Shown: positions 1-64,000 of the stretch, piece after piece
Layout of the letters: each line of letters starts with the position of its first letter
Numbering within the stretch: the first letter of the stretch is position 1
Source: Collinsella tanakaei
GTDB taxonomy: Bacteria; Actinomycetota; Coriobacteriia; Coriobacteriales; Coriobacteriaceae
NCBI RefSeq assembly: GCF_030373545.1
Contig: NZ_JAUDCO010000007.1
Coordinates: forward strand, 1-64,000
DNA: 64,000 bases
Direction of reading: 5' to 3'
Notes under the pieces: generated by a model
The model's database searches: none
Told to the model about the DNA's origin: nothing
What the model saw: the letters and a program-made list of their open reading frames with translations, nothing else
Program-made: the position numbers and the translations under genes

Positions 1-1914
1 CCCGGCGCCGACGACGCCGCGCCGCAGCCTAAAAGCCGTCGCGGCCTGATCGTCGGCATCGTCGTGGGCATCATCGCCATCATCGTCGCCGCGGTGATCG
101 CCGCATCGTTCTTCCTCGGCCAGCCCACCACCGTGGCATACGGCCAGGACGACCCCGTGCCCGTCTCGCTGACCACGCGCATCCGGCCGCAGGGCGTCGG
201 CGGCACGCCGCTCACCACCTATACCGTCTCCCTCGTCAAGCCCGATGCCACCGGCGACGAGGCCGATCTCTCGTCTGCCGCCACCACGCCCTACAAGATC
301 CGCGTCGACGGCGACGGCGGCTTCAGCATGGCCGACTTCGGCGACGTGCCCGACAGCAGCTATACGCTCGTCATCGTCGACGAGAGCGATGACGGCGGCG
401 ACATTCCGCGTGAGCTGCCCGTCGACTACGGCGAGGACAACCCCGAGGCCGCCGACGAGATCGTCGTCGCGCCGCCCGCCGATGAGGATTCCGATGGGGA
501 TTCCGATGAACAACCCCCGAGCGCCTACGAGCTGTACTGGGACAAGTGCCAAGAGTATCTCGATGCCTATGGCGAGCCGAACTGGATCAGCGCAAAGGAT
601 GGGTCGTATATGATGACCGGCCTTTGCGTCGCACAGCTCATCGATTTCGACGGCGATGGCACCGAGGAGCTCGCGCTTGTCTACAACACGCTCGACGACT
701 TCGTGCCCAACACCGTCAACGGCTATCTCGACCAGCAGATGGATGGGTTTATCGTCGAAATCTGGGCATACCGCGACGGCCAGATCGAGCTCGTCTACAA
801 CGAGGCCGGCAGCCTGGAGACCGCCAACGGCGGCACCACCTGGTTTACCGTATACAGCAAGGACGGCGAGGTTCCGGCCATGCGCACCGACGTCTTCAAC
901 GCCTCGACCATCGAGGGGGCGTCGAACATGAACAGCGAGACCACCACGTACTACGAGTACGACGGCTCTACCTTCGCCCCTGCGCTCACGCTCGATTACC
1001 TCATATCGGAAGGGGGCGTGCAGACCTACATCGACGGAAAGCCGTCGGCGCCCGATGACGCGACAGCCGCCGCCGAGCCCTACAGCACGCGCGTCGTTCA
1101 GCAGGTGCTCTACTCGCTTTCCATGGGCGGCGGCTCGCTCGACGGGGACTTCGATGCGGTGCGCGCCGCCACGCAGGCAACGCTCGACACCCTTGAGCAG
1201 GCCGCCTCGGGAGAGGACGTCGAGACGCCTGCCGAACCGTCCTATTCGATCGAAATCCATGAGGAGGCAGCACCACTCGCCAGCTCGCAGGGTGCAGGCG
1301 CCGAGTTCACCACGGATGTCATCTGGCGCTACTCCCAGATCGTCGTCAGCGGCGGCGAGGCCCCGGCGGGCATCGCCAAGATCAACGATGCCCTGCGCAC
1401 GATGGTCGAGGACGCGCGCACCTTGGCAGAGGCCTGGACGATCGAGTCCGGCGACATACAGGACCAGGGATATACCGCCGACATCGTGTCGATCGAAGAC
1501 GGCATCGTGTCCGTGCGCACGGACACCTACGGATTCGCAGGCGGCGCGCACGGCACGGAGTTCATCAAGGGCATCTTCTATGACCTGGAAACCGGCGAGG
1601 AGCTTTCGGCACCTGAGGCCCTGGGCATCGACGATGCCGAGCTGAAAAACCTCGCCGCCGACGGCATCCGGGCGTTTTTCTCGCGCGCGCCGAGCGACCT
1701 GCTCACCACGGACGCCGACGTTGAGGATGCCATCGCATCCATCACGCAAAACGCCGAGAGCTGGCGCTACTACCGCTGCGAGGACGGCATTGCGTTCGTG
1801 ACGATCGAAGGCGAGCTCGGCTCCGTCGCATTCGGCAGCCACGAGATCGTCATCCAGGGCGCAGACGGCGTATCGGTGGGCAGCGAGACCGATTTCGGGA
1901 CGTCGCTCGCCTGA
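1..1914 (+). CDS. Membrane-anchored protein with C-terminal DUF3298/RsiV-like domain (5' end outside window)
   Basis: The frame is open from base 1, so the gene starts upstream. A GTG at 64 lies inside the membrane segment and is unlikely to be the start. Visible order: a short basic stretch (KSRRG), one hydrophobic helix of about 24 residues, then a large exported part. An Asp-rich motif, DFDGDGTEELAL, about 200 residues in, resembles FG-GAP/calcium-binding loops. The last 200 residues contain GGAHG followed by FYDLETGEELS, the pattern of DUF3298/DUF4163 domains found in RsiV and PdaC. Those families sense or process cell-wall material outside the membrane. A partner or ligand cannot be read from the sequence. 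The layout (cytoplasmic head, one helix, exported domain) resembles the zinc-ribbon protein at 34251-35255, so the missing N terminus may hold a zinc ribbon (inference). Confidence 0.7.
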   Translation, partial: PGADDAAPQPKSRRGLIVGIVVGIIAIIVAAVIAASFFLGQPTTVAYGQDDPVPVSLTTRIRPQGVGGTPLTTYTVSLVKPDATGDEADLSSAATTPYKIRVDGDGGFSMADFGDVPDSSYTLVIVDESDDGGDIPRELPVDYGEDNPEAADEIVVAPPADEDSDGDSDEQPPSAYELYWDKCQEYLDAYGEPNWISAKDGSYMMTGLCVAQLIDFDGDGTEELALVYNTLDDFVPNTVNGYLDQQMDGFIVEIWAYRDGQIELVYNEAGSLETANGGTTWFTVYSKDGEVPAMRTDVFNASTIEGASNMNSETTTYYEYDGSTFAPALTLDYLISEGGVQTYIDGKPSAPDDATAAAEPYSTRVVQQVLYSLSMGGGSLDGDFDAVRAATQATLDTLEQAASGEDVETPAEPSYSIEIHEEAAPLASSQGAGAEFTTDVIWRYSQIVVSGGEAPAGIAKINDALRTMVEDARTLAEAWTIESGDIQDQGYTADIVSIEDGIVSVRTDTYGFAGGAHGTEFIKGIFYDLETGEELSAPEALGIDDAELKNLAADGIRAFFSRAPSDLLTTDADVEDAIASITQNAESWRYYRCEDGIAFVTIEGELGSVAFGSHEIVIQGADGVSVGSETDFGTSLA

Positions 1915-1999
1915 TCGGAGACGCTTCGGGCAGGAGCGAACCGTTCGTTTTCGCGCCGGTGGTCACGCGTGCACGTTTACTGTCAGATTGAACCTCCCA

Positions 2000-2040
2000 G
2001 GCCCCTCGGAAGCGCCCGATTCGGGCCCCTCCGAGGGGCC
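2000..2040. repeat. Nested inverted repeat in the 1915-2213 intergenic region
   Basis: An 11-bp perfect inverted repeat (GGCCCCTCGGA at 2000-2010, its complement at 2030-2040) encloses a smaller one (GCCCGA/TCGGGC, 2014-2026). It lies 85 bases after the stop of the first gene and has no T run on either strand. It could help terminate that gene. The rest of 1915-2213 shows no gene on either strand. Confidence 0.45.
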
Positions 2041-2185
2041 ATTGCGTAGCCTGCCGGAAACCGGATGTCCGCCGCGCATCGTTTCCGCAGGATTCGTCTC
2101 ACCCGAAACGGCAGCAGGCGCCCCGAAGGGACGTCCGCCTTGCAGGAATCGTCCTCTCGTGACCACAACGCGCATCACGAACGAG

Positions 2186-2210
2186 CAAGGCCGCCCAAAA
2201 GGCGGCCTTG
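2186..2210 (-). terminator. Hairpin terminator of topA
   Basis: A perfect 10-bp stem (CAAGGCCGCC at 2186-2195, GGCGGCCTTG at 2201-2210) with a 5-nt loop begins four bases after the topA stop codon. No strong T tract follows, so efficiency is uncertain. Confidence 0.55.
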
Positions 2211-2213
2211 TCA

Positions 2214-4778
2214 TCATTTGGACGTCGTCTTTTTCGTCGTCGACTTCTTCTTCGTCGTCTTGGCGGCCGTCTTCTTGGCGCCAGACCCCTTGCGCGCGCC
2301 CGCGCGGCCGCGGGTCGTCTTCTTCTCCTTGCTGGGGCAATCCATGTTCACGCAGATGCGCCAAGGACCGCGAGCCGTCTGGACCACGACGATGGGCGCG
2401 CCGCAGTGCTCGCAGACCTCACCGGTCGCCTCGAGCTTGCCGCGACCGGGCAGCGGATAGGAGACGCCGCACTCCTCGTAGTTGGTGCAGCGGATAAAGC
2501 GCTTGCCGCTGCGCTCGGACTTGTGCGCGATGAGGTCGCCGTGGCGCCCCGCCTCGGCGCACACCGAGCACTCCCCCACCTTGAGGTCGGGCTCGTAGTT
2601 GGTGGGGCATTTGGGGTTGACGCAGACCTCGTAGGCCTTCTGCCGAAACGGCTGGCACTTGATGCGTGGCGCGCCGCACTCGGGACAAACGGCCGCCTCG
2701 CCCTCGAGCGGGCTCACGCGCACGCCGGAGGGGACCGGATAGGTCACGTCGCAGTCCGGCCAGCCCATGCAGCCGATGAAGCTGCCGCGGGTCTTGGCGC
2801 TCGTCTTCATGACGAGGTCCTTGCCGCACTTGGGGCAGGTGCCGACCTTGGCGTCAGCGGTCACGGCGTCCGAGATGGCCTCGCCCAGGTCGTCCTTGTG
2901 CTCGATCAGCGCGTCGAGCATGCCGGCGAGCAGCGCACGCGAATGGTAGACCACCTGCTCTTGGGTATCGGTGCCCTCGGCCACGTGCGTCATGTCCTCT
3001 TCGAGCTCGCTCGTCATATCCGGCGTGGTGATGCGCGGCGCGAACTCGTGCAGGGCGTCGATGATGGCCATGCCCAGCTGGCTCGGCTCGATGGGGCCGC
3101 TCGGCGTGCCCTTGAAGTACTTCACCGCGTACAGGCGCTCGATGATGCTCGCGCGCGTGGACTTGGTGCCGAGGCCGCGCTTCTCCATCTCCTGAACGAG
3201 CTTGCCCTGGGAATAGCGCGCCGGCGGCTCGGTCTGCTTGGCCTCGAGCTGCATGTCGCGCACGTCGACGGTTTCGCCGGTCTCGAGCGCCGGCAGCTGC
3301 TCGTCCTTCTTGAGGCCGAAGGGGTACACGGCGCGAAAGCCCGGCACCTTGAGTACGTCGCCGGAAGCCACGAAGGGCTCGCCCGCGACGTCGATCTCGA
3401 TCTTGGTGCCCTCGATGACGGCGGGGTCGGACAGCGTCGCCAGGAAGCGGCGGGCGATGAGGTTGTAGAGCTTCCACTGCGCGGGCTCGAGCTTTGTGGG
3501 GTCGGCCGCCGCCGTGGGATAGATGGGCGGATGGTCGGTCGTCTCGGTCTTGCCGCGCGTGGCGGTGAGCTTCTCGCGGGACAGCAGCTCGCGGCAGGCG
3601 GGCGCGTACTGCGGGACGGACGAGATGGCCTTCACGGTGGCGCGCAGGTCGAGCGAGCGCGGGTAGACGGTGTTGTCCACGCGCGGGTAGGAGATGAGGC
3701 CGTCCATGTAGAGGGACTCGGCGATGCGCATGGTGCGCGCGGGGCTGATGCCCTCGGCGGCGGCGGCCGCCTGCAGCGAGGTGGTGTTGAACGGCGTGGG
3801 CGGGCGCTGGGTGCGGCTCTTCTTCACGACTTCGGTGACCGTGCCGGTCGTCGCGTTCTCTACGTGGGAAAACGCCGTAGCTGCCGCGGCCTGGTCGGTG
3901 AAGCGTCCCTGCGCGTGGGAGATCTTGAAGGCCTCCTCGTCGCCGGCGCCTGCGGGACGCGCCTCGCCGGAGATGATCCAGTAGTCCTCGGGGACGAAGG
4001 CCAGACGCTCGCGCTCGCGCTCCACCACGAGCGCCAGGGTCGGCGTCTGCACGCGGCCGGCAGAGCGCACGTTGCCGAAGCCGCCGAACTTGGCCATGGT
4101 GAGGTAGCGCGTGAGCGCCGCGCCCCAGATGAGGTCGATGTACTGGCGGGACTCGCCGGCGTCGGCCAGGTTCTGGTCGAGCTCCACGAGGTTGGTGAAG
4201 GCATGGTCGATCTCGGCCTTGGTGAAGGCGGAGTAGCGAGCACGCGACACGGGCACGTCGGGCGCCACGTCGCGCACCATGGCCAGGGCGTCCGAGCCGA
4301 TGAGCTCGCCCTCGCGGTCGAAGTCGGTGCCGATCACGACGGAGTCCGCCTTCTTAGCGAGGTTCTTGAGCGCGCGGATGATCTCCTTCTCGGCGGGCAG
4401 CTTCTCGATGGGCGCCCACACGAGATAGGGCAGGCTCGGCACCTTCCATCCCTTGATATCGATGCCGTCCTTGAGGAAGGGCTTGCGCTTGGACTCGTAG
4501 GGCGGGCGAGCCAGGCCGTCGGGCACGTCGGCGGGCAGCATCTCGCCCTCCTGGCTCACGGCATACCAGCCGAGCTTCTTGTCAAACTTGAGCTCGGTGG
4601 GAAAATCGGGCGCCAGGATGTGGCCGCGCAGACCGATGGTGACCCACTCCTCGCCATCCACGGTGAAGCGGTAGACGGGCGTGTTGTAGACCTTGTCGGC
4701 CTTCGGTTTTCCGACGCTGCACAGCAGACGCGCAATCTGCTGGGCGGCGTCGTTCTTCTCGGTGATGACGAGCTTCAA
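2214..4778 (-). CDS. topA: DNA topoisomerase I (type IA)
   Basis: Relaxes negatively supercoiled DNA by transient cleavage of one strand through a 5'-phosphotyrosine link. The 854-residue product has the TOPRIM core: Glu7 in ITEKND and DFDREGE at 152-158. The active-site tyrosine is Tyr364 in ISYPRVDNTVYP. From about residue 650 four Cys4 zinc ribbons follow (CPKCG, CPECG, CSVC, CEHCG), then a Lys/Thr-rich tail (KKTAAKTTKKKS) typical of actinobacterial TopA DNA-binding tails. The start is TTG at 4776-4778, chosen because AAGGAG lies five bases upstream and the protein begins directly with the TOPRIM strand MKLVITEK. The catalytic motif SYPRVDN is closer to the archaeal/TopB-like branch than to E. 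coli TopA (SYHRTDS). The zinc ribbons favour a topoisomerase I role. Confidence 0.93.
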   Translation of the reverse strand: MKLVITEKNDAAQQIARLLCSVGKPKADKVYNTPVYRFTVDGEEWVTIGLRGHILAPDFPTELKFDKKLGWYAVSQEGEMLPADVPDGLARPPYESKRKPFLKDGIDIKGWKVPSLPYLVWAPIEKLPAEKEIIRALKNLAKKADSVVIGTDFDREGELIGSDALAMVRDVAPDVPVSRARYSAFTKAEIDHAFTNLVELDQNLADAGESRQYIDLIWGAALTRYLTMAKFGGFGNVRSAGRVQTPTLALVVERERERLAFVPEDYWIISGEARPAGAGDEEAFKISHAQGRFTDQAAAATAFSHVENATTGTVTEVVKKSRTQRPPTPFNTTSLQAAAAAEGISPARTMRIAESLYMDGLISYPRVDNTVYPRSLDLRATVKAISSVPQYAPACRELLSREKLTATRGKTETTDHPPIYPTAAADPTKLEPAQWKLYNLIARRFLATLSDPAVIEGTKIEIDVAGEPFVASGDVLKVPGFRAVYPFGLKKDEQLPALETGETVDVRDMQLEAKQTEPPARYSQGKLVQEMEKRGLGTKSTRASIIERLYAVKYFKGTPSGPIEPSQLGMAIIDALHEFAPRITTPDMTSELEEDMTHVAEGTDTQEQVVYHSRALLAGMLDALIEHKDDLGEAISDAVTADAKVGTCPKCGKDLVMKTSAKTRGSFIGCMGWPDCDVTYPVPSGVRVSPLEGEAAVCPECGAPRIKCQPFRQKAYEVCVNPKCPTNYEPDLKVGECSVCAEAGRHGDLIAHKSERSGKRFIRCTNYEECGVSYPLPGRGKLEATGEVCEHCGAPIVVVQTARGPWRICVNMDCPSKEKKTTRGRAGARKGSGAKKTAAKTTKKKSTTKKTTSK

Positions 4779-4961
4779 GGCGGCTCCTTACGTATATATG
4801 TGCGTCCGCGCGGCGTGCACGGACGGCAAAGTCGTGTACCGCAACGTACCACAAGTGAGCCGCGAGCGCGAATTATTCGCAATGTGCAACGAAGCCGCGC
4901 GCCCCGTGGAGCATGACGTCTGACGCATCTTCTCGGCAGCGTGGGCCGGGCCGCACCGTCC

Positions 4962-5636
4962 CTATTTCCCCATCTGCGCGGCGAGCCACGTCACCCATTC
5001 GTCCATGCCGGTGCCGCGTGCCGCGCTGATGGAGAAGCGCGGCGCTGCGGGATTCAGGTCGTCGAGCACGCGCGCGTAGCCAGCCATATCGAAATCGAAG
5101 GCAGGGGCGACGTCGATCTTGTTGAGCAGCAGCGCACCGGCATGCTGGAAGATACCCGGGTATTTGAGAGGCTTGTCGTCGCCCTCGGGGACGGACAGGA
5201 TCATGACGGCGAGGTTCTCGCCCAGATCGAAATCGACGGGGCACACGAGGTTGCCCACGTTCTCGATGAAGATCACGTCGATCGCGTCGAGGCCCACGCC
5301 GGCGTCGAGGGCGTCGATTGCCTGCGAGATCATGTTGCCCTCCAGGTGGCACAGGCCGCCCGTGTTGATCTGGATGGCCGGCATGCCGGCCTGCTTCATC
5401 TTGACGGCGTCCACGTCGCTCGCGATGTCGCCCTCGATGACAGCGCAGCGCAGGCCGAAGCGGTCACGCAGCAGCTCGTTGGTGGCGAGGATGGTCGAGC
5501 TCTTGCCCGAACCGGGGCTCGACAGCACGTTGATCACGTAGGTTCCCGTGCGCGCGAAGCGCTCGCGCAGCTCGGCGGCCAGGCGCTCGTTGCGCGACAG
5601 GATCGAGCTGCCGATCTCGATCGTCTTTTCTGCCAT
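4962..5636 (-). CDS. hypB: Hydrogenase nickel incorporation GTPase HypB
   Basis: GTPase that works with HypA to insert nickel into [NiFe]-hydrogenase precursors. The 225-residue protein has the SIMIBI-class P-loop SSPGSGKSS at 39-47, the metal-site region GGLCHLEGN, the switch motif IENVGNLVCPVDFDLGE and the guanine-specificity motif NKID. It lacks the His-rich N-terminal nickel store seen in some HypB proteins. The ATG at 5634-5636 was chosen over an upstream in-frame extension because GGAGG lies just upstream and the family start (MAEKTIEIG) fits. It is the last gene of tatA-tatC-hypA-hypB, separated from hypA by a repeat element. No hydrogenase structural gene is in the window, so its substrate is encoded elsewhere. 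Confidence 0.93.
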   Translation of the reverse strand: MAEKTIEIGSSILSRNERLAAELRERFARTGTYVINVLSSPGSGKSSTILATNELLRDRFGLRCAVIEGDIASDVDAVKMKQAGMPAIQINTGGLCHLEGNMISQAIDALDAGVGLDAIDVIFIENVGNLVCPVDFDLGENLAVMILSVPEGDDKPLKYPGIFQHAGALLLNKIDVAPAFDFDMAGYARVLDDLNPAAPRFSISAARGTGMDEWVTWLAAQMGK

Positions 5637-5662
5637 AAGGTCCTCCACTCCGCAACGCGTTG

Positions 5663-5715
5663 CCGACAAGTTTGCACCTGGCACCATCTTGTCGCGCCAG
5701 GTGCAACCTTGTCGC
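5663..5715 (-). repeat. Palindromic intergenic repeat, copy 1 (between hypA and hypB)
   Basis: Read on the minus strand this begins directly after the hypA stop codon. It contains a 33-bp unit (5663-5695) with GCGACAAG at one end, TGGTGCCAGGT in the centre and CTTGTCGG at the other end. An extra arm makes it a hairpin: 5664-5682 pairs with 5696-5714 with a single mismatch. Related copies lie at 17828-17860 and 55299-55331. Confidence 0.75.
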
Positions 5716-6069
5716 TCAGGCGCCATCTTCGATCTCCATCGACACGATGTCCATCTCGCGCCCCGTGATAAGCACGGTGTCGGCGCTCCCGCACGCAGGA
5801 CAGCGCAGATGGAAGCGGTCGTGCTCGAACTCCTCGCCGCAGTCGAGGCACACGCTGCTCGGATGCACGTAGGCGACCTCCATCGTCGCCTCGACGCACA
5901 GCGGGTCGTCCTCGCGCAGCACGTCCCAGGCGAATTCCATGGTCTCGGGATTGACCTCGGCCATGTCGCCGATGCGCAGCGAAACGGAAACGACGCGCGA
6001 AGCCCCCGCCTCGCGCGCCGTCTTGCCTACCGTCTCGAGTATGCCGGAAACCAGGCCCAGCTCATGCAT
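5716..6069 (-). CDS. hypA: Hydrogenase nickel metallochaperone HypA
   Basis: Small nickel- and zinc-binding protein that delivers nickel to the hydrogenase large subunit together with HypB. Its 117 residues fit the family length. The N terminus is MHELG, supplying the conserved His2/Glu3 nickel ligand. The structural zinc site is two Cys pairs, CLDCGEEF and CPACGS. It starts five bases after the tatC stop, so it is almost certainly co-transcribed with tatAC. It is followed by a palindromic repeat and then hypB. Confidence 0.94.
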   Translation of the reverse strand: MHELGLVSGILETVGKTAREAGASRVVSVSLRIGDMAEVNPETMEFAWDVLREDDPLCVEATMEVAYVHPSSVCLDCGEEFEHDRFHLRCPACGSADTVLITGREMDIVSMEIEDGA

Positions 6070-6074
6070 GGTCG

Positions 6075-6866
6075 CTAGTCATCGTCCTCGTCGTCGGACA
6101 AAAACGACAGGCGGCTCTCCGTCAGGCCCTTCTTGCCCTCGCGCGCCACGATCACGAAGCGCGTGATGGCAAGCGCGATCTCGTAGAGCGACAGCATCGC
6201 CGCATACATGAAGATGAGCGTCACGGGGCTCGCATCCGGCGTGATGGAGGCGGACACCACGAGCATGATCACGTAGATGTAGCGCCAGGCGGCACGGAAG
6301 CTCGCGTAGGGCACGATGTGGAACACGGCGAGGTAGAACACGATGAGCGGCAGCTCGAAGGCCACGCCGAAGCCGATCATGAGCAGAAGCTCGATGTTGA
6401 TGTAGTCCTCGAGGTTCGGGGCGATCTGGCCGATCGTCAACGACTCGCCGATGAGCCACTCAAAGCCCGCGGGGATGATCACGAAGTAGCTGAACAGCGC
6501 ACCGAGGAAAAACAGGCCGACGGCGGCGAGCACCGTGGGCACGACCCACTTGCGCTCGTTGGGCTTGAGCGCCGGCAGGAAAAACGCCAGGATCTGCCAG
6601 ACGATCATGGGCGTGCACATGACGATCGCCACCTTGATGGCGATGTTGAAGCGCAGCGCGAAACCGCCCAGCGAGGTGAAGATGTAGAAGTCCGTGCCCT
6701 CGGGAAGCTTCGGCAGGATGGGGTCCTTCAGGATGTCGACGAGCACCGGGGTGGCGAAATACATGACCACGGTCGCGATGAGCACCGACACGATGATGAT
6801 GGTCAGGCGGCGGCGCAGCTCGCCGATATGGTCCATGAGCGGCATGCGCGCGGGTCCGATGGGCAT
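6075..6866 (-). CDS. tatC: Sec-independent protein translocase subunit TatC
   Basis: Polytopic receptor of the twin-arginine pathway. It recognises the RR signal of folded exported proteins and recruits TatA. The 263 residues include the conserved N-terminal motif MPLMDHIGELRRRL and six hydrophobic segments spaced as in TatC, with the conserved LPALKPNERKW loop and FELPLIVFYL helix. The ATG overlaps the tatA stop by one base (TAATG), implying translational coupling. The tail is short and acidic (DDEDDD). No tatB-like gene is near, which fits a minimal TatA/TatC system. Two substrate-binding lipoproteins in the window (20369 and 43279) carry RR signals and could be clients. Confidence 0.95.
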   Translation of the reverse strand: MPIGPARMPLMDHIGELRRRLTIIIVSVLIATVVMYFATPVLVDILKDPILPKLPEGTDFYIFTSLGGFALRFNIAIKVAIVMCTPMIVWQILAFFLPALKPNERKWVVPTVLAAVGLFFLGALFSYFVIIPAGFEWLIGESLTIGQIAPNLEDYINIELLLMIGFGVAFELPLIVFYLAVFHIVPYASFRAAWRYIYVIMLVVSASITPDASPVTLIFMYAAMLSLYEIALAITRFVIVAREGKKGLTESRLSFLSDDEDDD

Positions 6867-7477
6867 TACTGCTCACCCCCTTCCGCATCGACGGCAACCG
6901 AGGCCTCATCGGTCTTGGCAGCGCGATGCTTGCGCGGGCGGCGCGCGTAGAGATCCTCGGTCGTGATCTCGACGGGCTCGTCGTCCTGAGGCTCGGCGGA
7001 AGCTTCGGCGGCGGCGGGCTCGGACGCCACGGCGGGCTCGGAAGCTGCCTGCTCGGCGCTTGCCTCGGACGCAGCCTCAACCGGCTGCTGCTCGCCCTCG
7101 GCGTCCGCGGCCTCGGCGGCCTCCTTCTGCGCCTTCTCGGCGGCCAGACGCGCACGGCGCTCGGCGAAGGTCTCCTTGCGGCGAGGCGCGGCCGGGGCGG
7201 CTTCGCCCTCGGCGATATCGGCATCCTCGTCGTCGACGGCGATATCCGCATCCTCGTCGTCAGCGGCCGCGACGCCCTTCTTGGGCGCGTTCGCGGCTGC
7301 GGCCATGGGATCGACGACCTCGGTCTGGACGACGTTGGTCAGCTTCTCCTGCGTCTCGCGGAACTGACGCAGGGCGCGCCCGATCGTGCGGCCCATCTGG
7401 GGCAGCTTGTCGGGGCCAAAGAGCAGAAAGGCGAACACGAGGATGATCACCAGCTCTGTTCCGCCGATACTTGGCAC
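6866..7477 (-). CDS. tatA: Sec-independent translocase subunit TatA (TatA/TatB family)
   Basis: Forms the protein-conducting oligomer of the Tat pathway. The first 50 residues match the family: a short N-terminal helix (GGTELVIILVFAFLLFGPDK) containing the FGPDKLP hinge, then an amphipathic helix (MGRTIGRALRQFRE). The remaining 150 residues are a low-complexity Ala/Glu/Asp-rich tail with two tandem DDEDADIA repeats, ending in a basic patch (RRPRKHRAAK). The tail is longer than in typical TatA proteins of about 60-90 residues and more like TatB in length. Start is GTG after GGGAGGT. It is the first gene of tatA-tatC-hypA-hypB. Confidence 0.9.
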   Translation of the reverse strand: MPSIGGTELVIILVFAFLLFGPDKLPQMGRTIGRALRQFRETQEKLTNVVQTEVVDPMAAAANAPKKGVAAADDEDADIAVDDEDADIAEGEAAPAAPRRKETFAERRARLAAEKAQKEAAEAADAEGEQQPVEAASEASAEQAASEPAVASEPAAAEASAEPQDDEPVEITTEDLYARRPRKHRAAKTDEASVAVDAEGGEQ

Positions 7478-7497
7478 GGGTACCTCCCGAAGATCAC

Positions 7498-7525
7498 AAA
7501 AAGCGGGCCCGGCGGTCAGCCGGGC
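7498..7525 (-). terminator. Intrinsic terminator of the STAS gene
   Basis: On the minus strand GCCCGGC and GCCGGGC (7519-7525 and 7507-7513) form a 7-bp stem with a 5-nt loop, followed by CC, GC and five T residues. It lies between the STAS gene and tatA, so the tat-hyp operon should have its own promoter in 7526-7635. Confidence 0.7.
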
Positions 7526-7635
7526 GCATACGGTCTATGCACAACTGCAGAAGTATACCGCGCAGGAGCGCGCGCGGGCGCGCCCTGCGCGAAATGCGCA
7601 TGCAATCGCTGGCGGCGCCTGCGCGGCGCCCGATT

Positions 7636-7950
7636 CTATGCTGCGGTGATACCGATCTCGGCGTCGACCCCAAGAAGCTGCGCCACGCGCATCACGTTGG
7701 GCTGTGCGTTGATGACCTCGAAGCCCTTCTGGCGCTCAGCGGCGTGGTGCGCCGCGCCGACAAGCACGCCGATGCCCGTCGAGTCGATGTAGGACACGTT
7801 GGCAAAGTCGAGCGTGAGCTTGGAGGTCGGCTGCTCAAGGGCAAGGTCGATGATGTCGCGCAGGGCGTCGACGTTGGAGATGTCGACCTCGCCCGCCACC
7901 GACACGAGGTAGCGCTCGGGCGTAGGCGTTGTAGTGATACCGAGTTCCAT
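7636..7950 (-). CDS. STAS-domain anti-sigma factor antagonist (SpoIIAA/RsbV-like)
   Basis: A single STAS domain of 104 residues. The signature YIDSTGIGVLV places the phosphorylatable serine at Ser57. Members bind an anti-sigma kinase (SpoIIAB/RsbW type), and phosphorylation of that serine reverses binding. No anti-sigma kinase, phosphatase or alternative sigma factor gene is adjacent, so it is an orphan here and its partner cannot be named. Start is ATG with GGAGAG upstream (AAGGAGAGCCCCGTT before the ATG). A terminator separates it from tatA downstream. Confidence 0.88.
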   Translation of the reverse strand: MELGITTTPTPERYLVSVAGEVDISNVDALRDIIDLALEQPTSKLTLDFANVSYIDSTGIGVLVGAAHHAAERQKGFEVINAQPNVMRVAQLLGVDAEIGITAA

Positions 7951-8021
7951 AACGGGGCTCTCCTTATTCGTTCGCGTGCCGCATCCGCGGCGTCTGTGAG
8001 CGCACCCGCGCAGGCGCGCTC

Positions 8022-9305
8022 CTAGGCGCGCTGCTCGCGGGCAAGCTCGGCAGATACCAGTTTGACAGCCAACACGAGCACGTCAAGCGCCGCCGCGAGC
8101 TCGTCCACACTCGGATAGGTCGGGGCGATGCGGATGTTGGTGTCGTGCGGGTCGTTGCCGCCGGGCCACGTGGCACCGGCCGGCGTCAGCTTGACACCCA
8201 TCTCGGCGCACAGGGCGCCCACGCGCTTGGCCGAGCCTTCGGGTCCGTCAAGCGACACGAAGTAGCCGCCGTGCGGGTGGGACCAGGTGCCGCAGCCCGT
8301 TCCGGCAAGCCCCACCTCGAGCTTCTCCTCGACGCACGCGAAGCGAGGACGCAGGAACTCGGCATGCTTGCGCATGTGCTCGCGCACCGCGTCGAGCGTC
8401 GGCAAGAAGCGCGTATGCATGAGCTGGTTGAGCTTGTTGGCGCTGATGAGTCCCACCTTGAGGGTGCTGGCGACCTCGGCGACGTTGGCCGGGCTCGAGC
8501 CGAAAAACGCGATGCCCGCGCCCGGGAACGTGATCTTGGAGGTGGAGGCGACACCCAGGATGCGGTCCTCGTTGCCGGCCTCGCGCGCGTAGTCGAACAC
8601 GTTGGCGAGCTGATCGGGCGTGTCGGTGAAGTCGTGCACGGCGTAGGCGTTATCCCACACGATGCGGAAGTCCGGCGCGGCCTTCATGGTCGCCAGGCGG
8701 CGCACCGTCTCGTCGGAATAGGTGACGCCGGTGGGGTTGGAGTACTTGGGAACGCAGAACATGCCCTTGATGGAGTCATCGGCCGCGCACAGGCGCTCGA
8801 CCTCGTCCATGTCCGGACCGGTCTCGGTCATGCGCACCGGGACGTTCTCGATGCCTAAGTCCTGCGTGATGCCGAAGTGACGGTCGTAGCCGGGCGCGGG
8901 GCACAGGAACTTGACGTGCTCGAGCTTGCTCCACGGGGTGTAGCCGGGCACGCCCTTCTCCCAGTAGTGGATGAGGACGGACTGCATGATGTTCAGGCTC
9001 GACGAGCCAAGCACGATGGTCTGCTCGGCCGGCACGCCGAGAAACTCGCCGGCCAGGCGGCGCGCCGACGGGATGCCCTCGAAGCAACCGTAGTTGGAGC
9101 AGTCGACACCCTCGTCGGTGAGGTCCGCGTCGCTGTTCAGCAGGTCGAGCATGGGGCGCGAGATGTCGACCTGACCGGGCGACGGCTTGCCGCGCGCCAT
9201 ATCGAGCGCGAGATGCTTCGCCTTGACGGCCTCGACCTGCGCGGTGAGGTCGGCGATGGCGGCATCGAGCTCCTCTGTTTCCATCTGCTGGTAGATCGTT
9301 TGCAT
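8022..9305 (-). CDS. Aspartate aminotransferase, class Ic-like (PLP-dependent)
   Basis: Class I PLP aminotransferase, probably converting aspartate and 2-oxoglutarate to oxaloacetate and glutamate. The 427 residues carry MARGKPSPGQ near the N terminus, NYGCFEGIPSAR, NPTG at 190-193, the cofactor aspartate in VWDNAYA, and the Schiff-base lysine at about 257 in STSKITFPGAG. The GIPSAR and HPHGGYFVSL signatures match the actinobacterial type Ic aspartate aminotransferases rather than the classical Ia/Ib forms. That assignment is from memory of the family and substrate is not proven. The ATG at 9303-9305 was chosen; the frame extends upstream by 54 residues, but that part is not like the family. 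It is monocistronic and divergent from the next small gene. Confidence 0.82.
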   Translation of the reverse strand: MQTIYQQMETEELDAAIADLTAQVEAVKAKHLALDMARGKPSPGQVDISRPMLDLLNSDADLTDEGVDCSNYGCFEGIPSARRLAGEFLGVPAEQTIVLGSSSLNIMQSVLIHYWEKGVPGYTPWSKLEHVKFLCPAPGYDRHFGITQDLGIENVPVRMTETGPDMDEVERLCAADDSIKGMFCVPKYSNPTGVTYSDETVRRLATMKAAPDFRIVWDNAYAVHDFTDTPDQLANVFDYAREAGNEDRILGVASTSKITFPGAGIAFFGSSPANVAEVASTLKVGLISANKLNQLMHTRFLPTLDAVREHMRKHAEFLRPRFACVEEKLEVGLAGTGCGTWSHPHGGYFVSLDGPEGSAKRVGALCAEMGVKLTPAGATWPGGNDPHDTNIRIAPTYPSVDELAAALDVLVLAVKLVSAELAREQRA

Positions 9306-9561
9306 AGCGGCCCTCTTCCCTTCAAGCGATGCGCGGCGTTTTCGCAGCATAGAGGCGATTGCCGGCGCTTCGCGTATCCACATGCTGCATAAGTATACCC
9401 ATGCGTGTGTTTCGACTGTGTATCCGCGCGTTGGGTTTTTCGAACCGGGATGCCACGACGGCGCCAAGGCGCCCGCGCCGCCGAAATGACGGGTGCGGCC
9501 GCGCGCAATCCGCTAGACTGGTCATCTGAACGCGAACGCATGCGAAGGAGGATGTGCCGTC

Positions 9562-9816
9562 ATGAGACTCGGATCGTTTCAGGCAGAGGAATTCGGCGAC
9601 CTGCAGCGCCTGGTGGACGGCATGTTCGTCGGACGCGAGACCGTCGACCGGCTTGACCTCGTAGTCCAGGCGGAGATCTTGGACCTTGCGCCCGACCTGA
9701 TGGAGATCGTGGGGCTGCTGCCTCCGGGCGCCTACGATCGGCGGCGCCTGTGCGACCAGCTCAACTCGGCGCTCGCCGCCCACGGATGGGGCAGCACCTA
9801 CGGGACCGTCGAGTAG
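9562..9816 (+). CDS. Small conserved-looking protein, function unknown
   Basis: 84 residues, acidic, no membrane segment and no recognised motif. It is credible as a gene because a strong AAGGAGG lies nine bases before the ATG and codon use matches neighbours. The text reads as two or three helices with DLMEIVGLLPPGAYDR in the middle and a glycine-containing end. It precedes the next small gene by 44 bases on the same strand, so the two may be co-transcribed. Confidence 0.65.
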   Translation: MRLGSFQAEEFGDLQRLVDGMFVGRETVDRLDLVVQAEILDLAPDLMEIVGLLPPGAYDRRRLCDQLNSALAAHGWGSTYGTVE

Positions 9817-9860
9817 GCGAGCTCATCCCATCTCCGACGACGACTCTTTTGGGAGCAATC

Positions 9861-10280
9861 ATGGACGAAGATCGACAGCGCGAAATCGAGGAGGCCGTCC
9901 AGGCGGCCGACGAGGCGCTCGAGCACCTGTATCGCGCACGCGACCTCCTGCATTCGGCGCGCAACTGGGGCGCGTTCGACATCTTTGCCGGCGGGTTCAT
10001 CTCGTCGCTCGTAAAACGCGGCAAGATGAGCGACGCCCAGGACGAACTCGACGACGCGCGCGGCGCCCTCGCCCGCCTATCGCGCGAGCTGCGCGACATC
10101 GACGGCATCGGCGGTCTCGACCTTGCCGGTGGCGGGCTTTCATTTGCCGCGGACGTCTTTTTCGACAACGCGTTTTTCGACCTGTACGTCCAAGGGCAGA
10201 TCGATGACGCCCGCTACCACGTCAACCGGGCCATCAAGCAGGTCGAGGACGTTCGCGGCCAGCTGCTGGCCGCCAGCTAG
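9861..10280 (+). CDS. Small helical protein, function unknown
   Basis: 139 residues with no known family. The N-terminal 45 residues (QREIEEAVQAADEALEHL) and residues 60-85 are strongly helical and charged, so a coiled-coil or helical bundle is likely. A glycine-rich central segment (GGLDLAGGGLSFAADVF) and a terminal helix (NRAIKQVEDVRGQLLA) follow. GGGAG lies six bases before the ATG. An in-frame extension to 9750 overlaps the previous gene and is rejected. Confidence 0.65.
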   Translation: MDEDRQREIEEAVQAADEALEHLYRARDLLHSARNWGAFDIFAGGFISSLVKRGKMSDAQDELDDARGALARLSRELRDIDGIGGLDLAGGGLSFAADVFFDNAFFDLYVQGQIDDARYHVNRAIKQVEDVRGQLLAAS

Positions 10281-10334
10281 ACAGCGCGCGGTGCTATCGA
10301 GCTGGCGGTGGAGCCACCTCCTTGGCAGCCCAGC

Positions 10335-10463
10335 TCACGAAGTGTGTGTTTCATTTCGAATCTGGCAGATAGCCCGATGGGGCACGCGCGCTGTACCTGC
10401 GCATCTTCCAAGCAGAAGCGCGCCTTTACTCGGACATTCCAAAACGAAGCACTCACTTCGTGA
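10335..10463. repeat. 129-bp segment with imperfect terminal inverted repeats (MITE-like)
   Basis: TCACGAAGTG at 10335-10344 and its complement at 10454-10463 are the outermost parts of roughly 28-nt terminal repeats. About three quarters of the inward positions still match. The inside has no open frame and lower GC than neighbouring DNA. No clear target duplication is seen. It takes up most of the gene-free stretch 10281-10606. A smaller hairpin (GAGCTGG/CCAGCTC, 10299-10336) partly overlaps its left edge. Confidence 0.4.
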
Positions 10464-10474
10464 ACCCCGTTGTT

Positions 10475-10497
10475 GGTACATATGTTTTATATGTACC
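10475..10497. repeat. AT-rich hairpin downstream of nhaA
   Basis: A 9-bp perfect stem (GGTACATAT at 10475-10483, complement at 10489-10497) with loop GTTTT. It lies 110 bases past the nhaA stop on the minus strand and may assist termination. Confidence 0.4.
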
Positions 10498-10512
10498 AGA
10501 TATTGTTATACA

Positions 10513-10549
10513 GTATCCGTCCGGTGAGAAAACCCCACCGGGCGGATAC
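10513..10549 (-). terminator. Probable terminator of nhaA
   Basis: A 14-bp stem with one G-T pair (GTATCCGTCCGGTG at 10513-10526 with 10536-10549) and a 9-nt loop. It sits 57 bases after the nhaA stop; the minus strand then continues into AT-rich DNA rather than a clean T tract. Confidence 0.5.
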
Positions 10550-10606
10550 CATCCCCCTGCAGGAAACAGATTGCCGAGCAGCGCCGGCGTGTCCGCCAAG
10601 CCGCTA

Positions 10607-12043
<1,437 letters not shown>

Positions 12044-12084
12044 GTCAGCTCCGATCCTTTCTGCACCAAGCGTCCTTCTCACAA

Positions 12085-12117
12085 AACCGCGGGCGCCGCA
12101 TCCGACGTCCCGCGGTT
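12085..12117 (-). repeat. Hairpin in the nhaA leader
   Basis: AACCGCGGG (12085-12093) pairs with CCCGCGGTT (12109-12117) about 40 bases before the nhaA start codon. It may affect nhaA mRNA folding. No known riboswitch consensus was recognised. Confidence 0.35.
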
Positions 12118-12388
12118 CGTAATAAATTATTATTGACTCTCAAGCCCTCATGCGGCAGTTCTTTGGGAACGCGCGGCAAAAGCGGGCAAGCGATCTGTAG
12201 GCTCCGGGGAAGCCCCGAATACAGCATCCCCTACCCGTGATAAAAACCCACCGATTTAATAGGCGATAACATGGAACATCCACGGGTCGTGCGCAGGTTC
12301 TGCACAGGGCGTTTCACAACAGCGCCCGGCGCTCGCGGGCCCATCGCCACGCCCCCCTCCGCTTTGTTGACGGCGCGACCACAGCACA

Positions 12389-12417
12389 TTGACGGGCCGG
12401 CTTCGGCGGGGTATCCT
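12389..12417 (+). promoter_or_regulatory. Predicted promoter of the thi operon
   Basis: TTGACG (12389-12394), 17-bp spacer, TATCCT (12412-12417). Expected transcription start is about 12424. The rest of the gene-free region 12044-12583 holds the nhaA leader, an AT-rich patch near 12120 and the leader terminator described next. No other gene was seen. Confidence 0.6.
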
Positions 12418-12434
12418 TCACGTCAGAGTACGCA

Positions 12435-12491
12435 GCGCGTACGAAGGGGCGCACCACCTCGGGTGCGGTGTCCCTTCGTGCGCGCTTTTTT
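12435..12491 (+). terminator. Terminator-like hairpin in the thiS leader
   Basis: A 14-bp stem with one G-T pair (12435-12448 with 12472-12485) enclosing a smaller stem (GCACC/GGTGC), followed by six T residues (12486-12491): a textbook intrinsic terminator. It starts about a dozen bases after the predicted transcription start and 93 bases before thiS. The upstream gene is divergent and needs no terminator here, so a role as attenuator for the thi genes, or as the end of a small leader RNA, is inferred. No TPP-riboswitch core was found. Confidence 0.65.
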
Positions 12492-12583
12492 GTTGGCTCG
12501 ACGCCCCGCTCTTGCAGCGGAGGCGCGGTGGCCGCGGGTGCGTGCTCTTGGCTGGCGACGATTCCGTAACGAGAGGAGGTCCC

Positions 12584-12781
12584 ATGGCACGGGTGAACGG
12601 CAAGGAGGATCCGTCGGTCGACGGCCTTACGCTGGCGCAGCTGCTCGACCGGATGGACTTTGAGGGCACGCGCGTGGCGTGCGAGCTCAACGGCGACATC
12701 GTGCCGCGCGCGCAGTTTGCCGAACGCACGCTGCGCGCCGACGATGCGCTGGAGATCGTACGGTTTGTGGGAGGCGGCTGA
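12584..12781 (+). CDS. thiS: Sulfur carrier protein ThiS
   Basis: Ubiquitin-like carrier whose C terminus becomes a thiocarboxylate and donates sulfur for the thiamine thiazole ring. The 65 residues end in FVGGG, giving the required terminal Gly-Gly. The centre has the ThiS-like text ACELNGDIVPRAQFAER. GAGAGGAGG lies upstream of the ATG. Its stop overlaps the thiF start (TGATG), so the carrier and its activating enzyme are translationally coupled. First gene of thiS-F-G-H-E/tenI. Confidence 0.9.
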   Translation: MARVNGKEDPSVDGLTLAQLLDRMDFEGTRVACELNGDIVPRAQFAERTLRADDALEIVRFVGGG

Positions 12782-13428
12782 TGGACGAGGGCAGCGTGCG
12801 CGCCGGAGCGGCAGACCCCCTTGCGGCGCGCATCGGAACGGCGGCGCGCGAGCGCCTGCGCGCGGCCTGCGTAGGCATCGCCGGCGCCGGCGGGCTGGGG
12901 TCGAACATCGCGGTCATGCTGGCGCGCAGCGGCATCGGCGCCCTGCGCATCGTGGACTTCGACGCGGTCGATGCGAGCAACCTCAACCGCCAGCATTACT
13001 TCCGGCAGCACGTGGGCATGCCCAAGGTCGAGGCGCTAGCCGATCAACTGCGCGCCATCGACCCGAAGATCGTCGTGGACGCCCGGTGCGAACGCGTGAC
13101 GGCGGCCAACGCACGCGCGCTCTTTGCCGGCTGCCCCCTTGTATGCGAGGCGTTCGACGCCCCGGAGGCCAAGGCGCTCCTGGTCGAGGAGCTTCTCGCC
13201 CAGCCTGACGGCCCGGTGGTCATCGCCGGCAACGGCATGGCGGGCCTGGGGCCGGCGGCGGAAATCGTCACACGCCGGATGGGCCGACGGCTTTACCTCT
13301 GCGGCGATGGAAGGTCGGACGTGGGCGCGGGCCAGGTGCTCTACGCGCCGCGCGTGGCGCTGTGCGCCGCCCAGCAGGCGCTTCTCGCCCTGCGCCTCAT
13401 CATGGAAGAGGAAGCACCGGAGGGCTAG
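12781..13428 (+). CDS. thiF: ThiS adenylyltransferase ThiF (short E1-like form)
   Basis: Activates the ThiS C terminus as an acyl-adenylate so sulfur can be added. The 215 residues contain the E1-like Rossmann motif [17 protein letters not shown], the [15 protein letters not shown] strand with the conserved Asp and Arg, and GMPKVEAL. It is shorter than E. coli ThiF and lacks an evident CxxC zinc pair, as in the short ThiF forms found in clostridia. ATG overlaps the thiS stop. In-frame sequence upstream of 12781 lies inside thiS and is rejected. A 107-bp gap follows before thiG. Confidence 0.88.
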
Positions 13429-13535
13429 GGCGCGTTCCCTCGTCCCTATCGCACGTAACGCAACGACCCTCTGCGCCCCGTCCCAGCGATGGAACAGGCG
13501 CGGCAAGGGTCCCAGAAAAGAGAGGAGCATCATCA

Positions 13536-14345
13536 ATGTCAGATCATACGCAAACCGCCTGCCAGGCCCCGGAGGCGGATACCTGGCTGCTGGGCGGCAA
13601 GGAGTTCAGCTCGCGCTTCATCCTGGGTTCGGGCAAGTTCAGGCTGGACCTGGTCCGCGCGGCCGTCGAGGACGCCGGCGCCGAGATCGTGACCTTGGCC
13701 GTGCGGCGCGCCAACACCGGCCAGGAAGGCAACATCCTGGACGCCATCCCGGACGGCGTGACCCTGCTGCCCAACACGTCGGGCGCCCGCACCGCCAAGG
13801 AAGCCGTGCGCATCGCCCGCCTGGCGCGCGAGCTGGGTTGCGGCGACCTCGTCAAGGTGGAGGTCATCCGCGACACCAAATACCTGCTGCCGGATAACGC
13901 CGAGACCGTCCGCGCCACCGAGCTCCTCGCCGACGAGGGCTTCACCGTGCTGCCCTACATGTACCCCGACCTCAACGTGGCGCGCGATCTGGTCTCCGCC
14001 GGCGCCGCCGCGGTCATGCCGCTAGGCGCGCCCATCGGGTCCAACAAGGGCCTAGTCACACGGGATTTCATCCGCATCCTCATCGAGGAGATCGATCTGC
14101 CGGTGATCGTGGACGCCGGGATCGGCCGGCCGTCGCAGGCGTGCGAAGCCATGGAGATGGGCGCCACGGCGGTCATGGCCAACACGGCAGTGGCCACCGC
14201 CGGAGACATCCGCCTTATGGCTCGCGCCTTCGGCCAAGCGGTGGAGGCCGGTCGCGCAGCGTACCGGGCCGGCCTGGGCCGCGTGCTGGACACAGGCGAG
14301 GCGTCGTCCCCGCTGACCGGTTTTCTTGAGGAAGAGGGGCGGTAG
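13536..14345 (+). CDS. thiG: Thiazole synthase ThiG
   Basis: Condenses deoxyxylulose 5-phosphate, dehydroglycine and ThiS thiocarboxylate into the thiazole phosphate. The 269-residue TIM barrel has FILGSGKF near the start, the Schiff-base lysine at about 107 in [22 protein letters not shown], and the phosphate-binding [24 protein letters not shown] stands nine bases before the ATG at 13536. An upstream in-frame extension of 58 codons overlaps thiF and is not family-like. thiH starts two bases after its stop. Confidence 0.95.
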
Positions 14346-14347
14346 CC

Positions 14348-15679
14348 ATGGCGGACAAGACCGAGCAGGGCGAGAAGGACGCATCGGGCACCGTTCCCGA
14401 AAACGCCGCCGCGGCCCTGGCCGCCGGCGACCTCACCACGGCCGACCTTCCGCGCGAAGCGGTGGGCACGCGCGCGTACCGCCTCGCACTGCTGTCCCAG
14501 GAGGCGCTCGACGCGGCCATTCACACGGATCGCGCCCTCGATCCGCTCACGTTCCTGCCGGACATGGACGTGCTGGGCGGCGGCATGTTCGACCGGGTGC
14601 TCGATGCCGCCGAGACGTACGATCCGAGCGCCGTGACCGACGCCGACGTACGCCGCGTGCTGGCCGAGAACACGGTGGGGCCGGAGGACTTCGGCGTGCT
14701 TCTCGCCCCCGCAGCAGAACCGTATCTGGAGCAGATGGCCGTACGCGCCCAGCGCGAGCGCGCGCGGTGGTTTGGCACCAACGTGCAGTTCTTCACGCCC
14801 CTCTACATCGCCAACTACTGCGAGAACCGCTGCGTGTACTGCGGTTTCAACTGCGCAAGCGACATCCGCCGCGCGCAGCTGAACGAGGCCGAGATCATAG
14901 CGGAGCTCGACGCCGTCGCGGCCACGGGCCAGGAGGAGATCCTGCTGCTCACCGGCGAGGACCCGCAGCGCAGCAGCGTGGACTATATCGCACGCGCCTG
15001 CGAGCTCGCGGCGGAGCGCTTCCGCACGGTGGGCGTGGAGGTCTACCCCGCCAACGTGGCGGACTACGCGCGCCTGCGCGCCGCCGGCGTCGACTACGTC
15101 ACCGTGTTCCAAGAGACCTACGATCCCGTGCGCTACGGCAAGCTCCATCTGCGCGGCCGCAAGCGCATCATGCCGTACCGCTTCGAGGCGCAGGAGCGCG
15201 CGCTGCGCGGCGGCATGCGCGGCGTGGCGTTTGCGCCGCTGCTGGGCCTAGCCGACTTCCGCCGCGATGCCCTGGCCTGCGGCCTGCACGCATGGGAGAT
15301 CCAGCGCGCCTACCCCGCGGCCGAGATCAGCTTCTCGTGCCCGCGCATGCGCCCGGCCAAGGGCGGTGTCGTTCCGCATGCGCCGCACGTGAGCGAGCGC
15401 CAGCTCATGCAGGTCATCTGCGCGTACCGCATCTTCATGCCGTTTGCGGGACTCACGGTGTCCTCGCGCGAAAGCGCGCGGTTCCGTGACCACGCGGCCG
15501 TCATCACGGCCACCAAGGTATCGGCAGGCGTGTCGACGGGCGTGGGCGAGCACACCCACCAGGCCGACGAGGGCGACGATCAGTTTGAGATAGCGGACAC
15601 CCGCGACCTCCCCACCATGTGCGCCGCCATGCGACGGATGGGTCTGGAGCCGGTGATGAACGACCACGTGCTGGTGTAG
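14348..15679 (+). CDS. thiH: 2-iminoacetate synthase ThiH (radical SAM)
   Basis: Cleaves tyrosine to dehydroglycine and p-cresol under anaerobic conditions, feeding ThiG. The 443 residues carry the radical-SAM cluster motif CENRCVYC (Cys158, 162, 165) followed by GFNC, and the ThiH texts TGEDPQRSSVDYI and VYPANV. The C terminus has the second domain with FRDHAAVITATKVSAG. Use of ThiH rather than the oxygen-dependent ThiO fits an anaerobe. ATG follows the thiG stop by two bases with GAGGGGCGG upstream. Confidence 0.95.
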   Translation: MADKTEQGEKDASGTVPENAAAALAAGDLTTADLPREAVGTRAYRLALLSQEALDAAIHTDRALDPLTFLPDMDVLGGGMFDRVLDAAETYDPSAVTDADVRRVLAENTVGPEDFGVLLAPAAEPYLEQMAVRAQRERARWFGTNVQFFTPLYIANYCENRCVYCGFNCASDIRRAQLNEAEIIAELDAVAATGQEEILLLTGEDPQRSSVDYIARACELAAERFRTVGVEVYPANVADYARLRAAGVDYVTVFQETYDPVRYGKLHLRGRKRIMPYRFEAQERALRGGMRGVAFAPLLGLADFRRDALACGLHAWEIQRAYPAAEISFSCPRMRPAKGGVVPHAPHVSERQLMQVICAYRIFMPFAGLTVSSRESARFRDHAAVITATKVSAGVSTGVGEHTHQADEGDDQFEIADTRDLPTMCAAMRRMGLEPVMNDHVLV

Positions 15680-15736
15680 CCGCCGCGCCCGCCCGCAGGC
15701 GATGCGCCGATCAACGAAAACTCAGAGAGGAGCGCC

Positions 15737-16456
15737 ATGGTTGACGAGCATATCGTATCCGGTCGATCAATGGAGGTGAGGGCCGTCGGTGCCGCGGGGA
15801 CGACCGGGGCGGCCAGTCCTGCCGCCATGCAGACGTCCGCCCCGGCTGCCGCCGGCGCTGGAACGGCACCCGCTGGCGCACCGAGCCTTGCCGTGCTCTT
15901 CTCATCCGGACAATTCGCTCGCGTGGCGATAACGGATCGGCTCAACTGCACACGCCCGCTTCCCGATCAGGTGGAGCGGCTGGCCGGCAAGGTCGACGCA
16001 CTGGTCCTGCGCGAGAAGGACCTGGCGCCAGACGCCTACGAGCGCTTGGCGCGCGACGTGCGCGCAGCCTGCGAGCGCGCGCACGTCGCCTTCATCGCCC
16101 ACTCCTTTGTCGAGCCCGCCCGGCGCGCGGGCGCTCGGAGCCTGCACCTGCCGCTGCCCGTGCTGGCGCGCACGGGCCGCCCGGCGGGCTTTGAGCTGGT
16201 GGGCACCAACGTTCACGAGCTGGACGAGGTCGTCGGCGCGGAGGCCCTGGGCGCAGACTACCTCATTGCCAGCCCTGTCTTCGCCCCGTCGTGCAAGCCG
16301 CTGCCCGGGCGCGGCCTGGATTTCCTCAACGCGGTTATCGCCCGGGCCCATGTTCCGGTGCTCGGACTGGGCGGCGTCACCGACACCACCGAGCAACAGA
16401 TCCGCCAGACCAAGGCCGCAGGAGCCTGCCGCATGTCGGGCTACATGCGCCTCTGA
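15737..16456 (+). CDS. Thiamine phosphate synthase / TenI family protein (TenI-like features)
   Basis: Last gene of the thi cluster, a TIM barrel of the ThiE/TenI superfamily (239 residues). About 50 Ala/Gly/Pro-rich residues precede the barrel. The barrel shows VAITDRL, VLREKDL, GTNVHELDE, GADYLIASPVFAPSCK and VPVLGLGGV. ThiE proteins usually have an NDR loop and HLGQ-D-L; here these read AHSFVEP and LHLPLPVL. The CKPLPGRG loop resembles TenI (thiazole tautomerase) of Bacillus. So the product may aromatise the thiazole rather than join it to the pyrimidine. Standard pipelines would probably call it ThiE. GAGAGGAG precedes the ATG. Confidence 0.75.
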   Translation: MVDEHIVSGRSMEVRAVGAAGTTGAASPAAMQTSAPAAAGAGTAPAGAPSLAVLFSSGQFARVAITDRLNCTRPLPDQVERLAGKVDALVLREKDLAPDAYERLARDVRAACERAHVAFIAHSFVEPARRAGARSLHLPLPVLARTGRPAGFELVGTNVHELDEVVGAEALGADYLIASPVFAPSCKPLPGRGLDFLNAVIARAHVPVLGLGGVTDTTEQQIRQTKAAGACRMSGYMRL

Positions 16457-16464
16457 CGAGGCTT

Positions 16465-16484
16465 ATGCAGGAGGCCGCCTGCAT
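16465..16484 (+). terminator. Small hairpin after the thi operon
   Basis: ATGCAGG (16465-16471) pairs with CCTGCAT (16478-16484), eight bases after the last thi stop. There is no T tract, so its role as a terminator is tentative. Confidence 0.35.
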
Positions 16485-16727
16485 GCGGAGCTATCGCCGC
16501 GGCATACGCGATCGGCACGCATCGTTATTCTCAATGTAAACAGGGTATGACCCGCCGATTGCCGTTCAAAGAGGGCGAAGCGACCCTTGGAAAGAGGACG
16601 GCAGGCGCGGGCGCTTCATCGGGGATCTCGAATTGATGCCGGCCCCGGGAATAAGGCTGGATTCGCCGCCGGCGGTCGCAGGGGCGCCCAGCTTGTCTTC
16701 CGGCACCGTTGCGCGCAGCCGGAAGAC

Positions 16728-16762
16728 AATGCCCGGCACCGCATCACGCGGCGTCGGGCATT
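16728..16762 (-). terminator. Hairpin terminator of ppaC
   Basis: AATGCCCG (16728-16735) pairs with CGGGCATT (16755-16762), with further inner GC pairing, 22 bases after the ppaC stop on the minus strand. A second inverted repeat (TGTCTTCCGG and its complement) lies just beyond, at about 16694-16728. The rest of 16457-16784 shows no gene. Confidence 0.5.
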
Positions 16763-16784
16763 GAAGAGACAGCTTGCGATCAGG

Positions 16785-17711
16785 CTACTCGGCGGCGGCG
16801 AGGATCGGCGCGGCCACCTGCTTCTTGCGGGAGAGCACGCCGGGCATCCACACGCCCTCGGGCACGTCGTCGATGCCGAGACCCTTCTGGGCGACATCGG
16901 TCTTGCCCTCGAAGAGCACCTGGGAGCCCTCCTCCATGATGTCGGTCAGGCACAGCACGATGCCGTCGGCGCCCTTGGAGACCTGGTAGGCGCGCATGGC
17001 CTCGCGGATCTCGGGGATCATGCCGAGCGCACGGGTCTTGTCGACGGTCTCGTACTGGCCGATGAGCAGCTTGTCGGCGCCGACCTCGAACTGCTTGATG
17101 TCGTTGCCGACCATCTGCTCGGCCGTGAAGGAGCCGGACGGACGGGTGAGGAAGACCTCCATGCCGAACTTGACCGGGTCGACGCCGAGCTGCTCGCCGA
17201 GGCGGGCGGCGACAGCGCGGTCGACATCGGTCGTGGTGGGGCTCTTGAGCATGAGGGTGTCGGTCATCATGGCCGAAAGCAGAAGCTTCGCCTGGATATC
17301 GGTAGGCTGCTGGCCGAGCACGTCGAACAGCTTGGCGACGATGCAGCAGGAGGAGCCCCAGGGCAGGGCGACGATGTGCAGCGGCGCAGCGGTGGTGAAG
17401 CCGCCGAAGCGATGGTGATCGACCACGCCGACGATCTGCGCGCCCTCGAGCCCGGCGACGGACTGGCCGGCCTCGTTGTGGTCGGTGAGGACAACCTGCT
17501 GGCCCTCCTCGACGGACTCGAGCAGGCGGGGCTCGGCAACGCCGGCGTCAGCCAGCAGCTTGGCGGACTCGGCCGGCAGCGGGCCCAGGCAGCAGGCCTC
17601 GTAGGTATCGCCGTTGTAGCTGACCTGATTCAGCAGCTGGGTGAGGACCACGGCGCTCATGATGGCGTCGTTGTCGGGATTCTGGTGTCCGAAGACAAGC
17701 ACGTTGCTCAT
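16785..17711 (-). CDS. ppaC: Manganese-dependent inorganic pyrophosphatase (family II)
   Basis: Hydrolyses pyrophosphate to phosphate in the cytoplasm. The 308 residues have the DHH-type active site: GHQNPDNDAI at the N terminus (GHKNPDTDSI in most relatives), TDHNE, VVDHHRFGG and the C-terminal substrate-binding SRKKQVAAPIL. Two residues in the first motif (Asn-Asp-Ala for Thr-Asp-Ser) differ from the commonest form, but the metal-binding His and Asp residues are kept. Start is ATG at 17709-17711 with GGAGG upstream; a 19-residue in-frame extension has no ribosome site. Confidence 0.94.
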   Translation of the reverse strand: MSNVLVFGHQNPDNDAIMSAVVLTQLLNQVSYNGDTYEACCLGPLPAESAKLLADAGVAEPRLLESVEEGQQVVLTDHNEAGQSVAGLEGAQIVGVVDHHRFGGFTTAAPLHIVALPWGSSCCIVAKLFDVLGQQPTDIQAKLLLSAMMTDTLMLKSPTTTDVDRAVAARLGEQLGVDPVKFGMEVFLTRPSGSFTAEQMVGNDIKQFEVGADKLLIGQYETVDKTRALGMIPEIREAMRAYQVSKGADGIVLCLTDIMEEGSQVLFEGKTDVAQKGLGIDDVPEGVWMPGVLSRKKQVAAPILAAAE

Positions 17712-17784
17712 GGAAATCCTCCAAGGTGCGAAGTGGTTTGCAAACATACCTATCCTAGCACGGCACACCGCCGATGGAATCGAA

Positions 17785-17860
17785 GCGACAAGTCGGTGCC
17801 GGGTTCAACCTTGCGAGTTGGTGCCGGGCGACAAGATGGTGCCAGGTTCAAACGTGTCGC
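17785..17860 (+). repeat. Palindromic intergenic repeat, copy 2, with a diverged extra copy
   Basis: The 33-bp unit at 17828-17860 (GCGACAAGATGGTGCCAGGT, then CAAACGTGTCGC) matches the minus-strand unit at 5663-5695 at about 30 of 33 positions. A diverged copy starts at 17785 (GCGACAAGTCGGTGCCGGGT). They lie between araC and ppaC, which are both on the minus strand. Confidence 0.7.
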
Positions 17861-17864
17861 AACA

Positions 17865-17924
17865 TTGTGCCTCCGGGTTTGTCTCACGAAGCGTCCTCTA
17901 TCTGAGACAAACCCGTGGGCACAA
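17865..17924. repeat. 60-bp inverted-repeat element, copy A
   Basis: Arms of 22 bases (TTGTGCC...TTTGTCTCA and TGAGACAAACCC...GCACAA) pair with two mismatches around a 16-nt loop (CGAAGCGTCCTCTATC). An almost identical 60-bp copy lies at 25777-25836. It starts 41 bases past the araC stop codon (minus strand), which fits a 3'-end or terminator role. Confidence 0.75.
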
Positions 17925-17965
17925 TTTCTCGGCCACGGAACAGCCATGGGAACGGGCGCCCCGCG

Positions 17966-18820
17966 TCAGTTGAAGGTGTTCACCCGGCGCCATTCGCGCG
18001 GACACAGTCCGAAGGAACCCTTGAAGGCGCGCGAAAAATGCAGCTGGTTGGGATAGCCCACCGCCCGACCGACCTCGCCCACGGACAGGGCGGTCAGCTT
18101 GAGCAGCTGCGCCGCCTTGGTCATGCGGTAGTCGATGAGGTACTGCTGCGGCGACTTGTCGGTGGCGCTCTTGAAGATCTTGCCGAAGTAGCTGCGGTTG
18201 AGTCCGGTCTGGCGTGCGACGTCCTCCACGGTGATCCCGTTTTGGTAGTTCTGCTCGATATAGGTCATGGCCTCGCGGATATAGAGGTCCTGCAGCTTGT
18301 TCGTCGTCATGGAGCGCTGCGTGAGCACCGAGCGCAGCAAGTAGTCCAAAAACAGGTAGGTGTGCCCTATGAGCTGAAACGCCGAGGCGTCCTGATGGTC
18401 CACCAAAAACCGCATCTCCTGCTCCATGGCGTCGCGCAGCTCGACTTTATCGGTGCGATACACCGGCGAGGACTCGGCAAGCCCCACAAGCGACAGCGAC
18501 TCCTTGACGCGGATCCCGTCGAACTCCACCCAGATGTACTCCCAGGGATCGTCCATATCCGCATAGTAAGTATTCGTCTGGCCGGGGAAGATCATGAAGC
18601 CCTCCCCCTGTCCCAAACGATACGTCGTCTGCTTGCCCGTCTCGTCCGTGGCGACGAGCGTGCCGGAGCCGGCGATGATGTAGTGGAACAGGTAGTGGCT
18701 CCTGCGAAACGGGCCGAACGCATGCCCCGGCGTGCACACCTCGCGCCCGTACTGATAGGGCATGAGGTCGATGTACTTTCCCCTGGAAAACGTCGAGGAG
18801 ACGATCTCGTGTGCCGGCAT
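17966..18820 (-). CDS. AraC-family transcriptional regulator of the galactoside genes
   Basis: 284-residue regulator with an N-terminal AraC-type sensing domain (FHYIIAGSGTL, GFMIFPGQ, EYIWVEFDG) and two C-terminal helix-turn-helix motifs: ITVEDVARQTGLNRSYFGKIF and SVGEVGRAVGYPNQLHFSRAFK. The sensing domain with WEYIWVEF text is like MsmR/RafR-type sugar regulators. It is divergent from the ABC transporter at 19232 and alpha-galactosidase, so it probably activates them in response to an alpha-galactoside (inference). ATG at 18818-18820 follows GGAGG by six bases; an in-frame TTG two codons upstream is possible. Confidence 0.88.
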   Translation of the reverse strand: MPAHEIVSSTFSRGKYIDLMPYQYGREVCTPGHAFGPFRRSHYLFHYIIAGSGTLVATDETGKQTTYRLGQGEGFMIFPGQTNTYYADMDDPWEYIWVEFDGIRVKESLSLVGLAESSPVYRTDKVELRDAMEQEMRFLVDHQDASAFQLIGHTYLFLDYLLRSVLTQRSMTTNKLQDLYIREAMTYIEQNYQNGITVEDVARQTGLNRSYFGKIFKSATDKSPQQYLIDYRMTKAAQLLKLTALSVGEVGRAVGYPNQLHFSRAFKGSFGLCPREWRRVNTFN

Positions 18821-18925
18821 GGACAACCTCCGAAACCCGAATTATCGCAATGTGCCGCTTCGATGTGCGCGTATGTGCAACCTGATATTAGTTTATGCGT
18901 TTTTTTACACCCTTATTGGTATATC

Positions 18926-18953
18926 TATATACATATTTGAGACTTTTCGTCAA
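18926..18953 (-). promoter_or_regulatory. Predicted promoter of the AraC-family gene
   Basis: On the minus strand TTGACG (18948-18953), 16-bp spacer, TATATA (18926-18931). It sits in an AT-rich island about 105 bases before the start codon. Confidence 0.6.
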
Positions 18954-18957
18954 AATA

Positions 18958-18984
18958 GCAGGTAGATAGCTATATGCGCAGGTA
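18958..18984. promoter_or_regulatory. Direct repeats, candidate AraC-type operator
   Basis: GCAGGTA occurs at 18958-18964 and again at 18978-18984, a 20-bp period, i.e. about two helical turns. AraC-family regulators commonly bind such tandem half-sites. The region 18821-19231 between the divergent genes is otherwise gene-free and markedly AT-rich. Confidence 0.4.
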
Positions 18985-19133
18985 TTTACTACTATTCGTA
19001 CAGGATAAAGAAAACCGTTACCGGATCATTCCGCACCGCTGACCGAAGATAGCATGTAATATCGACCCATTGACGATGCACTTTACCTGCTTAATCGCGC
19101 ATCATGTCAGCTTACATATCCTCATAGATTCTT

Positions 19134-19162
19134 TTGTACGCATATTGGCAACTTACTATTAA
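19134..19162 (+). promoter_or_regulatory. Candidate promoter of the sugar ABC transporter operon
   Basis: TTGTAC (19134-19139), 17-bp spacer, TATTAA (19157-19162), about 70 bases before the ATPase start codon. The match is moderate, as expected for an activator-dependent promoter. Confidence 0.4.
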
Positions 19163-19231
19163 ACCCGCAGTACGAACGGCCCGCATGTGAAAAACGGCAG
19201 CAGGCGGGCATACAGGAAGGGGTTTCAAGCA

Positions 19232-20347
<1,116 letters not shown>

Positions 20348-20368
20348 TCGCAAAGGAAGGCACCCGAT

Positions 20369-21652
20369 ATGCTGAACAAGCCTATTTCACGCCGCTCGCT
20401 TCTGGGGCTCGGCGCTGCGGGAGCGGCAACGCTGCTGTTCTCCGGCTGCGCCTCCGAGCGCGCCGACGGCAAGATCGAGGTGGAGATCGTCAGCTACAAG
20501 CAGGAGGCCGTGAGCATCTTCGAGCACCTCATGGAGGAGTTCAACGCCACCCACGACGACATCTACCTCAACATCACGAGCCCCGCTGACGCCGTGACCA
20601 TCATGAAGACGCGCTTCGTGCGCGAGAACTACCCCGACGTCATCGGCATCGGCGGCGACGCCGACTACGCCAGCTTCGTGGACTCGAGCATCCTTGCCGA
20701 CGTGTCCGACTACGAGGGCATGGCCAACGTGCAGGACGCCTACAAGGACATCCTGAAGAGCGTGACCTACATCCCCATGGATGGCATCTACGGCGTGCCG
20801 TATGTGGCCAACGCCGCCGGCATGCTCTACAACAAGGATATGTTCGAGGAGAAGGGCTGGACCATCCCCGAGACCTGGGACGAGATGATCGATCTCTTCG
20901 ACGAGATCAAGGCCGAGGGCGAGGTCCTGCCCATCTACCTGGGCTACCTCGATACCTGGACCATCCTGTCGCCGTGGAACTCCATCACCATCAACATGGT
21001 GCCCGCCGACCACTGCCGCCAGGTGAACGCCGGCACGGCGAAATTCGCCGACTTCTACCGCAAGCCCGCCGAGCGCATGCTGCAGTTGCTCGACTACGCC
21101 GAGGACGGCCCGTTCGCCTACAGCTACAACGACGCCTGCACCGCCTTCGCGCGCGGCCAGGCGGCCATGTACCCCTGCGGCTCGTTCGCCGTGCCGCAGA
21201 TTCTGTCGGTGAACCCCGACATGAACATCGGCATGTTCGCCATGCCCTCGGCCGACAACCCCGACGACCGCATCGTCGTCTCCGGCGTCGACCTGCAGTG
21301 GTGCGTGGCCGAGACCTGCGAGCACAAGGACGCCGTCTACGAGGTCCTCTCCTTCCTGAACGAGCAGGAAAACGTGCAGACCTACATCGACGACCAGCGC
21401 GCGCTGCCCTGCTCCGAGGGCGACTATGAGCTCGACCCGCTGTTCGACGACATCAAGACGTTTTTGGACGCCGGTCAGGTCCTCGACTACCTCGACCATT
21501 CCTACCAGTCCTCCATGGCCTGCGACGCCCAGCTTCAGACGATGCTGCTCAACGGCGACATCGACGCCTTCCTGGAGAAGTGGGACACCGACTGGCAGCG
21601 CTACAACCGCAACGTCATCCGCAAGGTACAGGAATACGAGAGCCAGCAGTAA
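20369..21652 (+). CDS. Sugar ABC transporter substrate-binding lipoprotein
   Basis: 427 residues, extracellular family 1 solute-binding protein. The N terminus SRRSLLGLGAA, then a hydrophobic stretch and lipobox FSGC, makes it a lipoprotein probably exported by the Tat route. The mature part has the type 1 pattern: EIVSYKQEAVSIFEHLMEEFN and YGVPYVANAAGMLYNKDMF. Position next to two permeases and alpha-galactosidase suggests raffinose, melibiose or related galactosides as substrate (inference). It begins 21 bases after the ATPase stop with AAAGGAAGG upstream. Confidence 0.9.
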   Translation: MLNKPISRRSLLGLGAAGAATLLFSGCASERADGKIEVEIVSYKQEAVSIFEHLMEEFNATHDDIYLNITSPADAVTIMKTRFVRENYPDVIGIGGDADYASFVDSSILADVSDYEGMANVQDAYKDILKSVTYIPMDGIYGVPYVANAAGMLYNKDMFEEKGWTIPETWDEMIDLFDEIKAEGEVLPIYLGYLDTWTILSPWNSITINMVPADHCRQVNAGTAKFADFYRKPAERMLQLLDYAEDGPFAYSYNDACTAFARGQAAMYPCGSFAVPQILSVNPDMNIGMFAMPSADNPDDRIVVSGVDLQWCVAETCEHKDAVYEVLSFLNEQENVQTYIDDQRALPCSEGDYELDPLFDDIKTFLDAGQVLDYLDHSYQSSMACDAQLQTMLLNGDIDAFLEKWDTDWQRYNRNVIRKVQEYESQQ

Positions 21653-21664
21653 GGAGGACGCGCT

Positions 21665-22528
21665 ATGGCAAGTACGGCCGCAATCGGGTCGAACCGCAGG
21701 AAGACCTTCATGGCGATTCTGATCCCGGTCCTGGTGCTTTTCTGCGCATTCAATACGTTCCCGCTCATCACGGGCTTTTTGTACAGCTTCACCGACTCCA
21801 AGGGCTACGGCGCCTTCAACATCGTCGGCATCCAGAACTACATCGATATGTTCAGCGATACCCGTATCCTGAACTCCTACCTGTTCACGTTCAAGGTGGC
21901 CATCGTCGCCACGCTCGCCACGAACGTCATCTCGCTCATGCTGGCCATCGGCCTTTCGAGCAAGATCAAGTTCAAAAGCGCGCTGCGCGGCGTCTACTTC
22001 GTGCCCCGCATCCTGGGCGCCCTGGTCGTCGGTTACGTGTTCAGCTACTTCTTCACCTACATCGTACCGGCCATCACCGGCGGCGAGTCCATCCTCGCCA
22101 GCACCGAGTGGGCCTGGGTGGCCATCGTGATCGTCGTCGTGTGGCAGGCCTGCGCGCAGACCACGATCATCTACATCACCGGCCTGTCATCGGTGCCCGA
22201 GGACGTCTACGAGGCCGGCGCGCTCGACGGCGCCACCGGCTGGGACAAGTTCCGCTACATCACGTTCCCGCTCATCATGCCGAGCGTCACCACCAACATG
22301 GTGCTCGTGATGAAGGACATGCTGATGGTCTTCGACCAGATCGTCTCGATGACCTCCGGCGGCCCTGCCCAGTCCACCGAGTCGATCTCCTACCTCATCT
22401 ACAACAACGGCCTGTCCGGCGGCCAGTTTGGCTACCAGTGCGCCAACGCGGTGATCTTCTTCATCCTCATCGCCGTGGTCTCCATCCTGCAGACCAAGTT
22501 CTTGAACAGTAAGGAGGAGCAGCTCTAA
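21665..22528 (+). CDS. Sugar ABC transporter permease (MalF/UgpA/MsmF type)
   Basis: 287 residues with six membrane segments. The cytoplasmic EAA coupling loop reads EDVYEAGALDGATGWDKF followed by ITFPLIMPS, which contacts the ATPase. It starts 12 bases after the lipoprotein gene with AAGGAGGA upstream, and its stop overlaps the next start (TAATG). It forms a heterodimeric channel with the next product. Confidence 0.93.
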   Translation: MASTAAIGSNRRKTFMAILIPVLVLFCAFNTFPLITGFLYSFTDSKGYGAFNIVGIQNYIDMFSDTRILNSYLFTFKVAIVATLATNVISLMLAIGLSSKIKFKSALRGVYFVPRILGALVVGYVFSYFFTYIVPAITGGESILASTEWAWVAIVIVVVWQACAQTTIIYITGLSSVPEDVYEAGALDGATGWDKFRYITFPLIMPSVTTNMVLVMKDMLMVFDQIVSMTSGGPAQSTESISYLIYNNGLSGGQFGYQCANAVIFFILIAVVSILQTKFLNSKEEQL

Positions 22529-23373
22529 TGGCTAAAGACAAAGTTAAAGAGCGGGTGAACTGGCCCGTCACCATCCTGCTCATCATCGGCCTCATCACCA
22601 TCATCTTCCCGCTGTACATGGCGGTCGTCATCGCCTTCAAGGACCCCTCCGAGATGACGAACGACATCGCCGGCATCCTGTCGCTGCCGAGCTCCTGGAG
22701 CCTCGACAACTTCATCCAGGCCATCCAGGTCACCGACTTCTTCCATTCGTTCATGAACTCGCTGATCATCACCGTCGTGGCTGTCGTGGCGTCCATCCTG
22801 GTCCACAGCCTCGCCGCCTATGCGATCGGCCGCAACATGGACCACAGCCGCGTCTTCAAGGCGTCCTACTACTTCATCATCGCCGGCATGTACGTGCCCT
22901 TCGCGATCCTGATGATGCCGCTCGTCAAGCAGACCGCCGTGATGCACCTGGACAACATGGTCGGCGTCATGCTCCTCTACATCGTGTTCTACATGCCCAT
23001 GAACATGATGCTCTACACCGGCTACCTGCGTAACATCCCCATCGCGCTCGAGGAGGCCGCGCGCATGGACGGCGCCTCCACCTGGAGCACCTATTGGAAG
23101 GTCATCTTCCCGCTCATGAAGCCCATGCACGCCACCGTCGCCGTCATCACCGGCCTGGCCGTGTGGAACGACGTCATGACGCCGCTCGTCATCATGGGAG
23201 GCCAGGGCGTGAACACCCTGCCGCTCGCGCAGATGAACTTCCAGACCGCGTTCTCCACCAACTACAACCTGGCGTTCGCCTCCTACCTGCTCGCCATGCT
23301 CCCGATGATCATCTTCTACATCATCGCGCAGAAGCAGATTATCGGCGGCGTTACCAACGGTGCGGTCAAATAG
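22528..23373 (+). CDS. Sugar ABC transporter permease (MalG/UgpE/MsmG type)
   Basis: 281 residues with six predicted membrane segments. The EAA loop is IALEEAARMDGASTWSTYWK followed by VIFPLMKP. The C terminus (IIAQKQIIGGVTNGAVK) is typical of MalG-like subunits. The one-base overlap with the preceding permease supports equal expression of both subunits. Terminator-like hairpin and alpha-galactosidase follow. Confidence 0.93.
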   Translation: MAKDKVKERVNWPVTILLIIGLITIIFPLYMAVVIAFKDPSEMTNDIAGILSLPSSWSLDNFIQAIQVTDFFHSFMNSLIITVVAVVASILVHSLAAYAIGRNMDHSRVFKASYYFIIAGMYVPFAILMMPLVKQTAVMHLDNMVGVMLLYIVFYMPMNMMLYTGYLRNIPIALEEAARMDGASTWSTYWKVIFPLMKPMHATVAVITGLAVWNDVMTPLVIMGGQGVNTLPLAQMNFQTAFSTNYNLAFASYLLAMLPMIIFYIIAQKQIIGGVTNGAVK

Positions 23374-23441
23374 CGCTTATGCGACATGACCTGCACATAA
23401 TGCGACATATGCATAGCAAATGTAGCTTATAACCCCTTCGC

Positions 23442-23467
23442 CTTGGGTCCCGTTCGCGGGACCCAAG
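23442..23467 (+). terminator. Hairpin after the sugar transporter operon
   Basis: An 11-bp perfect stem (CTTGGGTCCCG at 23442-23452, complement at 23457-23467) closed by a TTCG tetraloop. No T tract follows. It may attenuate read-through into alpha-galactosidase, or stabilise the transporter mRNA 3' end. Confidence 0.5.
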
Positions 23468-23542
23468 TGCCGTAAAATACCAGCCGCGCGGCTCCGATGT
23501 CGCGCGATCCCGAACCCAACCAGAAGGAATCGAGCGAGAACG

Positions 23543-25738
23543 ATGCCCATTCTCTTCGACGAAACCACCCGCACCTTCACGCTGCACACGCGCAACACGA
23601 CCTATCAGATGCAGGCGGACCGATTCGGCTACCTGCTGCACCTGTACTTCGGCGCCCGCGCCGACGGCACGATGGATTACCTGCTCACCTATGCCGACCG
23701 CAGCGGATGCTGCGCGAGCCCGCACGAGGCCAAGACGCGCACGTACTCGCTGGACGTCCTGCCCCAGGAGTTTCCCTTCCAGGGCAACGGCGACCTGCGC
23801 AGCCCCGTGTTCGTCATGCGCGACGGCGAGGGCGCGTTCGGATGCGACCTGCGCTATGCGCGCCACGAGATCCGCGCAGGCAAGTACGACCTGCCCGGCT
23901 TGCCCGCCGTCTACGCCGACGCCACCGCCGACGGGGCGCAGACCCTGTCGGTGACGCTCGCCGATGCGCGCTGCGGCGTCGAGGTCGAGCTGCTGTACGG
24001 CGTGCTGCCCGAGCTCGACATCATCACGCGCGCGGCGATCGTGCGCAACACGGGAGCACAGCGCGTGGTCGTCGAGAAGCTGCAGACCGCCTGCCTCGAT
24101 TTCGTCCACGGCGACTTCGACGTCATGACCTTCAACGGCCAGCACTGCATGGAGCGCAAGCTCGACCGCCACGAGGTGCGTCCGGGGTCGTTTAGCGTCG
24201 GCAGCCGCCGCGGCCAGTCCTCGCACCAGTACAACCCGTTCATGATCGTGTGCGACCGCGACGCGACGGAGACGGCGGGCCGCGCCTGGTCCCTGTCGTT
24301 CGTGTACAGCGGCAACTTCAAGGCCGAGGTCGAGCAGACCCAATACCAGCAGGTCCGCATGCAGATGGGCCTGTCCGACGAGCTGTTCTCCTACCCGCTC
24401 GCGCCCGGCGAGCAGATCGTGGCACCCGAGGTCATCATGACCTACTCGGATCGCGGTCTTGAGCGCATCTCGCACAACCTGCATCGCTGCATCCGCACGC
24501 ACGTGTGCCGCGGCGCCTGGCGCGATCGCCCGCGCCCGATTCTGGTCAACAGCTGGGAGGCGCACTACTTCGACTTCACCGGCGACGAGCTGGTGCGCCT
24601 CGCCTCCAAGGCCGCCGAGCTCGGCATGGACATGCTCGTCATGGACGACGGCTGGTTTGCCGAGCGCAAGGACGACTACCGTTCGCTCGGCGACTGGACC
24701 GTCAACGAGGAGAAGCTCGGCGGCACGCTGGGCAAGCTCATCGAGCGCATCAACGCCCTGGGCATCAAGTTTGGCATCTGGGTAGAGCCCGAGATGGTCA
24801 ACGAGGACTCCCGGCTCTTCCGCGAGCATCCCGACTGGGCGCTTGCCGTGCCGGGCAAGCAGCCCGCGCTCGGGCGCGACCAGCTCGTGCTCGATTTCTC
24901 CCGCGCCGAGGTGCGCGACAACGTGTTCGAGCAGATCTGTCGCGTGCTCGACCAGGGCAACATCGAGTACCTCAAGTGGGACTTCAACCGCAGCCTCGTC
25001 GACATCTACTCGCATGCGACCGCCGATCAGGGCCGCGTCGTCTACGATTACTACCTTGGCCTGTACGACGTGCTCGAGCGCCTGGTCCAGCGCTACCCCA
25101 ACCTGCTCATCGAGGGCTGCGCTGCCGGCGGCGGACGCTTTGACGCCGGCATGCTGCACTACACGCCCCAGATCTGGACGAGCGACAACACCGACGGGCA
25201 CGACCGCATGACCATCCAGTACGGCACGTCGTTCGGCTATCCGTGCTCCACCATGGGAGCGCACGTCTCGGCCTGCCCCAACGAGGTCAACGGCCGCACC
25301 GTGTCGCTGTCGGCGCGCGGCCTTATCGCCATGGCGGGCGGCGGCTTCGGCTATGAGCTCGACCTGCTCGAGCTGCCCGAGCGCGCCTGCGAGCTCATCC
25401 GCGAGCAGATCGAGCGCTACCGCGGCATGGAGCGCATCGTGCGCGAGGGTCTGTATTACCGTCTGAGCGATCCTGCGACCGCAGACCTGTACGCGTGGGA
25501 GTTCGCCGCCGAAGACGGCTCGGAGGCCGTCGTGAACGTCGTGGTCGCGCGCGCCGAGGGCTACGGCGAGGCCAAGTACGTCGTGCCCCGCGGCCTGGAC
25601 CGCACCGCGCGCTACCGCGAGGTCAACTCCGGCGTCGTGTACCCCGCAGCCGCGCTTATGGACATGGGCCTGCCCCTGCCCGTCGGCTCGGCGCTCTACA
25701 TGGCCCGCAGCTACCACTTCGAGCGCGTGGACGAATAG
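23543..25738 (+). CDS. Alpha-galactosidase, GH36
   Basis: Hydrolyses terminal alpha-1,6-galactosides such as melibiose and raffinose in the cytoplasm (no signal peptide). The 731 residues fit the GH36 length. Motifs: MDDGWFAERKDD, KFGIWVEPEMV, the nucleophile Asp near 480 in KWDFNRS, CAAGGGRFDAGML, and the acid/base Asp near 548 in SDNTDG. The N-terminal beta-sandwich domain covers roughly 1-290. Located downstream of the importer genes, it would release galactose for galK/galT, 1.9 kb further on. Ribosome site is weak (AAGGA at about 14 bases). A 60-bp repeat and a perfect palindrome follow its stop. Confidence 0.94.
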   Translation: MPILFDETTRTFTLHTRNTTYQMQADRFGYLLHLYFGARADGTMDYLLTYADRSGCCASPHEAKTRTYSLDVLPQEFPFQGNGDLRSPVFVMRDGEGAFGCDLRYARHEIRAGKYDLPGLPAVYADATADGAQTLSVTLADARCGVEVELLYGVLPELDIITRAAIVRNTGAQRVVVEKLQTACLDFVHGDFDVMTFNGQHCMERKLDRHEVRPGSFSVGSRRGQSSHQYNPFMIVCDRDATETAGRAWSLSFVYSGNFKAEVEQTQYQQVRMQMGLSDELFSYPLAPGEQIVAPEVIMTYSDRGLERISHNLHRCIRTHVCRGAWRDRPRPILVNSWEAHYFDFTGDELVRLASKAAELGMDMLVMDDGWFAERKDDYRSLGDWTVNEEKLGGTLGKLIERINALGIKFGIWVEPEMVNEDSRLFREHPDWALAVPGKQPALGRDQLVLDFSRAEVRDNVFEQICRVLDQGNIEYLKWDFNRSLVDIYSHATADQGRVVYDYYLGLYDVLERLVQRYPNLLIEGCAAGGGRFDAGMLHYTPQIWTSDNTDGHDRMTIQYGTSFGYPCSTMGAHVSACPNEVNGRTVSLSARGLIAMAGGGFGYELDLLELPERACELIREQIERYRGMERIVREGLYYRLSDPATADLYAWEFAAEDGSEAVVNVVVARAEGYGEAKYVVPRGLDRTARYREVNSGVVYPAAALMDMGLPLPVGSALYMARSYHFERVDE

Positions 25739-25776
25739 ACCGACATGGCGCGCGCCCCGAAGGGCGGGACGCCACA

Positions 25777-25836
25777 TTGTGCCCCCGGGTTTGTCTCACG
25801 AAGCGACCTCTATCTGAGACAAACCCGTGGGCACAA
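25777..25836. repeat. 60-bp inverted-repeat element, copy B
   Basis: Nearly identical to 17865-17924 (differences at about two positions, including loop CGAAGCGACCTCTATC against CGAAGCGTCCTCTATC). Arms pair over 22 bases. It starts 39 bases after the alpha-galactosidase stop, between convergent genes. Confidence 0.75.
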
Positions 25837-25839
25837 GTT

Positions 25840-25883
25840 GGGGCCGGGTTCAAACGTGTCGCGACACGTTTGAACCCGGCCCC
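25840..25883. repeat. 44-bp perfect palindrome between convergent genes
   Basis: GGGGCCGGGTTCAAACGTGT then CG (25840-25861) is followed directly by its exact reverse complement (25862-25883), with no loop. Part of it (GGTTCAAACGTGTCGC) also occurs at 17845-17860. Lying between alpha-galactosidase and galT, it may serve as a bidirectional terminator. Confidence 0.75.
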
Positions 25884-25958
25884 CTTCTGTCGCAACAAAG
25901 CGCTCCGTGTCGGGGCATCGAACACGGAGCGCGATGGAGAGAGGGATATGCGAATCGA

Positions 25959-27626
25959 TCAGAGCGCGTCGATGAAGCGCTCCTGCGCCGCGCGGCCGGC
26001 TTCGTCCCACTTGAACACGCCGGCGTCGGCGAGCACGTGCCCGAAGACATCGCTCACGCCGTCACGGATGACCTGATCGGCGGTATCGGCGGTGATGTCG
26101 GGATGCGCCTCGGCGAGCTCGAGGGCCCATGCGGCGTGCGACGCCGTCAACGGGTCGGCCTCGAGCTCGGCGGCAAGCGCCGCATCGTCAGCGGCGCCTG
26201 CGTGGGCCAGCAGATGCTCGCGCACGGCGGCCAGCTCGTCCACCAGGCGGGGCGGCAGGATGGCCAGGCCCATGACCTCGATGAGACCGATGTTCTCCTT
26301 CTTGATGTGGTGCCACTGCGCGTGCGGGTGGAACACGCCCAGCGGATGCTCGTCGGTCGTGATGTTGCAGCGCAGCGCCAGGTAGAGCACGTAGGAACCG
26401 TCGACCTTGCAGGCCACCGGCGTGATGGTGTTGTGGCGCACCGTCTGACCGTCCTCGGACGTCTCGGCAACGACGCCGACGGCGGCGTCCGAGTAGCCGC
26501 GCCACACGTCGAGCACGTGCGCCGCCGCGTCGAGCAGCTGCTCACGGTCGGCGCTCGTCAGGCGCAGCACGCTCATGGGCCAGCGCACGACCTCGCAGGC
26601 AACGCGGTCGTAGCCCGGGATCGCAAACGCGCTCGCCGCAGGCGCCTTCATCATGGGGAAGACGTGCCGCCCGCCCTGGAAGTGGTCGTGCGACAGAATC
26701 GACCCGCCCACGATCGGCAGATCGGCGTTGGACCCCACGAAGTAGTGGCCGAACAGGTCGACGAAGTCGAGCAGGCGCGCCATGTTCTCGCGGTCGACGT
26801 GCATGAGGCGATGCTCGGCGCTCATGGCGATGCAGTGCTCGTTGAAGTACGCATACGGGCTGTACTGCAGGCCCCAGTGCTCGCCTCCCAGCGTGATGGG
26901 CAGGATGCGCAGGTTCTGGCGGGCCGGATGGTCACCGTGGGCGTCGTCGACACCGCGGCCCGGATAACCCTCGTTTTCCATGCAGAGCTGGCAGGCGGGA
27001 TAGACGTCGCCCGTTGCCTTGGCGGCACCGGCCGCCGCGATGGCCTTGGGGTCCTTTTCGGGCTTGGAGAGGTTGATGGTGATCTCGAGCTCGCCCCACT
27101 CGGTGGGAGACGTCCAGGCGATGTTCCGGGCGATGGCGGCCTTGCGCACGTAGCGGCTGTCGCAGCTCATCCGGTAGAACCAGTCGGTCGCCGCCGTCGC
27201 GCCGTACGCGCGGTACAGGCTCGCAAAGGTACGCTCCACCTCGGAGGGACGGGGCATCAGGATGTTCATGACGCGCGTGGCGATGCGATCGGCCCCCGAT
27301 GGCGTATCCTGCTCGCATCCGTTGGCGACACCGGCCGCCGCGATCCGTCCGATTACGCCCTCCAGGTCAAAGTCGGCGTCACCGGGAGCGGCGGCGACGG
27401 GACTGTCGACATCCAGATGGGACGTGGGCGACGTCGCGTACGCGGCGGCAAGGTAGACCTGCGCATCGGGTGCGGCCGGACCCTTGGCGCCGATCGCCTC
27501 GAGCACCGCGTTGTGCGCCCACACCGCATCGCAGGGGTGCAGCAGGCCGCAGCGCACGGCGTAGCGGACGAGCTGCTCGATGTCGGCGGCGAGCGCCGTC
27601 GCGTCGTAGGTCGTCTCTACAGCCAT
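25959..27626 (-). CDS. galT: UDP-glucose--hexose-1-phosphate uridylyltransferase, class II GalT
   Basis: Leloir enzyme exchanging galactose 1-phosphate with UDP-glucose. The 555 residues belong to the Firmicutes-type GalT class. Motifs: CQLCMENEGYPGR, LQYSPYAYFNEHCI, and the nucleotide-binding SNADLPIVGGSILSHDHF with the HDHFQGG catalytic region. The start is ATG at 27624-27626 inside the end of galK: the two genes overlap by 10 bases, so they are translationally coupled. Sequence upstream in this frame lies in galK and is rejected. It is somewhat longer than the usual 490-500 residues, mainly through an Ala-rich linker around 70-100 and a longer C terminus. Confidence 0.92.
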   Translation of the reverse strand: MAVETTYDATALAADIEQLVRYAVRCGLLHPCDAVWAHNAVLEAIGAKGPAAPDAQVYLAAAYATSPTSHLDVDSPVAAAPGDADFDLEGVIGRIAAAGVANGCEQDTPSGADRIATRVMNILMPRPSEVERTFASLYRAYGATAATDWFYRMSCDSRYVRKAAIARNIAWTSPTEWGELEITINLSKPEKDPKAIAAAGAAKATGDVYPACQLCMENEGYPGRGVDDAHGDHPARQNLRILPITLGGEHWGLQYSPYAYFNEHCIAMSAEHRLMHVDRENMARLLDFVDLFGHYFVGSNADLPIVGGSILSHDHFQGGRHVFPMMKAPAASAFAIPGYDRVACEVVRWPMSVLRLTSADREQLLDAAAHVLDVWRGYSDAAVGVVAETSEDGQTVRHNTITPVACKVDGSYVLYLALRCNITTDEHPLGVFHPHAQWHHIKKENIGLIEVMGLAILPPRLVDELAAVREHLLAHAGAADDAALAAELEADPLTASHAAWALELAEAHPDITADTADQVIRDGVSDVFGHVLADAGVFKWDEAGRAAQERFIDAL

Positions 27627-28801
27627 GCCGCATACGCCCCCTCGGACGCGATGCGATAGGTGCGGCAGTTGCCCTCGCCCAGCCATGCATCCATGCCGGA
27701 CACGAAGCGGTCGACCATGTCGAGCGGCACGAAGGCCTGGATGGACCCGCCGAACCCGCCGCCGTGGATGCGGACGGCGCCGGCATCGCCCAGCAGGTGC
27801 TCGGCGAGCGCGAGGGCGACCATCGCGGGCTGGTCGTTGCCGCCGCACGAAACGTTTTGCAGGTACATGCCCGAGCTCGCGCCGGAGCGGCGGGTGAGGT
27901 CGAGGAAGGTGTCGATATCGCCGGCACAAAGGGCGTTCCAGCGGTCGATGACCAGGCGGTTCTCGATGTAGTAGTGCAGCGCGCGCAGCACGGGGCGGTC
28001 GCCCAGCTTGGCGCGCAGATCGACCACGCGCTCGTCAAACGCCTCGACCGGCACGTCGCACAGGCGGGTCTCGCCAAACTCGGCAGCCACCGCCTGCATC
28101 TCGCCGGGCACGGCGGCGTAGTCGGCCGTGCTCACGCTGTGGTCGGTGCCCATGTAGGCCAGGCACAGCGCATAGCCCTTGTCGGCAAAATCGAAGTCGA
28201 GCTTCTCGGAGACCGGGTGCGCCGGATCGGAGAAATCGATGTGCGCGATACCGCCGAGCGCCTCGGACAGCTGATCCATAAGGCCGCAGGGCTTGCCGAA
28301 GTAGATGTTCTCGGCGCGCTGAGCGGACTGGGCCATGGCGGTCGGGGTCACGGGGTCGCCGGGCCACAGCGTCTCCATCACGCGGCCCACGGCGAGCTCG
28401 AGCGCGGCGGACGACGAAAGACCGCTGCCGCCGGGGATGTCGCTTTTCATGACGAGATCGAAACCGGCAACCTCGCGTCCGGTCGCCGCGAGCTCGGCAG
28501 CCATGCCGCGCACGAGGCCGGCGGTGCTCACCTGCTCCTCGGGGCGCGGAGACACGTCGGACAGGTCGATCTCGAAGGGCTCGTACCCCTCGCTCGCGAC
28601 GCGGACGCTCGTCGTGCCGTTAAGCGCGGCGACACCCTCGATCGCGACGTCGAGGGCGCCCGCGACCACATGGCCGCCCTCATGGTCGGTGTGGTTGCCG
28701 GCGATCTCGCTCCGAGCCGGAGCGTGTACGTACGCCAGCTCGCGTCCTGCGCCGAATTGCTCGGCGAAACGGTCGAGAAGCTTGGGATCGGGCGTGCTCA
28801 T
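27617..28801 (-). CDS. galK: Galactokinase
   Basis: GHMP kinase phosphorylating galactose to galactose 1-phosphate in the cytoplasm. The 394 residues show motif 1 PARSEIAGNHTDHEGG (PGR.ELLGNHTDYN in many relatives), motif 2 GSGLSSSAALELAVG and motif 3 HGGGFGGSIQAF. ATG at 28799-28801 follows GGAAGGGAG. About 78 upstream in-frame codons contain no family sequence. It is first in galK-galT and divergent from a DeoR-type repressor gene 439 bases away, which is the likely regulator. Confidence 0.95.
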   Translation of the reverse strand: MSTPDPKLLDRFAEQFGAGRELAYVHAPARSEIAGNHTDHEGGHVVAGALDVAIEGVAALNGTTSVRVASEGYEPFEIDLSDVSPRPEEQVSTAGLVRGMAAELAATGREVAGFDLVMKSDIPGGSGLSSSAALELAVGRVMETLWPGDPVTPTAMAQSAQRAENIYFGKPCGLMDQLSEALGGIAHIDFSDPAHPVSEKLDFDFADKGYALCLAYMGTDHSVSTADYAAVPGEMQAVAAEFGETRLCDVPVEAFDERVVDLRAKLGDRPVLRALHYYIENRLVIDRWNALCAGDIDTFLDLTRRSGASSGMYLQNVSCGGNDQPAMVALALAEHLLGDAGAVRIHGGGFGGSIQAFVPLDMVDRFVSGMDAWLGEGNCRTYRIASEGAYAAWL

Positions 28802-28994
28802 GGCTGGACTCCCTTCCTGCGGGCGAAGGGCCGCAAGCGGGCTCTCCGCGTCCTCGCGATGCCGCGCAGACGCATGCCCCCGCCCACGCGACCCACCTCG
28901 TGTTTCCCATTGTGCGGAAATGTGAGGTTTTGTTATATCGTCTCCTCGACTGTAGCATAGCGCCAACCCGCAGACCCGCATGGTTTTCCCGCTC

Positions 28995-29024
28995 TTTATA
29001 GCGATTGGCGCAGATGAACATCTG
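28995..29024 (-). promoter_or_regulatory. Candidate galK promoter and operator
   Basis: On the minus strand a -10-like TATAAA (28995-29000) lies just downstream of the near-palindrome CAGATGTTCATCTG (29011-29024), which would cover the -35 region. The half-site TGTTC is shared with the repeated motif next to the DeoR gene. The rest of 28802-29240 is gene-free leader DNA. Confidence 0.35.
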
Positions 29025-29099
29025 GCGTTTGCCAAAACGGTAGACTTATCAATCTACCTGCATTTATAGAAATGTCATCCAGATTCAGCGCACCGAGAT

Positions 29100-29243
29100 T
29101 CGAACATTTTGCCACCCCCCCATCTGATTGAACGTGAGCACGGCGTGAAGCGGAGCCGCTTGCAGCGCGAAACCGACCGTTCATCCTCATATTGACCGAC
29201 TATGTTCAATCATGTTCAAATATGTACGAGGTGATCGAACATG
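29100..29243. promoter_or_regulatory. Repeated (T)ATGTTC / GAACAT motifs, candidate DeoR operators
   Basis: TCGAACAT at 29100-29107, TATGTTCA at 29201-29208, ATGTTCAA at 29212-29219, and TCGAACATG at 29235-29243, which overlaps the DeoR start codon. The sequence resembles GlpR-type operators (TATGTTCGAT-like). Two copies flank the likely promoter (TTGACC at about 29192), suggesting autorepression. Confidence 0.5.
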
Positions 29244-30026
29244 CTCAAGGCACAGCGACAGGAACAGATCGTCCGGCGTCTCGCCCAAGAGGGCACCGAG
29301 TCGGTGGGATCGATCGCATCGGCGCTCGGCGTATCCGAGATGACCATCCGTCGCGACCTTGAGGAGCTCTCCGAACGCAAGATGGTCGAGCGCGTCTACG
29401 GCGGCGCGCGCCTCCCCCGCACGCTCGCCGACACGTTCGGCGCCGACGGCATCCCCGTTCCGCGCGAGTACAGCCACGCCGAGAAGCGCCATCTGCACAT
29501 GGAGGAGAAACGCCGCATCGCCCAGCGCGCCGTGCGCCTGATCGATGCGCACGACACCATCTTCCTGGGCGCCGGCACCACGGCCGAGCAGATGGCCGAC
29601 TGCCTGCCCGCCGTCCCGCTGCGCATCGTCACCAACAGCCTGTCCATCTTCAAGCGACTCGAGCACGACGCCAACGTGGAGCTCTACCTTGTCGGCGGCC
29701 TCTATCGCCGGCAGACCGGCTGCTTCGTCGGCGGCATGGCCGAGGACGCCGTCGCCCCGCTCGGCATCGACAAGGCCTTCATCGGCACCAACGGCGTGGC
29801 GACCGGCTCGCTGTTCACCGCCGATATCGACGAGGGACGCCTGCAGCGCCTGGTGCTCGACAAGGCCCATCGGCGCTACGCCATCGCCGACGCCAGCAAG
29901 ATCGGCCGCCGCGACTTCTACGCGTTCTTCCGCCTGATCGACCTATGCGCCCTGATCTGCAGCGGCGAGATCGACCCCGCCCACCGAGCCGAAATCGAGC
30001 AGCAGGTCGACATCATCGAGGCCTGA
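29241..30026 (+). CDS. DeoR/GlpR-family transcriptional repressor
   Basis: 261 residues. The N-terminal helix-turn-helix reads MLKAQRQEQIVRRLAQEG, SVGSIASALGVSEMTIRRDL, then ERVYGGARLPRT: the classical DeoR signature. The C-terminal sugar-phosphate sensor domain has DTIFLGAGTTAEQMA, IVTNSLSIF and the GTNGVATG loop. Effector is presumably a phosphorylated sugar such as galactose 1-phosphate or tagatose phosphate (inference from the neighbouring galK-galT). It is divergent from galK; copies of an ATGTTC motif lie in the shared region. Its stop is only four bases from the convergent metallophosphoesterase gene. Confidence 0.9.
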   Translation: MLKAQRQEQIVRRLAQEGTESVGSIASALGVSEMTIRRDLEELSERKMVERVYGGARLPRTLADTFGADGIPVPREYSHAEKRHLHMEEKRRIAQRAVRLIDAHDTIFLGAGTTAEQMADCLPAVPLRIVTNSLSIFKRLEHDANVELYLVGGLYRRQTGCFVGGMAEDAVAPLGIDKAFIGTNGVATGSLFTADIDEGRLQRLVLDKAHRRYAIADASKIGRRDFYAFFRLIDLCALICSGEIDPAHRAEIEQQVDIIEA

Positions 30027-30030
30027 TGCC

Positions 30031-30672
30031 CTAGCCGACCGTCGGCACCAAGAACGGCTCGCGGTCGCGGATGCGCTCATCGGGAACGTCGAAGATGTAG
30101 CCGCCGCATGCGTTTATCACGACCGTCCCGCACGGATGGATGAGCGTTCGCGCGACGCGGCCGTAGTTTAAGTGCACGTGCCCGTGAAGCAGGTAGGCGG
30201 GGCGCAGCTTGTCCACGTAGTAGTCGAAGCACGCAAAACCCCGATGCGGCAGGTCGTCCAGGTCGCCATAGCCGCGCATCGGCGCGTGCGTGACCATGAT
30301 GTCCACCCCGCCCGTGGCGCGGGCGAGCAGCGCCAGCTTGCCGGTACGCGCGCGCATCTGCTTCTCGGTGAAGCCGAAGACGCGGTCGTTGTACCTCATC
30401 GATCCCCCGACCCCCATGATGCGGATGCCGTGGAAATCGCACAGCTGCCCCTCGATCGAGATGCATCCCTGGGGCGGGCGCCGCTCGTAGTCGGCATCGT
30501 GGTTGCCCCACACGTAGAGCAGCGGCACGTTGGCCAGGGTCACCACGTGCTCGAGATAGGTCGCCGGCAGGTCGCCGCAGGATATGATGAGCTCCACGCC
30601 CTCCAGGCGCGCACGGTCGTAGCGGTCCGTGAGCCACGACTCCTCGACGTCGGAGATCGCAAGGATCTTCAT
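30031..30672 (-). CDS. Calcineurin-like metallophosphoesterase
   Basis: 213 residues with all five metal-binding motifs of the family: ISDVEESW, SCGDLPATYLEH, WGNHDADYE, VTHAPMRGY and LHGHVHLNYG. The first motif has Asp-Val-Glu where Asp-x-His is usual, so the third-position metal ligand is replaced by Glu. Natural substrate unknown. It overlaps the upstream BMP-like gene by four bases (ATGA), so the two are translationally coupled and probably act together. No signal peptide, so cytoplasmic. Confidence 0.87.
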   Translation of the reverse strand: MKILAISDVEESWLTDRYDRARLEGVELIISCGDLPATYLEHVVTLANVPLLYVWGNHDADYERRPPQGCISIEGQLCDFHGIRIMGVGGSMRYNDRVFGFTEKQMRARTGKLALLARATGGVDIMVTHAPMRGYGDLDDLPHRGFACFDYYVDKLRPAYLLHGHVHLNYGRVARTLIHPCGTVVINACGGYIFDVPDERIRDREPFLVPTVG

Positions 30673-32630
30673 CGCACGGTCCCGCGGCGCGCCGCCGCGA
30701 TCGGGTCGATCGGGATGACACCGCTGACCGAGACCTCGTCGAGCGCGCGCTCGGTCAGCTCGCGCTCCTCGGGCAGGCGGCCGACGATGTTTTGGTTGAG
30801 CCAGGCCATGCGGGCGATCTCGTCGCTCGACAGCCGCTGCGACCCGCGCGGCTGCACGAGACCCGTCTGGCTGACGAGCTCATCGGCGAACGGATGGGTA
30901 TGCCCGCCGAGCATGCTCTGCTTGAAGATCTCGACCAGGCTGCGCTGGCGCGCCGGGACGACGTCGGCCACGTGCACGTCCATGACGCCCGACGACAGGC
31001 CCCACCAGTAGTTGAGGGCCTTGTCCCGCAGCTCATCGCCCTCGCGGCGCCACGAGTCGTCCCGGATGGAGCGGATGATGCGCTCGTAGTAGCGACCCCA
31101 CCCCCACACCGGCTCCGCGAGGTGCACATGGGTGCCGTCATGCTCCACCATGTACAGCCCCCAGTCCTCGTCGGGTCGCTGGGGACTGGGCACGTCGCGT
31201 GCGCAGACGATGTGGACGTCGGTCTCGGCGAGCTCGCGACGCCAGTCGTAGTCCTTGGCGGAGTACCACTTCAGGTAGACGGTCGCATGGGGATCGATGG
31301 TCTGGACACCCACGGCAAACGCGTTGATGCCCGCCACCGTGCCATATACGGGAGAGTCGGCGACGTAGCCCACGCGATGGTTGTCCGACAGGCTCGCCGC
31401 GAGCACGCCCAACAGAAACTTGACCTCGTAGGTCTTGGTCGCAAACGTGCGCACGGCGCTATGCGAGAGGCTCACCGAGCAGTTGAGTACCTTGAGCTGC
31501 GGATAGGCGACAGCGGCACGCAGCGCTTGGGGCATCTGCGTGGGCACGTTGGTCACCACGAGCGCGTCACCTGCCGCCGCCGCGGCCTTGACGGCGGCAT
31601 CGAAGGCGGCATCGTCTTTGCAGTCGAAAAACGCCGTCGTCTCCACCATGCCGCCGAACGCCCGCTCCAGCTGGTGCCTCCCCTGCTCGTGCGCGACCGC
31701 CCAGCCCGATGTCTCGGGGCTGCGCTCGTAGATGAACGCGATGCGCAGCGGCTTGGCGGGACGGGTCTTTTTGTACAGCCCCTTGAGGTCGGACAGGATC
31801 GAGCCGCGTTCCGGCTCGGACGGATGCTCGAGATAGGCGATGGGTTCCGCGCTCGCCGCCACCCGCAGCTCACCCCAGATGCGGGCAAGCCGGTCGGCGA
31901 TCTCGGCGGGAGAGCCGCATACCGCCAGCTCGTAGCCGTACAGCCTCACGTAGATGAGGAACGCCTCGCCGGCGGTCAGGTCGAGCGCCTCGCCGTTGCG
32001 TGCGGCAAAGGCGACAGAGAAGCTCGCGAACGCGGAGTCGAGCGTCCGGACATCATCGTCGGGCCAGGGCGTTTCCAGATCGTGCCCCGCCAGCAGCGCG
32101 AGGCGCTCGTAGGAGCCCTCCTGCGCCATATCGATGCCGTAGATGGGGGCGACGCGGTAGAAGCGCAGGAATTCCTGGTAAATGCGCCATTCCTTCGAAT
32201 CGGCGGGCATGGGCAGCACGCGCGTGACGGACGCGGTGATGGTCGGCGCGCCCACGAACCGCGAGACGGAGACGCGCTTGTTGCCCTCCTGCACGTAGAA
32301 GCGCTGAAGGTACTCGTACACGATAATCGGCTCGCGGATGCCCTCGGCGCGCTGCGAATCGATCAGCGCGCTCCACTTGGCGGCAAACTCGGAATCCTCT
32401 TCGAGCAGCGGCATGAAGTCGCGCGAGAAGGAGTTCTGGCGACCCTGCGTGCGCGTGCCGGCGATCAGGGCCAAGTCGATCTCGCGAACCCCCAAGGGCA
32501 CCTCGCCCTGATAACCGCGGTCCTTGAGGATGTCGCTGAGCGCGACGGGATACGGATAGCGGCCGGACGCCACATCGCGCTGAACCTGGCGCTGGCCGAG
32601 CTTTCTCGCCTTGCGGTAGTCTTCGATCAT
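30669..32630 (-). CDS. BMP/Med-type periplasmic-binding-like protein with ParB-like N-terminal region, cytoplasmic
   Basis: 653 residues. The C-terminal part (about 295-570) has the fold and text of basic membrane protein/Med binding proteins: RIAFIYERSPETSGWAVAHE, VVTNVPTQMPQALRAA, VKFLLGVLAASLSDNHRVGY and YGTVAGINAFAVGVQ. Unlike true importer components it has no signal peptide, lipobox or transporter gene nearby. The N-terminal 180 residues contain VQEGNKRVSVSRFVGAPTI, resembling the ParB/sulfiredoxin-like core (a ligand- or nucleotide-binding turn). It could be a cytoplasmic sensor of nucleosides or similar ligands (inference). ATG at 32628-32630 follows AGAGGAAG. It overlaps the metallophosphoesterase gene by four bases. 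Confidence 0.72.
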   Translation of the reverse strand: MIEDYRKARKLGQRQVQRDVASGRYPYPVALSDILKDRGYQGEVPLGVREIDLALIAGTRTQGRQNSFSRDFMPLLEEDSEFAAKWSALIDSQRAEGIREPIIVYEYLQRFYVQEGNKRVSVSRFVGAPTITASVTRVLPMPADSKEWRIYQEFLRFYRVAPIYGIDMAQEGSYERLALLAGHDLETPWPDDDVRTLDSAFASFSVAFAARNGEALDLTAGEAFLIYVRLYGYELAVCGSPAEIADRLARIWGELRVAASAEPIAYLEHPSEPERGSILSDLKGLYKKTRPAKPLRIAFIYERSPETSGWAVAHEQGRHQLERAFGGMVETTAFFDCKDDAAFDAAVKAAAAAGDALVVTNVPTQMPQALRAAVAYPQLKVLNCSVSLSHSAVRTFATKTYEVKFLLGVLAASLSDNHRVGYVADSPVYGTVAGINAFAVGVQTIDPHATVYLKWYSAKDYDWRRELAETDVHIVCARDVPSPQRPDEDWGLYMVEHDGTHVHLAEPVWGWGRYYERIIRSIRDDSWRREGDELRDKALNYWWGLSSGVMDVHVADVVPARQRSLVEIFKQSMLGGHTHPFADELVSQTGLVQPRGSQRLSSDEIARMAWLNQNIVGRLPEERELTERALDEVSVSGVIPIDPIAAARRGTVR

Positions 32631-32801
32631 GGGGCTTCCTCTCGCCGCGCGCCGAGCGCGCACACGTTTTGCCCCATTATCCGTCCCTCGGCGCATGCGC
32701 GGCGCGGGCGCGGGCAGGCCGACAGAACTCCTGCGCATCTCATATCAAAATGATAGGGAAACCCTGCGAAAACCTATCCTTGTGGGTTATTTCCCGTGAC
32801 C

Positions 32802-34109
32802 CTATGCGCGGCGCGCAAGGCGCGCGTGGAGCACGCCGACGAGCGCGGCGACGAGCGCGGGCACAATCCAGCCCAGGCCCATGTCAGCCAGCGGCAGGGC
32901 GTCGAGGGGAAGCGCGGCGGCCGGAGCGAAGGCGTCGCGCAGGGCGCACACCACGCTCACGACCGCGGTGACCCCGACCGTCCAGGGCCAAACCTGACGC
33001 GCGCGATCGCAGGCGCTGTGGAGCATCCCCATGACGACGAGCACGATCGCCACCGGATACAGCGCCCCCAGCAGCGGAACGGAGAACGCAAGGATCGCAT
33101 CGAGGCCGAAGTTCGAGACGACGCACGAGAAGACGGCGAAGGCGAGCGCGCACCAGCGGTACGGCAGCGCCGGGATCTCCTGCGAGAAATACGTGCCGCA
33201 GCAGCTGATGAGGCCGATGCAGACGTTCAGGCACGCCAGCAGGAAGATGGCGGCCACCACGATCGTGCCCACCGCACCGAAATGCGCCGTCGCCGATGCC
33301 GTCAGCACGGCGGCGCCATTGGTGGCACCGGCGGCGATCTGCGTCGCGCTCACGCCCACGTACGTCAGACCGCAGTAGATGAGCACCATGAGCACGCCCG
33401 CGATGACGCCCGCGCCCGAGATGGCGCGCGCGAGCGGACCGGGTTCGGATACGCCCATCTCGCGGATGTTCGTGGCGATGACGATGCCGAACGTGAGGGA
33501 GGCGAGCAGGTCCATGGTCTGGTAGCCCGTCAGGAATCCCTGCACCGCCGCCACGCCGTCGTAGGGCGCCTGGGGAGAAGGCGGCTGGGGCGCACCCGTG
33601 ACAAGCGCGGCGCCGGTCACGACGACGATGAGGGCGATAAGCGCAGGGCCCGTCACGCGTCCTAGCAGGCGCGTAAGGCGCCCAGGATGCATGGCGAGCA
33701 GGTACGCAAGCGCGAAGAACGCCACGGAGAAGGCGAGGCGCGCCGTCTCGAGCGAAATGCCCGCCGGAATCAGCGGAGCGAGCATCTCAAAAGCCGTCGA
33801 CGAGGTGCGCGGGATGGCAAGACAGGGGCCGATCGCCAGATACACCGCAGCGACGAAGATCGTGGCGAACAGCGGGTGCACGCGGCCGGCGAGCTCGCGC
33901 ACCGTTCCGGCGAGCGCGACCGCGATGATGCCCAGCACGGGAAGGCCGATACCGGCGACCAGAAAGCCCGCGGCTGCCGGCACGGTGCTCGTACCGGCCT
34001 GCAGGCCCAGCAGCGGTGGAATGATCAGGTTGCCCGCCCCGAAGAACATCGAGAACAGCGTGATGCCCACGAGCAGCATCTGTCGCGGATTCAAAGCCTG
34101 CTTAGCCAT
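32802..34109 (-). CDS. brnQ: Branched-chain amino acid transport system carrier protein BrnQ
   Basis: Cation-coupled importer of leucine, isoleucine and valine (LIVCS family). 435 residues with about twelve membrane segments and the N-terminal signature LFSMFFGAGNLIIPPLLG. Also seen: GPCLAIPRTSSTAFEM and FLTGYQTMDLLASLTFG, both typical of BrnQ. ATG at 34107-34109 has AAGGAG upstream; 40 upstream in-frame residues are not like the family. It is monocistronic. Confidence 0.94.
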   Translation of the reverse strand: MAKQALNPRQMLLVGITLFSMFFGAGNLIIPPLLGLQAGTSTVPAAAGFLVAGIGLPVLGIIAVALAGTVRELAGRVHPLFATIFVAAVYLAIGPCLAIPRTSSTAFEMLAPLIPAGISLETARLAFSVAFFALAYLLAMHPGRLTRLLGRVTGPALIALIVVVTGAALVTGAPQPPSPQAPYDGVAAVQGFLTGYQTMDLLASLTFGIVIATNIREMGVSEPGPLARAISGAGVIAGVLMVLIYCGLTYVGVSATQIAAGATNGAAVLTASATAHFGAVGTIVVAAIFLLACLNVCIGLISCCGTYFSQEIPALPYRWCALAFAVFSCVVSNFGLDAILAFSVPLLGALYPVAIVLVVMGMLHSACDRARQVWPWTVGVTAVVSVVCALRDAFAPAAALPLDALPLADMGLGWIVPALVAALVGVLHARLARRA

Positions 34110-34149
34110 ATCGCTCCTTACGAAGAGCCGTCCCGTGCCCCGGGACAAC

Positions 34150-34181
34150 GCGGGTCCGCCCCCGGCGGAGGGCGGACCCGC
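34150..34181 (-). terminator. Hairpin terminator of the zinc-ribbon gene
   Basis: A perfect 12-bp stem (GCGGGTCCGCCC at 34150-34161 and complement 34170-34181) with an 8-nt loop lies 69 bases after the stop of the 34251-35255 gene, on the minus strand, and 40 bases before the brnQ start. Only a short GTTG follows, so termination may be partial. Confidence 0.55.
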
Positions 34182-34250
34182 TTGATGTTGCAGCATATGC
34201 ACTATGCGCCAAGCGCCGCCCGCACGCAAGGGGTCGACGCGTCAGCGGAC

Positions 34251-35255
34251 CTAGGACTTCTTGAGCGTGTAGTGATCGGTGAACTGATCGTTCCACGTGT
34301 TCTCGAAGACGCTCTCCGCATCGATCTCGATGCGCGCGCCATAGGAATAGTCCTCCATGCGGCCCGTAAGGTTTATGCAGGACTCCTCATAGGCGCCCTC
34401 GATGTCAAGGCGGACCCCGAACGTGTCCTCCTCCATGTCCCACGTCGCCGTGACGTCGTTGAAGGTGAGCACCTGATCGCCTTCGACGGTATCGGCGTCG
34501 GAATCAAGCCCGTCATGGCCGTGATAGACGAGCTTGACGTCGAACTTCATCTGGCCCGTCGTGTCGTTCACGCTTTTCAAGGTGAGCTCGATGGGCTGGT
34601 CGGCGGCGGCATAGCAATTGGCGGAACCGTACGTCGCCTCCGTCTTGCTCAGCTCGCCCGTCCAGGTTCCCACAAACGTCTGGGGACGCGAGAGATCGGG
34701 CTCCTCATCCGCTGCGGCATCGGCGACCGCGGCGGCATTGCGCTCGGCGTCCTCGTCGGTTCCCACGGTGACGCCCTCGCGCTCGGTCTCGCTATCGGCC
34801 TGGGACGCCTCGTCCTGCTGCTTCTCGGCCTCTTCGCTGAGCTCGTCGATGCGGGTGTTGAGCTCTTGGATCTGCTGGTTCATGAGGTACCACACGCCGC
34901 CCGCCGTACCGCCCACGAGCACGGCGGCCACGAGCACGGCGGCGATGACCTTGGGCGCCGCGGATTTGCCGGCGGCGCGACGCGCGTCCTTGTACGCCTG
35001 CTTGGCCTGCTTCAGATCCGCATTCGCACGAGCGCGGGTATCGGTCCCGAAGCCGTCGGCAGCGGGCTGAGGCTGGGGCTGGACCGGCGCGGACTGCGCG
35101 TAGCCGTACGAAGCGGCAGCTGCCTGGTCATGCGGAGCCTGAACGGGCGGTTGAGCGACGGTGCGGTCGACGGGTGCCGGGGCGAGCGAAGCGCCGCACG
35201 TCGTGCAGAACTTGGCGTTATCGGCGAGCGCGGCACCGCAGTGGGGGCAATTCAT
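34251..35255 (-). CDS. Zinc-ribbon, single-membrane-helix protein of unknown function
   Basis: 334 residues. The first 30 are a zinc ribbon (CPHCGAALADNAKFCTTCG), then a Pro/Ala/Gln-rich linker, a basic stretch, one membrane helix at about 120-140 (VIAAVLVAAVLVGGTAGG), a coiled-coil segment (about 145-175, QELNTRIDELSEEAEKQQ) and an exported C-terminal domain of roughly 135 residues beginning QTFVGTWTGELSKTEA. That opening resembles small lipocalin-like sensor domains, but the family is not certain. Zinc-ribbon-plus-helix proteins are common in Coriobacteriia and presumably relay envelope signals inward. ATG at 35253-35255 follows AGGAAGG. It is divergent from the WG-repeat kinase gene. Confidence 0.7.
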   Translation of the reverse strand: MNCPHCGAALADNAKFCTTCGASLAPAPVDRTVAQPPVQAPHDQAAAASYGYAQSAPVQPQPQPAADGFGTDTRARANADLKQAKQAYKDARRAAGKSAAPKVIAAVLVAAVLVGGTAGGVWYLMNQQIQELNTRIDELSEEAEKQQDEASQADSETEREGVTVGTDEDAERNAAAVADAAADEEPDLSRPQTFVGTWTGELSKTEATYGSANCYAAADQPIELTLKSVNDTTGQMKFDVKLVYHGHDGLDSDADTVEGDQVLTFNDVTATWDMEEDTFGVRLDIEGAYEESCINLTGRMEDYSYGARIEIDAESVFENTWNDQFTDHYTLKKS

Positions 35256-35534
35256 ATTCGAGCCTTCCTCTAGCGAACGCAGCGGAAACACCCGCCGCGC
35301 CCCTCTCGAATCGATACCGCCCGAGGGGAACGGGCGCAGCTCAATCATACTCGCACCCGAGTGCAGCCATGTTGCACAACTCGGACATCGGCGCGCGCGG
35401 TGCGAATATGAAGGCACGCGTCGGCGGCCGACGGCCGGCTTTTCGCACCTTGCGCAACACCGCGGGGAGCACGGCGTCTATCATGCATAGCAAGACATCG
35501 GCGCCGCGCAGCGCACGAAGCAACGGAGGACGGC

Positions 35535-38123
35535 ATGCTGAGCGATCGCGACATCGAAAACATCCCCGCGACGTCGGACGACGCGGCGCAGAGCACGCCC
35601 CCTGCGGACGATACCCCCTGCACCGTCGTCACCTTCGACACGTTCGACACCGCGTTTCCCGTTCAGACGGGCAGCGAGAGCCAGACGCGGCGTCGTTTCA
35701 TGACCCTGCTCGTGCCCGAAGACGGCGAGCGCGCCAGCGGAGCGATGGGATACGTGTGCCGCGCGCGCAACGTGCGCGGCGAGCAGTTTGCCCTGAAGCG
35801 TCTGCGCAACGTGACCGCCGGAGGAACCTGGGACAACGAGCGCATCACCGCGGGACGCATCGCCGCGTTTCGCGAGGAGTACCGCAACCAGCTCGTCCTA
35901 TCCCACCTCAAGGGCTTCCCCGGCCTGTACGGATACGGCACGATCGATGGCTCGCCCGCCATCCTCATGGAATGGGTCGAGGGCAAGACGCTCAGATCCG
36001 TGCGCCACGCGCTCGAAACCGAGCAGGGCCCGCACGGACCCCGCGTTCCCGCGCGCACGGTCGCCGCGCTCGGCATCGCCGTACTCGACGTGCTGTCCGT
36101 CGTCGAGCATCTCGACCAACGGCTCGTGCACCGCGACATCTCGCCCAACAACATCATGCTGCGCACCCGCGAGCTGAGCATCGAGCAGCAGGCGGAAAGC
36201 GGCGCCTTCGACGTCTGCCTCATCGATTTCGGCAGCTCGCGCCTGGTGGATCCGGGCGGCGGAAGCACCTTCACCATGGTCACCGACGTCTGGCGCAACG
36301 GCACGCCCGAATATGCCGCGCCCGAGATGCTCACGCACGACATCCCCGGCCTCGACGAGCTGCGCGCCTCGCCCTCCATCGATATCTATGCCCTGTGCAG
36401 CGTGCTGTTCGAGCTCTACGCCGGCCACACGCCGTTTCGCGTCTCCCAGCGCACGGGCATTTCGCCCTACCTTGTCAAGAAGGATGCCACGCCCGAGCTT
36501 CCCGACCTGCGCCGCGTTGCCGACGCCGGCCTCATGAACGCCATCGTGGCGGGCATCAGGCCCGCTCAGGCCGACCGCATCGGTGCCGCCGAGCTGCGAG
36601 ACCGTCTCGCCGCATGGCTCGAACAACAGGCGCGGTCCGACGGAAGGGCAAGCAGCGAAAGTACCACCGCGCCGGTCGTCGTCGGTGACGGAGCGGCCCC
36701 CGACGCCGCGGTCGCCGCCGCGCGCGCCCTCGCGCTTGCCGCTGAGGCGTCGCGGGGCGCCGCACACTGGGAGGCGGCCGAGGACGGGCAGACGGCACCG
36801 GCCGCAACGCACGCGCCGGTCCCGAGTCGCCCCGCACCTGCACCGGCCGCAGCACCTCCATCCGCGTCGATGTATACGACGCCGGCGCCGCAACCGGGTA
36901 CCGGGGCCGTCTACGGCGGTGCCGCCCAACCGACCGGTGCCGACCGGCACCAGCACGCGGTTTCGAACGCGCCTGTCGCCGCGGGCGGCGGACGACCGGT
37001 GTCGCGGCGCGTCTTTACCGGCTGCGGCGTCGCCCTTGCCGCCGGCCTGCTGTGCGCGGGCGTCGGCTGGGGTGTCACCCAGGTCCTCTCGGGCATGAGC
37101 GGCACGTCTGAATCCCACGACGACGCCGATGCGCCCGATACGGACGACAGCGAGCAGCAGGCGGTCGAGCCTGTCGTCGCAACCGATACCGGCGGCGCGC
37201 TGTTCGCCGCCCAGGATGCCGACAGCAAGCTGTGGGGCTTCGTCAACACGGACGGCGCCTGGATCGTCAAGCCGACCTTCGACAAGGAACCCGGGCCGTT
37301 CGTCTCCGATCTCGCCTACGCCTTCGATCCCGAGAACGGCTACCTCGGCTATATCGACCGGACGGGCGCATGGGTGATCGAGCCCACCCTTGCGGGTGCC
37401 GGAACGTTCGTCAACGGCCTTGCCGCCGCTCGCGAACGCACCTCTCAGCTGTGGGGCTATATCGATACGAACGGAACCTGGGTCATCAGCCAACAGTTTG
37501 CCGACGCCGGCGACTTCTTCGATGGCCTCGCGCCGGCCAAGCAGCCCGAGGCGCTTGCCGACGACGACCGCGTGCGCTACGGGCAGCTCTGGGGATACAT
37601 CGACACCGCAGGCGAATGGGCAATCGACCCGCAGTTCAGCGAGGCGGGCCCCTACACGGCCGACGGCGTGGCCGCCGTCGCGCGCACGATGTCGTCATGG
37701 GGCTTTATCGACCGCGCGGGCAACGAGGCGTTCAGCGGCACTTGGAACCGCGCTGACGCCTTCACCGAGGGGCTCGGTGCGGTCATGGACGGCACGACGG
37801 AGCTCTGGGGCTACGTCGACGATCGCGGCAGCGAGGTCATCGAGCCCCGCTTTGTCGAGATCGGCCCCTTCAGCGATGGGATCGCCCCCGCCGAGGACGC
37901 CGATTCCAACCTGTGGGGCTTCATCGGAGTCGACGGGCAATGGACCGCGGAGCCGACGTTTGCGCGCCTGGGATCGCTTCGCGACGGCGTCGCACCGGCC
38001 TGCGATGCCGACTCCAGTCTCTGCGGCCTGGTCGACGCAGAGGGCACCTGGGTCGTCAAGGCGCAGTTTGCCGACATCGCGTTCGATGCGACCGCACTGG
38101 TCTATAAGGACAGCGAAGCCTAG
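35535..38123 (+). CDS. Membrane Ser/Thr protein kinase with extracellular WG repeats
   Basis: 862 residues. The kinase domain (about 65-370) has the nucleotide lysine at 88 (FALKRLRN), catalytic HRDISPNN at 199-206, IDFGSSR with DFG at 231-233, and GTPEYAAPEML. The Gly-rich loop is weak (ASGAMGYVCRA). A Pro/Ala-rich linker follows, then a membrane helix near 490-515 and about 300 exported residues with eight WG repeats of the type LWGYIDTNGTWVI, FADAGDFFDG, LAPAK. WG repeats are often ligand-binding or adhesion modules. So this may be a receptor-type kinase that senses something outside the cell. A convergent FHA-domain gene follows and could encode a phosphothreonine reader of its targets (inference). 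GGAGG stands six bases before ATG. Confidence 0.88.
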   Translation: MLSDRDIENIPATSDDAAQSTPPADDTPCTVVTFDTFDTAFPVQTGSESQTRRRFMTLLVPEDGERASGAMGYVCRARNVRGEQFALKRLRNVTAGGTWDNERITAGRIAAFREEYRNQLVLSHLKGFPGLYGYGTIDGSPAILMEWVEGKTLRSVRHALETEQGPHGPRVPARTVAALGIAVLDVLSVVEHLDQRLVHRDISPNNIMLRTRELSIEQQAESGAFDVCLIDFGSSRLVDPGGGSTFTMVTDVWRNGTPEYAAPEMLTHDIPGLDELRASPSIDIYALCSVLFELYAGHTPFRVSQRTGISPYLVKKDATPELPDLRRVADAGLMNAIVAGIRPAQADRIGAAELRDRLAAWLEQQARSDGRASSESTTAPVVVGDGAAPDAAVAAARALALAAEASRGAAHWEAAEDGQTAPAATHAPVPSRPAPAPAAAPPSASMYTTPAPQPGTGAVYGGAAQPTGADRHQHAVSNAPVAAGGGRPVSRRVFTGCGVALAAGLLCAGVGWGVTQVLSGMSGTSESHDDADAPDTDDSEQQAVEPVVATDTGGALFAAQDADSKLWGFVNTDGAWIVKPTFDKEPGPFVSDLAYAFDPENGYLGYIDRTGAWVIEPTLAGAGTFVNGLAAARERTSQLWGYIDTNGTWVISQQFADAGDFFDGLAPAKQPEALADDDRVRYGQLWGYIDTAGEWAIDPQFSEAGPYTADGVAAVARTMSSWGFIDRAGNEAFSGTWNRADAFTEGLGAVMDGTTELWGYVDDRGSEVIEPRFVEIGPFSDGIAPAEDADSNLWGFIGVDGQWTAEPTFARLGSLRDGVAPACDADSSLCGLVDAEGTWVVKAQFADIAFDATALVYKDSEA

Positions 38124-38145
38124 CAGACGACGAGGGATACCGAAA

Positions 38146-38185
38146 GGGGGTGCAGCAAGCTGCGCATTCCCCTTACCGCACCCCC
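38146..38185. terminator. Hairpin between the convergent kinase and FHA genes
   Basis: GGGGGTGC (38146-38153) pairs with GCACCCCC (38178-38185) around a 24-nt loop. It may terminate either transcript; no T tract on either strand. Confidence 0.4.
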
Positions 38186-38203
38186 AAGCCAAGCTTCGCG
38201 CCG

Positions 38204-39178
38204 CTACTCCGCCAGCTCGAGCACGAGGAAGCGCGTCGACGCCCCGAGCACGAGCACGTCGCCGGGCAGGATCTCGCAGGGTTCAGGGCGCCATCCTGCG
38301 CCACGGCGCCGCCGCGGCGGCTCGATGACGCGCGTGCCCCGGTCGTCGCCGGACACCACGGCGGTTCCGTTGGTCGAGTCCAGCCCCTGGGCGTACCAAT
38401 GTCCTCCTTCGCGCCAAATGCACAGATGGCGCCGCGAGACGTCGTTCTCGACATCCACGATCGCATCGCCGTCCGCGGCGAGCGAGCCGATCACCGTGCC
38501 CTCGGCGCTACACGACAGCGGGTGCACCGCCCCCGTCATCTTGCCGCCCACCACGCGGGCGAGCCCGAGTCTCATGTCGGCCTGCTCGATCGGGCGCTCC
38601 CCCAGCCCGAGCTCCACCGTCTGCGTCGAAAAGCCGCTGCCGAGCTTCTCGATCGCGAAGCGCTCGGCAAGCTCCACGGCGCGCACCGGGTCGCCCAGGC
38701 ATGCGGTCGCCATGAACAGCAGCACATAGAGCGTGCAGCGGCTCTGCTCGCTCGCAAGGCGCACCGAGGAGATGCGGTCGAGCGCGTTGGCGTACAGGGT
38801 GTCGTTAATGCCCCACGCGCGCAGCACGGCGCAAAACTCGCCGGCCGTCTCGCGCGCGTAGTGCTCCTCGATCCGTATGCGCGCGCCCGTACCCAAGCGG
38901 GCCACCATGCGCCCCGATACGGCCTGGGCCGACACGTCGAAGGGCACGAAGAACGTCGCGGGCAGATACCCCGGATCGGCGTGCACGATCTCACGCGACA
39001 AAAACGTGCGCTCGTCGGCGCGGTCGCGCGGCGAGACGCCCTCGAGGATGGGACGGTCGGTGAGCACAATGCGCGCCACATCGCGGTTGCTCAGCCCGGC
39101 AAAGCACTTGAGGTCGGCGAACATATACGAACTCGGCGTTGCGGTCTCCACGGCGCGCCCCCTGTTTCTCCTCGTCAT
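38204..39178 (-). CDS. FHA-domain protein with unique N-terminal region
   Basis: 324 residues. The C-terminal 100 form an FHA domain: TVIGSLAADGDAIVD, VSRRHLCIWREGGHWY, LDSTNGTAVV and ILPGDVLVLG. FHA domains bind phosphothreonine peptides. The N-terminal 220 residues show no recognised family and read as mixed alpha/beta without membrane segments. It is convergent with the Ser/Thr kinase, which supports a role in its signalling. ATG at 39176-39178 was chosen; ATG at 39218-39220 is an alternative, as neither has a strong ribosome site. Confidence 0.78.
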   Translation of the reverse strand: MTRRNRGRAVETATPSSYMFADLKCFAGLSNRDVARIVLTDRPILEGVSPRDRADERTFLSREIVHADPGYLPATFFVPFDVSAQAVSGRMVARLGTGARIRIEEHYARETAGEFCAVLRAWGINDTLYANALDRISSVRLASEQSRCTLYVLLFMATACLGDPVRAVELAERFAIEKLGSGFSTQTVELGLGERPIEQADMRLGLARVVGGKMTGAVHPLSCSAEGTVIGSLAADGDAIVDVENDVSRRHLCIWREGGHWYAQGLDSTNGTAVVSGDDRGTRVIEPPRRRRGAGWRPEPCEILPGDVLVLGASTRFLVLELAE

Positions 39179-39280
39179 GCGGATTTCCCATCCGATTATA
39201 CGGCCGACAGCGTTGCCCATGCGCCACAGACGCCCTGTCCGCGACATGCGGCGCGCACCCGGCCGCCCCGTCGTGCCATG

Positions 39281-39318
39281 AAAAAGCGGGCGCGCGCCCC
39301 GAAAGAGCGCACGCCCGC
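39281..39318 (-). terminator. Intrinsic terminator of the opp operon
   Basis: On the minus strand GCGGGCGTGCGC and its complement (one mismatch, 39286-39318) form a GC-rich hairpin, followed by five T residues (39281-39285). It lies 25 bases after the oppF stop. Confidence 0.8.
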
Positions 39319-39342
39319 CTGGCGTTGCAGCGACACGGTGCC

Positions 39343-40332
39343 TTACAGCTCGCGTCCCGGATAGTGGCAGTTCACGAAGTGGCCGGGCTTGACCTCCATG
39401 GTGGGAGGCACCTCCGCCGAGCACTTCTCCGTCGCATGCGGGCAGCGCGTGTGGAACGGGCAGCCGCTCGGGATGTTCGTGGGGCTCGGCAGGTCGCCCT
39501 CGATGAGGACGTGCTTCTTCTCGATCGTGGGATCGGGCACGGGCACCGCCGACAGCAGGGCCTGGGTGTAGGGATGCTGCGGGTTGGAGTACAGCTCCTC
39601 GTTGGGAGCGACCTCCATCATGGTGCCCAGGTACATGACGCCGATGCGGTCCGAGATCATCTCGACGACGGCGAGGTCGTGCGAGATGAACAGGTACGTC
39701 AGGTTGTAGCGCTCCTGCACGTCGCGCAGAAGGTTCAAGACCTGGGCCTGAATGGACACGTCGAGCGCCGAGACGGGCTCGTCGGCCATGATGAGCTTGG
39801 GGTTGACCGACAGCGCGCGGGCGATGCCGATACGCTGGCGCTGGCCGCCGGAGAACTCGTGCGGGTAGCGCTCGCCGTGGGTGGCGGGCAGGCCGACGAC
39901 CTCGAGGAGCTCGTGGACGCGCTTCAGGCGCTCGCCGGGGCTCATGTTCGTGTGGACCAGCAGGGGCTCGGCGATGATGTCCTGAACCCTCATGCGCGGG
40001 TTCAGCGAGCCGTACGGATCCTGGAAGACCATCTGCATCTCGGAGCGCAGCGGGCGCATCTCCTTGGTGGAGATCTTCGCGATGTCCTTGCCCTCGAAGA
40101 TGATCTCGCCGGAATCGGGCGTGATCAGACGGTCGATCAGGCGGCTCGTGGTGGACTTGCCGCAGCCCGACTCGCCCACGAGCGAGAAGGTCTCGCCGGG
40201 CATGATGTCGAAGCTGACGTTGTTGACGGCGTGGACCCACTTCTTGGGCTTACCGAAAAACGTCTTGCCCACGGGGAAGCGCTTGCTCAGGTTCCTGACG
40301 GACAGCAGGGGCTCAGTTGCGGTAGCAGCCAT
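39343..40332 (-). CDS. oppF: Oligopeptide/dipeptide ABC transporter ATP-binding protein (OppF/DppF type)
   Basis: 329 residues. Walker [11 protein letters not shown]-loop [12 protein letters not shown], signature [14 protein letters not shown], Walker B LIMADEP, and the OppF/DppF C-terminal extension with Cys-rich [15 protein letters not shown]. Couples ATP hydrolysis to peptide import with OppD. Last gene of oppA-B-C-D-F; it begins three bases after the oppD stop. A terminator follows. Confidence 0.93.
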
Positions 40333-40335
40333 CGC

Positions 40336-41325
40336 TTACGCCCCCTTTCGTGCGTTGGTGTGGAACGGGCAGGCGGCGTAGTGGTTCTCGCTCACCTTGT
40401 GGAGCTCCGGCAGCGCCTCGCTGCACGAAGGCTGCGCGTACTTGCAGCGCGGCGCGAAACGGCAGCCCGCGGGCATGGCCGCGAGGTCAGGCACGGAGCC
40501 CGGAATGGACGGCAGGCGATGCACGCGGCTGCCGAGCTTGGGCACCGACTCGATCAGGCCCTGGGTATAGGGGTGCTGCGGGTTGGCGAACAGCTCCTTG
40601 ACCGGGGCCTCCTCGACGATGTTGCCCGCGTACATGACGATGACGCGGCTGCAGGTCTCGGCGACGACGCCCAGGTCGTGGGTGATCATGAGGATGCCCG
40701 TGTTGCGCTTGTTGCGGATGTCCTCCATGAGCGCCAGGATCTGCGCCTGGATCGTCACGTCGAGCGCCGTCGTGGGCTCGTCGGCGATGAGCAGCTTGGG
40801 CTCGCAGGACATGGCCATGGCGATCATGACGCGCTGGCACATGCCGCCGGACAGCTCGTGCGGGTAGTTGCGCAGCGTCATCTCGGGCTCGGGGATGCCA
40901 ACGAGCTTGAGCGCGGCCACGCAGCGCTGGTGGAGCTCGTCTTTGGAGAGCTCCTTGTTGTGCAGCGAAATGGCCTCGATGAGCTGGTTCTCGATACGCA
41001 TGATGGGATCGAGGGCGCTCATGGGCTCCTGGAAGATCATCGAGATCTCGTTGCCGCGGATGGACTGCATCTCGGACTCGGAAAGCTCGAGGATGTGCTT
41101 GCCGCCGAAGGAGATGTCACCGGTGATGCGCGTGGACAGCTTGTTGTGCAGACGCATGATGGACATCGAGGTGACGGACTTGCCGCAGCCCGACTCGCCC
41201 ACCAGACCGACGATCTCGCCCGCGTCGACGTGGAAGGACACGCCGTTGACGGCGGTGATCCAATCCTTCTTTCCGCGCTTGAATTCTGTTCTGAGGTCCT
41301 TGACCTCAAGCAAGGTTTCAGCCAT
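40336..41325 (-). CDS. oppD: Oligopeptide/dipeptide ABC transporter ATP-binding protein (OppD/DppD type)
   Basis: 329 residues. Walker [13 protein letters not shown]-loop [10 protein letters not shown], signature [14 protein letters not shown], Walker B LLIADEP. The C terminus has the OppD-type iron-sulfur-like Cys set, [15 protein letters not shown]. The signature has Met-Cys where Gln-Arg is common, which is also seen in some DppD proteins. Works as heterodimer with OppF. GGAGGTCCTC precedes its ATG. Confidence 0.93.
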
Positions 41326-41337
41326 GAGGACCTCCGA

Positions 41338-42231
41338 CTAGTTGAGCTTAGGATCGAGCGTGTCGCGCAGGCCGTCGCCGAACAGGTTGAAGGCCAGCAC
41401 GGTCAGGAAGATCACCAGACCGGGGAACAGGACGAGGTGCGGAGCGATGGCCAGGTAGTTGCGGCCCTGCGACAGGATGGCGCCCCACTCGGCCTGGGTG
41501 ACGTTGGCGCCGAAGCCCAGGAACGACAGGGAGGACGCCGACAGGATGGCGCCGCCCACGTTCATCGTGAAGTTGACGATGAGCGCCTGCATGGTGCCGG
41601 GGAAGATGTGCACGAACATCGTGCGCGCCGGCGTGCAGCCGATGGACTGCGAGACCTCGACGTACAGCTCGCCGCGGACCTCGAGCACCGCGCCGCGGAT
41701 GATGCGCGCGAACGAGGGCACCGTGAACACGGCCAGGCCGATCATGATGTTGGTGATGCCCGGGCCGATGATGGCCACGATGGCGATGGCGAGCAGAATC
41801 GACGGGAACGCGAACATGACGTCGCAGATGCGCATGATGATCGAGTCGATGATGCCGCCGAAGAAGCCCGCGATCAGGCCGAGGACGACGCCGCCGGCCG
41901 TACCGAGGATCGACGCGGTGAGCGCCGTGCCGAGCGACAGCTGGGTGCCGGCGAGGATGCGCGAGAAGACGTCGCGGCCGAACTCGTCAGTGCCCCAGAT
42001 ATGGCGCGCGGACGGACCGGCGAGGATGGCGCTGTAGTCATAGGCGTTGGGATCATACGGGACGATCGACGGGCCGATGACCGCCATGATGAGGATGAAC
42101 ACGATGAACGCGAAGCCGAGCACCGCGGTCTTGCGGCGCAGGAACTTCTTGATGAACTGCACCGTGGGGTTTTGCGCCTGGGGCAGCTCCTCCGCCGTGG
42201 TGGCGGCAGCAGTTTGCTTGGTATCAGCCAT
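41338..42231 (-). CDS. oppC: Oligopeptide/dipeptide ABC transporter permease (OppC/DppC type)
   Basis: 297 residues with a hydrophilic N terminus, then six membrane segments. Conserved text HIWGTDEFGRDVFSRIL and the EAA-like loop VEVSQSIGCTPARTMFVHI are OppC signatures. It begins nine bases after the oppB stop and is followed by oppD 12 bases later. Pairs with OppB to form the channel. Confidence 0.94.
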   Translation of the reverse strand: MADTKQTAAATTAEELPQAQNPTVQFIKKFLRRKTAVLGFAFIVFILIMAVIGPSIVPYDPNAYDYSAILAGPSARHIWGTDEFGRDVFSRILAGTQLSLGTALTASILGTAGGVVLGLIAGFFGGIIDSIIMRICDVMFAFPSILLAIAIVAIIGPGITNIMIGLAVFTVPSFARIIRGAVLEVRGELYVEVSQSIGCTPARTMFVHIFPGTMQALIVNFTMNVGGAILSASSLSFLGFGANVTQAEWGAILSQGRNYLAIAPHLVLFPGLVIFLTVLAFNLFGDGLRDTLDPKLN

Positions 42232-42240
42232 GGTCGCCTC

Positions 42241-43161
42241 CTATTCGTATCTCACGCGCGGGTTGATGACGGCGTAGAGGATGTCGGCAAGCAGGTTGAT
42301 CACCATGTACTCAAACGAGAAGAACAGGATGAGCGCCTGCACGACCTCGTAGTCGCGGAAACCGATGGAGTCGACCAACAGACGGCCCATGCCCGGAATC
42401 GAGAACACGCTCTCGACCACGACGGAGCCGGCGATGAGGGCGCCGATCTGCAGGGCGGTCACGGTGATGATGTCGATCGAGGAGTTCTTGAAGGCGTGGA
42501 CCATGATGACGCGCGGCTCGGGCAGGCCCTTGGCGCGCGCGGTGCGGATGTAGTCCTTGCCCAGGTTCTCGATCATGGACGAACGGGTCACGCGGGCGAG
42601 AATGGCCATGATGCCCGCGCCCATGGCAACCGAGGGCAGGACGTAGCCGCGCCAGTCCTCAAGGCCGCCGGTCGGGAAGATGCCCAGGTTGACCGAGAAG
42701 ATCTGCATGAGCTGCAGGCCGAGCCAGAAGTTGGGCAGCGAGATGCCGGCGATGGCGATGAGCATGCCGAGCAGGTCGAGGGCGCGACCGCGGTTGATGG
42801 AGGCGATGACGCCGATGATGATGCCCAGGATGACCGACCAGGTGATCGAGCAGATCGTCAGGTAGATCGTAATCGGCAGACGCGGGGCGAGCAGGTCGGC
42901 CACCGACGTGTTGTTGGTGAACGAGTGACCCAGGTCGCCCTGGAAGATGCCGGTGATCCACTGGATGTACTGCGGCACGAGCGGCTGGTCGAGGCCGAGC
43001 TCGCGACGGATGTTCTCGATCTCGCCAATCGTCGCGGTGGGGCCGCCGATCTGGCGCGCCGGGTCACCCGGAATCAGGCGAACGAACATGAAGATGATGA
43101 TGGAGATGACAATCAAGAGCGGAATCATGCTCAAGACGCGCTTAACGGCGTATTTCCCCAT
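42241..43161 (-). CDS. oppB: Oligopeptide/dipeptide ABC transporter permease (OppB/DppB type)
   Basis: 306 residues with six membrane segments. Signatures: VRLIPGDPARQI, GDLGHSFTNNTSVADLLA, VTRSSMIENLGKDYIRTARA and VVESVFSIPGMGRLLVDS. AGGGAGGGAG precedes the ATG at 43159-43161. It lies behind a hairpin that separates it from oppA, so it may be expressed at a lower level. Confidence 0.95.
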   Translation of the reverse strand: MGKYAVKRVLSMIPLLIVISIIIFMFVRLIPGDPARQIGGPTATIGEIENIRRELGLDQPLVPQYIQWITGIFQGDLGHSFTNNTSVADLLAPRLPITIYLTICSITWSVILGIIIGVIASINRGRALDLLGMLIAIAGISLPNFWLGLQLMQIFSVNLGIFPTGGLEDWRGYVLPSVAMGAGIMAILARVTRSSMIENLGKDYIRTARAKGLPEPRVIMVHAFKNSSIDIITVTALQIGALIAGSVVVESVFSIPGMGRLLVDSIGFRDYEVVQALILFFSFEYMVINLLADILYAVINPRVRYE

Positions 43162-43201
43162 GTAGCTCCCTCCCTTTCTGTCTTAACCGAGGTGATACGA
43201 G

Positions 43202-43236
43202 GGCTGCCAGCCCCCGCGGCGCGGAAGCTGGCAGCC
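43202..43236 (-). terminator. Internal hairpin between oppA and oppB
   Basis: GGCTGCCAGC (43202-43211) and GCTGGCAGCC (43227-43236) form a perfect 10-bp stem without a T tract, 42 bases after the oppA stop. Such hairpins commonly stabilise the binding-protein mRNA so that it is made in excess over the membrane subunits. Confidence 0.55.
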
Positions 43237-43278
43237 GACAAACATCCTCGATGTAGGACTCAGGACGTGTGCAAGTTA

Positions 43279-44982
43279 CTAGACGTTCAGCGTCGCGTGG
43301 ATGACGTCGATGCCCTGCGCCACGTACTTGATGCCGTTGAGGTAAGCCTTGTAGGACAGGAGGGTGTTGTCGCTGGCGAGGAACAGCCAGGGGCACTCTT
43401 CCCAAGCGATGTCCTGGCACTTGCCGTAGTGCTCGTTCTGCTCCTCCTCGGTGGGCGCGGCGTTGCCGGCCTCGAGCTCGGAGTCGAACTCGTCGTTCTT
43501 CCAGAAGGCGGTGTTGTAGCCGGTCGGCGGCACCATGGCGCTGGAGAGCAGCGAGCGCAGGAAGCCGTCGGGGTCGGACTGCGACCAGTTGACGTACCAC
43601 ATCTGGAGCTCGGTGGTGTCCTCGGGCTCAGCGGCGATCTCGGCGTTGGTGGCAGCCTCGTTGGGCAGGACGTTCACCGTGACGCCGATCTTCTCGAGCT
43701 GCTGCATGACGAACGTGGCGCCCTTAGTCTCCTGCGTGGAGTTGTCGCAGATGATGGAGACCTCGAAGCCGTCGGCGTAGCCGGCCTCCTCGAGCAGGCT
43801 CTTGGCCTTGTCGATGTCGGTGTCGTACGGCGTCTGCGCCTTGTAGCCGGGAACGAGCTCGGGCAGGCAGGAGGTCGCAGGCGTGGCGGCGCCGGAGTAC
43901 ATGACGTTGACGTACTCGTCCTGGTTGAACGCATAGTTCAGGGCCTGGCGCACGCGGACGTCGGACAGCGGCTCGTAGTTGGTGTTGAGCGTGACGTAGC
44001 GCATGGTCGTCGAGGGGATCGAGATCATGTTGATGTCGCCGGCGGAGCGCACCGTGGCGACCTGGTCGGTCGGCATCGGGTAGATGGCCGTGGCCTCACC
44101 GGTCTGCAGGGCGGCGATACGGGAACCGGCCTCGGGCACGACGCGGAAGTCGATGCGGTCGATGGAGGGAGCCTCGCCCCAGTAATCCTCGTTACGGACG
44201 ATGGAGACGTGGTCGCCCTGCGCGTACTCCTCGAGGACGTACGGGCCGGAACCCGCGGACTTCTTGGAGTAATCCCAGCTGGAGTCGGCCAGCGCCTTCG
44301 GGGAGATCAGGTAGAACTGCGTGATGGAGTTCATGAACGGCGCATACGGGTTCGGCAGGTGGAACTCGACGGTGTACTCATCGACGGCCGTGCAGGCATC
44401 GACGCGCGTGTTCTCGGTGTTCTCGTCGATGGTCTCGATGAACATACGACGACGACGCCAGTTGTTCTCGGGGTTGATGGCGGCCTCGTAGTTGGCCACG
44501 ACGGCCTCGGCGTTCAGCGGCTCGCCGTCGGTGAAGGTGATGCCCTCGTTCAGGTGGAACGTGTAGGTGCAGGCATCCTCGGAGACCTTGTAGTCCTTGG
44601 CGGCACGCGCCTTGTACTCGTAGTTCTCGTCGAGATCGTACAGGGAGTCATAGATGTAGTACACGACGTTGCCAGAGTTGCCGTCGGACCAATCCATGGG
44701 GTGCATCTCCTGGAACTCGCCCTCGAAGGCCAGGATGCACTCGTTCTTGGGAGCCTTGCCGTCGGTCTTGGTGGCCTTGACGACGAAGCCGTCGGCGTCG
44801 GCCGTGATGGTCTCGACGTTCGACTCGCCGGAGCCGGCAGGCGCGCTACCGGTGGTCTCGCCACCGCCGCCGCAGCCAGCCAGACCAAGGCCGGCAACCG
44901 TCGCAGCGGCAGCAGCGGTCGCGCCAACGAACCCGCGACGGGTAACGCTGGAGGCGGTCCAGTTCTTGCTCTGTTTGTCCAT
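43279..44982 (-). CDS. oppA: Oligopeptide/dipeptide ABC transporter substrate-binding lipoprotein
   Basis: 567 residues, family 5 extracellular solute-binding protein. The N terminus has a twin-arginine signal (TRRGFVGATAAAAATVAG) ending in lipobox LAGC. The mature protein shows the family signature YTFHLNEGITFTDGEPLNAE and the later KSLLEEAGYADGFEV. Start is ATG at 44980-44982 with GGAAGGGG upstream. It heads the opp operon. Ligand could be di- or oligopeptide; the sequence does not tell which. Confidence 0.92.
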   Translation of the reverse strand: MDKQSKNWTASSVTRRGFVGATAAAAATVAGLGLAGCGGGGETTGSAPAGSGESNVETITADADGFVVKATKTDGKAPKNECILAFEGEFQEMHPMDWSDGNSGNVVYYIYDSLYDLDENYEYKARAAKDYKVSEDACTYTFHLNEGITFTDGEPLNAEAVVANYEAAINPENNWRRRRMFIETIDENTENTRVDACTAVDEYTVEFHLPNPYAPFMNSITQFYLISPKALADSSWDYSKKSAGSGPYVLEEYAQGDHVSIVRNEDYWGEAPSIDRIDFRVVPEAGSRIAALQTGEATAIYPMPTDQVATVRSAGDINMISIPSTTMRYVTLNTNYEPLSDVRVRQALNYAFNQDEYVNVMYSGAATPATSCLPELVPGYKAQTPYDTDIDKAKSLLEEAGYADGFEVSIICDNSTQETKGATFVMQQLEKIGVTVNVLPNEAATNAEIAAEPEDTTELQMWYVNWSQSDPDGFLRSLLSSAMVPPTGYNTAFWKNDEFDSELEAGNAAPTEEEQNEHYGKCQDIAWEECPWLFLASDNTLLSYKAYLNGIKYVAQGIDVIHATLNV

Positions 44983-45251
44983 ATCAGACACCCCTTCCGC
45001 ACCTCTCTTGTTCAAGAAATGGCGCATTTGATGTATTGGCACCAAAAGCACGAGCGCGCCGCAGTGATGCGGAGCGAAACGGCTATACTACGTGCCCGCC
45101 AGAACATAGTAACGCTTAATCGAGCGATAGCGCGATAGACGCCAAAGCGGCCATACCGTTCAGGCACCTGAAATCGACCGTTCACGGCGCGGAAATAATG
45201 AATTTCCTGCATACGGCCACAACGGTCACAACAGCAGATGTGGAGGAAACG

Positions 45252-46583
45252 TTGGCATACCAATTTGACCGCGCCCGCTACAACGAGCGCATGAAGTGGT
45301 ACCTGCACGACCGCTTCGGGCTGTTCATCCACTTCGGTCTGTACGCCATTCCCGCACGCGGCGAGTGGGTGCGCAGCACCGAGGAGATGCCCGAGGACCA
45401 GTACCTGCCGTTCTTTGACGAATTCGACCCGTATGCCTTCGACGCCCGCGCCTGGGCGCGCGCCGCGAAGCGCGCCGGCATGCGCTACGCGGTGCTCACC
45501 TCCAAGCATCACGACGGGTTCTGCCTGTACGACACCGCCACCACCGACTTCAAGTCGACCAACACGCCGTTCGGCCGCGACATCGTCGCCGAGTTTCTGG
45601 ACGCCTTCCGCGCCGAGGGCATCCGCGTGGGCCTGTACTACTCCATCATCGACTGGCACCACCCCGACTTCCCGCAGTACGGCGACCGTCAGGCCCCGCT
45701 GCGCAACGATCCGGTCGCCGGCTCCAACGAGCAGCGCGTGTTCGACCGCTACCTCGACTACATGCACGAGCAGGTGCGCGAGATCTGCACCAACTACGGC
45801 AAGCTCGATCTGCTGTGGTTCGACTTCGCCTACGACGACCTGCGCGGCGAGGCGTGGCGCGCCACCGAGCTCATGAATATGGTCCGCGAGCTCCAGCCCG
45901 ACGTGATCGTCGACAACCGCCTCGAGTGCTCCGGCGAGGGCTTCGGCTCGCTCGCCTCCGGCAACCCGACCCCCTATCACGGCGACTTCGTGACGCCCGA
46001 GCGCATCCTGCCGCCCCACGGCCTGTTTGACGCCAACGGCGAGCCGCTCGCCTGGGAAGCCTGCATCACGATGAACGACAACTGGGGCTACTGCGCGACC
46101 GACACCAACTACAAGCCCGCGCCGCTGCTCATCCACAAGCTCGTCGAGTGCGTTTCCAAGGGCGGCAACATGATCTTGAACGTCGGTCCCGACGCGACCG
46201 GCCGCTTCCCCGACCAGTCGCTCGCGATCCTCGACGAGATCGGCCGCTGGATGGAGCGCAACGGCGCGTCCATCTACGGCTGCGGGCGCGCCGCCGGCGG
46301 CCCCATCGAGGTCGAGCGCCCCGAATACGGCCGCATCACCCGCTGCGGCAACACCTATTACTACCACCTGTACGAAAACGCCCTCGGCCCCGTGCCGCTG
46401 CTCGGCATCCCCAAGGACCGCATTGCCAAGATGCGCCTTTTGCGCGACGGCACCGAGGTGCGCCTCTCGACCAGCTGGGTGCACAGCGACTACCCCGACG
46501 TCGCCTTCGCCGACCTTGGCCCTTCGCCCGTGCTGCCCGACCCCGTGGACACCGTGCTTGCCGTGACGATCAAGGAGGACTGA
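45252..46583 (+). CDS. Alpha-L-fucosidase-like glycoside hydrolase, GH29
   Basis: Hydrolyses terminal alpha-L-fucosides. About 443 residues; GH29 signatures: FGLFIHFGLYAIPARGEW, YAVLTSKHHDGFCLYDT, and the presumed nucleophile Asp in LLWFDFAYDD, followed by IVDNRL. Later GNMILNVGPDATG is also typical. No signal peptide, so intracellular and acting on small imported oligosaccharides. A TTG start at 45252 is preferred because GGAGG is five bases upstream; an in-frame ATG at 45198 would add 18 residues with no ribosome site. The next gene starts six bases after its stop, so they form an operon. Divergent from oppA. Confidence 0.88.
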   Translation: MAYQFDRARYNERMKWYLHDRFGLFIHFGLYAIPARGEWVRSTEEMPEDQYLPFFDEFDPYAFDARAWARAAKRAGMRYAVLTSKHHDGFCLYDTATTDFKSTNTPFGRDIVAEFLDAFRAEGIRVGLYYSIIDWHHPDFPQYGDRQAPLRNDPVAGSNEQRVFDRYLDYMHEQVREICTNYGKLDLLWFDFAYDDLRGEAWRATELMNMVRELQPDVIVDNRLECSGEGFGSLASGNPTPYHGDFVTPERILPPHGLFDANGEPLAWEACITMNDNWGYCATDTNYKPAPLLIHKLVECVSKGGNMILNVGPDATGRFPDQSLAILDEIGRWMERNGASIYGCGRAAGGPIEVERPEYGRITRCGNTYYYHLYENALGPVPLLGIPKDRIAKMRLLRDGTEVRLSTSWVHSDYPDVAFADLGPSPVLPDPVDTVLAVTIKED

Positions 46584-46589
46584 CGCGGT

Positions 46590-49241
46590 ATGCCTTTGCT
46601 TTCTGAATCCCTGCACGCCTACGCCGACCGCCGACTTGCGGCGCGCCAGGAGCTGCTCGCCCCGCTGGCCGGCGACATCAAGGTCGCGCTCGAGTCGCTC
46701 GACGACCGCTGCGAGCAGACGCTGCTCAAGCTCTATCTGGGGACGCTGCCGCTGACCGATGTGTTCGATACGGACCTCGACGTGCTCGTGTCCTACGCGC
46801 GCCAGGCCCGCGAGCTGCGCGCGTCGAGCCCGTGGTGCAAGGATGTCCCGGAGCGCGTCTTCGTGCATTACGTCGCCTGCCCGCGCGTGAACAACGAGCC
46901 GCTCACCGACGCCTGGCCCGTCTTCCGTGCCGCCCTCGCCGAGCGCGTCGCCGACCTCGACGCCGACCGCGCCATCCTCGAGACGAACTACTGGTGCGCC
47001 GAGACCGCGACCTATCAGGCCTCCGACGGCCGCACGCTCGGCCCGCTCGGCGTGCTCGCCTCGGGCGACGGCCGCTGCGGCGAGGAGTCCACCTACCTGG
47101 TGTGCGCGCTGCGCTCCTTGGGTATCCCGGCCCGCCAGATCTACACGCCCTGGTGGGCGCACTGCGACGACAACCACGCCTGGGTCGAGGCCTACGCCGA
47201 CGGCACCTGGTATTACCTTGGCGCCTGCGAGCCCGAGGAGGCGCTCGACCGCGGCTGGTTCACGGCGGCGTCGGGTCGTGCGATGCTCGTGCACACGCGC
47301 CTGTTCGGCGACTACGGCTGTGACTTCGAGGGCGATCGCCACCTGCTGTCCCGCGAGGGTAACCAGGTCATCGTGAACCTCACCGGCGCCTACGCCCCCA
47401 CCACGCTGCTCACCGTCTCGGTGCGCGACGCCGCGGGCTCGCCCGTCCAGGGCGCCTCGGTGCGCCTGCGCCTAGTGAACGAGGCCTCCTGGCGCGACAT
47501 CGCCCACCTGACGAGCGATGCGAACGGCACCGCCGAAATCGTGGTCGGCAAGGGCACGCTGCGCATCGTCGCCACCACCGCCGACGGCATGGCGGAGCAG
47601 ATCATCGACACGACCTCGTGCTCCGCGGTTGAGCTCACCTTGGGCGACACCGTCACCGGCGACACGGAGTGGGTCGACTTCGATGTCCACGCCCCCGTTG
47701 ACCATCCGGCCCCCTGCGGGCATCTGACGCCCGAGCAGGCCGAGATCGGACGCGTCCGCAAGCGCGAGGCCGACCGCATGCGCACCGAGCGCGTCGCGGG
47801 CAACGTCGAGCGCGCCCGCGAGCTCGCCCGTACGACCGGCCACGGCGAGGACGCGTGCCTGCCCTTCTTCGAGCAGGCCTTCGCCAACGCCGGCGAGGTC
47901 GCCCGCTTCCTTTCTGCCGACGACGGCGCCGACCGCGCCGCGCTGCTCGGCACGCTCACGTCCAAGGACTTCCGCGATCTTGACGCCGACGTGCTCGAGG
48001 ACCACATCCTCGGCGCCCGCGCCGTCCGCGACGGCGCGCTTGCTTATCTCGCCCGCGAAGGCGTCACCGATGCGGAGGCCGCGCAGGACCTCTACGTGCG
48101 CTACGTCCTGTGCCCGCGCGCCCACTTCGAGCACCTCTCCGCCTACCGCGGCTTCATCCGCTCCTTCTTTGACGCCGAGCAGGCCGCAGCCTTTACCGCC
48201 GACCCGATGGCCGTGTGGACCTACATCTGCGACACCATGTCGTTCGACTCCGTCGAGAACGTCAAGAAGCTCGTGGGCACCCCGCGCGGCGCGCTGCTGT
48301 CCCGCCAGGCCAGCGCCGTCACGCGCCGCTCCCTGTTCGTCGCCATCTGCCGCAGCTTCGGCATCCCGGCGCGCATCAACCCCATCGACGCCGGCATCGA
48401 GTTCTTCGCGCACGGGGAGTTCGTCCCCGTCGAGCACGAGGAGCGCGGCGCCCTCGTCGCCTTCGCGAGCGATGCCGACCCCGCGCCCGGCTACTTCCAG
48501 GCGTGGAGCGTTGCGCGCTACCTGCGCTTCACTGCCGTCAGCGGCAAGGGGGCGCAGGGCTTCAAGGTGCTCGACTTCTGGGGCAAGGCGCCCTTCGAGG
48601 ACGGCATCTGCCGCCTCAAGATGCCCTATGGCGAGTATCGCCTGACCACCGCCGTCCGCCTGCCCAACGGCGACGTTCAGGCCTCCGAGCGCGCTTTCGC
48701 GGTCGTCGAGGGCGCTGAGAGCGAGCCCATCGAGCTCAAGCTGCGCGAGCCGAATGTCTCCGAGATGCTCGCCGACATCGCGCTCGACGCGTTTGCCGTG
48801 CGCGACGAGGCCAGCGCCGCCGTGGACCCTGCCCGCATCGCCCTCGCGGGTGATAGCGATGCGCACCCCGTCATCGTGGCGTTCCTCGAGCCCGGTATGG
48901 AACCGACCGAGCACCTGCTCAACGAGATGCGCGAGCAGGCCGACCGCCTCGCCGCGGCGCGCGTGCCCGTCGTGCTCGTCGTGCGCGACGCCGATGCGCT
49001 GGCCGACCCGACGCTCGCGCGCACCCTGCCTCAGCTCAGCAACGTCACCGTCGCCTACGACGACTTCTCCGAGCTGCCCGAGCGCCTCGCGCGCCGCATG
49101 TTCGCCAACCCCGAGAAGCTGCCGCTCTCCATCCTCGCCGAGGCGGGCGCCGACGGTGCGCTCACCGGCCGCTATGCGGTGGGCGGCTACAACGTGGGCA
49201 GCGTCGATCTGATGCTCAAGCTCATCGCGCTCGCCAAGTAA
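46590..49241 (+). CDS. Large transglutaminase-like protein with duplicated domain
   Basis: 883 residues, no signal peptide or membrane segment. First transglutaminase-like domain (about 60-250): Cys in DGRCGEESTYLVCALRSLG, His in DDNHAWVEAYADGTWYY, giving the Cys-His-Asp set. An Ig-like/carboxypeptidase-regulatory-like domain follows (about 265-350, VQGASVRLRL). A second, degenerate copy (about 455-640) has RRSLFVAICRSFGIPARINP but no catalytic Cys at the expected place. The end (about 735-883) looks like a thioredoxin-like domain (PVIVAFLEPGMEPTEHL) without the CxxC pair. Transglutaminase folds also act as peptidases or glycopeptide-cleaving enzymes; with a fucosidase in front, processing of fucosylated glycopeptides is one possibility (inference). 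Confidence 0.75.
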   Translation: MPLLSESLHAYADRRLAARQELLAPLAGDIKVALESLDDRCEQTLLKLYLGTLPLTDVFDTDLDVLVSYARQARELRASSPWCKDVPERVFVHYVACPRVNNEPLTDAWPVFRAALAERVADLDADRAILETNYWCAETATYQASDGRTLGPLGVLASGDGRCGEESTYLVCALRSLGIPARQIYTPWWAHCDDNHAWVEAYADGTWYYLGACEPEEALDRGWFTAASGRAMLVHTRLFGDYGCDFEGDRHLLSREGNQVIVNLTGAYAPTTLLTVSVRDAAGSPVQGASVRLRLVNEASWRDIAHLTSDANGTAEIVVGKGTLRIVATTADGMAEQIIDTTSCSAVELTLGDTVTGDTEWVDFDVHAPVDHPAPCGHLTPEQAEIGRVRKREADRMRTERVAGNVERARELARTTGHGEDACLPFFEQAFANAGEVARFLSADDGADRAALLGTLTSKDFRDLDADVLEDHILGARAVRDGALAYLAREGVTDAEAAQDLYVRYVLCPRAHFEHLSAYRGFIRSFFDAEQAAAFTADPMAVWTYICDTMSFDSVENVKKLVGTPRGALLSRQASAVTRRSLFVAICRSFGIPARINPIDAGIEFFAHGEFVPVEHEERGALVAFASDADPAPGYFQAWSVARYLRFTAVSGKGAQGFKVLDFWGKAPFEDGICRLKMPYGEYRLTTAVRLPNGDVQASERAFAVVEGAESEPIELKLREPNVSEMLADIALDAFAVRDEASAAVDPARIALAGDSDAHPVIVAFLEPGMEPTEHLLNEMREQADRLAAARVPVVLVVRDADALADPTLARTLPQLSNVTVAYDDFSELPERLARRMFANPEKLPLSILAEAGADGALTGRYAVGGYNVGSVDLMLKLIALAK

Positions 49242-49271
49242 GCGCGCACGGCTCACCTTCGCCGATGCGGT

Positions 49272-49309
49272 AAGCGGCCGCGGATCCCTTGCGATCCGCG
49301 GCCGCTTTT
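49272..49309 (+). terminator. Strong terminator of the fucosidase-transglutaminase operon
   Basis: A perfect 15-bp stem (AAGCGGCCGCGGATC at 49272-49286, complement at 49293-49307) with loop CCTTGC, followed by TTTT (part of the stem and tail). It sits 30 bases after the stop. Confidence 0.85.
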
Positions 49310-49373
49310 CTTGTGCCGCAAACGGACCCTTGTTCAAAAGAGACCCGATCTTTTGGGGCACATTCATGCACGA

Positions 49374-49404
49374 GGCCCGGTCGCGCCGATCGCGCGGCCG
49401 GGCC
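49374..49404 (-). terminator. Hairpin after the ROK kinase gene
   Basis: GGCCCGG (49374-49380) pairs with CCGGGCC (49398-49404), with further CGCG pairs inside, 30 bases after the ROK gene stop on the minus strand. A short hairpin CAAAAGA/TCTTTTG (49335-49355) lies further on. Confidence 0.5.
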
Positions 49405-49434
49405 CCATCGCATCTTATGGGGTAAATCGGGTCC

Positions 49435-50376
49435 CTACGCCTCCATCAGGCCGGCGTAGGCGGCGCCGATAAGGCCGGCGTCGTTGCCGAGCGAGGCGAT
49501 CTCGATCGGGGTATCGGCGCAGACGGACAGCGTGTAGTACTTGAAGCGCTCGACGAGCTTGTCCAGGAACAGGTCGCCCGCAGCGGACAGGCCGCCGCCG
49601 AGCACGATGGCCTCGGGGTCGACCGTGCAGGCCAGATTGGCGAGCGCCAGGCCGAGGTACTCGACCATGGTGTCGACGGCCGCGGCGGCAGCCTCGTCGC
49701 CCGCCTGATAGGCGCCGAACACGCTCTTGGAGTCGGAGGGGCCGGAGAGCTCGACCGGCTGGGTGCCGCGCTTCTCGCACTCCATCTTGTAGGAGTTCAC
49801 CACGCCGGTCGCCGAGGCGTACTGCTCGAGACAGCCGCGACGGCCGCAGCCGCAGACGCGCTCCTCGGCCGGGTTCACGCAGGTGTGGCCGACCTCGCCG
49901 CCCGCGCCGTTGGCACCGCCGATGACCTTGCCGTCGATGACCACGCCGGCGCCGATGCCCGTGCCGAGCGTGACGAGGGCCATGCTGCGATGGCCGAGCG
50001 CCGAGCCGCGCCACATCTCGCCGAGGGCAGCCGCGTTCGCGTCGTTGACGAACGTCACGGCAGCACCTTCGAAGGCAGCCTTGAGCGCAGCGCCCAGACC
50101 GGGCAGGTCGAGCGATGCGTTGGCGATCAGCTTGACGTTGCCGTCATCGGGCACGGGGCAGGGCACGGCCAGGCCGATGCCCTTGAGGACGACGTCGCCG
50201 TCCTGGGCGTCCAGCAGGCTCTTGATGCCATCGATGACCGCGGCGTAGCCCGCCTCGTCAATCAGCGGCGGCGTGGGAACGCTCAGCTTGGAGAGCACCT
50301 CGCCGTTGCGGTTGACCAGGCCTTCCTTGACGGTCGTTCCTCCGACGTCGATGCCCACGAACAGTTCCTCGGCCAT
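49435..50376 (-). CDS. ROK-family glucokinase-like sugar kinase
   Basis: 313 residues. ATP-binding GIDVGGTTVKEGLV, catalytic-region VNDANAAALGEMW, and the ROK zinc site CGCGRRGCLEQYAS after GGEVGHTCV. Also the second phosphate-binding motif LGTGIGAGV. This is the pattern of bacterial glucokinases that phosphorylate glucose with ATP; a role with glucosamine or other hexoses is not excluded. No helix-turn-helix is present, so it is a kinase and not a ROK repressor. ATG at 50374-50376 follows AAGGGGG; a 36-residue upstream extension is not conserved-looking. Confidence 0.88.
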   Translation of the reverse strand: MAEELFVGIDVGGTTVKEGLVNRNGEVLSKLSVPTPPLIDEAGYAAVIDGIKSLLDAQDGDVVLKGIGLAVPCPVPDDGNVKLIANASLDLPGLGAALKAAFEGAAVTFVNDANAAALGEMWRGSALGHRSMALVTLGTGIGAGVVIDGKVIGGANGAGGEVGHTCVNPAEERVCGCGRRGCLEQYASATGVVNSYKMECEKRGTQPVELSGPSDSKSVFGAYQAGDEAAAAAVDTMVEYLGLALANLACTVDPEAIVLGGGLSAAGDLFLDKLVERFKYYTLSVCADTPIEIASLGNDAGLIGAAYAGLMEA

Positions 50377-50500
50377 ATGCGGCCCCCTTTCTGGATATGT
50401 ATCGGTGCCACCCATGATACCGCGCCGATATGCCGTTTTGGCCGTGTTCGGCGAGCGGCGCGAACGGACGGAAAACGGAGACACCGCGCTCGGCCCAGGC

Positions 50501-50983
50501 CTATGCGGCGAACCCCGCTGCCAGCTCCTTGTCGAGCGCCGTCCTCAAGTCGTCCTCGTCAAGCTCCAGGTCGACCTCCAGCCGCAGCGGAGCGCTAGAG
50601 CCCGTGAAATGAAACACCGTGGGCACCGTCTTCACCCCGTGCCGGTCGCGAAACGCCGCGAGCGCCTCATCCGCATCGGTATTCGTGCTGTCCAGGTAGT
50701 AGAGGTCAACGCCGCGGTCGGCGAAGACCTGCGCCATCGACGGCAGCAGCTTGCGACACCAGCGGCACGTCGGACGACCGATGTATAGGTAGAAGTCCTC
50801 CCCCGCGTCCTCCTTTGCCGCAGCCTCGCCCGCATCGATCCCGATGAAGCCCGCGGCGGCCTTGTCGTACGCCGCAAGCTCGCGCAGCAGGCGCTCATCC
50901 TCGTCGGACGTCGCCGACGCCGGCGTGAGCTCGCAGACGCCGTCGAGCGAGCACGCGCCCGCAACCTGATCCATATCGCCCAT
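50501..50983 (-). CDS. Thioredoxin-fold protein with CRWC motif
   Basis: 160 residues. Thioredoxin-like fold with FYLYIGRPTCRWCRKLLP giving a CxxC redox pair, followed by VDLYYLDST and the cis-proline segment KTVPTVFHF. The GRPTCxxC form resembles bacteriocin-accessory (Bta-like) thioredoxin-fold proteins of Gram-positives. The first 50 residues have two extra cysteines (ACSLDGVC), but no membrane helix, so cytoplasmic. ATG at 50981-50983 follows AAGGGG. Substrate unknown. Confidence 0.78.
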   Translation of the reverse strand: MGDMDQVAGACSLDGVCELTPASATSDEDERLLRELAAYDKAAAGFIGIDAGEAAAKEDAGEDFYLYIGRPTCRWCRKLLPSMAQVFADRGVDLYYLDSTNTDADEALAAFRDRHGVKTVPTVFHFTGSSAPLRLEVDLELDEDDLRTALDKELAAGFAA

Positions 50984-51133
50984 GGCAACCCCTTTCGAAC
51001 GTAGCCGTCGCATCCATCATACCCGCCGCGCCAAGCGAACGGACACCGGCCGTACATGAGCGCATCCCGCACCGCAGGCAGCGATGCGGGGGCAGAGCGG
51101 GCGCCCTTGATCAGCCGGAGGGCATGTATAGCT

Positions 51134-51263
51134 CCAGGGCGCGGTTTTTCGGAGCGATTTCCCCATCGGCCGGAGACGGCCAACAAAGCCGCAGTTGTTT
51201 CCTGCGACGTTATCGAGGTGTGTTTCCATAGGTGCAAAAGGGCACCGAAAAATCGCGCCCCAG
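51134..51263. repeat. 130-bp segment with imperfect inverted ends
   Basis: A 19-nt end (CCAGGGCGCGGTTTTTCGG, 51134-51152) matches the complement of 51245-51263 at 16 of 19 positions. No open frame inside. It occupies part of the gene-free region 50984-51445, where nothing else but the next hairpin was recognised. Confidence 0.35.
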
Positions 51264-51350
51264 AGCAGATGACGGCCTCGTAGATCCCCTCGTCTCGCAA
51301 AAGTATGCATGAGTCAAAATAGGACCTGCGGCAACATCCCAAAATATGCA

Positions 51351-51390
51351 GCGACCCGCTTTGGCTGTTTTGCCAGCCAAAGCGGGTCGC
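51351..51390 (-). terminator. Hairpin terminator of pcrA
   Basis: A perfect 17-bp stem (GCGACCCGCTTTGGCTG at 51351-51367, complement 51374-51390) with a 6-nt loop, 55 bases after the pcrA stop on the minus strand. Beyond it lies TGCATATTTT on that strand. Confidence 0.65.
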
Positions 51391-51445
51391 CGCCACATCA
51401 CAGCAAAAGCCGCCCGCATCGTCTGCAGGCGCGCGAGGACACCGC

Positions 51446-54082
51446 CTATGACAGCTTGACGATGGGGGCGAATCCCTTCATGAGGCGCTTGGTCTGGCCG
51501 CTCTTCTCAAACTGGACCTCGATCATGTCGCCTTCCGCGGCGATGACCTTACCCACGCCGAACGTCTTGTGGCTCACCGTGTCGCCGGGCGCGAACACCT
51601 CGGCGGCGCGCGCCGCATCAGGACGGCGCTGCTCGACGGCGGATGTTGCAGCCGCACGACCGCGGGGGCGCGCAGCGCCCTGTCCGCTGCCGAACGTCGC
51701 AGGCTTCAAGCCCGCATCGGGGCTGATACCGGCATGGCGCGACGTGCCGCCGCCCGTCGAGCGCGTGTACGATCCGAACACGCGCCCGCCGTACATCTCT
51801 GAGCCCAAGCCGGAACCGAACGTCCCGCGGCGATCGCCGCGCTTCTCCCATCCGGTCCCCTCGAATCCCGAAGAGCCGATACCCGAAAACTCGATATGGT
51901 CCTCGGGAATCTCGTTCACAAAGCGCGAGCGCGGATTGGCCTGCGTCGATCCGTACGTGCGCCGCGTCGCCGCATATGTAAGGAACAGGCGCTTGCGCGC
52001 GCGCGTGATAGCCACGTAGGCAAGGCGGCGCTCCTCCTCGAGCTTGGCGGGGTCATCGGCCGAGGCGAATCCGGCAACATGGGGGAAGATGCCCTCCTCC
52101 ATACCCGCCACGAACACGACGGGAAACTCCAAGCCCTTGGCGGAGTGCACCGTCATCATCGTGATCGCGCTCGTCTGACCCGACAGCGCGTCCAGGTCGG
52201 AGCGCAGCGCCAGCCACTCCATGAGAGCGGGCAAGGCAGCGCACGAGAGCGGACCATACGTCTGCTCGATCTCATCGGCCTGCGCGGTGGCCGTCGTCGC
52301 CACATCGCCACCTTGAGCGATGGAAACCGCCGGCGCATCCGCCGCGTCGACCACGCCGGCGTCACGCAGCTCCTCGAGGCTCTCGAGCGTGCCTTCGATG
52401 TCCTCGTGGGTCTCCTCGAACTCAGCCGCGACGCCCAGGAATTCCTGGATGTTCTCGGCACGGCTCTCGGCCTCCATGGTGCCCTCCGCGCGCAGGGCCT
52501 GCAGCAGCCCGGTGCGGTCGACAATCGCGTCGATCACATCTTTGAGCTCGCCGTCCATGCGACGGCCCTCGCGCACGATGTTCACGAAGTCGCCGAGTCC
52601 GCGGCGCACCTTGGCCGAGAACATGGACGTCTCCGCGCACGCCAGCTCGCACGCCTGGAAAAACGAGCAGCGGTTCGCGGCGGCGAGGATCTCGATCTTG
52701 GAGATGGATGTCGACCCGATACCGCGGCGCGGCGTGTTGATAACCCGCTTGACGCTCATCTCGTCGGCGGGATTCACGACCATCTTGAGATAGGCCATGA
52801 CATCGCGGATCTCCGCGCGGTCGAAGAAGCGCGTGCCGCCCACGATCTTGTACGGAACGCCCGCGCGCAGGAACATGTCTTCGAGGATGCGCGACTGGGC
52901 GTTGGTGCGGTAGAACACCGCCATGTCGTCATAGCCCGTGCCAATGCCGTGGAGCTTCTCGATCTCGGCGGCGATCCAGCGCCCCTCGTCGCGTTCGTCG
53001 CTCGCCTGGTAGGCCTGGATCTTCTCGCCGTCGCCGGCATCGGTGAACAGGCGCTTGTCCTTGCGCTGCGAGTTATGGCGCACCACCGCGTTGGCCGCGG
53101 CCAAAATGTGCCCCGTGGAGCGGTAGTTTTGCTCGAGCTTGACCACGCGCGCGTCGGGAAAGTCCTTCTCGAAGTCCAAGATGTTGGAGATGTCCGCGCC
53201 GCGCCAGCTGTAGATGGACTGGTCGTCATCGCCCACGACCATGAGGTTGTGGTATTTGGCGGCGAGCAGGTTGGCGATCTCGTACTGCACGTGATTGGTG
53301 TCCTGGTACTCGTCCACGCTGATGTAGCGGAAGCGCTCCTGGTAGCGGTCGAGCACCTCGGGACGCGTGCGCAAAAGCTCCAGGGCGCGTACGAGCAGAT
53401 CATCGAAATCCATGGCGTTCGCCGCGCGCAGCCGGCGCTCGAGCTCGGCGTAGACGCGGGCGGCCTTCTCGGTCTTGGGGTCGTCGGCGCGCTGGGCGAG
53501 CTCCTCGGGCCCCACCATGGCGTTTTTGGCCGCCGAGATCTTGCCGCGAATCATGTTGAGGGGATACTGCTTTTGATCGATATCCATGCTCGCCATGATG
53601 TCGCGCACCAAGCGGCGCGAATCGTCGTCGTCGTAGATGGTGAACTGGCCGGTATAGCCCAAAAGGTCGGCGTCCTCGCGCAGCATGCGCACGCACATGG
53701 CATGGAAGGTGCACACCCACATGCCGCGTGTGCCGCCGGGCAGAAGCCCCTGCAGGCGCTCGCGCATCTCGGCGGCGGCCTTGTTGGTGAAGGTGATGGC
53801 CAGAATCTGCCAAGGACGGACGCCCAAGTCGGCGATCATGTGGGCGATTCGGTAGGTGAGCACACGCGTCTTGCCCGACCCCGCGCCCGCGAGCACGAGC
53901 AGCGGTCCCTCGGTGGCAAGCACCGCCTCGCGCTGGGCGGGGTTCAGGCTGTCGATATCGAGCTGCGGGCGCGGCGGGGCCGCAGGCGCATCGTAGATGT
54001 CGAGCGGGACCTGCTCGACGGCCGCAGGCTCTGCCTCGCGCGCGGCCTGCATGTTCTTTTCCCACGGAAGCTGTAGGGGCAT
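51446..54082 (-). CDS. pcrA: ATP-dependent DNA helicase PcrA/UvrD
   Basis: Superfamily 1A 3'-5' helicase for repair, replication restart and removal of recombination intermediates. 878 residues. Q motif LNPAQREAV, Walker A AGAGSGKTRVLTYR, motif Ia TFTNKAA, motif II DEYQDTN, motif III GDDDQSIYSWRGA, motif IV EQNYRST, motif V VHSAKGLEFPVVF and motif VI YVAITRARKR. The C terminus has the PcrA Tudor-like domain (GDTVSHKTFGVGKV). A 35-residue N-terminal extension rich in Ala/Pro precedes the core. GGAGGTCGCGT stands before the ATG at 54082. Monocistronic; preceded by a long perfect hairpin. Confidence 0.95.
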   Translation of the reverse strand: MPLQLPWEKNMQAAREAEPAAVEQVPLDIYDAPAAPPRPQLDIDSLNPAQREAVLATEGPLLVLAGAGSGKTRVLTYRIAHMIADLGVRPWQILAITFTNKAAAEMRERLQGLLPGGTRGMWVCTFHAMCVRMLREDADLLGYTGQFTIYDDDDSRRLVRDIMASMDIDQKQYPLNMIRGKISAAKNAMVGPEELAQRADDPKTEKAARVYAELERRLRAANAMDFDDLLVRALELLRTRPEVLDRYQERFRYISVDEYQDTNHVQYEIANLLAAKYHNLMVVGDDDQSIYSWRGADISNILDFEKDFPDARVVKLEQNYRSTGHILAAANAVVRHNSQRKDKRLFTDAGDGEKIQAYQASDERDEGRWIAAEIEKLHGIGTGYDDMAVFYRTNAQSRILEDMFLRAGVPYKIVGGTRFFDRAEIRDVMAYLKMVVNPADEMSVKRVINTPRRGIGSTSISKIEILAAANRCSFFQACELACAETSMFSAKVRRGLGDFVNIVREGRRMDGELKDVIDAIVDRTGLLQALRAEGTMEAESRAENIQEFLGVAAEFEETHEDIEGTLESLEELRDAGVVDAADAPAVSIAQGGDVATTATAQADEIEQTYGPLSCAALPALMEWLALRSDLDALSGQTSAITMMTVHSAKGLEFPVVFVAGMEEGIFPHVAGFASADDPAKLEEERRLAYVAITRARKRLFLTYAATRRTYGSTQANPRSRFVNEIPEDHIEFSGIGSSGFEGTGWEKRGDRRGTFGSGLGSEMYGGRVFGSYTRSTGGGTSRHAGISPDAGLKPATFGSGQGAARPRGRAAATSAVEQRRPDAARAAEVFAPGDTVSHKTFGVGKVIAAEGDMIEVQFEKSGQTKRLMKGFAPIVKLS

Positions 54083-54207
54083 ACGCGACCTCCGGATATC
54101 GAATCGGCGCCTCCTGCGGGATGCGCCATATGTTGAGCCAAATCAGTATAGCCGCCCGCGTGGACACCACAGCGTAAAAACACCTGCGGCGGGGTCGCCC
54201 GGGTCAG

Positions 54208-54309
54208 GGCGCCCGGCGGTTAAAACACCCTAGGGATTATTTTACATGGCGCATGAAGAAACATGCGCCATGTAAAATAATCCCTAGGGTGTTTTAACCG
54301 CCGGGCGCC
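54208..54309. repeat. Very long perfect hairpin (48-bp arms)
   Basis: 54208-54255 is the exact reverse complement of 54262-54309, separated by AAGAAA. The outer third is GC-rich (GGCGCCCGGCGGTT), and the inner two thirds AT-rich (AACACCCTAGGGATTATTTT). It lies 40 bases beyond the AEC transporter stop codon and 125 bases upstream of pcrA. A probable terminator of the AEC gene by position, but far longer than needed. Confidence 0.85.
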
Positions 54310-54349
54310 TTATCCCAGAAGCGACCCTGCCGGGCCGGAGGCCTTCACG

Positions 54350-55273
54350 CTACAGCGACCACAGCAGGCGCATGCCGATCGTCACGAGCGGCACGGTGAT
54401 GAGCGACAGCGCCGTCGACGTCATGACGAGCTTCGAGGCGAAGGGTGCGTCGGCATGGTACTTCTCGGCGAGCATCGCCGTAGTGCTCGCCGCGGGCATA
54501 GCGGACAGCAGCACGCACACCTCGGCGGAGAAGGCGTCGACCGGCAGCAGGTGCAGCACCACAGCCACGATGATGGGGATGGCGATCAGGCGCTCGAAGC
54601 TGTAGACAAGCGCCTCGCGGTCGAGCATCTCGCGCAGCGGGCACTCGCTGATGATGGCACCGACCACGAACATGCTGAGCGCCGTGTTGCAGCCGCCGAT
54701 GAAGTCGACGGCGCCGACGATCGGCTCGGGCAGCGTAAAGCCCGCGCTGTACCAGGCCATCACGGCGAAACCGATGAAAATCGACAGGACGCAGGGGTGC
54801 AGCAGCACGCGGCGCACGGCATGGCGGTCCTTGGTGCCCGCGAACATGCTCACGCCGTAGGTCCACATGAGGATACGCTGCGGCAGCAGGAACACCGCGG
54901 CACACAGCAGGCCCTGCGAGCCGAAGTAGGCTTCGGCCACCGGCATGCCGATGAGCCCCGCGTTGGACACCATGATGCCGTACTTCAGACAGGCGCGATG
55001 GCTCTCCTCGGTCCCACGGAAGAACACGTGGTTCCACAGGGCATAAAACAGCTGCAACGCGCAGGCGATGGCCAGCACGGATATCGTCATCCTGAGAATC
55101 TCCGGCGTGATCGCCATCTCAAAGGAGCCGATGATCGAGGCGGGCATCACCACGGCCATGATCACGTCGACCAGATGCGCTCGCGTCATCGCGTCGAGCG
55201 TCTTGCGCAGACCGAGGTAGTAACCCACCGCGGTCATGATGAAGATCTCGATCTGGATCGCGATCATCTCCAT
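54350..55273 (-). CDS. AEC-family (auxin efflux carrier) transporter
   Basis: 307 residues with about ten membrane segments arranged as two halves, the AEC/BASS-type layout. Typical texts: VVMPASIIGSFEM, GIMVSNAGLIGMPVAEAYFG and MPAASTTAMLAEKYHAD. Bacterial AEC proteins include malate, citrulline and other organic-anion carriers; substrate cannot be inferred here. It starts at ATG (55273) with AAAGGGGG about a dozen bases upstream. It follows uppP on the same strand, with a palindromic repeat in the 57-bp gap, and a 48-bp-arm hairpin after its stop. Confidence 0.87.
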   Translation of the reverse strand: MEMIAIQIEIFIMTAVGYYLGLRKTLDAMTRAHLVDVIMAVVMPASIIGSFEMAITPEILRMTISVLAIACALQLFYALWNHVFFRGTEESHRACLKYGIMVSNAGLIGMPVAEAYFGSQGLLCAAVFLLPQRILMWTYGVSMFAGTKDRHAVRRVLLHPCVLSIFIGFAVMAWYSAGFTLPEPIVGAVDFIGGCNTALSMFVVGAIISECPLREMLDREALVYSFERLIAIPIIVAVVLHLLPVDAFSAEVCVLLSAMPAASTTAMLAEKYHADAPFASKLVMTSTALSLITVPLVTIGMRLLWSL

Positions 55274-55298
55274 GCCGACGTCATCCCCCTTTCGCAGA

Positions 55299-55331
55299 GC
55301 GACAAGATCGTACCTGGCACCAACTTGTCGC
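55299..55331 (-). repeat. Palindromic intergenic repeat, copy 3 (after uppP)
   Basis: On the minus strand GCGACAAG (8 bases) and CTTGTCGC flank TTGGTGCCAGGT. The element is 33 bp long, the same size as the copies at 5663-5695 and 17828-17860. Its first base is the last base of the uppP stop codon. Confidence 0.7.
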
Positions 55332-56287
55332 TACAGGCCCAAAGCGGGAACAAGACCGAGGAAGTACACGAGTACGAGCACGCCGAGCACGATGCGGTAC
55401 ACGCCGAAGCCCTTGAAGTCGTGACGGCGCACGAAACCCATGAGCCAGCGGATGGCGAGCAGCGACACGACGAAGGCGGTAAGGCAGCCGACGACCATGA
55501 TGCCGATCTCGTTGGAACCGAAGGTGCCGCCGTCCATTACCAGGTACTTGACGAGCTTGAGGGCGCTTGCGCCGAACATGACCGGCACGGCCAGGAAGAA
55601 CGTGAACTTGGAGGCGACGGTACGGGTGCAGCCCAGCAGCAAGCCGCCGATGATGGTGGAGCCGGAGCGCGACGTGCCGGGGATGAGCGAGAGGACCTGG
55701 AAGCAGCCGATGCCGAGCGCCGTCTTCCAAGAGAGGTCCTCGAGCGTGGTGATGCGGCCGAAGTCGGTATCCCCGCTCTCATCCACCGACGGGCGGGCGG
55801 GAGCGGCGAAATGCGATCCGGCAGGGCGGCCCACCGTCAGCTCGCCGCTTTCAATCATCTGCTGACGACGGCGGGCGCGCCAGTTCTCGATGACGATGAA
55901 GGCGATGCCGTAGACGATGAGCGCGGCGGCCACGACGATAGAGCTGTACAGGTGCTCCTCCATGAAGTCGTCGAGCGGAATGCCGACCGCCGCGGCCGGG
56001 ATGCAGCCGAGCACGATCTTGCCCCACAGCTTCCAGGTGTTGCGGCGACCCTCGCGGCCCTTGGACGGGCTGAACGGGTTGAGCTCGTGGAAGAACAGGA
56101 CGCACACCGCAAGAATGGCACCTAGCTGGATGACGACCTGGAACATGTTCCAGAACTCTTGGGAAACGTTCAGCTTGATGAACTCGTCAACCAGGATGAG
56201 ATGGCCGGTCGACGAGATGGGCAGCCACTCGGTAATGCCCTCGACGACGCCCAAAAACGCTGATTTCAACAGCTCGATGATATCCAC
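55331..56287 (-). CDS. uppP: Undecaprenyl-diphosphatase UppP (BacA family)
   Basis: Membrane phosphatase converting undecaprenyl pyrophosphate to undecaprenyl phosphate, the carrier for peptidoglycan and other envelope polymers. 318 residues with both active-site motifs: EGITEWLPISSTGH at 16-29 and PGTSRSGSTI. It is longer than the usual 265-280 residues through an insert of about 45 hydrophilic residues between helices (RARRRQQMIESGELTV and on to DESGDTDFGR). The GTG at 56285-56287 was chosen with GAAGGG upstream, since the conserved protein begins there. A two-component system resembling bacitracin-sensing ones lies 1 kb upstream. Confidence 0.94.
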   Translation of the reverse strand: MDIIELLKSAFLGVVEGITEWLPISSTGHLILVDEFIKLNVSQEFWNMFQVVIQLGAILAVCVLFFHELNPFSPSKGREGRRNTWKLWGKIVLGCIPAAAVGIPLDDFMEEHLYSSIVVAAALIVYGIAFIVIENWRARRRQQMIESGELTVGRPAGSHFAAPARPSVDESGDTDFGRITTLEDLSWKTALGIGCFQVLSLIPGTSRSGSTIIGGLLLGCTRTVASKFTFFLAVPVMFGASALKLVKYLVMDGGTFGSNEIGIMVVGCLTAFVVSLLAIRWLMGFVRRHDFKGFGVYRIVLGVLVLVYFLGLVPALGL

Positions 56288-56493
56288 AGTATGCCCTTCG
56301 CCAGACTGCCGCGGGCGCACCGCGGCGGGAGGTATCGAATCCGATGTTCCATTATCGCCCGCACGGGACACCAAGGCGAAAAAGCCGCATCGTTTACAGA
56401 TTCATCGCGCGGTCACACACCTTCGAGGGTATAACCAAGGCATCGCGAGCCGGATAGCGCACGCACGGCGCGCGCCGGACGAAGGAGGTAACC

Positions 56494-56931
56494 ATGAACG
56501 AAGGCTATTCCAAGGTATTCGTTTCGCTCGACGGCACCGAGCAGCAGGACTTCGTGCTTGCCCGCGCGATCAAGGTCGCAGCGAACAACGGGGCCAAGCT
56601 CATCATCGGCCACGTGATCGACTCCACGGCCCTCGAGTCGGCGGGATCCTACCCGGTCGACCTCATCGCCGGCCTGGAAGAGTCGTTCCGCAACTCCATC
56701 GCCGAACAGCTCCAGGAGGCCGAGGAGAACCCTGACATCCCCGAGGTCCAGGTCATCGTCAAGGCCGGCCGCATCCGCGAGACCCTGAAGGACGAGATGC
56801 TCGACGTCATCCAGCCCGACCTGGTCATGTGCGGTGCACGCGGCCTGTCCTCCATCAAGTACGCGCTGCTCGGCTCGATCTCGACGTTCCTGTTGCGCAG
56901 CACGGAGTGCGATATCTTGGTCGTGAAGTAA
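56494..56931 (+). CDS. Universal stress protein, UspA family
   Basis: 145 residues, one Usp domain. N-terminal strand KVFVSLDGTEQQ, IIGHVIDST, and the ATP-binding G-x2-G-x9-G-S pattern read as GARGLSSIKYALLGSIS. Ends DILVVK as usual. Binds ATP probably and is linked to stress tolerance; no specific partner visible. GAAGGAGG precedes the ATG by five bases. Two unusual hairpins follow its stop. Confidence 0.93.
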   Translation: MNEGYSKVFVSLDGTEQQDFVLARAIKVAANNGAKLIIGHVIDSTALESAGSYPVDLIAGLEESFRNSIAEQLQEAEENPDIPEVQVIVKAGRIRETLKDEMLDVIQPDLVMCGARGLSSIKYALLGSISTFLLRSTECDILVVK

Positions 56932-56945
56932 CTGCCGGTCCCTGC

Positions 56946-57026
56946 GCGGGCGGGTGGAACCCCTTCGCGGACGTCCTCGCCGCGTTGCGGCTGCGGGATG
57001 TCCGCGAAGGGGTTCCACCCGCCCGC
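56946..57026. repeat. Long hairpin with conserved cap, copy 1
   Basis: A 27-bp perfect stem (56946-56972 with 57000-57026; GCGGGCGGGTGGAACC and on) holds a 27-nt cap that begins GTCCTCGC and ends TGCGGGAT. The stem continues a few pairs into the cap. It starts 14 bases after the uspA stop. Confidence 0.85.
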
Positions 57027-57086
57027 TGCGTCAGCTGCTTCCCGATTGAACGGGAGAGATGGCTGAAATAGCTGTCAATCCCTGCG

Positions 57087-57165
57087 GCCTGCCCAGAATC
57101 CCCTGAGCCCACGTCCTCGCGCCTGCGGCGCTGCGGGATGTGGGCTCAGGGGATTCTGGGCAGGC
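57087..57165. repeat. Long hairpin with conserved cap, copy 2
   Basis: A 26-bp perfect stem (57087-57112 with 57140-57165; GCCTGCCCAGAATCCC and on) unrelated in sequence to copy 1, but with a 27-nt cap having the same eight bases at each end (GTCCTCGC ... TGCGGGAT). The two elements fill most of the 306-bp gap 56932-57237 between convergent genes. Confidence 0.85.
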
Positions 57166-57237
57166 TCGATTGCAGCCACCCCGACATTGAACAATTGAGG
57201 AATGGCGCGGCGTCTTTGGACGCCGCTTTTTATGGGA

Positions 57238-58323
57238 TTAGGCGGGGTTTTGGGGGATGTGCTCGAAGTAGTGCATCTTGTTGGATGGGAAGGTGAGCGT
57301 CACGGCGAAGCCGGCACCCTGCTCGGAGCGCGCCTCCACGCCGATACCCATCTTGTCGCAGAGCCGTTTGACCAGATAGAGCCCGATGCCGGTCGAACGC
57401 TTGGCGACGCGGCCGTTGCTCCCGGTAAAACCCCGGTCGAACACGCGCGGCAGGTCGGCCGCCGATACGCCGACGCCGTTATCGCTGACGGTCAGCTCCA
57501 CGCACTCGTCGGTGGAACCCTCGTGGCGCCGCGCCCCTCGGAACTCAACGGTCGCGCCATCCTCGCGCGCATACTTGACGGAGTTTTGGATGAGCTGCCC
57601 CAAGATGAACTCCATCCACTTGTCGTCCGTGAACACCTCCATGTCCAGATCGCAGCGCACCGGCGCCATCCGTGCCGCGATCATGGCGCGGGCGTTCGCC
57701 TTGATCGCCGTCGTCACCAGCGAGTCAAGCGAATGCTTGCGAATCAGGTAGTCGCGGTCGAGCGTTTCTGAGCGGGCGAAGAACAGCGCCTGCTCGATAT
57801 AGCGCTCGACGCGGTCGAGCTCCTCGTCGAGCGCCTCTGCCTTCTTGAGCGCCGCCGTCGAGTCACCATCAGCCGGAATCGATTCGGTCAGGTTCTCGAG
57901 CATCAGATGCGCTGCAGCAAGCGGGGACTTCGCCTCGTGCACCCAGGTCTCGATATACTCGCGGTAATCGGCCACCTGCCGCTGGCAGCTCGCGACATCG
58001 TCGTTTGCCGATTTGGAAATCGCCCGCAACGCATCGTAGACGACCTCGCCCTCCGCGAAATCGGGGCGATCGACCATCTCGGCAATCCACAGCGGGTGCT
58101 CGACACGCGACGCGGCCCGCTCAAGGTCACCGAAAAACGCCCGGCGCTGCAGCCACGACAGGACGTTGACGGCGAGCGCCGCGAGCAGCACCATGCCGCA
58201 GACCAGCAGGGCAACGGTCCAGCCGGCACCGGCGACCGTGAGCACAAAGCCGATAAGGCCGGTGGCGACGAGCACGATGAATGCCCCGATGAGCGACGAT
58301 TTGAGGTACGTGCCGTACGACAT
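57238..58323 (-). CDS. Sensor histidine kinase, intramembrane-sensing type
   Basis: 361 residues. Two membrane helices at about 11-33 and 37-56 with almost no loop between them, then the phosphoacceptor His129 in VHEAKSPLAAAH, N-box IQNSVKYA, and ATP-binding DNGVGVSAADLPRVFDRG and STGIGLYLVK. The short input region and HEAKSPL motif resemble BceS/GraS-type kinases, which sense cell-envelope antibiotics through an ABC transporter. No such transporter gene is adjacent. It follows its response regulator by nine bases in one operon. Confidence 0.9.
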   Translation of the reverse strand: MSYGTYLKSSLIGAFIVLVATGLIGFVLTVAGAGWTVALLVCGMVLLAALAVNVLSWLQRRAFFGDLERAASRVEHPLWIAEMVDRPDFAEGEVVYDALRAISKSANDDVASCQRQVADYREYIETWVHEAKSPLAAAHLMLENLTESIPADGDSTAALKKAEALDEELDRVERYIEQALFFARSETLDRDYLIRKHSLDSLVTTAIKANARAMIAARMAPVRCDLDMEVFTDDKWMEFILGQLIQNSVKYAREDGATVEFRGARRHEGSTDECVELTVSDNGVGVSAADLPRVFDRGFTGSNGRVAKRSTGIGLYLVKRLCDKMGIGVEARSEQGAGFAVTLTFPSNKMHYFEHIPQNPA

Positions 58324-58332
58324 CGAAGCCCC

Positions 58333-58998
58333 CTAGACCGAATAGCCGCGACCGCGATGCGTGGACAGATAGCCGCTCACGCCGATTTTCTCGAGCGTGT
58401 TGCGCAGGCGGTTGATGTTGACCGTCAAGGTGTTGTCATCCACGAACGCATCCGAATCCCATAGGTCGCGCATGATAGCCTCGCGCGAGACGATAGTCCC
58501 CGCATGCTTGATAAGAAGCGCCAAGATGCGCATCTCGTTTTTGGTGAGCTCCACCTGAGCCCCGTTGGCACGTGCGATCGAGCGGGCCAGATCGAGTTCG
58601 AGCCCGTTGTGCGAAACGACATTGCGCTCGGGCGCGACGTTCGCCCGTCGCAAAAGCGCCTGGATGTGGGCGATGAGCACGCGAGAGCTGTACGGCTTGG
58701 TCACGAAATCGTCGGCACCCATCGTCATGCTTAAGACCTCGTCGATCTCGGTCACGCGCGAGGTGAGCACGATGATGGGCACACCGGAGCGCTCGCGCAG
58801 GTCGCGACAGATCAGCTGCCCATCGGTCCCGGGCAACGTCAGATCGAGCAGTACGAGGTCTGGGTCGGCAGCCACGATATCGTCGACCACGGCGTCGAAG
58901 GTCGAGCACGCCGCCACGTCGAAGCCGTTGCGCTCAAGCACCTGTGCCAACTCGGTACGAATGGGCTCGTCATCTTCGACGATGTAGATGAGCGGCAT
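58333..58998 (-). CDS. OmpR-family response regulator
   Basis: 221 residues. Receiver domain with acidic pair EDD at 8-10, phosphoacceptor Asp52 in LLDLTLPGTDG, and Lys in FVTKPYSS; C-terminal winged helix with TKNEMRILALLIKH and the wing STHRGRGYSV. Cognate to the adjacent kinase (BceR/GraR-like by partner type). ATG at 58996-58998 follows GAGGAGG. Target genes are not in the window with certainty. Confidence 0.93.
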   Translation of the reverse strand: MPLIYIVEDDEPIRTELAQVLERNGFDVAACSTFDAVVDDIVAADPDLVLLDLTLPGTDGQLICRDLRERSGVPIIVLTSRVTEIDEVLSMTMGADDFVTKPYSSRVLIAHIQALLRRANVAPERNVVSHNGLELDLARSIARANGAQVELTKNEMRILALLIKHAGTIVSREAIMRDLWDSDAFVDDNTLTVNINRLRNTLEKIGVSGYLSTHRGRGYSV

Positions 58999-59190
58999 AG
59001 TGGCCTCCTCGATACGGCACGGATGCGGCGGACGGCCCGCCACGTTCCCATTATGCCGCGACGCGCGCAAGGCGGCGTCGGCAGCCCGACACGTTGCGAC
59101 AATGTAAGAGACCGAGAGGCCGCGGCATGTCGCCCAAAACCCACGGGCGACGCGACCGCGATGAGCAGGCGTCCGCCCTCGCCTGCGAGC

Positions 59191-59895
59191 TTACGAGTAC
59201 AGTTTGGCCACGCCGGAAGAGAAAAAGCGCAGCGTCTCCGCGTCGGGCGTCTTGACACCCATCGCCTCATCGGAAACGACCACACCGTGCTCGTCCGAGA
59301 TCAGGGCAACGGGCGCGGCGGCAACGGAATCAACGGAACCGTCGCGGACGATCTCGTAGCCGCGCGTGGATGCCAACTGCTCCACCAGCGTTCCCGTGCC
59401 GCAGAGCACCTCGTCGCACTCGGCCGCAACATGCAGCGCCCCGTCGCGCACGCAGCAGAGCAGCTCGGGGGCGACCCCGGTCTTTGCAGCCTCGTCGCGC
59501 GCCTGCGCAGCCCGGGAAGCAAGGGCGGCGGCAGACGTATCGGACAGCGGCTCGTACGCACCGACCGTCATCGCGGCATTGCCGTTGACGTCGATCACGA
59601 GCATGAGAACGCCGCTCGGATCGTCATAGGCGCCGTCGGCAAGCGACCACTCCACGTGCTGCTTTGCCCACGAGAGCATGTTGCGCGTGAGCGGCTCGCC
59701 CATCACCAGGCGCTGCGAAAGCGCGCGGATATGCCGGTTGAGCAGGGGCACCGTGCGCTTTGCCATGCGCCAGCGGCACACGAGCGCCGGCCGATCCAGC
59801 TCAAAGGCGGGCGCGGCCTCCTGGTTGGCGCAAAACTCCTCATAGGCACGCCGGTCATCGGCGTTTTGGAACAGCTCGCGTGCGGTCGGCTCCAT
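59191..59895 (-). CDS. Uncharacterised soluble protein
   Basis: 234 residues, no membrane segment, no confident family. The C-terminal half contains VLMLVIDVNGNAAMTVG, ELLCCVRDGALHVAAECDE and VLCGTGTLVEQLASTRGYEIV, faintly like the second domain of class IV aminotransferases (cofactor loop around GTGT), but no PLP lysine motif was identified. ATG at 59893-59895 follows GAGGGTGGGG. An upstream extension of 73 codons lacks a ribosome site. The neighbours, purH and a response regulator, offer no functional link. Confidence 0.6.
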   Translation of the reverse strand: MEPTARELFQNADDRRAYEEFCANQEAAPAFELDRPALVCRWRMAKRTVPLLNRHIRALSQRLVMGEPLTRNMLSWAKQHVEWSLADGAYDDPSGVLMLVIDVNGNAAMTVGAYEPLSDTSAAALASRAAQARDEAAKTGVAPELLCCVRDGALHVAAECDEVLCGTGTLVEQLASTRGYEIVRDGSVDSVAAAPVALISDEHGVVVSDEAMGVKTPDAETLRFFSSGVAKLYS

Positions 59896-60156
59896 GCCCC
59901 ACCCTCTTTTCGACGACATCGGTTCAAACGAAGCCATTGTACCCTTCGGCGCTCCTGGCAACCTAACGGATGTCTCGCCAGGTTCAGTGCCCCGATATCT
60001 TCGAAATCGGCAGCAGGAATTACCCCGCTCGGTGGACCCAAGCTCACAGCGGAAGCCGAGCTCCGACAGGCCAACGTCGTCCGTCATAGCGAAGGGGCGC
60101 ACGCCCGCAGACACGCGCCCCTTCGATTGGCCCTAGAATAAAGGCGATAAGCCGAT

Positions 60157-61770
60157 TTAGTGACGGAAGTGGCGAGCCCCCGTGAACACCATCGCGATGC
60201 CGTGCTCGTTGCACGCCTCGATGCTCTCGTCATCGCGCTTGGAACCGCCCGGCTGGATGATGCAGGTCACGCCGTGAGCGGCAAGCACGTCCACGTTGTC
60301 GCGGAACGGGAAGAACGCGTCGGACGCGCAGGCGAATCCACCCTTCTCCCAGCCCATGCGATCGCACGCGTCCTCGGCGCGCTCGCAGGCGAGCAGTGCG
60401 GAGTCGACGCGGTTGGGCTGGCCAGGGCCCATGCCGATGCCGGCATTGTTCTTGGACACCAGAATGGCGTTGGACTTGACGCCCTTGCAGACGCGCCAAG
60501 CGAACATGAGCTCAGCCATCTCCTCGTCGGTCGGCTTGCGCTCGGTCGGGCAGGTGAAGGTCGCCGGATCCTCGGCGACGGTGTCGACGTTCTGCACGAG
60601 CACACCGCCGTCAACCGAACGCAGCTCGAAGGCCGCATGGCCCTCGGCGCCGCCCGTGGCGAGCACGCGGAGGTTGGGGCGCTTGGCCATGCGCTCGAGC
60701 GCCTCGTCCGTGTAGCTCGGGGCGATGATGACCTCGACGAACTGCTTGTTCTCGTCGGCGAAATGCTCGACGAGCTCATAGGGCACCTCGCGGTTGCAGG
60801 CGATGATGCCGCCGAAGGCGCTCTTGGGATCGCACGCGAAGGCGCGGTCGTACGCGGCGGTGATGTCCTCGGCGACGGCGGATCCGCAAGGGTTCTGGTG
60901 CTTCAGGATCACGCAGGCGGGACCGTCGAACTCGCGCACGAGGTTCCACGCGGCGTCGGCATCCAGATAGTTGTTGTAGGACAGCGGCTTGCCCTGGATC
61001 TGCTCGGCGCCGACCAGCGGGTTGGCCGAGGAGCCCTCGGCGGCGAACCCGTCGGCAAAGCGGTAGATGGCGGCGGACTGCTGGGGGTTCTCGCCATAGC
61101 GCAGGTCCTCGACCTTCTCCAGGTGCAGGTCGAGCGCTGCGGGAGCCGCGGCGTCGGCCTCGGGAGCCTGCTGGGCGCCGAGCCATTTCGCGATCGCGGT
61201 GTCGTAGGCCGCGGTGGTCTGGTACACCTTGAGCTGCAGGCGGCGACGCGTCTCGAGCGTCGTGGCGCCGTCATGCTCGGCCATCTCGGCGAGCACGCAT
61301 CCGTAATCGTTCGGGTCGGAGACGACCGTCACCGAATCGGCGTTCTTGGCGGCGGAGCGGAGCATGGAGGGACCGCCGATGTCGATGTGCTCGATGGCGT
61401 CGGCAAACGTGACGTCGGGCTTCGCGACGGTCTTCTCGAACTCGTACAGGTTGACGACGACCATATCGATCATGCCGATGCCGTGCTCAGCGGCCTCGGC
61501 CATGTGCTGCGGGTCGTCGCGGCGGGCGAGCAGGCCGCCGTGCACCTTGGGGTGCAGCGTCTTCACGCGGCCGTCCATCATCTCGGGGAACCCGGTGTAC
61601 TCCTCGATGGGCACGACCTTGACGCCGCCCTCTTCCAGGGCGCGCGCCGTGCCGCCCGTGGAGATGATTTCGACCCCGTAGACGGTCTGAAGCTCCCGCG
61701 CGAACTCGACGACCCACTTCTTGTCGGTCACCGAGATCAGCGCACGCCTAATCTTGACGTCTGTTGCCAT
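60157..61770 (-). CDS. purH: Bifunctional AICAR transformylase / IMP cyclohydrolase
   Basis: Catalyses the last two steps of purine synthesis: AICAR to FAICAR with 10-formyl-tetrahydrofolate, then ring closure to IMP. 537 residues. Cyclohydrolase half: [39 protein letters not shown] and [12 protein letters not shown]. Transformylase half: [20 protein letters not shown] with the catalytic Lys-His, [13 protein letters not shown] and FPFRDNVDV. Ends in the family-typical [21 protein letters not shown] precedes the ATG at 61768-61770. Monocistronic here. Confidence 0.97.
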
Positions 61771-62013
61771 GCGGCCCCTCCTTCTCGTTGGCGCCCGCAG
61801 CGGTCATAGCCTTCAGCGGACGCATGTGCACCTTTTAATGTAGCGCATGCGCACGACGGGGATGCGGGGTTCACGAAGAATTTGCCGAGGGGCCGGGCGA
61901 CCGTGGCGAACGGATAGCGGTAAAGCTATGGCGCCATGAAGGCACCATATTTCGGCGGCGGCGCGGTGGTACAAACAAAGACGACGGCATACGACGCGTG
62001 ACGGGAGGTGCGC

Positions 62014-62652
62014 ATGGTATCTAGGGTCCTCTACCGGCCCTTCGAGGAGACGGATTTCGACAGCATCGCTTCCGTGCTGCAGCCGATCTGGCACCGGCGG
62101 TCGGATAACGACGCCTATAACTTCCTCGAGGCCTGCGAAGACCTCGCGCATGCGCTCTCGGTCTCGTCGTTCTCCCAGGTCGTCGTTATCGACGGCGCAC
62201 CCTGTGGCATCGTTTTGGCCCGTGCGGCACGCGACGCGAGCGATCCCGGTGGCCGCTGGAAGCGCGCCGAGCGCGACCTTCTCGAGCAAATGGGCACCAT
62301 CGATCCTCGGGCAGCCCAGCGTCGTGAGGCCTTCAGTGAGCTGGAAGGCCGAGCCGACGACAGGCTTCTGGAGCTTGCCGCACTCGACGACGCGGCCGGC
62401 GAGGTCACACTGCTCGCCGTCGACGCCGAGGTGCAGCAGGGCGGAATCGGAACGGTCCTGCTCGACGCCGCGCTCGCCCACCTCTCGGAACGTGGGTCTT
62501 CCTGCGCCTACCTCTTCACCGATACGACCTGCACCTGGTCGTTCTACGAGCGCCGCGGATTCACGCGACTGGCGCGCTACCGGCCGGCGAGGGAGGAACG
62601 CCGCATCCTGCCGCGCGAGATGTACCTCTACGCGCGCGACCTATCCGCCTAA
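62014..62652 (+). CDS. GNAT-family N-acetyltransferase
   Basis: 212 residues. The C-terminal GNAT core has the acetyl-CoA-binding strand VTLLAVDAEVQQGGIGTVLLD (motif A, QxxGIG/A) and the late motif SFYERRGFTRLARY. The first 100 residues form a less conserved extension (FLEACEDLAHALS and on). Substrate unknown; the DTTCTWSFYERRGF text is common in small-molecule or protein N-acetyltransferases. ATG at 62014 was chosen with GGAGG just upstream; an in-frame GTG two codons earlier would overlap the ribosome site. Confidence 0.83.
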   Translation: MVSRVLYRPFEETDFDSIASVLQPIWHRRSDNDAYNFLEACEDLAHALSVSSFSQVVVIDGAPCGIVLARAARDASDPGGRWKRAERDLLEQMGTIDPRAAQRREAFSELEGRADDRLLELAALDDAAGEVTLLAVDAEVQQGGIGTVLLDAALAHLSERGSSCAYLFTDTTCTWSFYERRGFTRLARYRPAREERRILPREMYLYARDLSA

Positions 62653-62709
62653 GGGATGCGCGCCCGGGCCCAGCGATAGCCACGAGCCTGCCGAGGCCCG
62701 CCGCGCCCG

Positions 62710-64000
62710 CTAGAACGTTCCGCCGCCTCCGCCGCCGACGCCACCGCCCCCGCCAACCGAGAAGCCGCCGCCGAAGCCCGCTCCCGAGCTGTCGAGACTC
62801 GAGGCGAGGGCGCTGATGGTCTCCGACTGAACGCCCTGCAGCTCGTCCGCGGCGCTGCGATGGCCGATGCGCGGATAGCACCACCAGTAGATCGGATAGT
62901 AGTAGCCGCCGTAGGCGTCCTCGCGCATATCGCGCGGCACGGCGTCGGCGAGCTGGCGAAGCACCTCGTCGGACACGCCGAGCGCGACCGCCATCACGAG
63001 CAGCTTGTTCCACAGCACGAGGTCGGCGGGCACGGCCTCGCCCAGGCGCGTGAAGTCCTCGAGCCAGCGCTTGAGCGCGACGCACTTCTCGCGCAGCTCG
63101 ACGCCCTCGCGCGAATACACCTTGAACGTCGCCGCCAGCACGATGGTGGCGACCACGCAGACGATCGAGATGCAAAACGCGGCGACGTTGGCGAAGTCGG
63201 TCGCGATGAAGAAGACGAACGAGGCGATGCCCAGCACGACCGCCAGCACGACACCGGCAGCCGTGAACGCAGTACCCCGCGATGTCACGAGCGAGCGCAT
63301 CTCGAGCGCCGCGGACACGCAGGCCTTGAAATCGTCGACACGGTCCTTGAAGCCCTGGGCGTCGAAGTCGGCGTGCTCCTTGATCTGGTCGAACCTGACG
63401 GTATCGACCGCATCGGCGCCCTCGCCGAAATACAGCGCGAGCACCGCGCGATCGATCGGGTCGGCGGCGCGCGTGCGGTCGACCAGCGACATCTGGTACT
63501 CTTCGCGCTTCTTGGTGCCAAACAGCCCCGCTTCCTCCACCGTCACGGCGGAAAGCGCGACGACGCGGTCGTCGGTGAGCTTCATGAGGGTGGCGACGAA
63601 CGCCCGGTCGGGCACCGAGCCGTCCTCCATGAAGGCGGCGATGACCGCCGGATGGTCAGCGGAGGGGACGTCGCGGAAATACGTTTCCTGGAACACCGGC
63701 TTGGGGCTGCGTCCGCGCGTGAAGCGGTACCAGGCGACGATGGCGAGCAGCACGCCCGGCACGCCGACCTGCACCACGCTGCCGGCGCCGACGATCACAC
63801 GCGCCCGCTCGCGGCGAGCGTTCGCCTCATCGGCCCACGCCTGCTCCTCGCCGAGGATCGTGTCGAGCCGGTTCTCGTCGACGCTACTCAGGCCCGCGAC
63901 CCACGACGTCGGGAACGCGACGCAGACCTCGGCGAACTCGCCCTCCTGAACGCGCGGAACCTCGCAGGTCACCGCAGGCGTCGCCTTGTCGATGTCGACA
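62710..64000 (-). CDS. DUF2207-like membrane protein (5' end outside window)
   Basis: The frame stays open to base 64000, so the gene begins beyond the edge; a GTG at 63972 is probably internal. Visible: VCVAFPTSWVAG (end of the exported DUF2207 beta domain), one membrane helix (VVQVGVPGVLLAIVAWYRF), a cytoplasmic domain of about 170 residues with FRDVPSADHPAVIAAFMEDGSV, two further helices (GTAFTAAGVVLAVVLG and VAAFCISIVCVVATIVL), a second cytoplasmic part with CVALKRWLEDFTRLGE, and a Gly-rich tail (FGGGFSVGGGGGVGG). This order is characteristic of DUF2207 proteins (the YfaE/YciQ-like group) whose function is not known. It is convergent with the GNAT gene. Confidence 0.83.
   Translation of the reverse strand, partial: VDIDKATPAVTCEVPRVQEGEFAEVCVAFPTSWVAGLSSVDENRLDTILGEEQAWADEANARRERARVIVGAGSVVQVGVPGVLLAIVAWYRFTRGRSPKPVFQETYFRDVPSADHPAVIAAFMEDGSVPDRAFVATLMKLTDDRVVALSAVTVEEAGLFGTKKREEYQMSLVDRTRAADPIDRAVLALYFGEGADAVDTVRFDQIKEHADFDAQGFKDRVDDFKACVSAALEMRSLVTSRGTAFTAAGVVLAVVLGIASFVFFIATDFANVAAFCISIVCVVATIVLAATFKVYSREGVELREKCVALKRWLEDFTRLGEAVPADLVLWNKLLVMAVALGVSDEVLRQLADAVPRDMREDAYGGYYYPIYWWCYPRIGHRSAADELQGVQSETISALASSLDSSGAGFGGGFSVGGGGGVGGGGGGTF

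Follow-up and report, generated by a model that had tools for sequence, protein, structure and literature searches.

In the window, the whole 64,000-nucleotide stretch of Collinsella tanakaei DNA that was analysed, a universal stress protein gene (usp; 56494..56931, + strand; Pfam PF00582, E 1e-23) is followed by two long hairpins, an ordinary intrinsic terminator and a convergent gene. The first hairpin (copy 1, 56946..57026, + strand) starts 14 nt past the usp stop codon, and its arms at 56946-56972 and 57000-57026 form 27 perfect pairs. The second (copy 2, 57087..57165, + strand) has arms at 57087-57112 and 57140-57165, with 26 perfect pairs. The terminator, located 3' of both hairpins (57207..57231, + strand), has an 8-bp GC-rich stem and a TTTTT run, and the open reading frame beyond it (57238..58323, - strand) was read by eye as a putative sensor histidine kinase.

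The position and arm lengths of the two hairpins agree with the original prediction, and both fold far below shuffled sequences on the + strand. Copy 1 reached -87.7 kcal/mol against -46.1 (sd 3.4, z -12.2) and copy 2 reached -85.0 kcal/mol against -42.7 (sd 4.2, z -10.1), with 0 of 200 shuffles as good in either case. The caps enclosed by the arms are exactly 27 nt long in both copies and have matching ends (GTCCTCGC...TGCGGGAT), also as predicted. Within them, copy 1 carries the core strands UCCUCG (56974..56979) and CUGCGGGA (56991..56998) on either side of a variable inner stem-loop (56980..56990), and copy 2 carries the same core strands at 57114..57119 and 57131..57138 around its own variable stem-loop (57120..57130), all on the + strand; the UCCUCG strand of both copies is conserved in the larger alignment described below.

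The proposal of a constant cap held for the ends and failed for the centre, since copy 1 has the inner stem CCGC-GTT-GCGG and copy 2 has CGCC-TGC-GGCG. The proposal that the two stems are without similarity was slightly too strong: the stems have diverged, but a repeat alignment with a period of 140 nt matched the caps and their surroundings over 53 nt (72% identity). Given this period and the alike stretches 3' of the two hairpins (by eye), the window pair looks, from its sequence, like an old tandem duplication with diverged stems.

What stays constant in the tip is an asymmetric internal loop in which UCCUCG faces CUGCGGRA; the helices on either side of it are free in sequence. With its borders the core reads 5'-(G)UCCUCG / CUGCGGRA(U). 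The prediction that related genomes would contain a family with one conserved tip on locus-specific stems was confirmed, with a strict pattern search over 39 related genomes returning 27 copies, spread over 17 genomes of a single genus. The inner stem-loops vary with compensation (CCGC/GCGG, CGC/GCG, CCC/GGG, GCC/GGC and others). By eye, the stem sequence is mostly not common to different loci, and some copies share short stretches such as a GGAAGCCCC-like base or a CAC/TTAG loop.

Covariation was evaluated in two alignments. The first (A2, 30 sequences) was collected by the exact core pattern, so that the invariance of the core is by construction, which is not the case for the covariation of the stems: both sides had changed in 101 cells, where shuffles gave 31.3 and slid controls 8-25, and all five covariation measures gave 0 of 500. 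The second (A3, 89 rows, 85 of them distinct) was found by and fitted to a covariance model, and thus leans towards the model; it gave 295 cells against 100.3 in shuffles (0/500), with two weaker measures at 15 against 12.8 (pairs changed on both sides, 24/500) and 47 against 41.8 (further pair types, 9/500). In these model-found rows UCCUCG and CUGCG are kept nearly throughout, both stems vary, and CUGCGGAA is a frequent form next to CUGCGGGA. One C-G pair of the drawn core structure is unformed in 45 of the 85 distinct rows, mainly those with the CUGCGGAA form, so the drawn core pairing is only a candidate; the core may form a U-G pair with a 1x3 loop, or a 2x3 loop and a bulged purine. In the groEL 3' ends of four Collinsella genomes (L240, L245-L247) the core halves flank a further terminator-like hairpin, and in L247 the right half is broken.

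A covariance model, R1, which matches copy 1 at 56961-57010 (70.3 bits) and copy 2 at 57101-57150 (66.4 bits), had matches in 38 of 43 Collinsella genomes, and the window's genome alone gave 13 matches. In a sample of the class, 56 of 246 genomes were positive: 42 from one family, 10 from two other families of the order and four from the remainder of the class, among which E 3e-9 was the best value. Within one family, five genera carry the core. At E 0.05, a second model (R2) detected 16 copies in the window's genome, 12, 18 and 19 in three other Collinsella genomes, 22 and 24 in two genomes of a related genus, and 1 and 0 in two genomes poor in the element. With the cutoff at E 0.001, R2 matched 20 of 396 genomes sampled from the phylum; 14 belong to the same order, and the six outside it had single matches with E 1e-5 to 7e-4. 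A sequence-only pattern scan returned at least 117 stretches. Among the 80 matches listed, which were classed as coriobacterial or not by record title, both stems were present in 51 of the 53 coriobacterial loci versus 1 of the 27 others.

A well-formed capped hairpin was also found on a contig titled Krumholzibacteriia (L415), which could be a case of misbinning or a true outlier. Spread by phages was considered and rejected, as five viral contigs match the sequence pattern and none has the stems. Searches of Rfam 15 at the gathering score gave no matches in the window or in two sets of 7 and 6 further loci, and for 10 related loci there were weak matches only, mostly to microRNA models and all below gathering. 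A candidate structured RNA named after Collinsella, Collinsella-1 RNA (RF01700), appears in PMC2864571. It differs from the hairpins described here, RF01700 being absent from the matches for the window and the 10 related loci. No description of the capped-hairpin family was found in the open-licence literature, and the capped hairpins are a real family that is apparently undescribed.

Placement was counted over 88 rows (the 89 A3 rows minus one duplicate; a few other places were fetched twice), with genes called by our own codon-based finder, for which the window served as training sequence. Of these rows, 79 have a same-strand gene as their nearest upstream neighbour and nine have one on the opposite strand; none shows an overlap with a predicted gene. 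For 72 of the 79 same-strand genes, the stop codon lies 21-55 nt ahead of the model match. Thirty upstream proteins were scanned for families, with no evident common function or pathway and one protein without a family. They include Usp, an FtsX permease, a GHMP kinase, GroEL, phosphotransacetylase, a P-type ATPase, a semialdehyde dehydrogenase, pyruvate kinase, a protein of PurL type, BipA and homoserine dehydrogenase. For three of these proteins (GroEL, phosphotransacetylase, pyruvate kinase) the gene has the element in at least two genera.

At orthologous 3' ends, capped hairpins alternate with plain terminators. Inspection by eye of the phosphotransacetylase (pta) 3' end in nine genomes revealed five plain hairpins, with a T run directly behind four of them, three capped hairpins and one long uncapped hairpin. 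In the window's genome the capped pta stem ends GGGGCTTTTTGCGTTT and has a clear uridine tract. The uncapped pta hairpin of genome G008 (L288) is a perfect hairpin of ~40 bp in which base and tail are of the usual kind and the core is missing, and part of this hairpin resembles the 5' half of the tip type seen in facing pairs (see below). The 30 groEL loci, also compared by eye, have variously a plain terminator with a U-tract, a long hairpin without the cap or a capped hairpin, and hairpins of differing type often have the same tail, (C/T)TGCGTT.

The capped hairpins share with intrinsic terminators a stable GC-rich hairpin, a post-stop position and a sense orientation at the gene 3' end (79/88, and 23/29 in the second family described below), together with a U-rich tail at some sites and the plain terminators that relatives have at the same sites. 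They differ in their perfect stem runs, which reach 46 bp, and in the conserved internal-loop motif. The tail [CT]TGC[AG]T[TC] was found downstream of 20 of 99 distinct copies versus 2 of 99 in a mirrored upstream control, and TTTT downstream of 22 versus 11 in the same comparison. A U-tract is not evident at many copies, both window copies included, and by eye the tail at many copies is only CCUGCGUUU. Of 85 distinct copies, 14 have a separate canonical terminator in the 220 nt that follow, compared with one on the reverse strand (over up to 89 rows, duplicates included) and 2.6% at random window places. As many capped hairpins are without a good U-tract and a downstream terminator follows just these 14, some of them may not end transcripts.

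We conclude that the capped hairpins are best regarded as 3'-end hairpins of terminator type, a lineage-specific class whose conserved RNA core is probably a protein-binding site. Judging from the predicted structure, the covariation, the sense orientation, the place behind stop codons and the alternation with plain terminators, we favour with moderate confidence the reading that they are 3'-end RNA elements of the terminator kind, whose core would most likely be recognised by a protein, or by the polymerase together with a termination factor. The original suggestion that a conserved RNA loop is the functional part is supported, as both the strand bias and the covariation fit it. Under this reading, the hairpin directly behind the stop codon would be transcribed along with the gene upstream, and the outer stem would mainly have to pair, its sequence being able to drift with pairing largely kept. 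Recognition of the core near the tip, by a protein or by RNA polymerase with a termination factor, could strengthen termination, or could protect or mark the mRNA 3' end, in a subset of genes. We infer an action as RNA, an effect on termination or on 3'-end stability, and a putative binding partner.

Alternatively, the core could be an unbound nucleation point for the correct folding of long GC-rich terminators, with its constancy due to recombinational exchange of tips. This is suggested by loci with a common downstream flank and differing tip subtypes (L105 and L005/L006), by groEL sites that are capped, uncapped or plain, and by the long uncapped pta hairpin of G008. However, the unpaired and wobble positions are constrained while the helices vary, and the core is present in five genera of one family, so we regard a purely structural tip as unlikely.

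Recognition of the tip is further suggested by a second family. At the groEL 3' ends of a genus from a different family within the order, the hairpins have a tip of another kind (L257-L260). A pattern derived from these loci, AGTGCGCTKCGCGRAACY, has 3 to 14 exact copies per genome in all six genomes searched from that genus, and was absent from four other genomes. The second tip, AGUGCGC..GCGRAACY, is located on variable stems after stop codons (L305-L334), and these stems differ between copies and pair. Among 29 distinct copies, 23 lie behind a same-strand gene, 34-83 nt past its stop codon, four overlap a predicted gene and six are not sense 3' elements. The 3' side of the second tip and the CUGCGGAA form of the first both contain GCGGAA. 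That different clades keep different tips at the same place is the strongest reason to think that the tip is read by something.

These observations could be extended, tentatively, to a 3'-end code of the Coriobacteriales, a possibility to which we give rather less than even chances. A clade-specific factor would read the tip loop, UCCUCG/CUGCGGRA in the Coriobacteriaceae and AGUGCG/CGCGRAACU in the one genus of the other family; motif and factor would have changed together, and the stems would have been re-formed freely, perhaps by template switching between the arms.

Hairpins were also found as facing pairs within about 190-500 bp, in the 5' regions of genes by eye (L267-L273, L275). Four of these (L267, 1415-1814; L268, L269 and L272) represent the same locus, with a conserved GGAATGGAGGAGCGCATGC-like stretch in the spacer. 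Most facing pairs have a third junction type, CAG[core]CTG, which is lacking in L271 and in the second pair of L275. The facing pairs count against the favoured reading, since they are left unexplained by a plain terminator role; an antisense terminator or a role at the DNA level is possible for them.

A DNA-level element has also to be weighed for the family as a whole, be it a REP-like or mobile palindrome or a site for a DNA-binding protein involved in cruciforms, chromosome organisation or uptake. REP elements, associated with RAYT transposases, are extragenic hairpins with conserved irregularities, at times arranged as facing pairs. The capped hairpins resemble them in being extragenic and multi-copy, in their conserved irregularity and in their occasional facing pairs; they are very pure palindromes, and Y1 transposase genes were detected in all six element-rich genomes searched versus one of four poor ones. 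In contrast, the loci fetched for 12 of the 18 Y1 matches had no model match around the transposase gene, even at E 10, and most of the longer Y1 genes adjoin other, GGGGAC/GTCCC-like repeats (by eye). Copied REPs would share their stems, which mostly differ between loci here. The strong sense bias and the retention of gene-element associations across genera (groEL, pta and pyruvate kinase) also argue against a DNA-level element, which we hold to be quite improbable; the Y1 transposases that are present appear unrelated to the hairpins.

Among the fetched transposase loci, L296 and L298-L304 contain Y1 genes of the REP-associated type (by eye), most with short repeats of the above kind adjoining. 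A further locus, L297 (G000:C23:68453-68707), is an IS200-like TnpA remnant (by eye), which lies beyond the window at ~11 kb from the two usp hairpins.

A related comparison is offered by Neisseria, where DNA uptake sequences are carried in the terminators of unrelated genes, giving these a lineage-specific constant sequence. The capped hairpins likewise have a lineage-specific constant sequence, but no genome had more than about 24 copies, and their tip is an asymmetric loop, whereas the Neisseria terminators contain an inverted pair of one word.

The way in which the stems change was analysed in 61 strong outer stems, where positions between paired neighbours comprised 1503 Watson-Crick pairs, 31 G-U and 15 A-C, plus further mismatches. 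The slight excess of G-U over A-C (p 0.026 in these stems; 38 versus 26, p 0.17, over 87 elements) is a weak RNA-like bias. In three hand-picked comparisons of relatives (the APH and ATPase loci of G000 versus G016, and the GHMP-kinase locus of G000 versus G008), the tip including the inner loop was alike at 70 of 78 positions, the 5' flanks at 76 of 89, the 3' flanks at 96 of 128 and the arms at 116 of 186. The arms are thus the least alike, yet they pair; gapped alignment flatters unlike sequences in such counts.

Both-side changes and broken pairs were counted in eight comparisons, in which the drawn fold spans the whole stretch including flanking pairs and therefore inflates the broken ones. 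Both-side changes exceeded broken pairs in two of them, APH with 8 against 5 and ATPase with 8 against 4. In the other six the broken pairs were more numerous: 2 both-side changes against 9 broken pairs at the GHMP kinase (L141/L155), 0 against 4 at groEL, 1 against 3 in L092/L152, 4 against 21 in usp copy 2, 10 against 26 between the two window copies and 7 against 17 in L148/L149. In other pairs of relatives the stems are unchanged or imperfect. Selection for pairing would fit this turnover, as would template-switch correction of inverted repeats or the two together.

The original alternative, insertion of a cap with inverted copying of the DNA beside it, retains as its only trace the three hand-picked cases, where both arms change jointly and still pair and tip and flanks are more alike, but is otherwise unsupported and very improbable, because the variable inner stem means that no fixed cassette was inserted, and because no site with one arm only, as sought at empty orthologous loci, was seen by eye among the nine pta and 30 groEL sites, where the capped hairpin occupies the position of a plain terminator, or in the 3' ends of usp and the GHMP-kinase, APH and ATPase genes.

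Terminator hairpins are usually seen as generic stems with arbitrary tips. Here, one bacterial family keeps a single tip motif on such hairpins at genes that are unrelated and for the most part housekeeping, and a genus of another family keeps a different motif. The long stems, which stay paired during sequence turnover, would provide a natural test of inverted-repeat evolution. If the tip is read by a protein, as in the recognition reading favoured above, it would represent a new layer of control at the mRNA 3' ends of common human gut bacteria.
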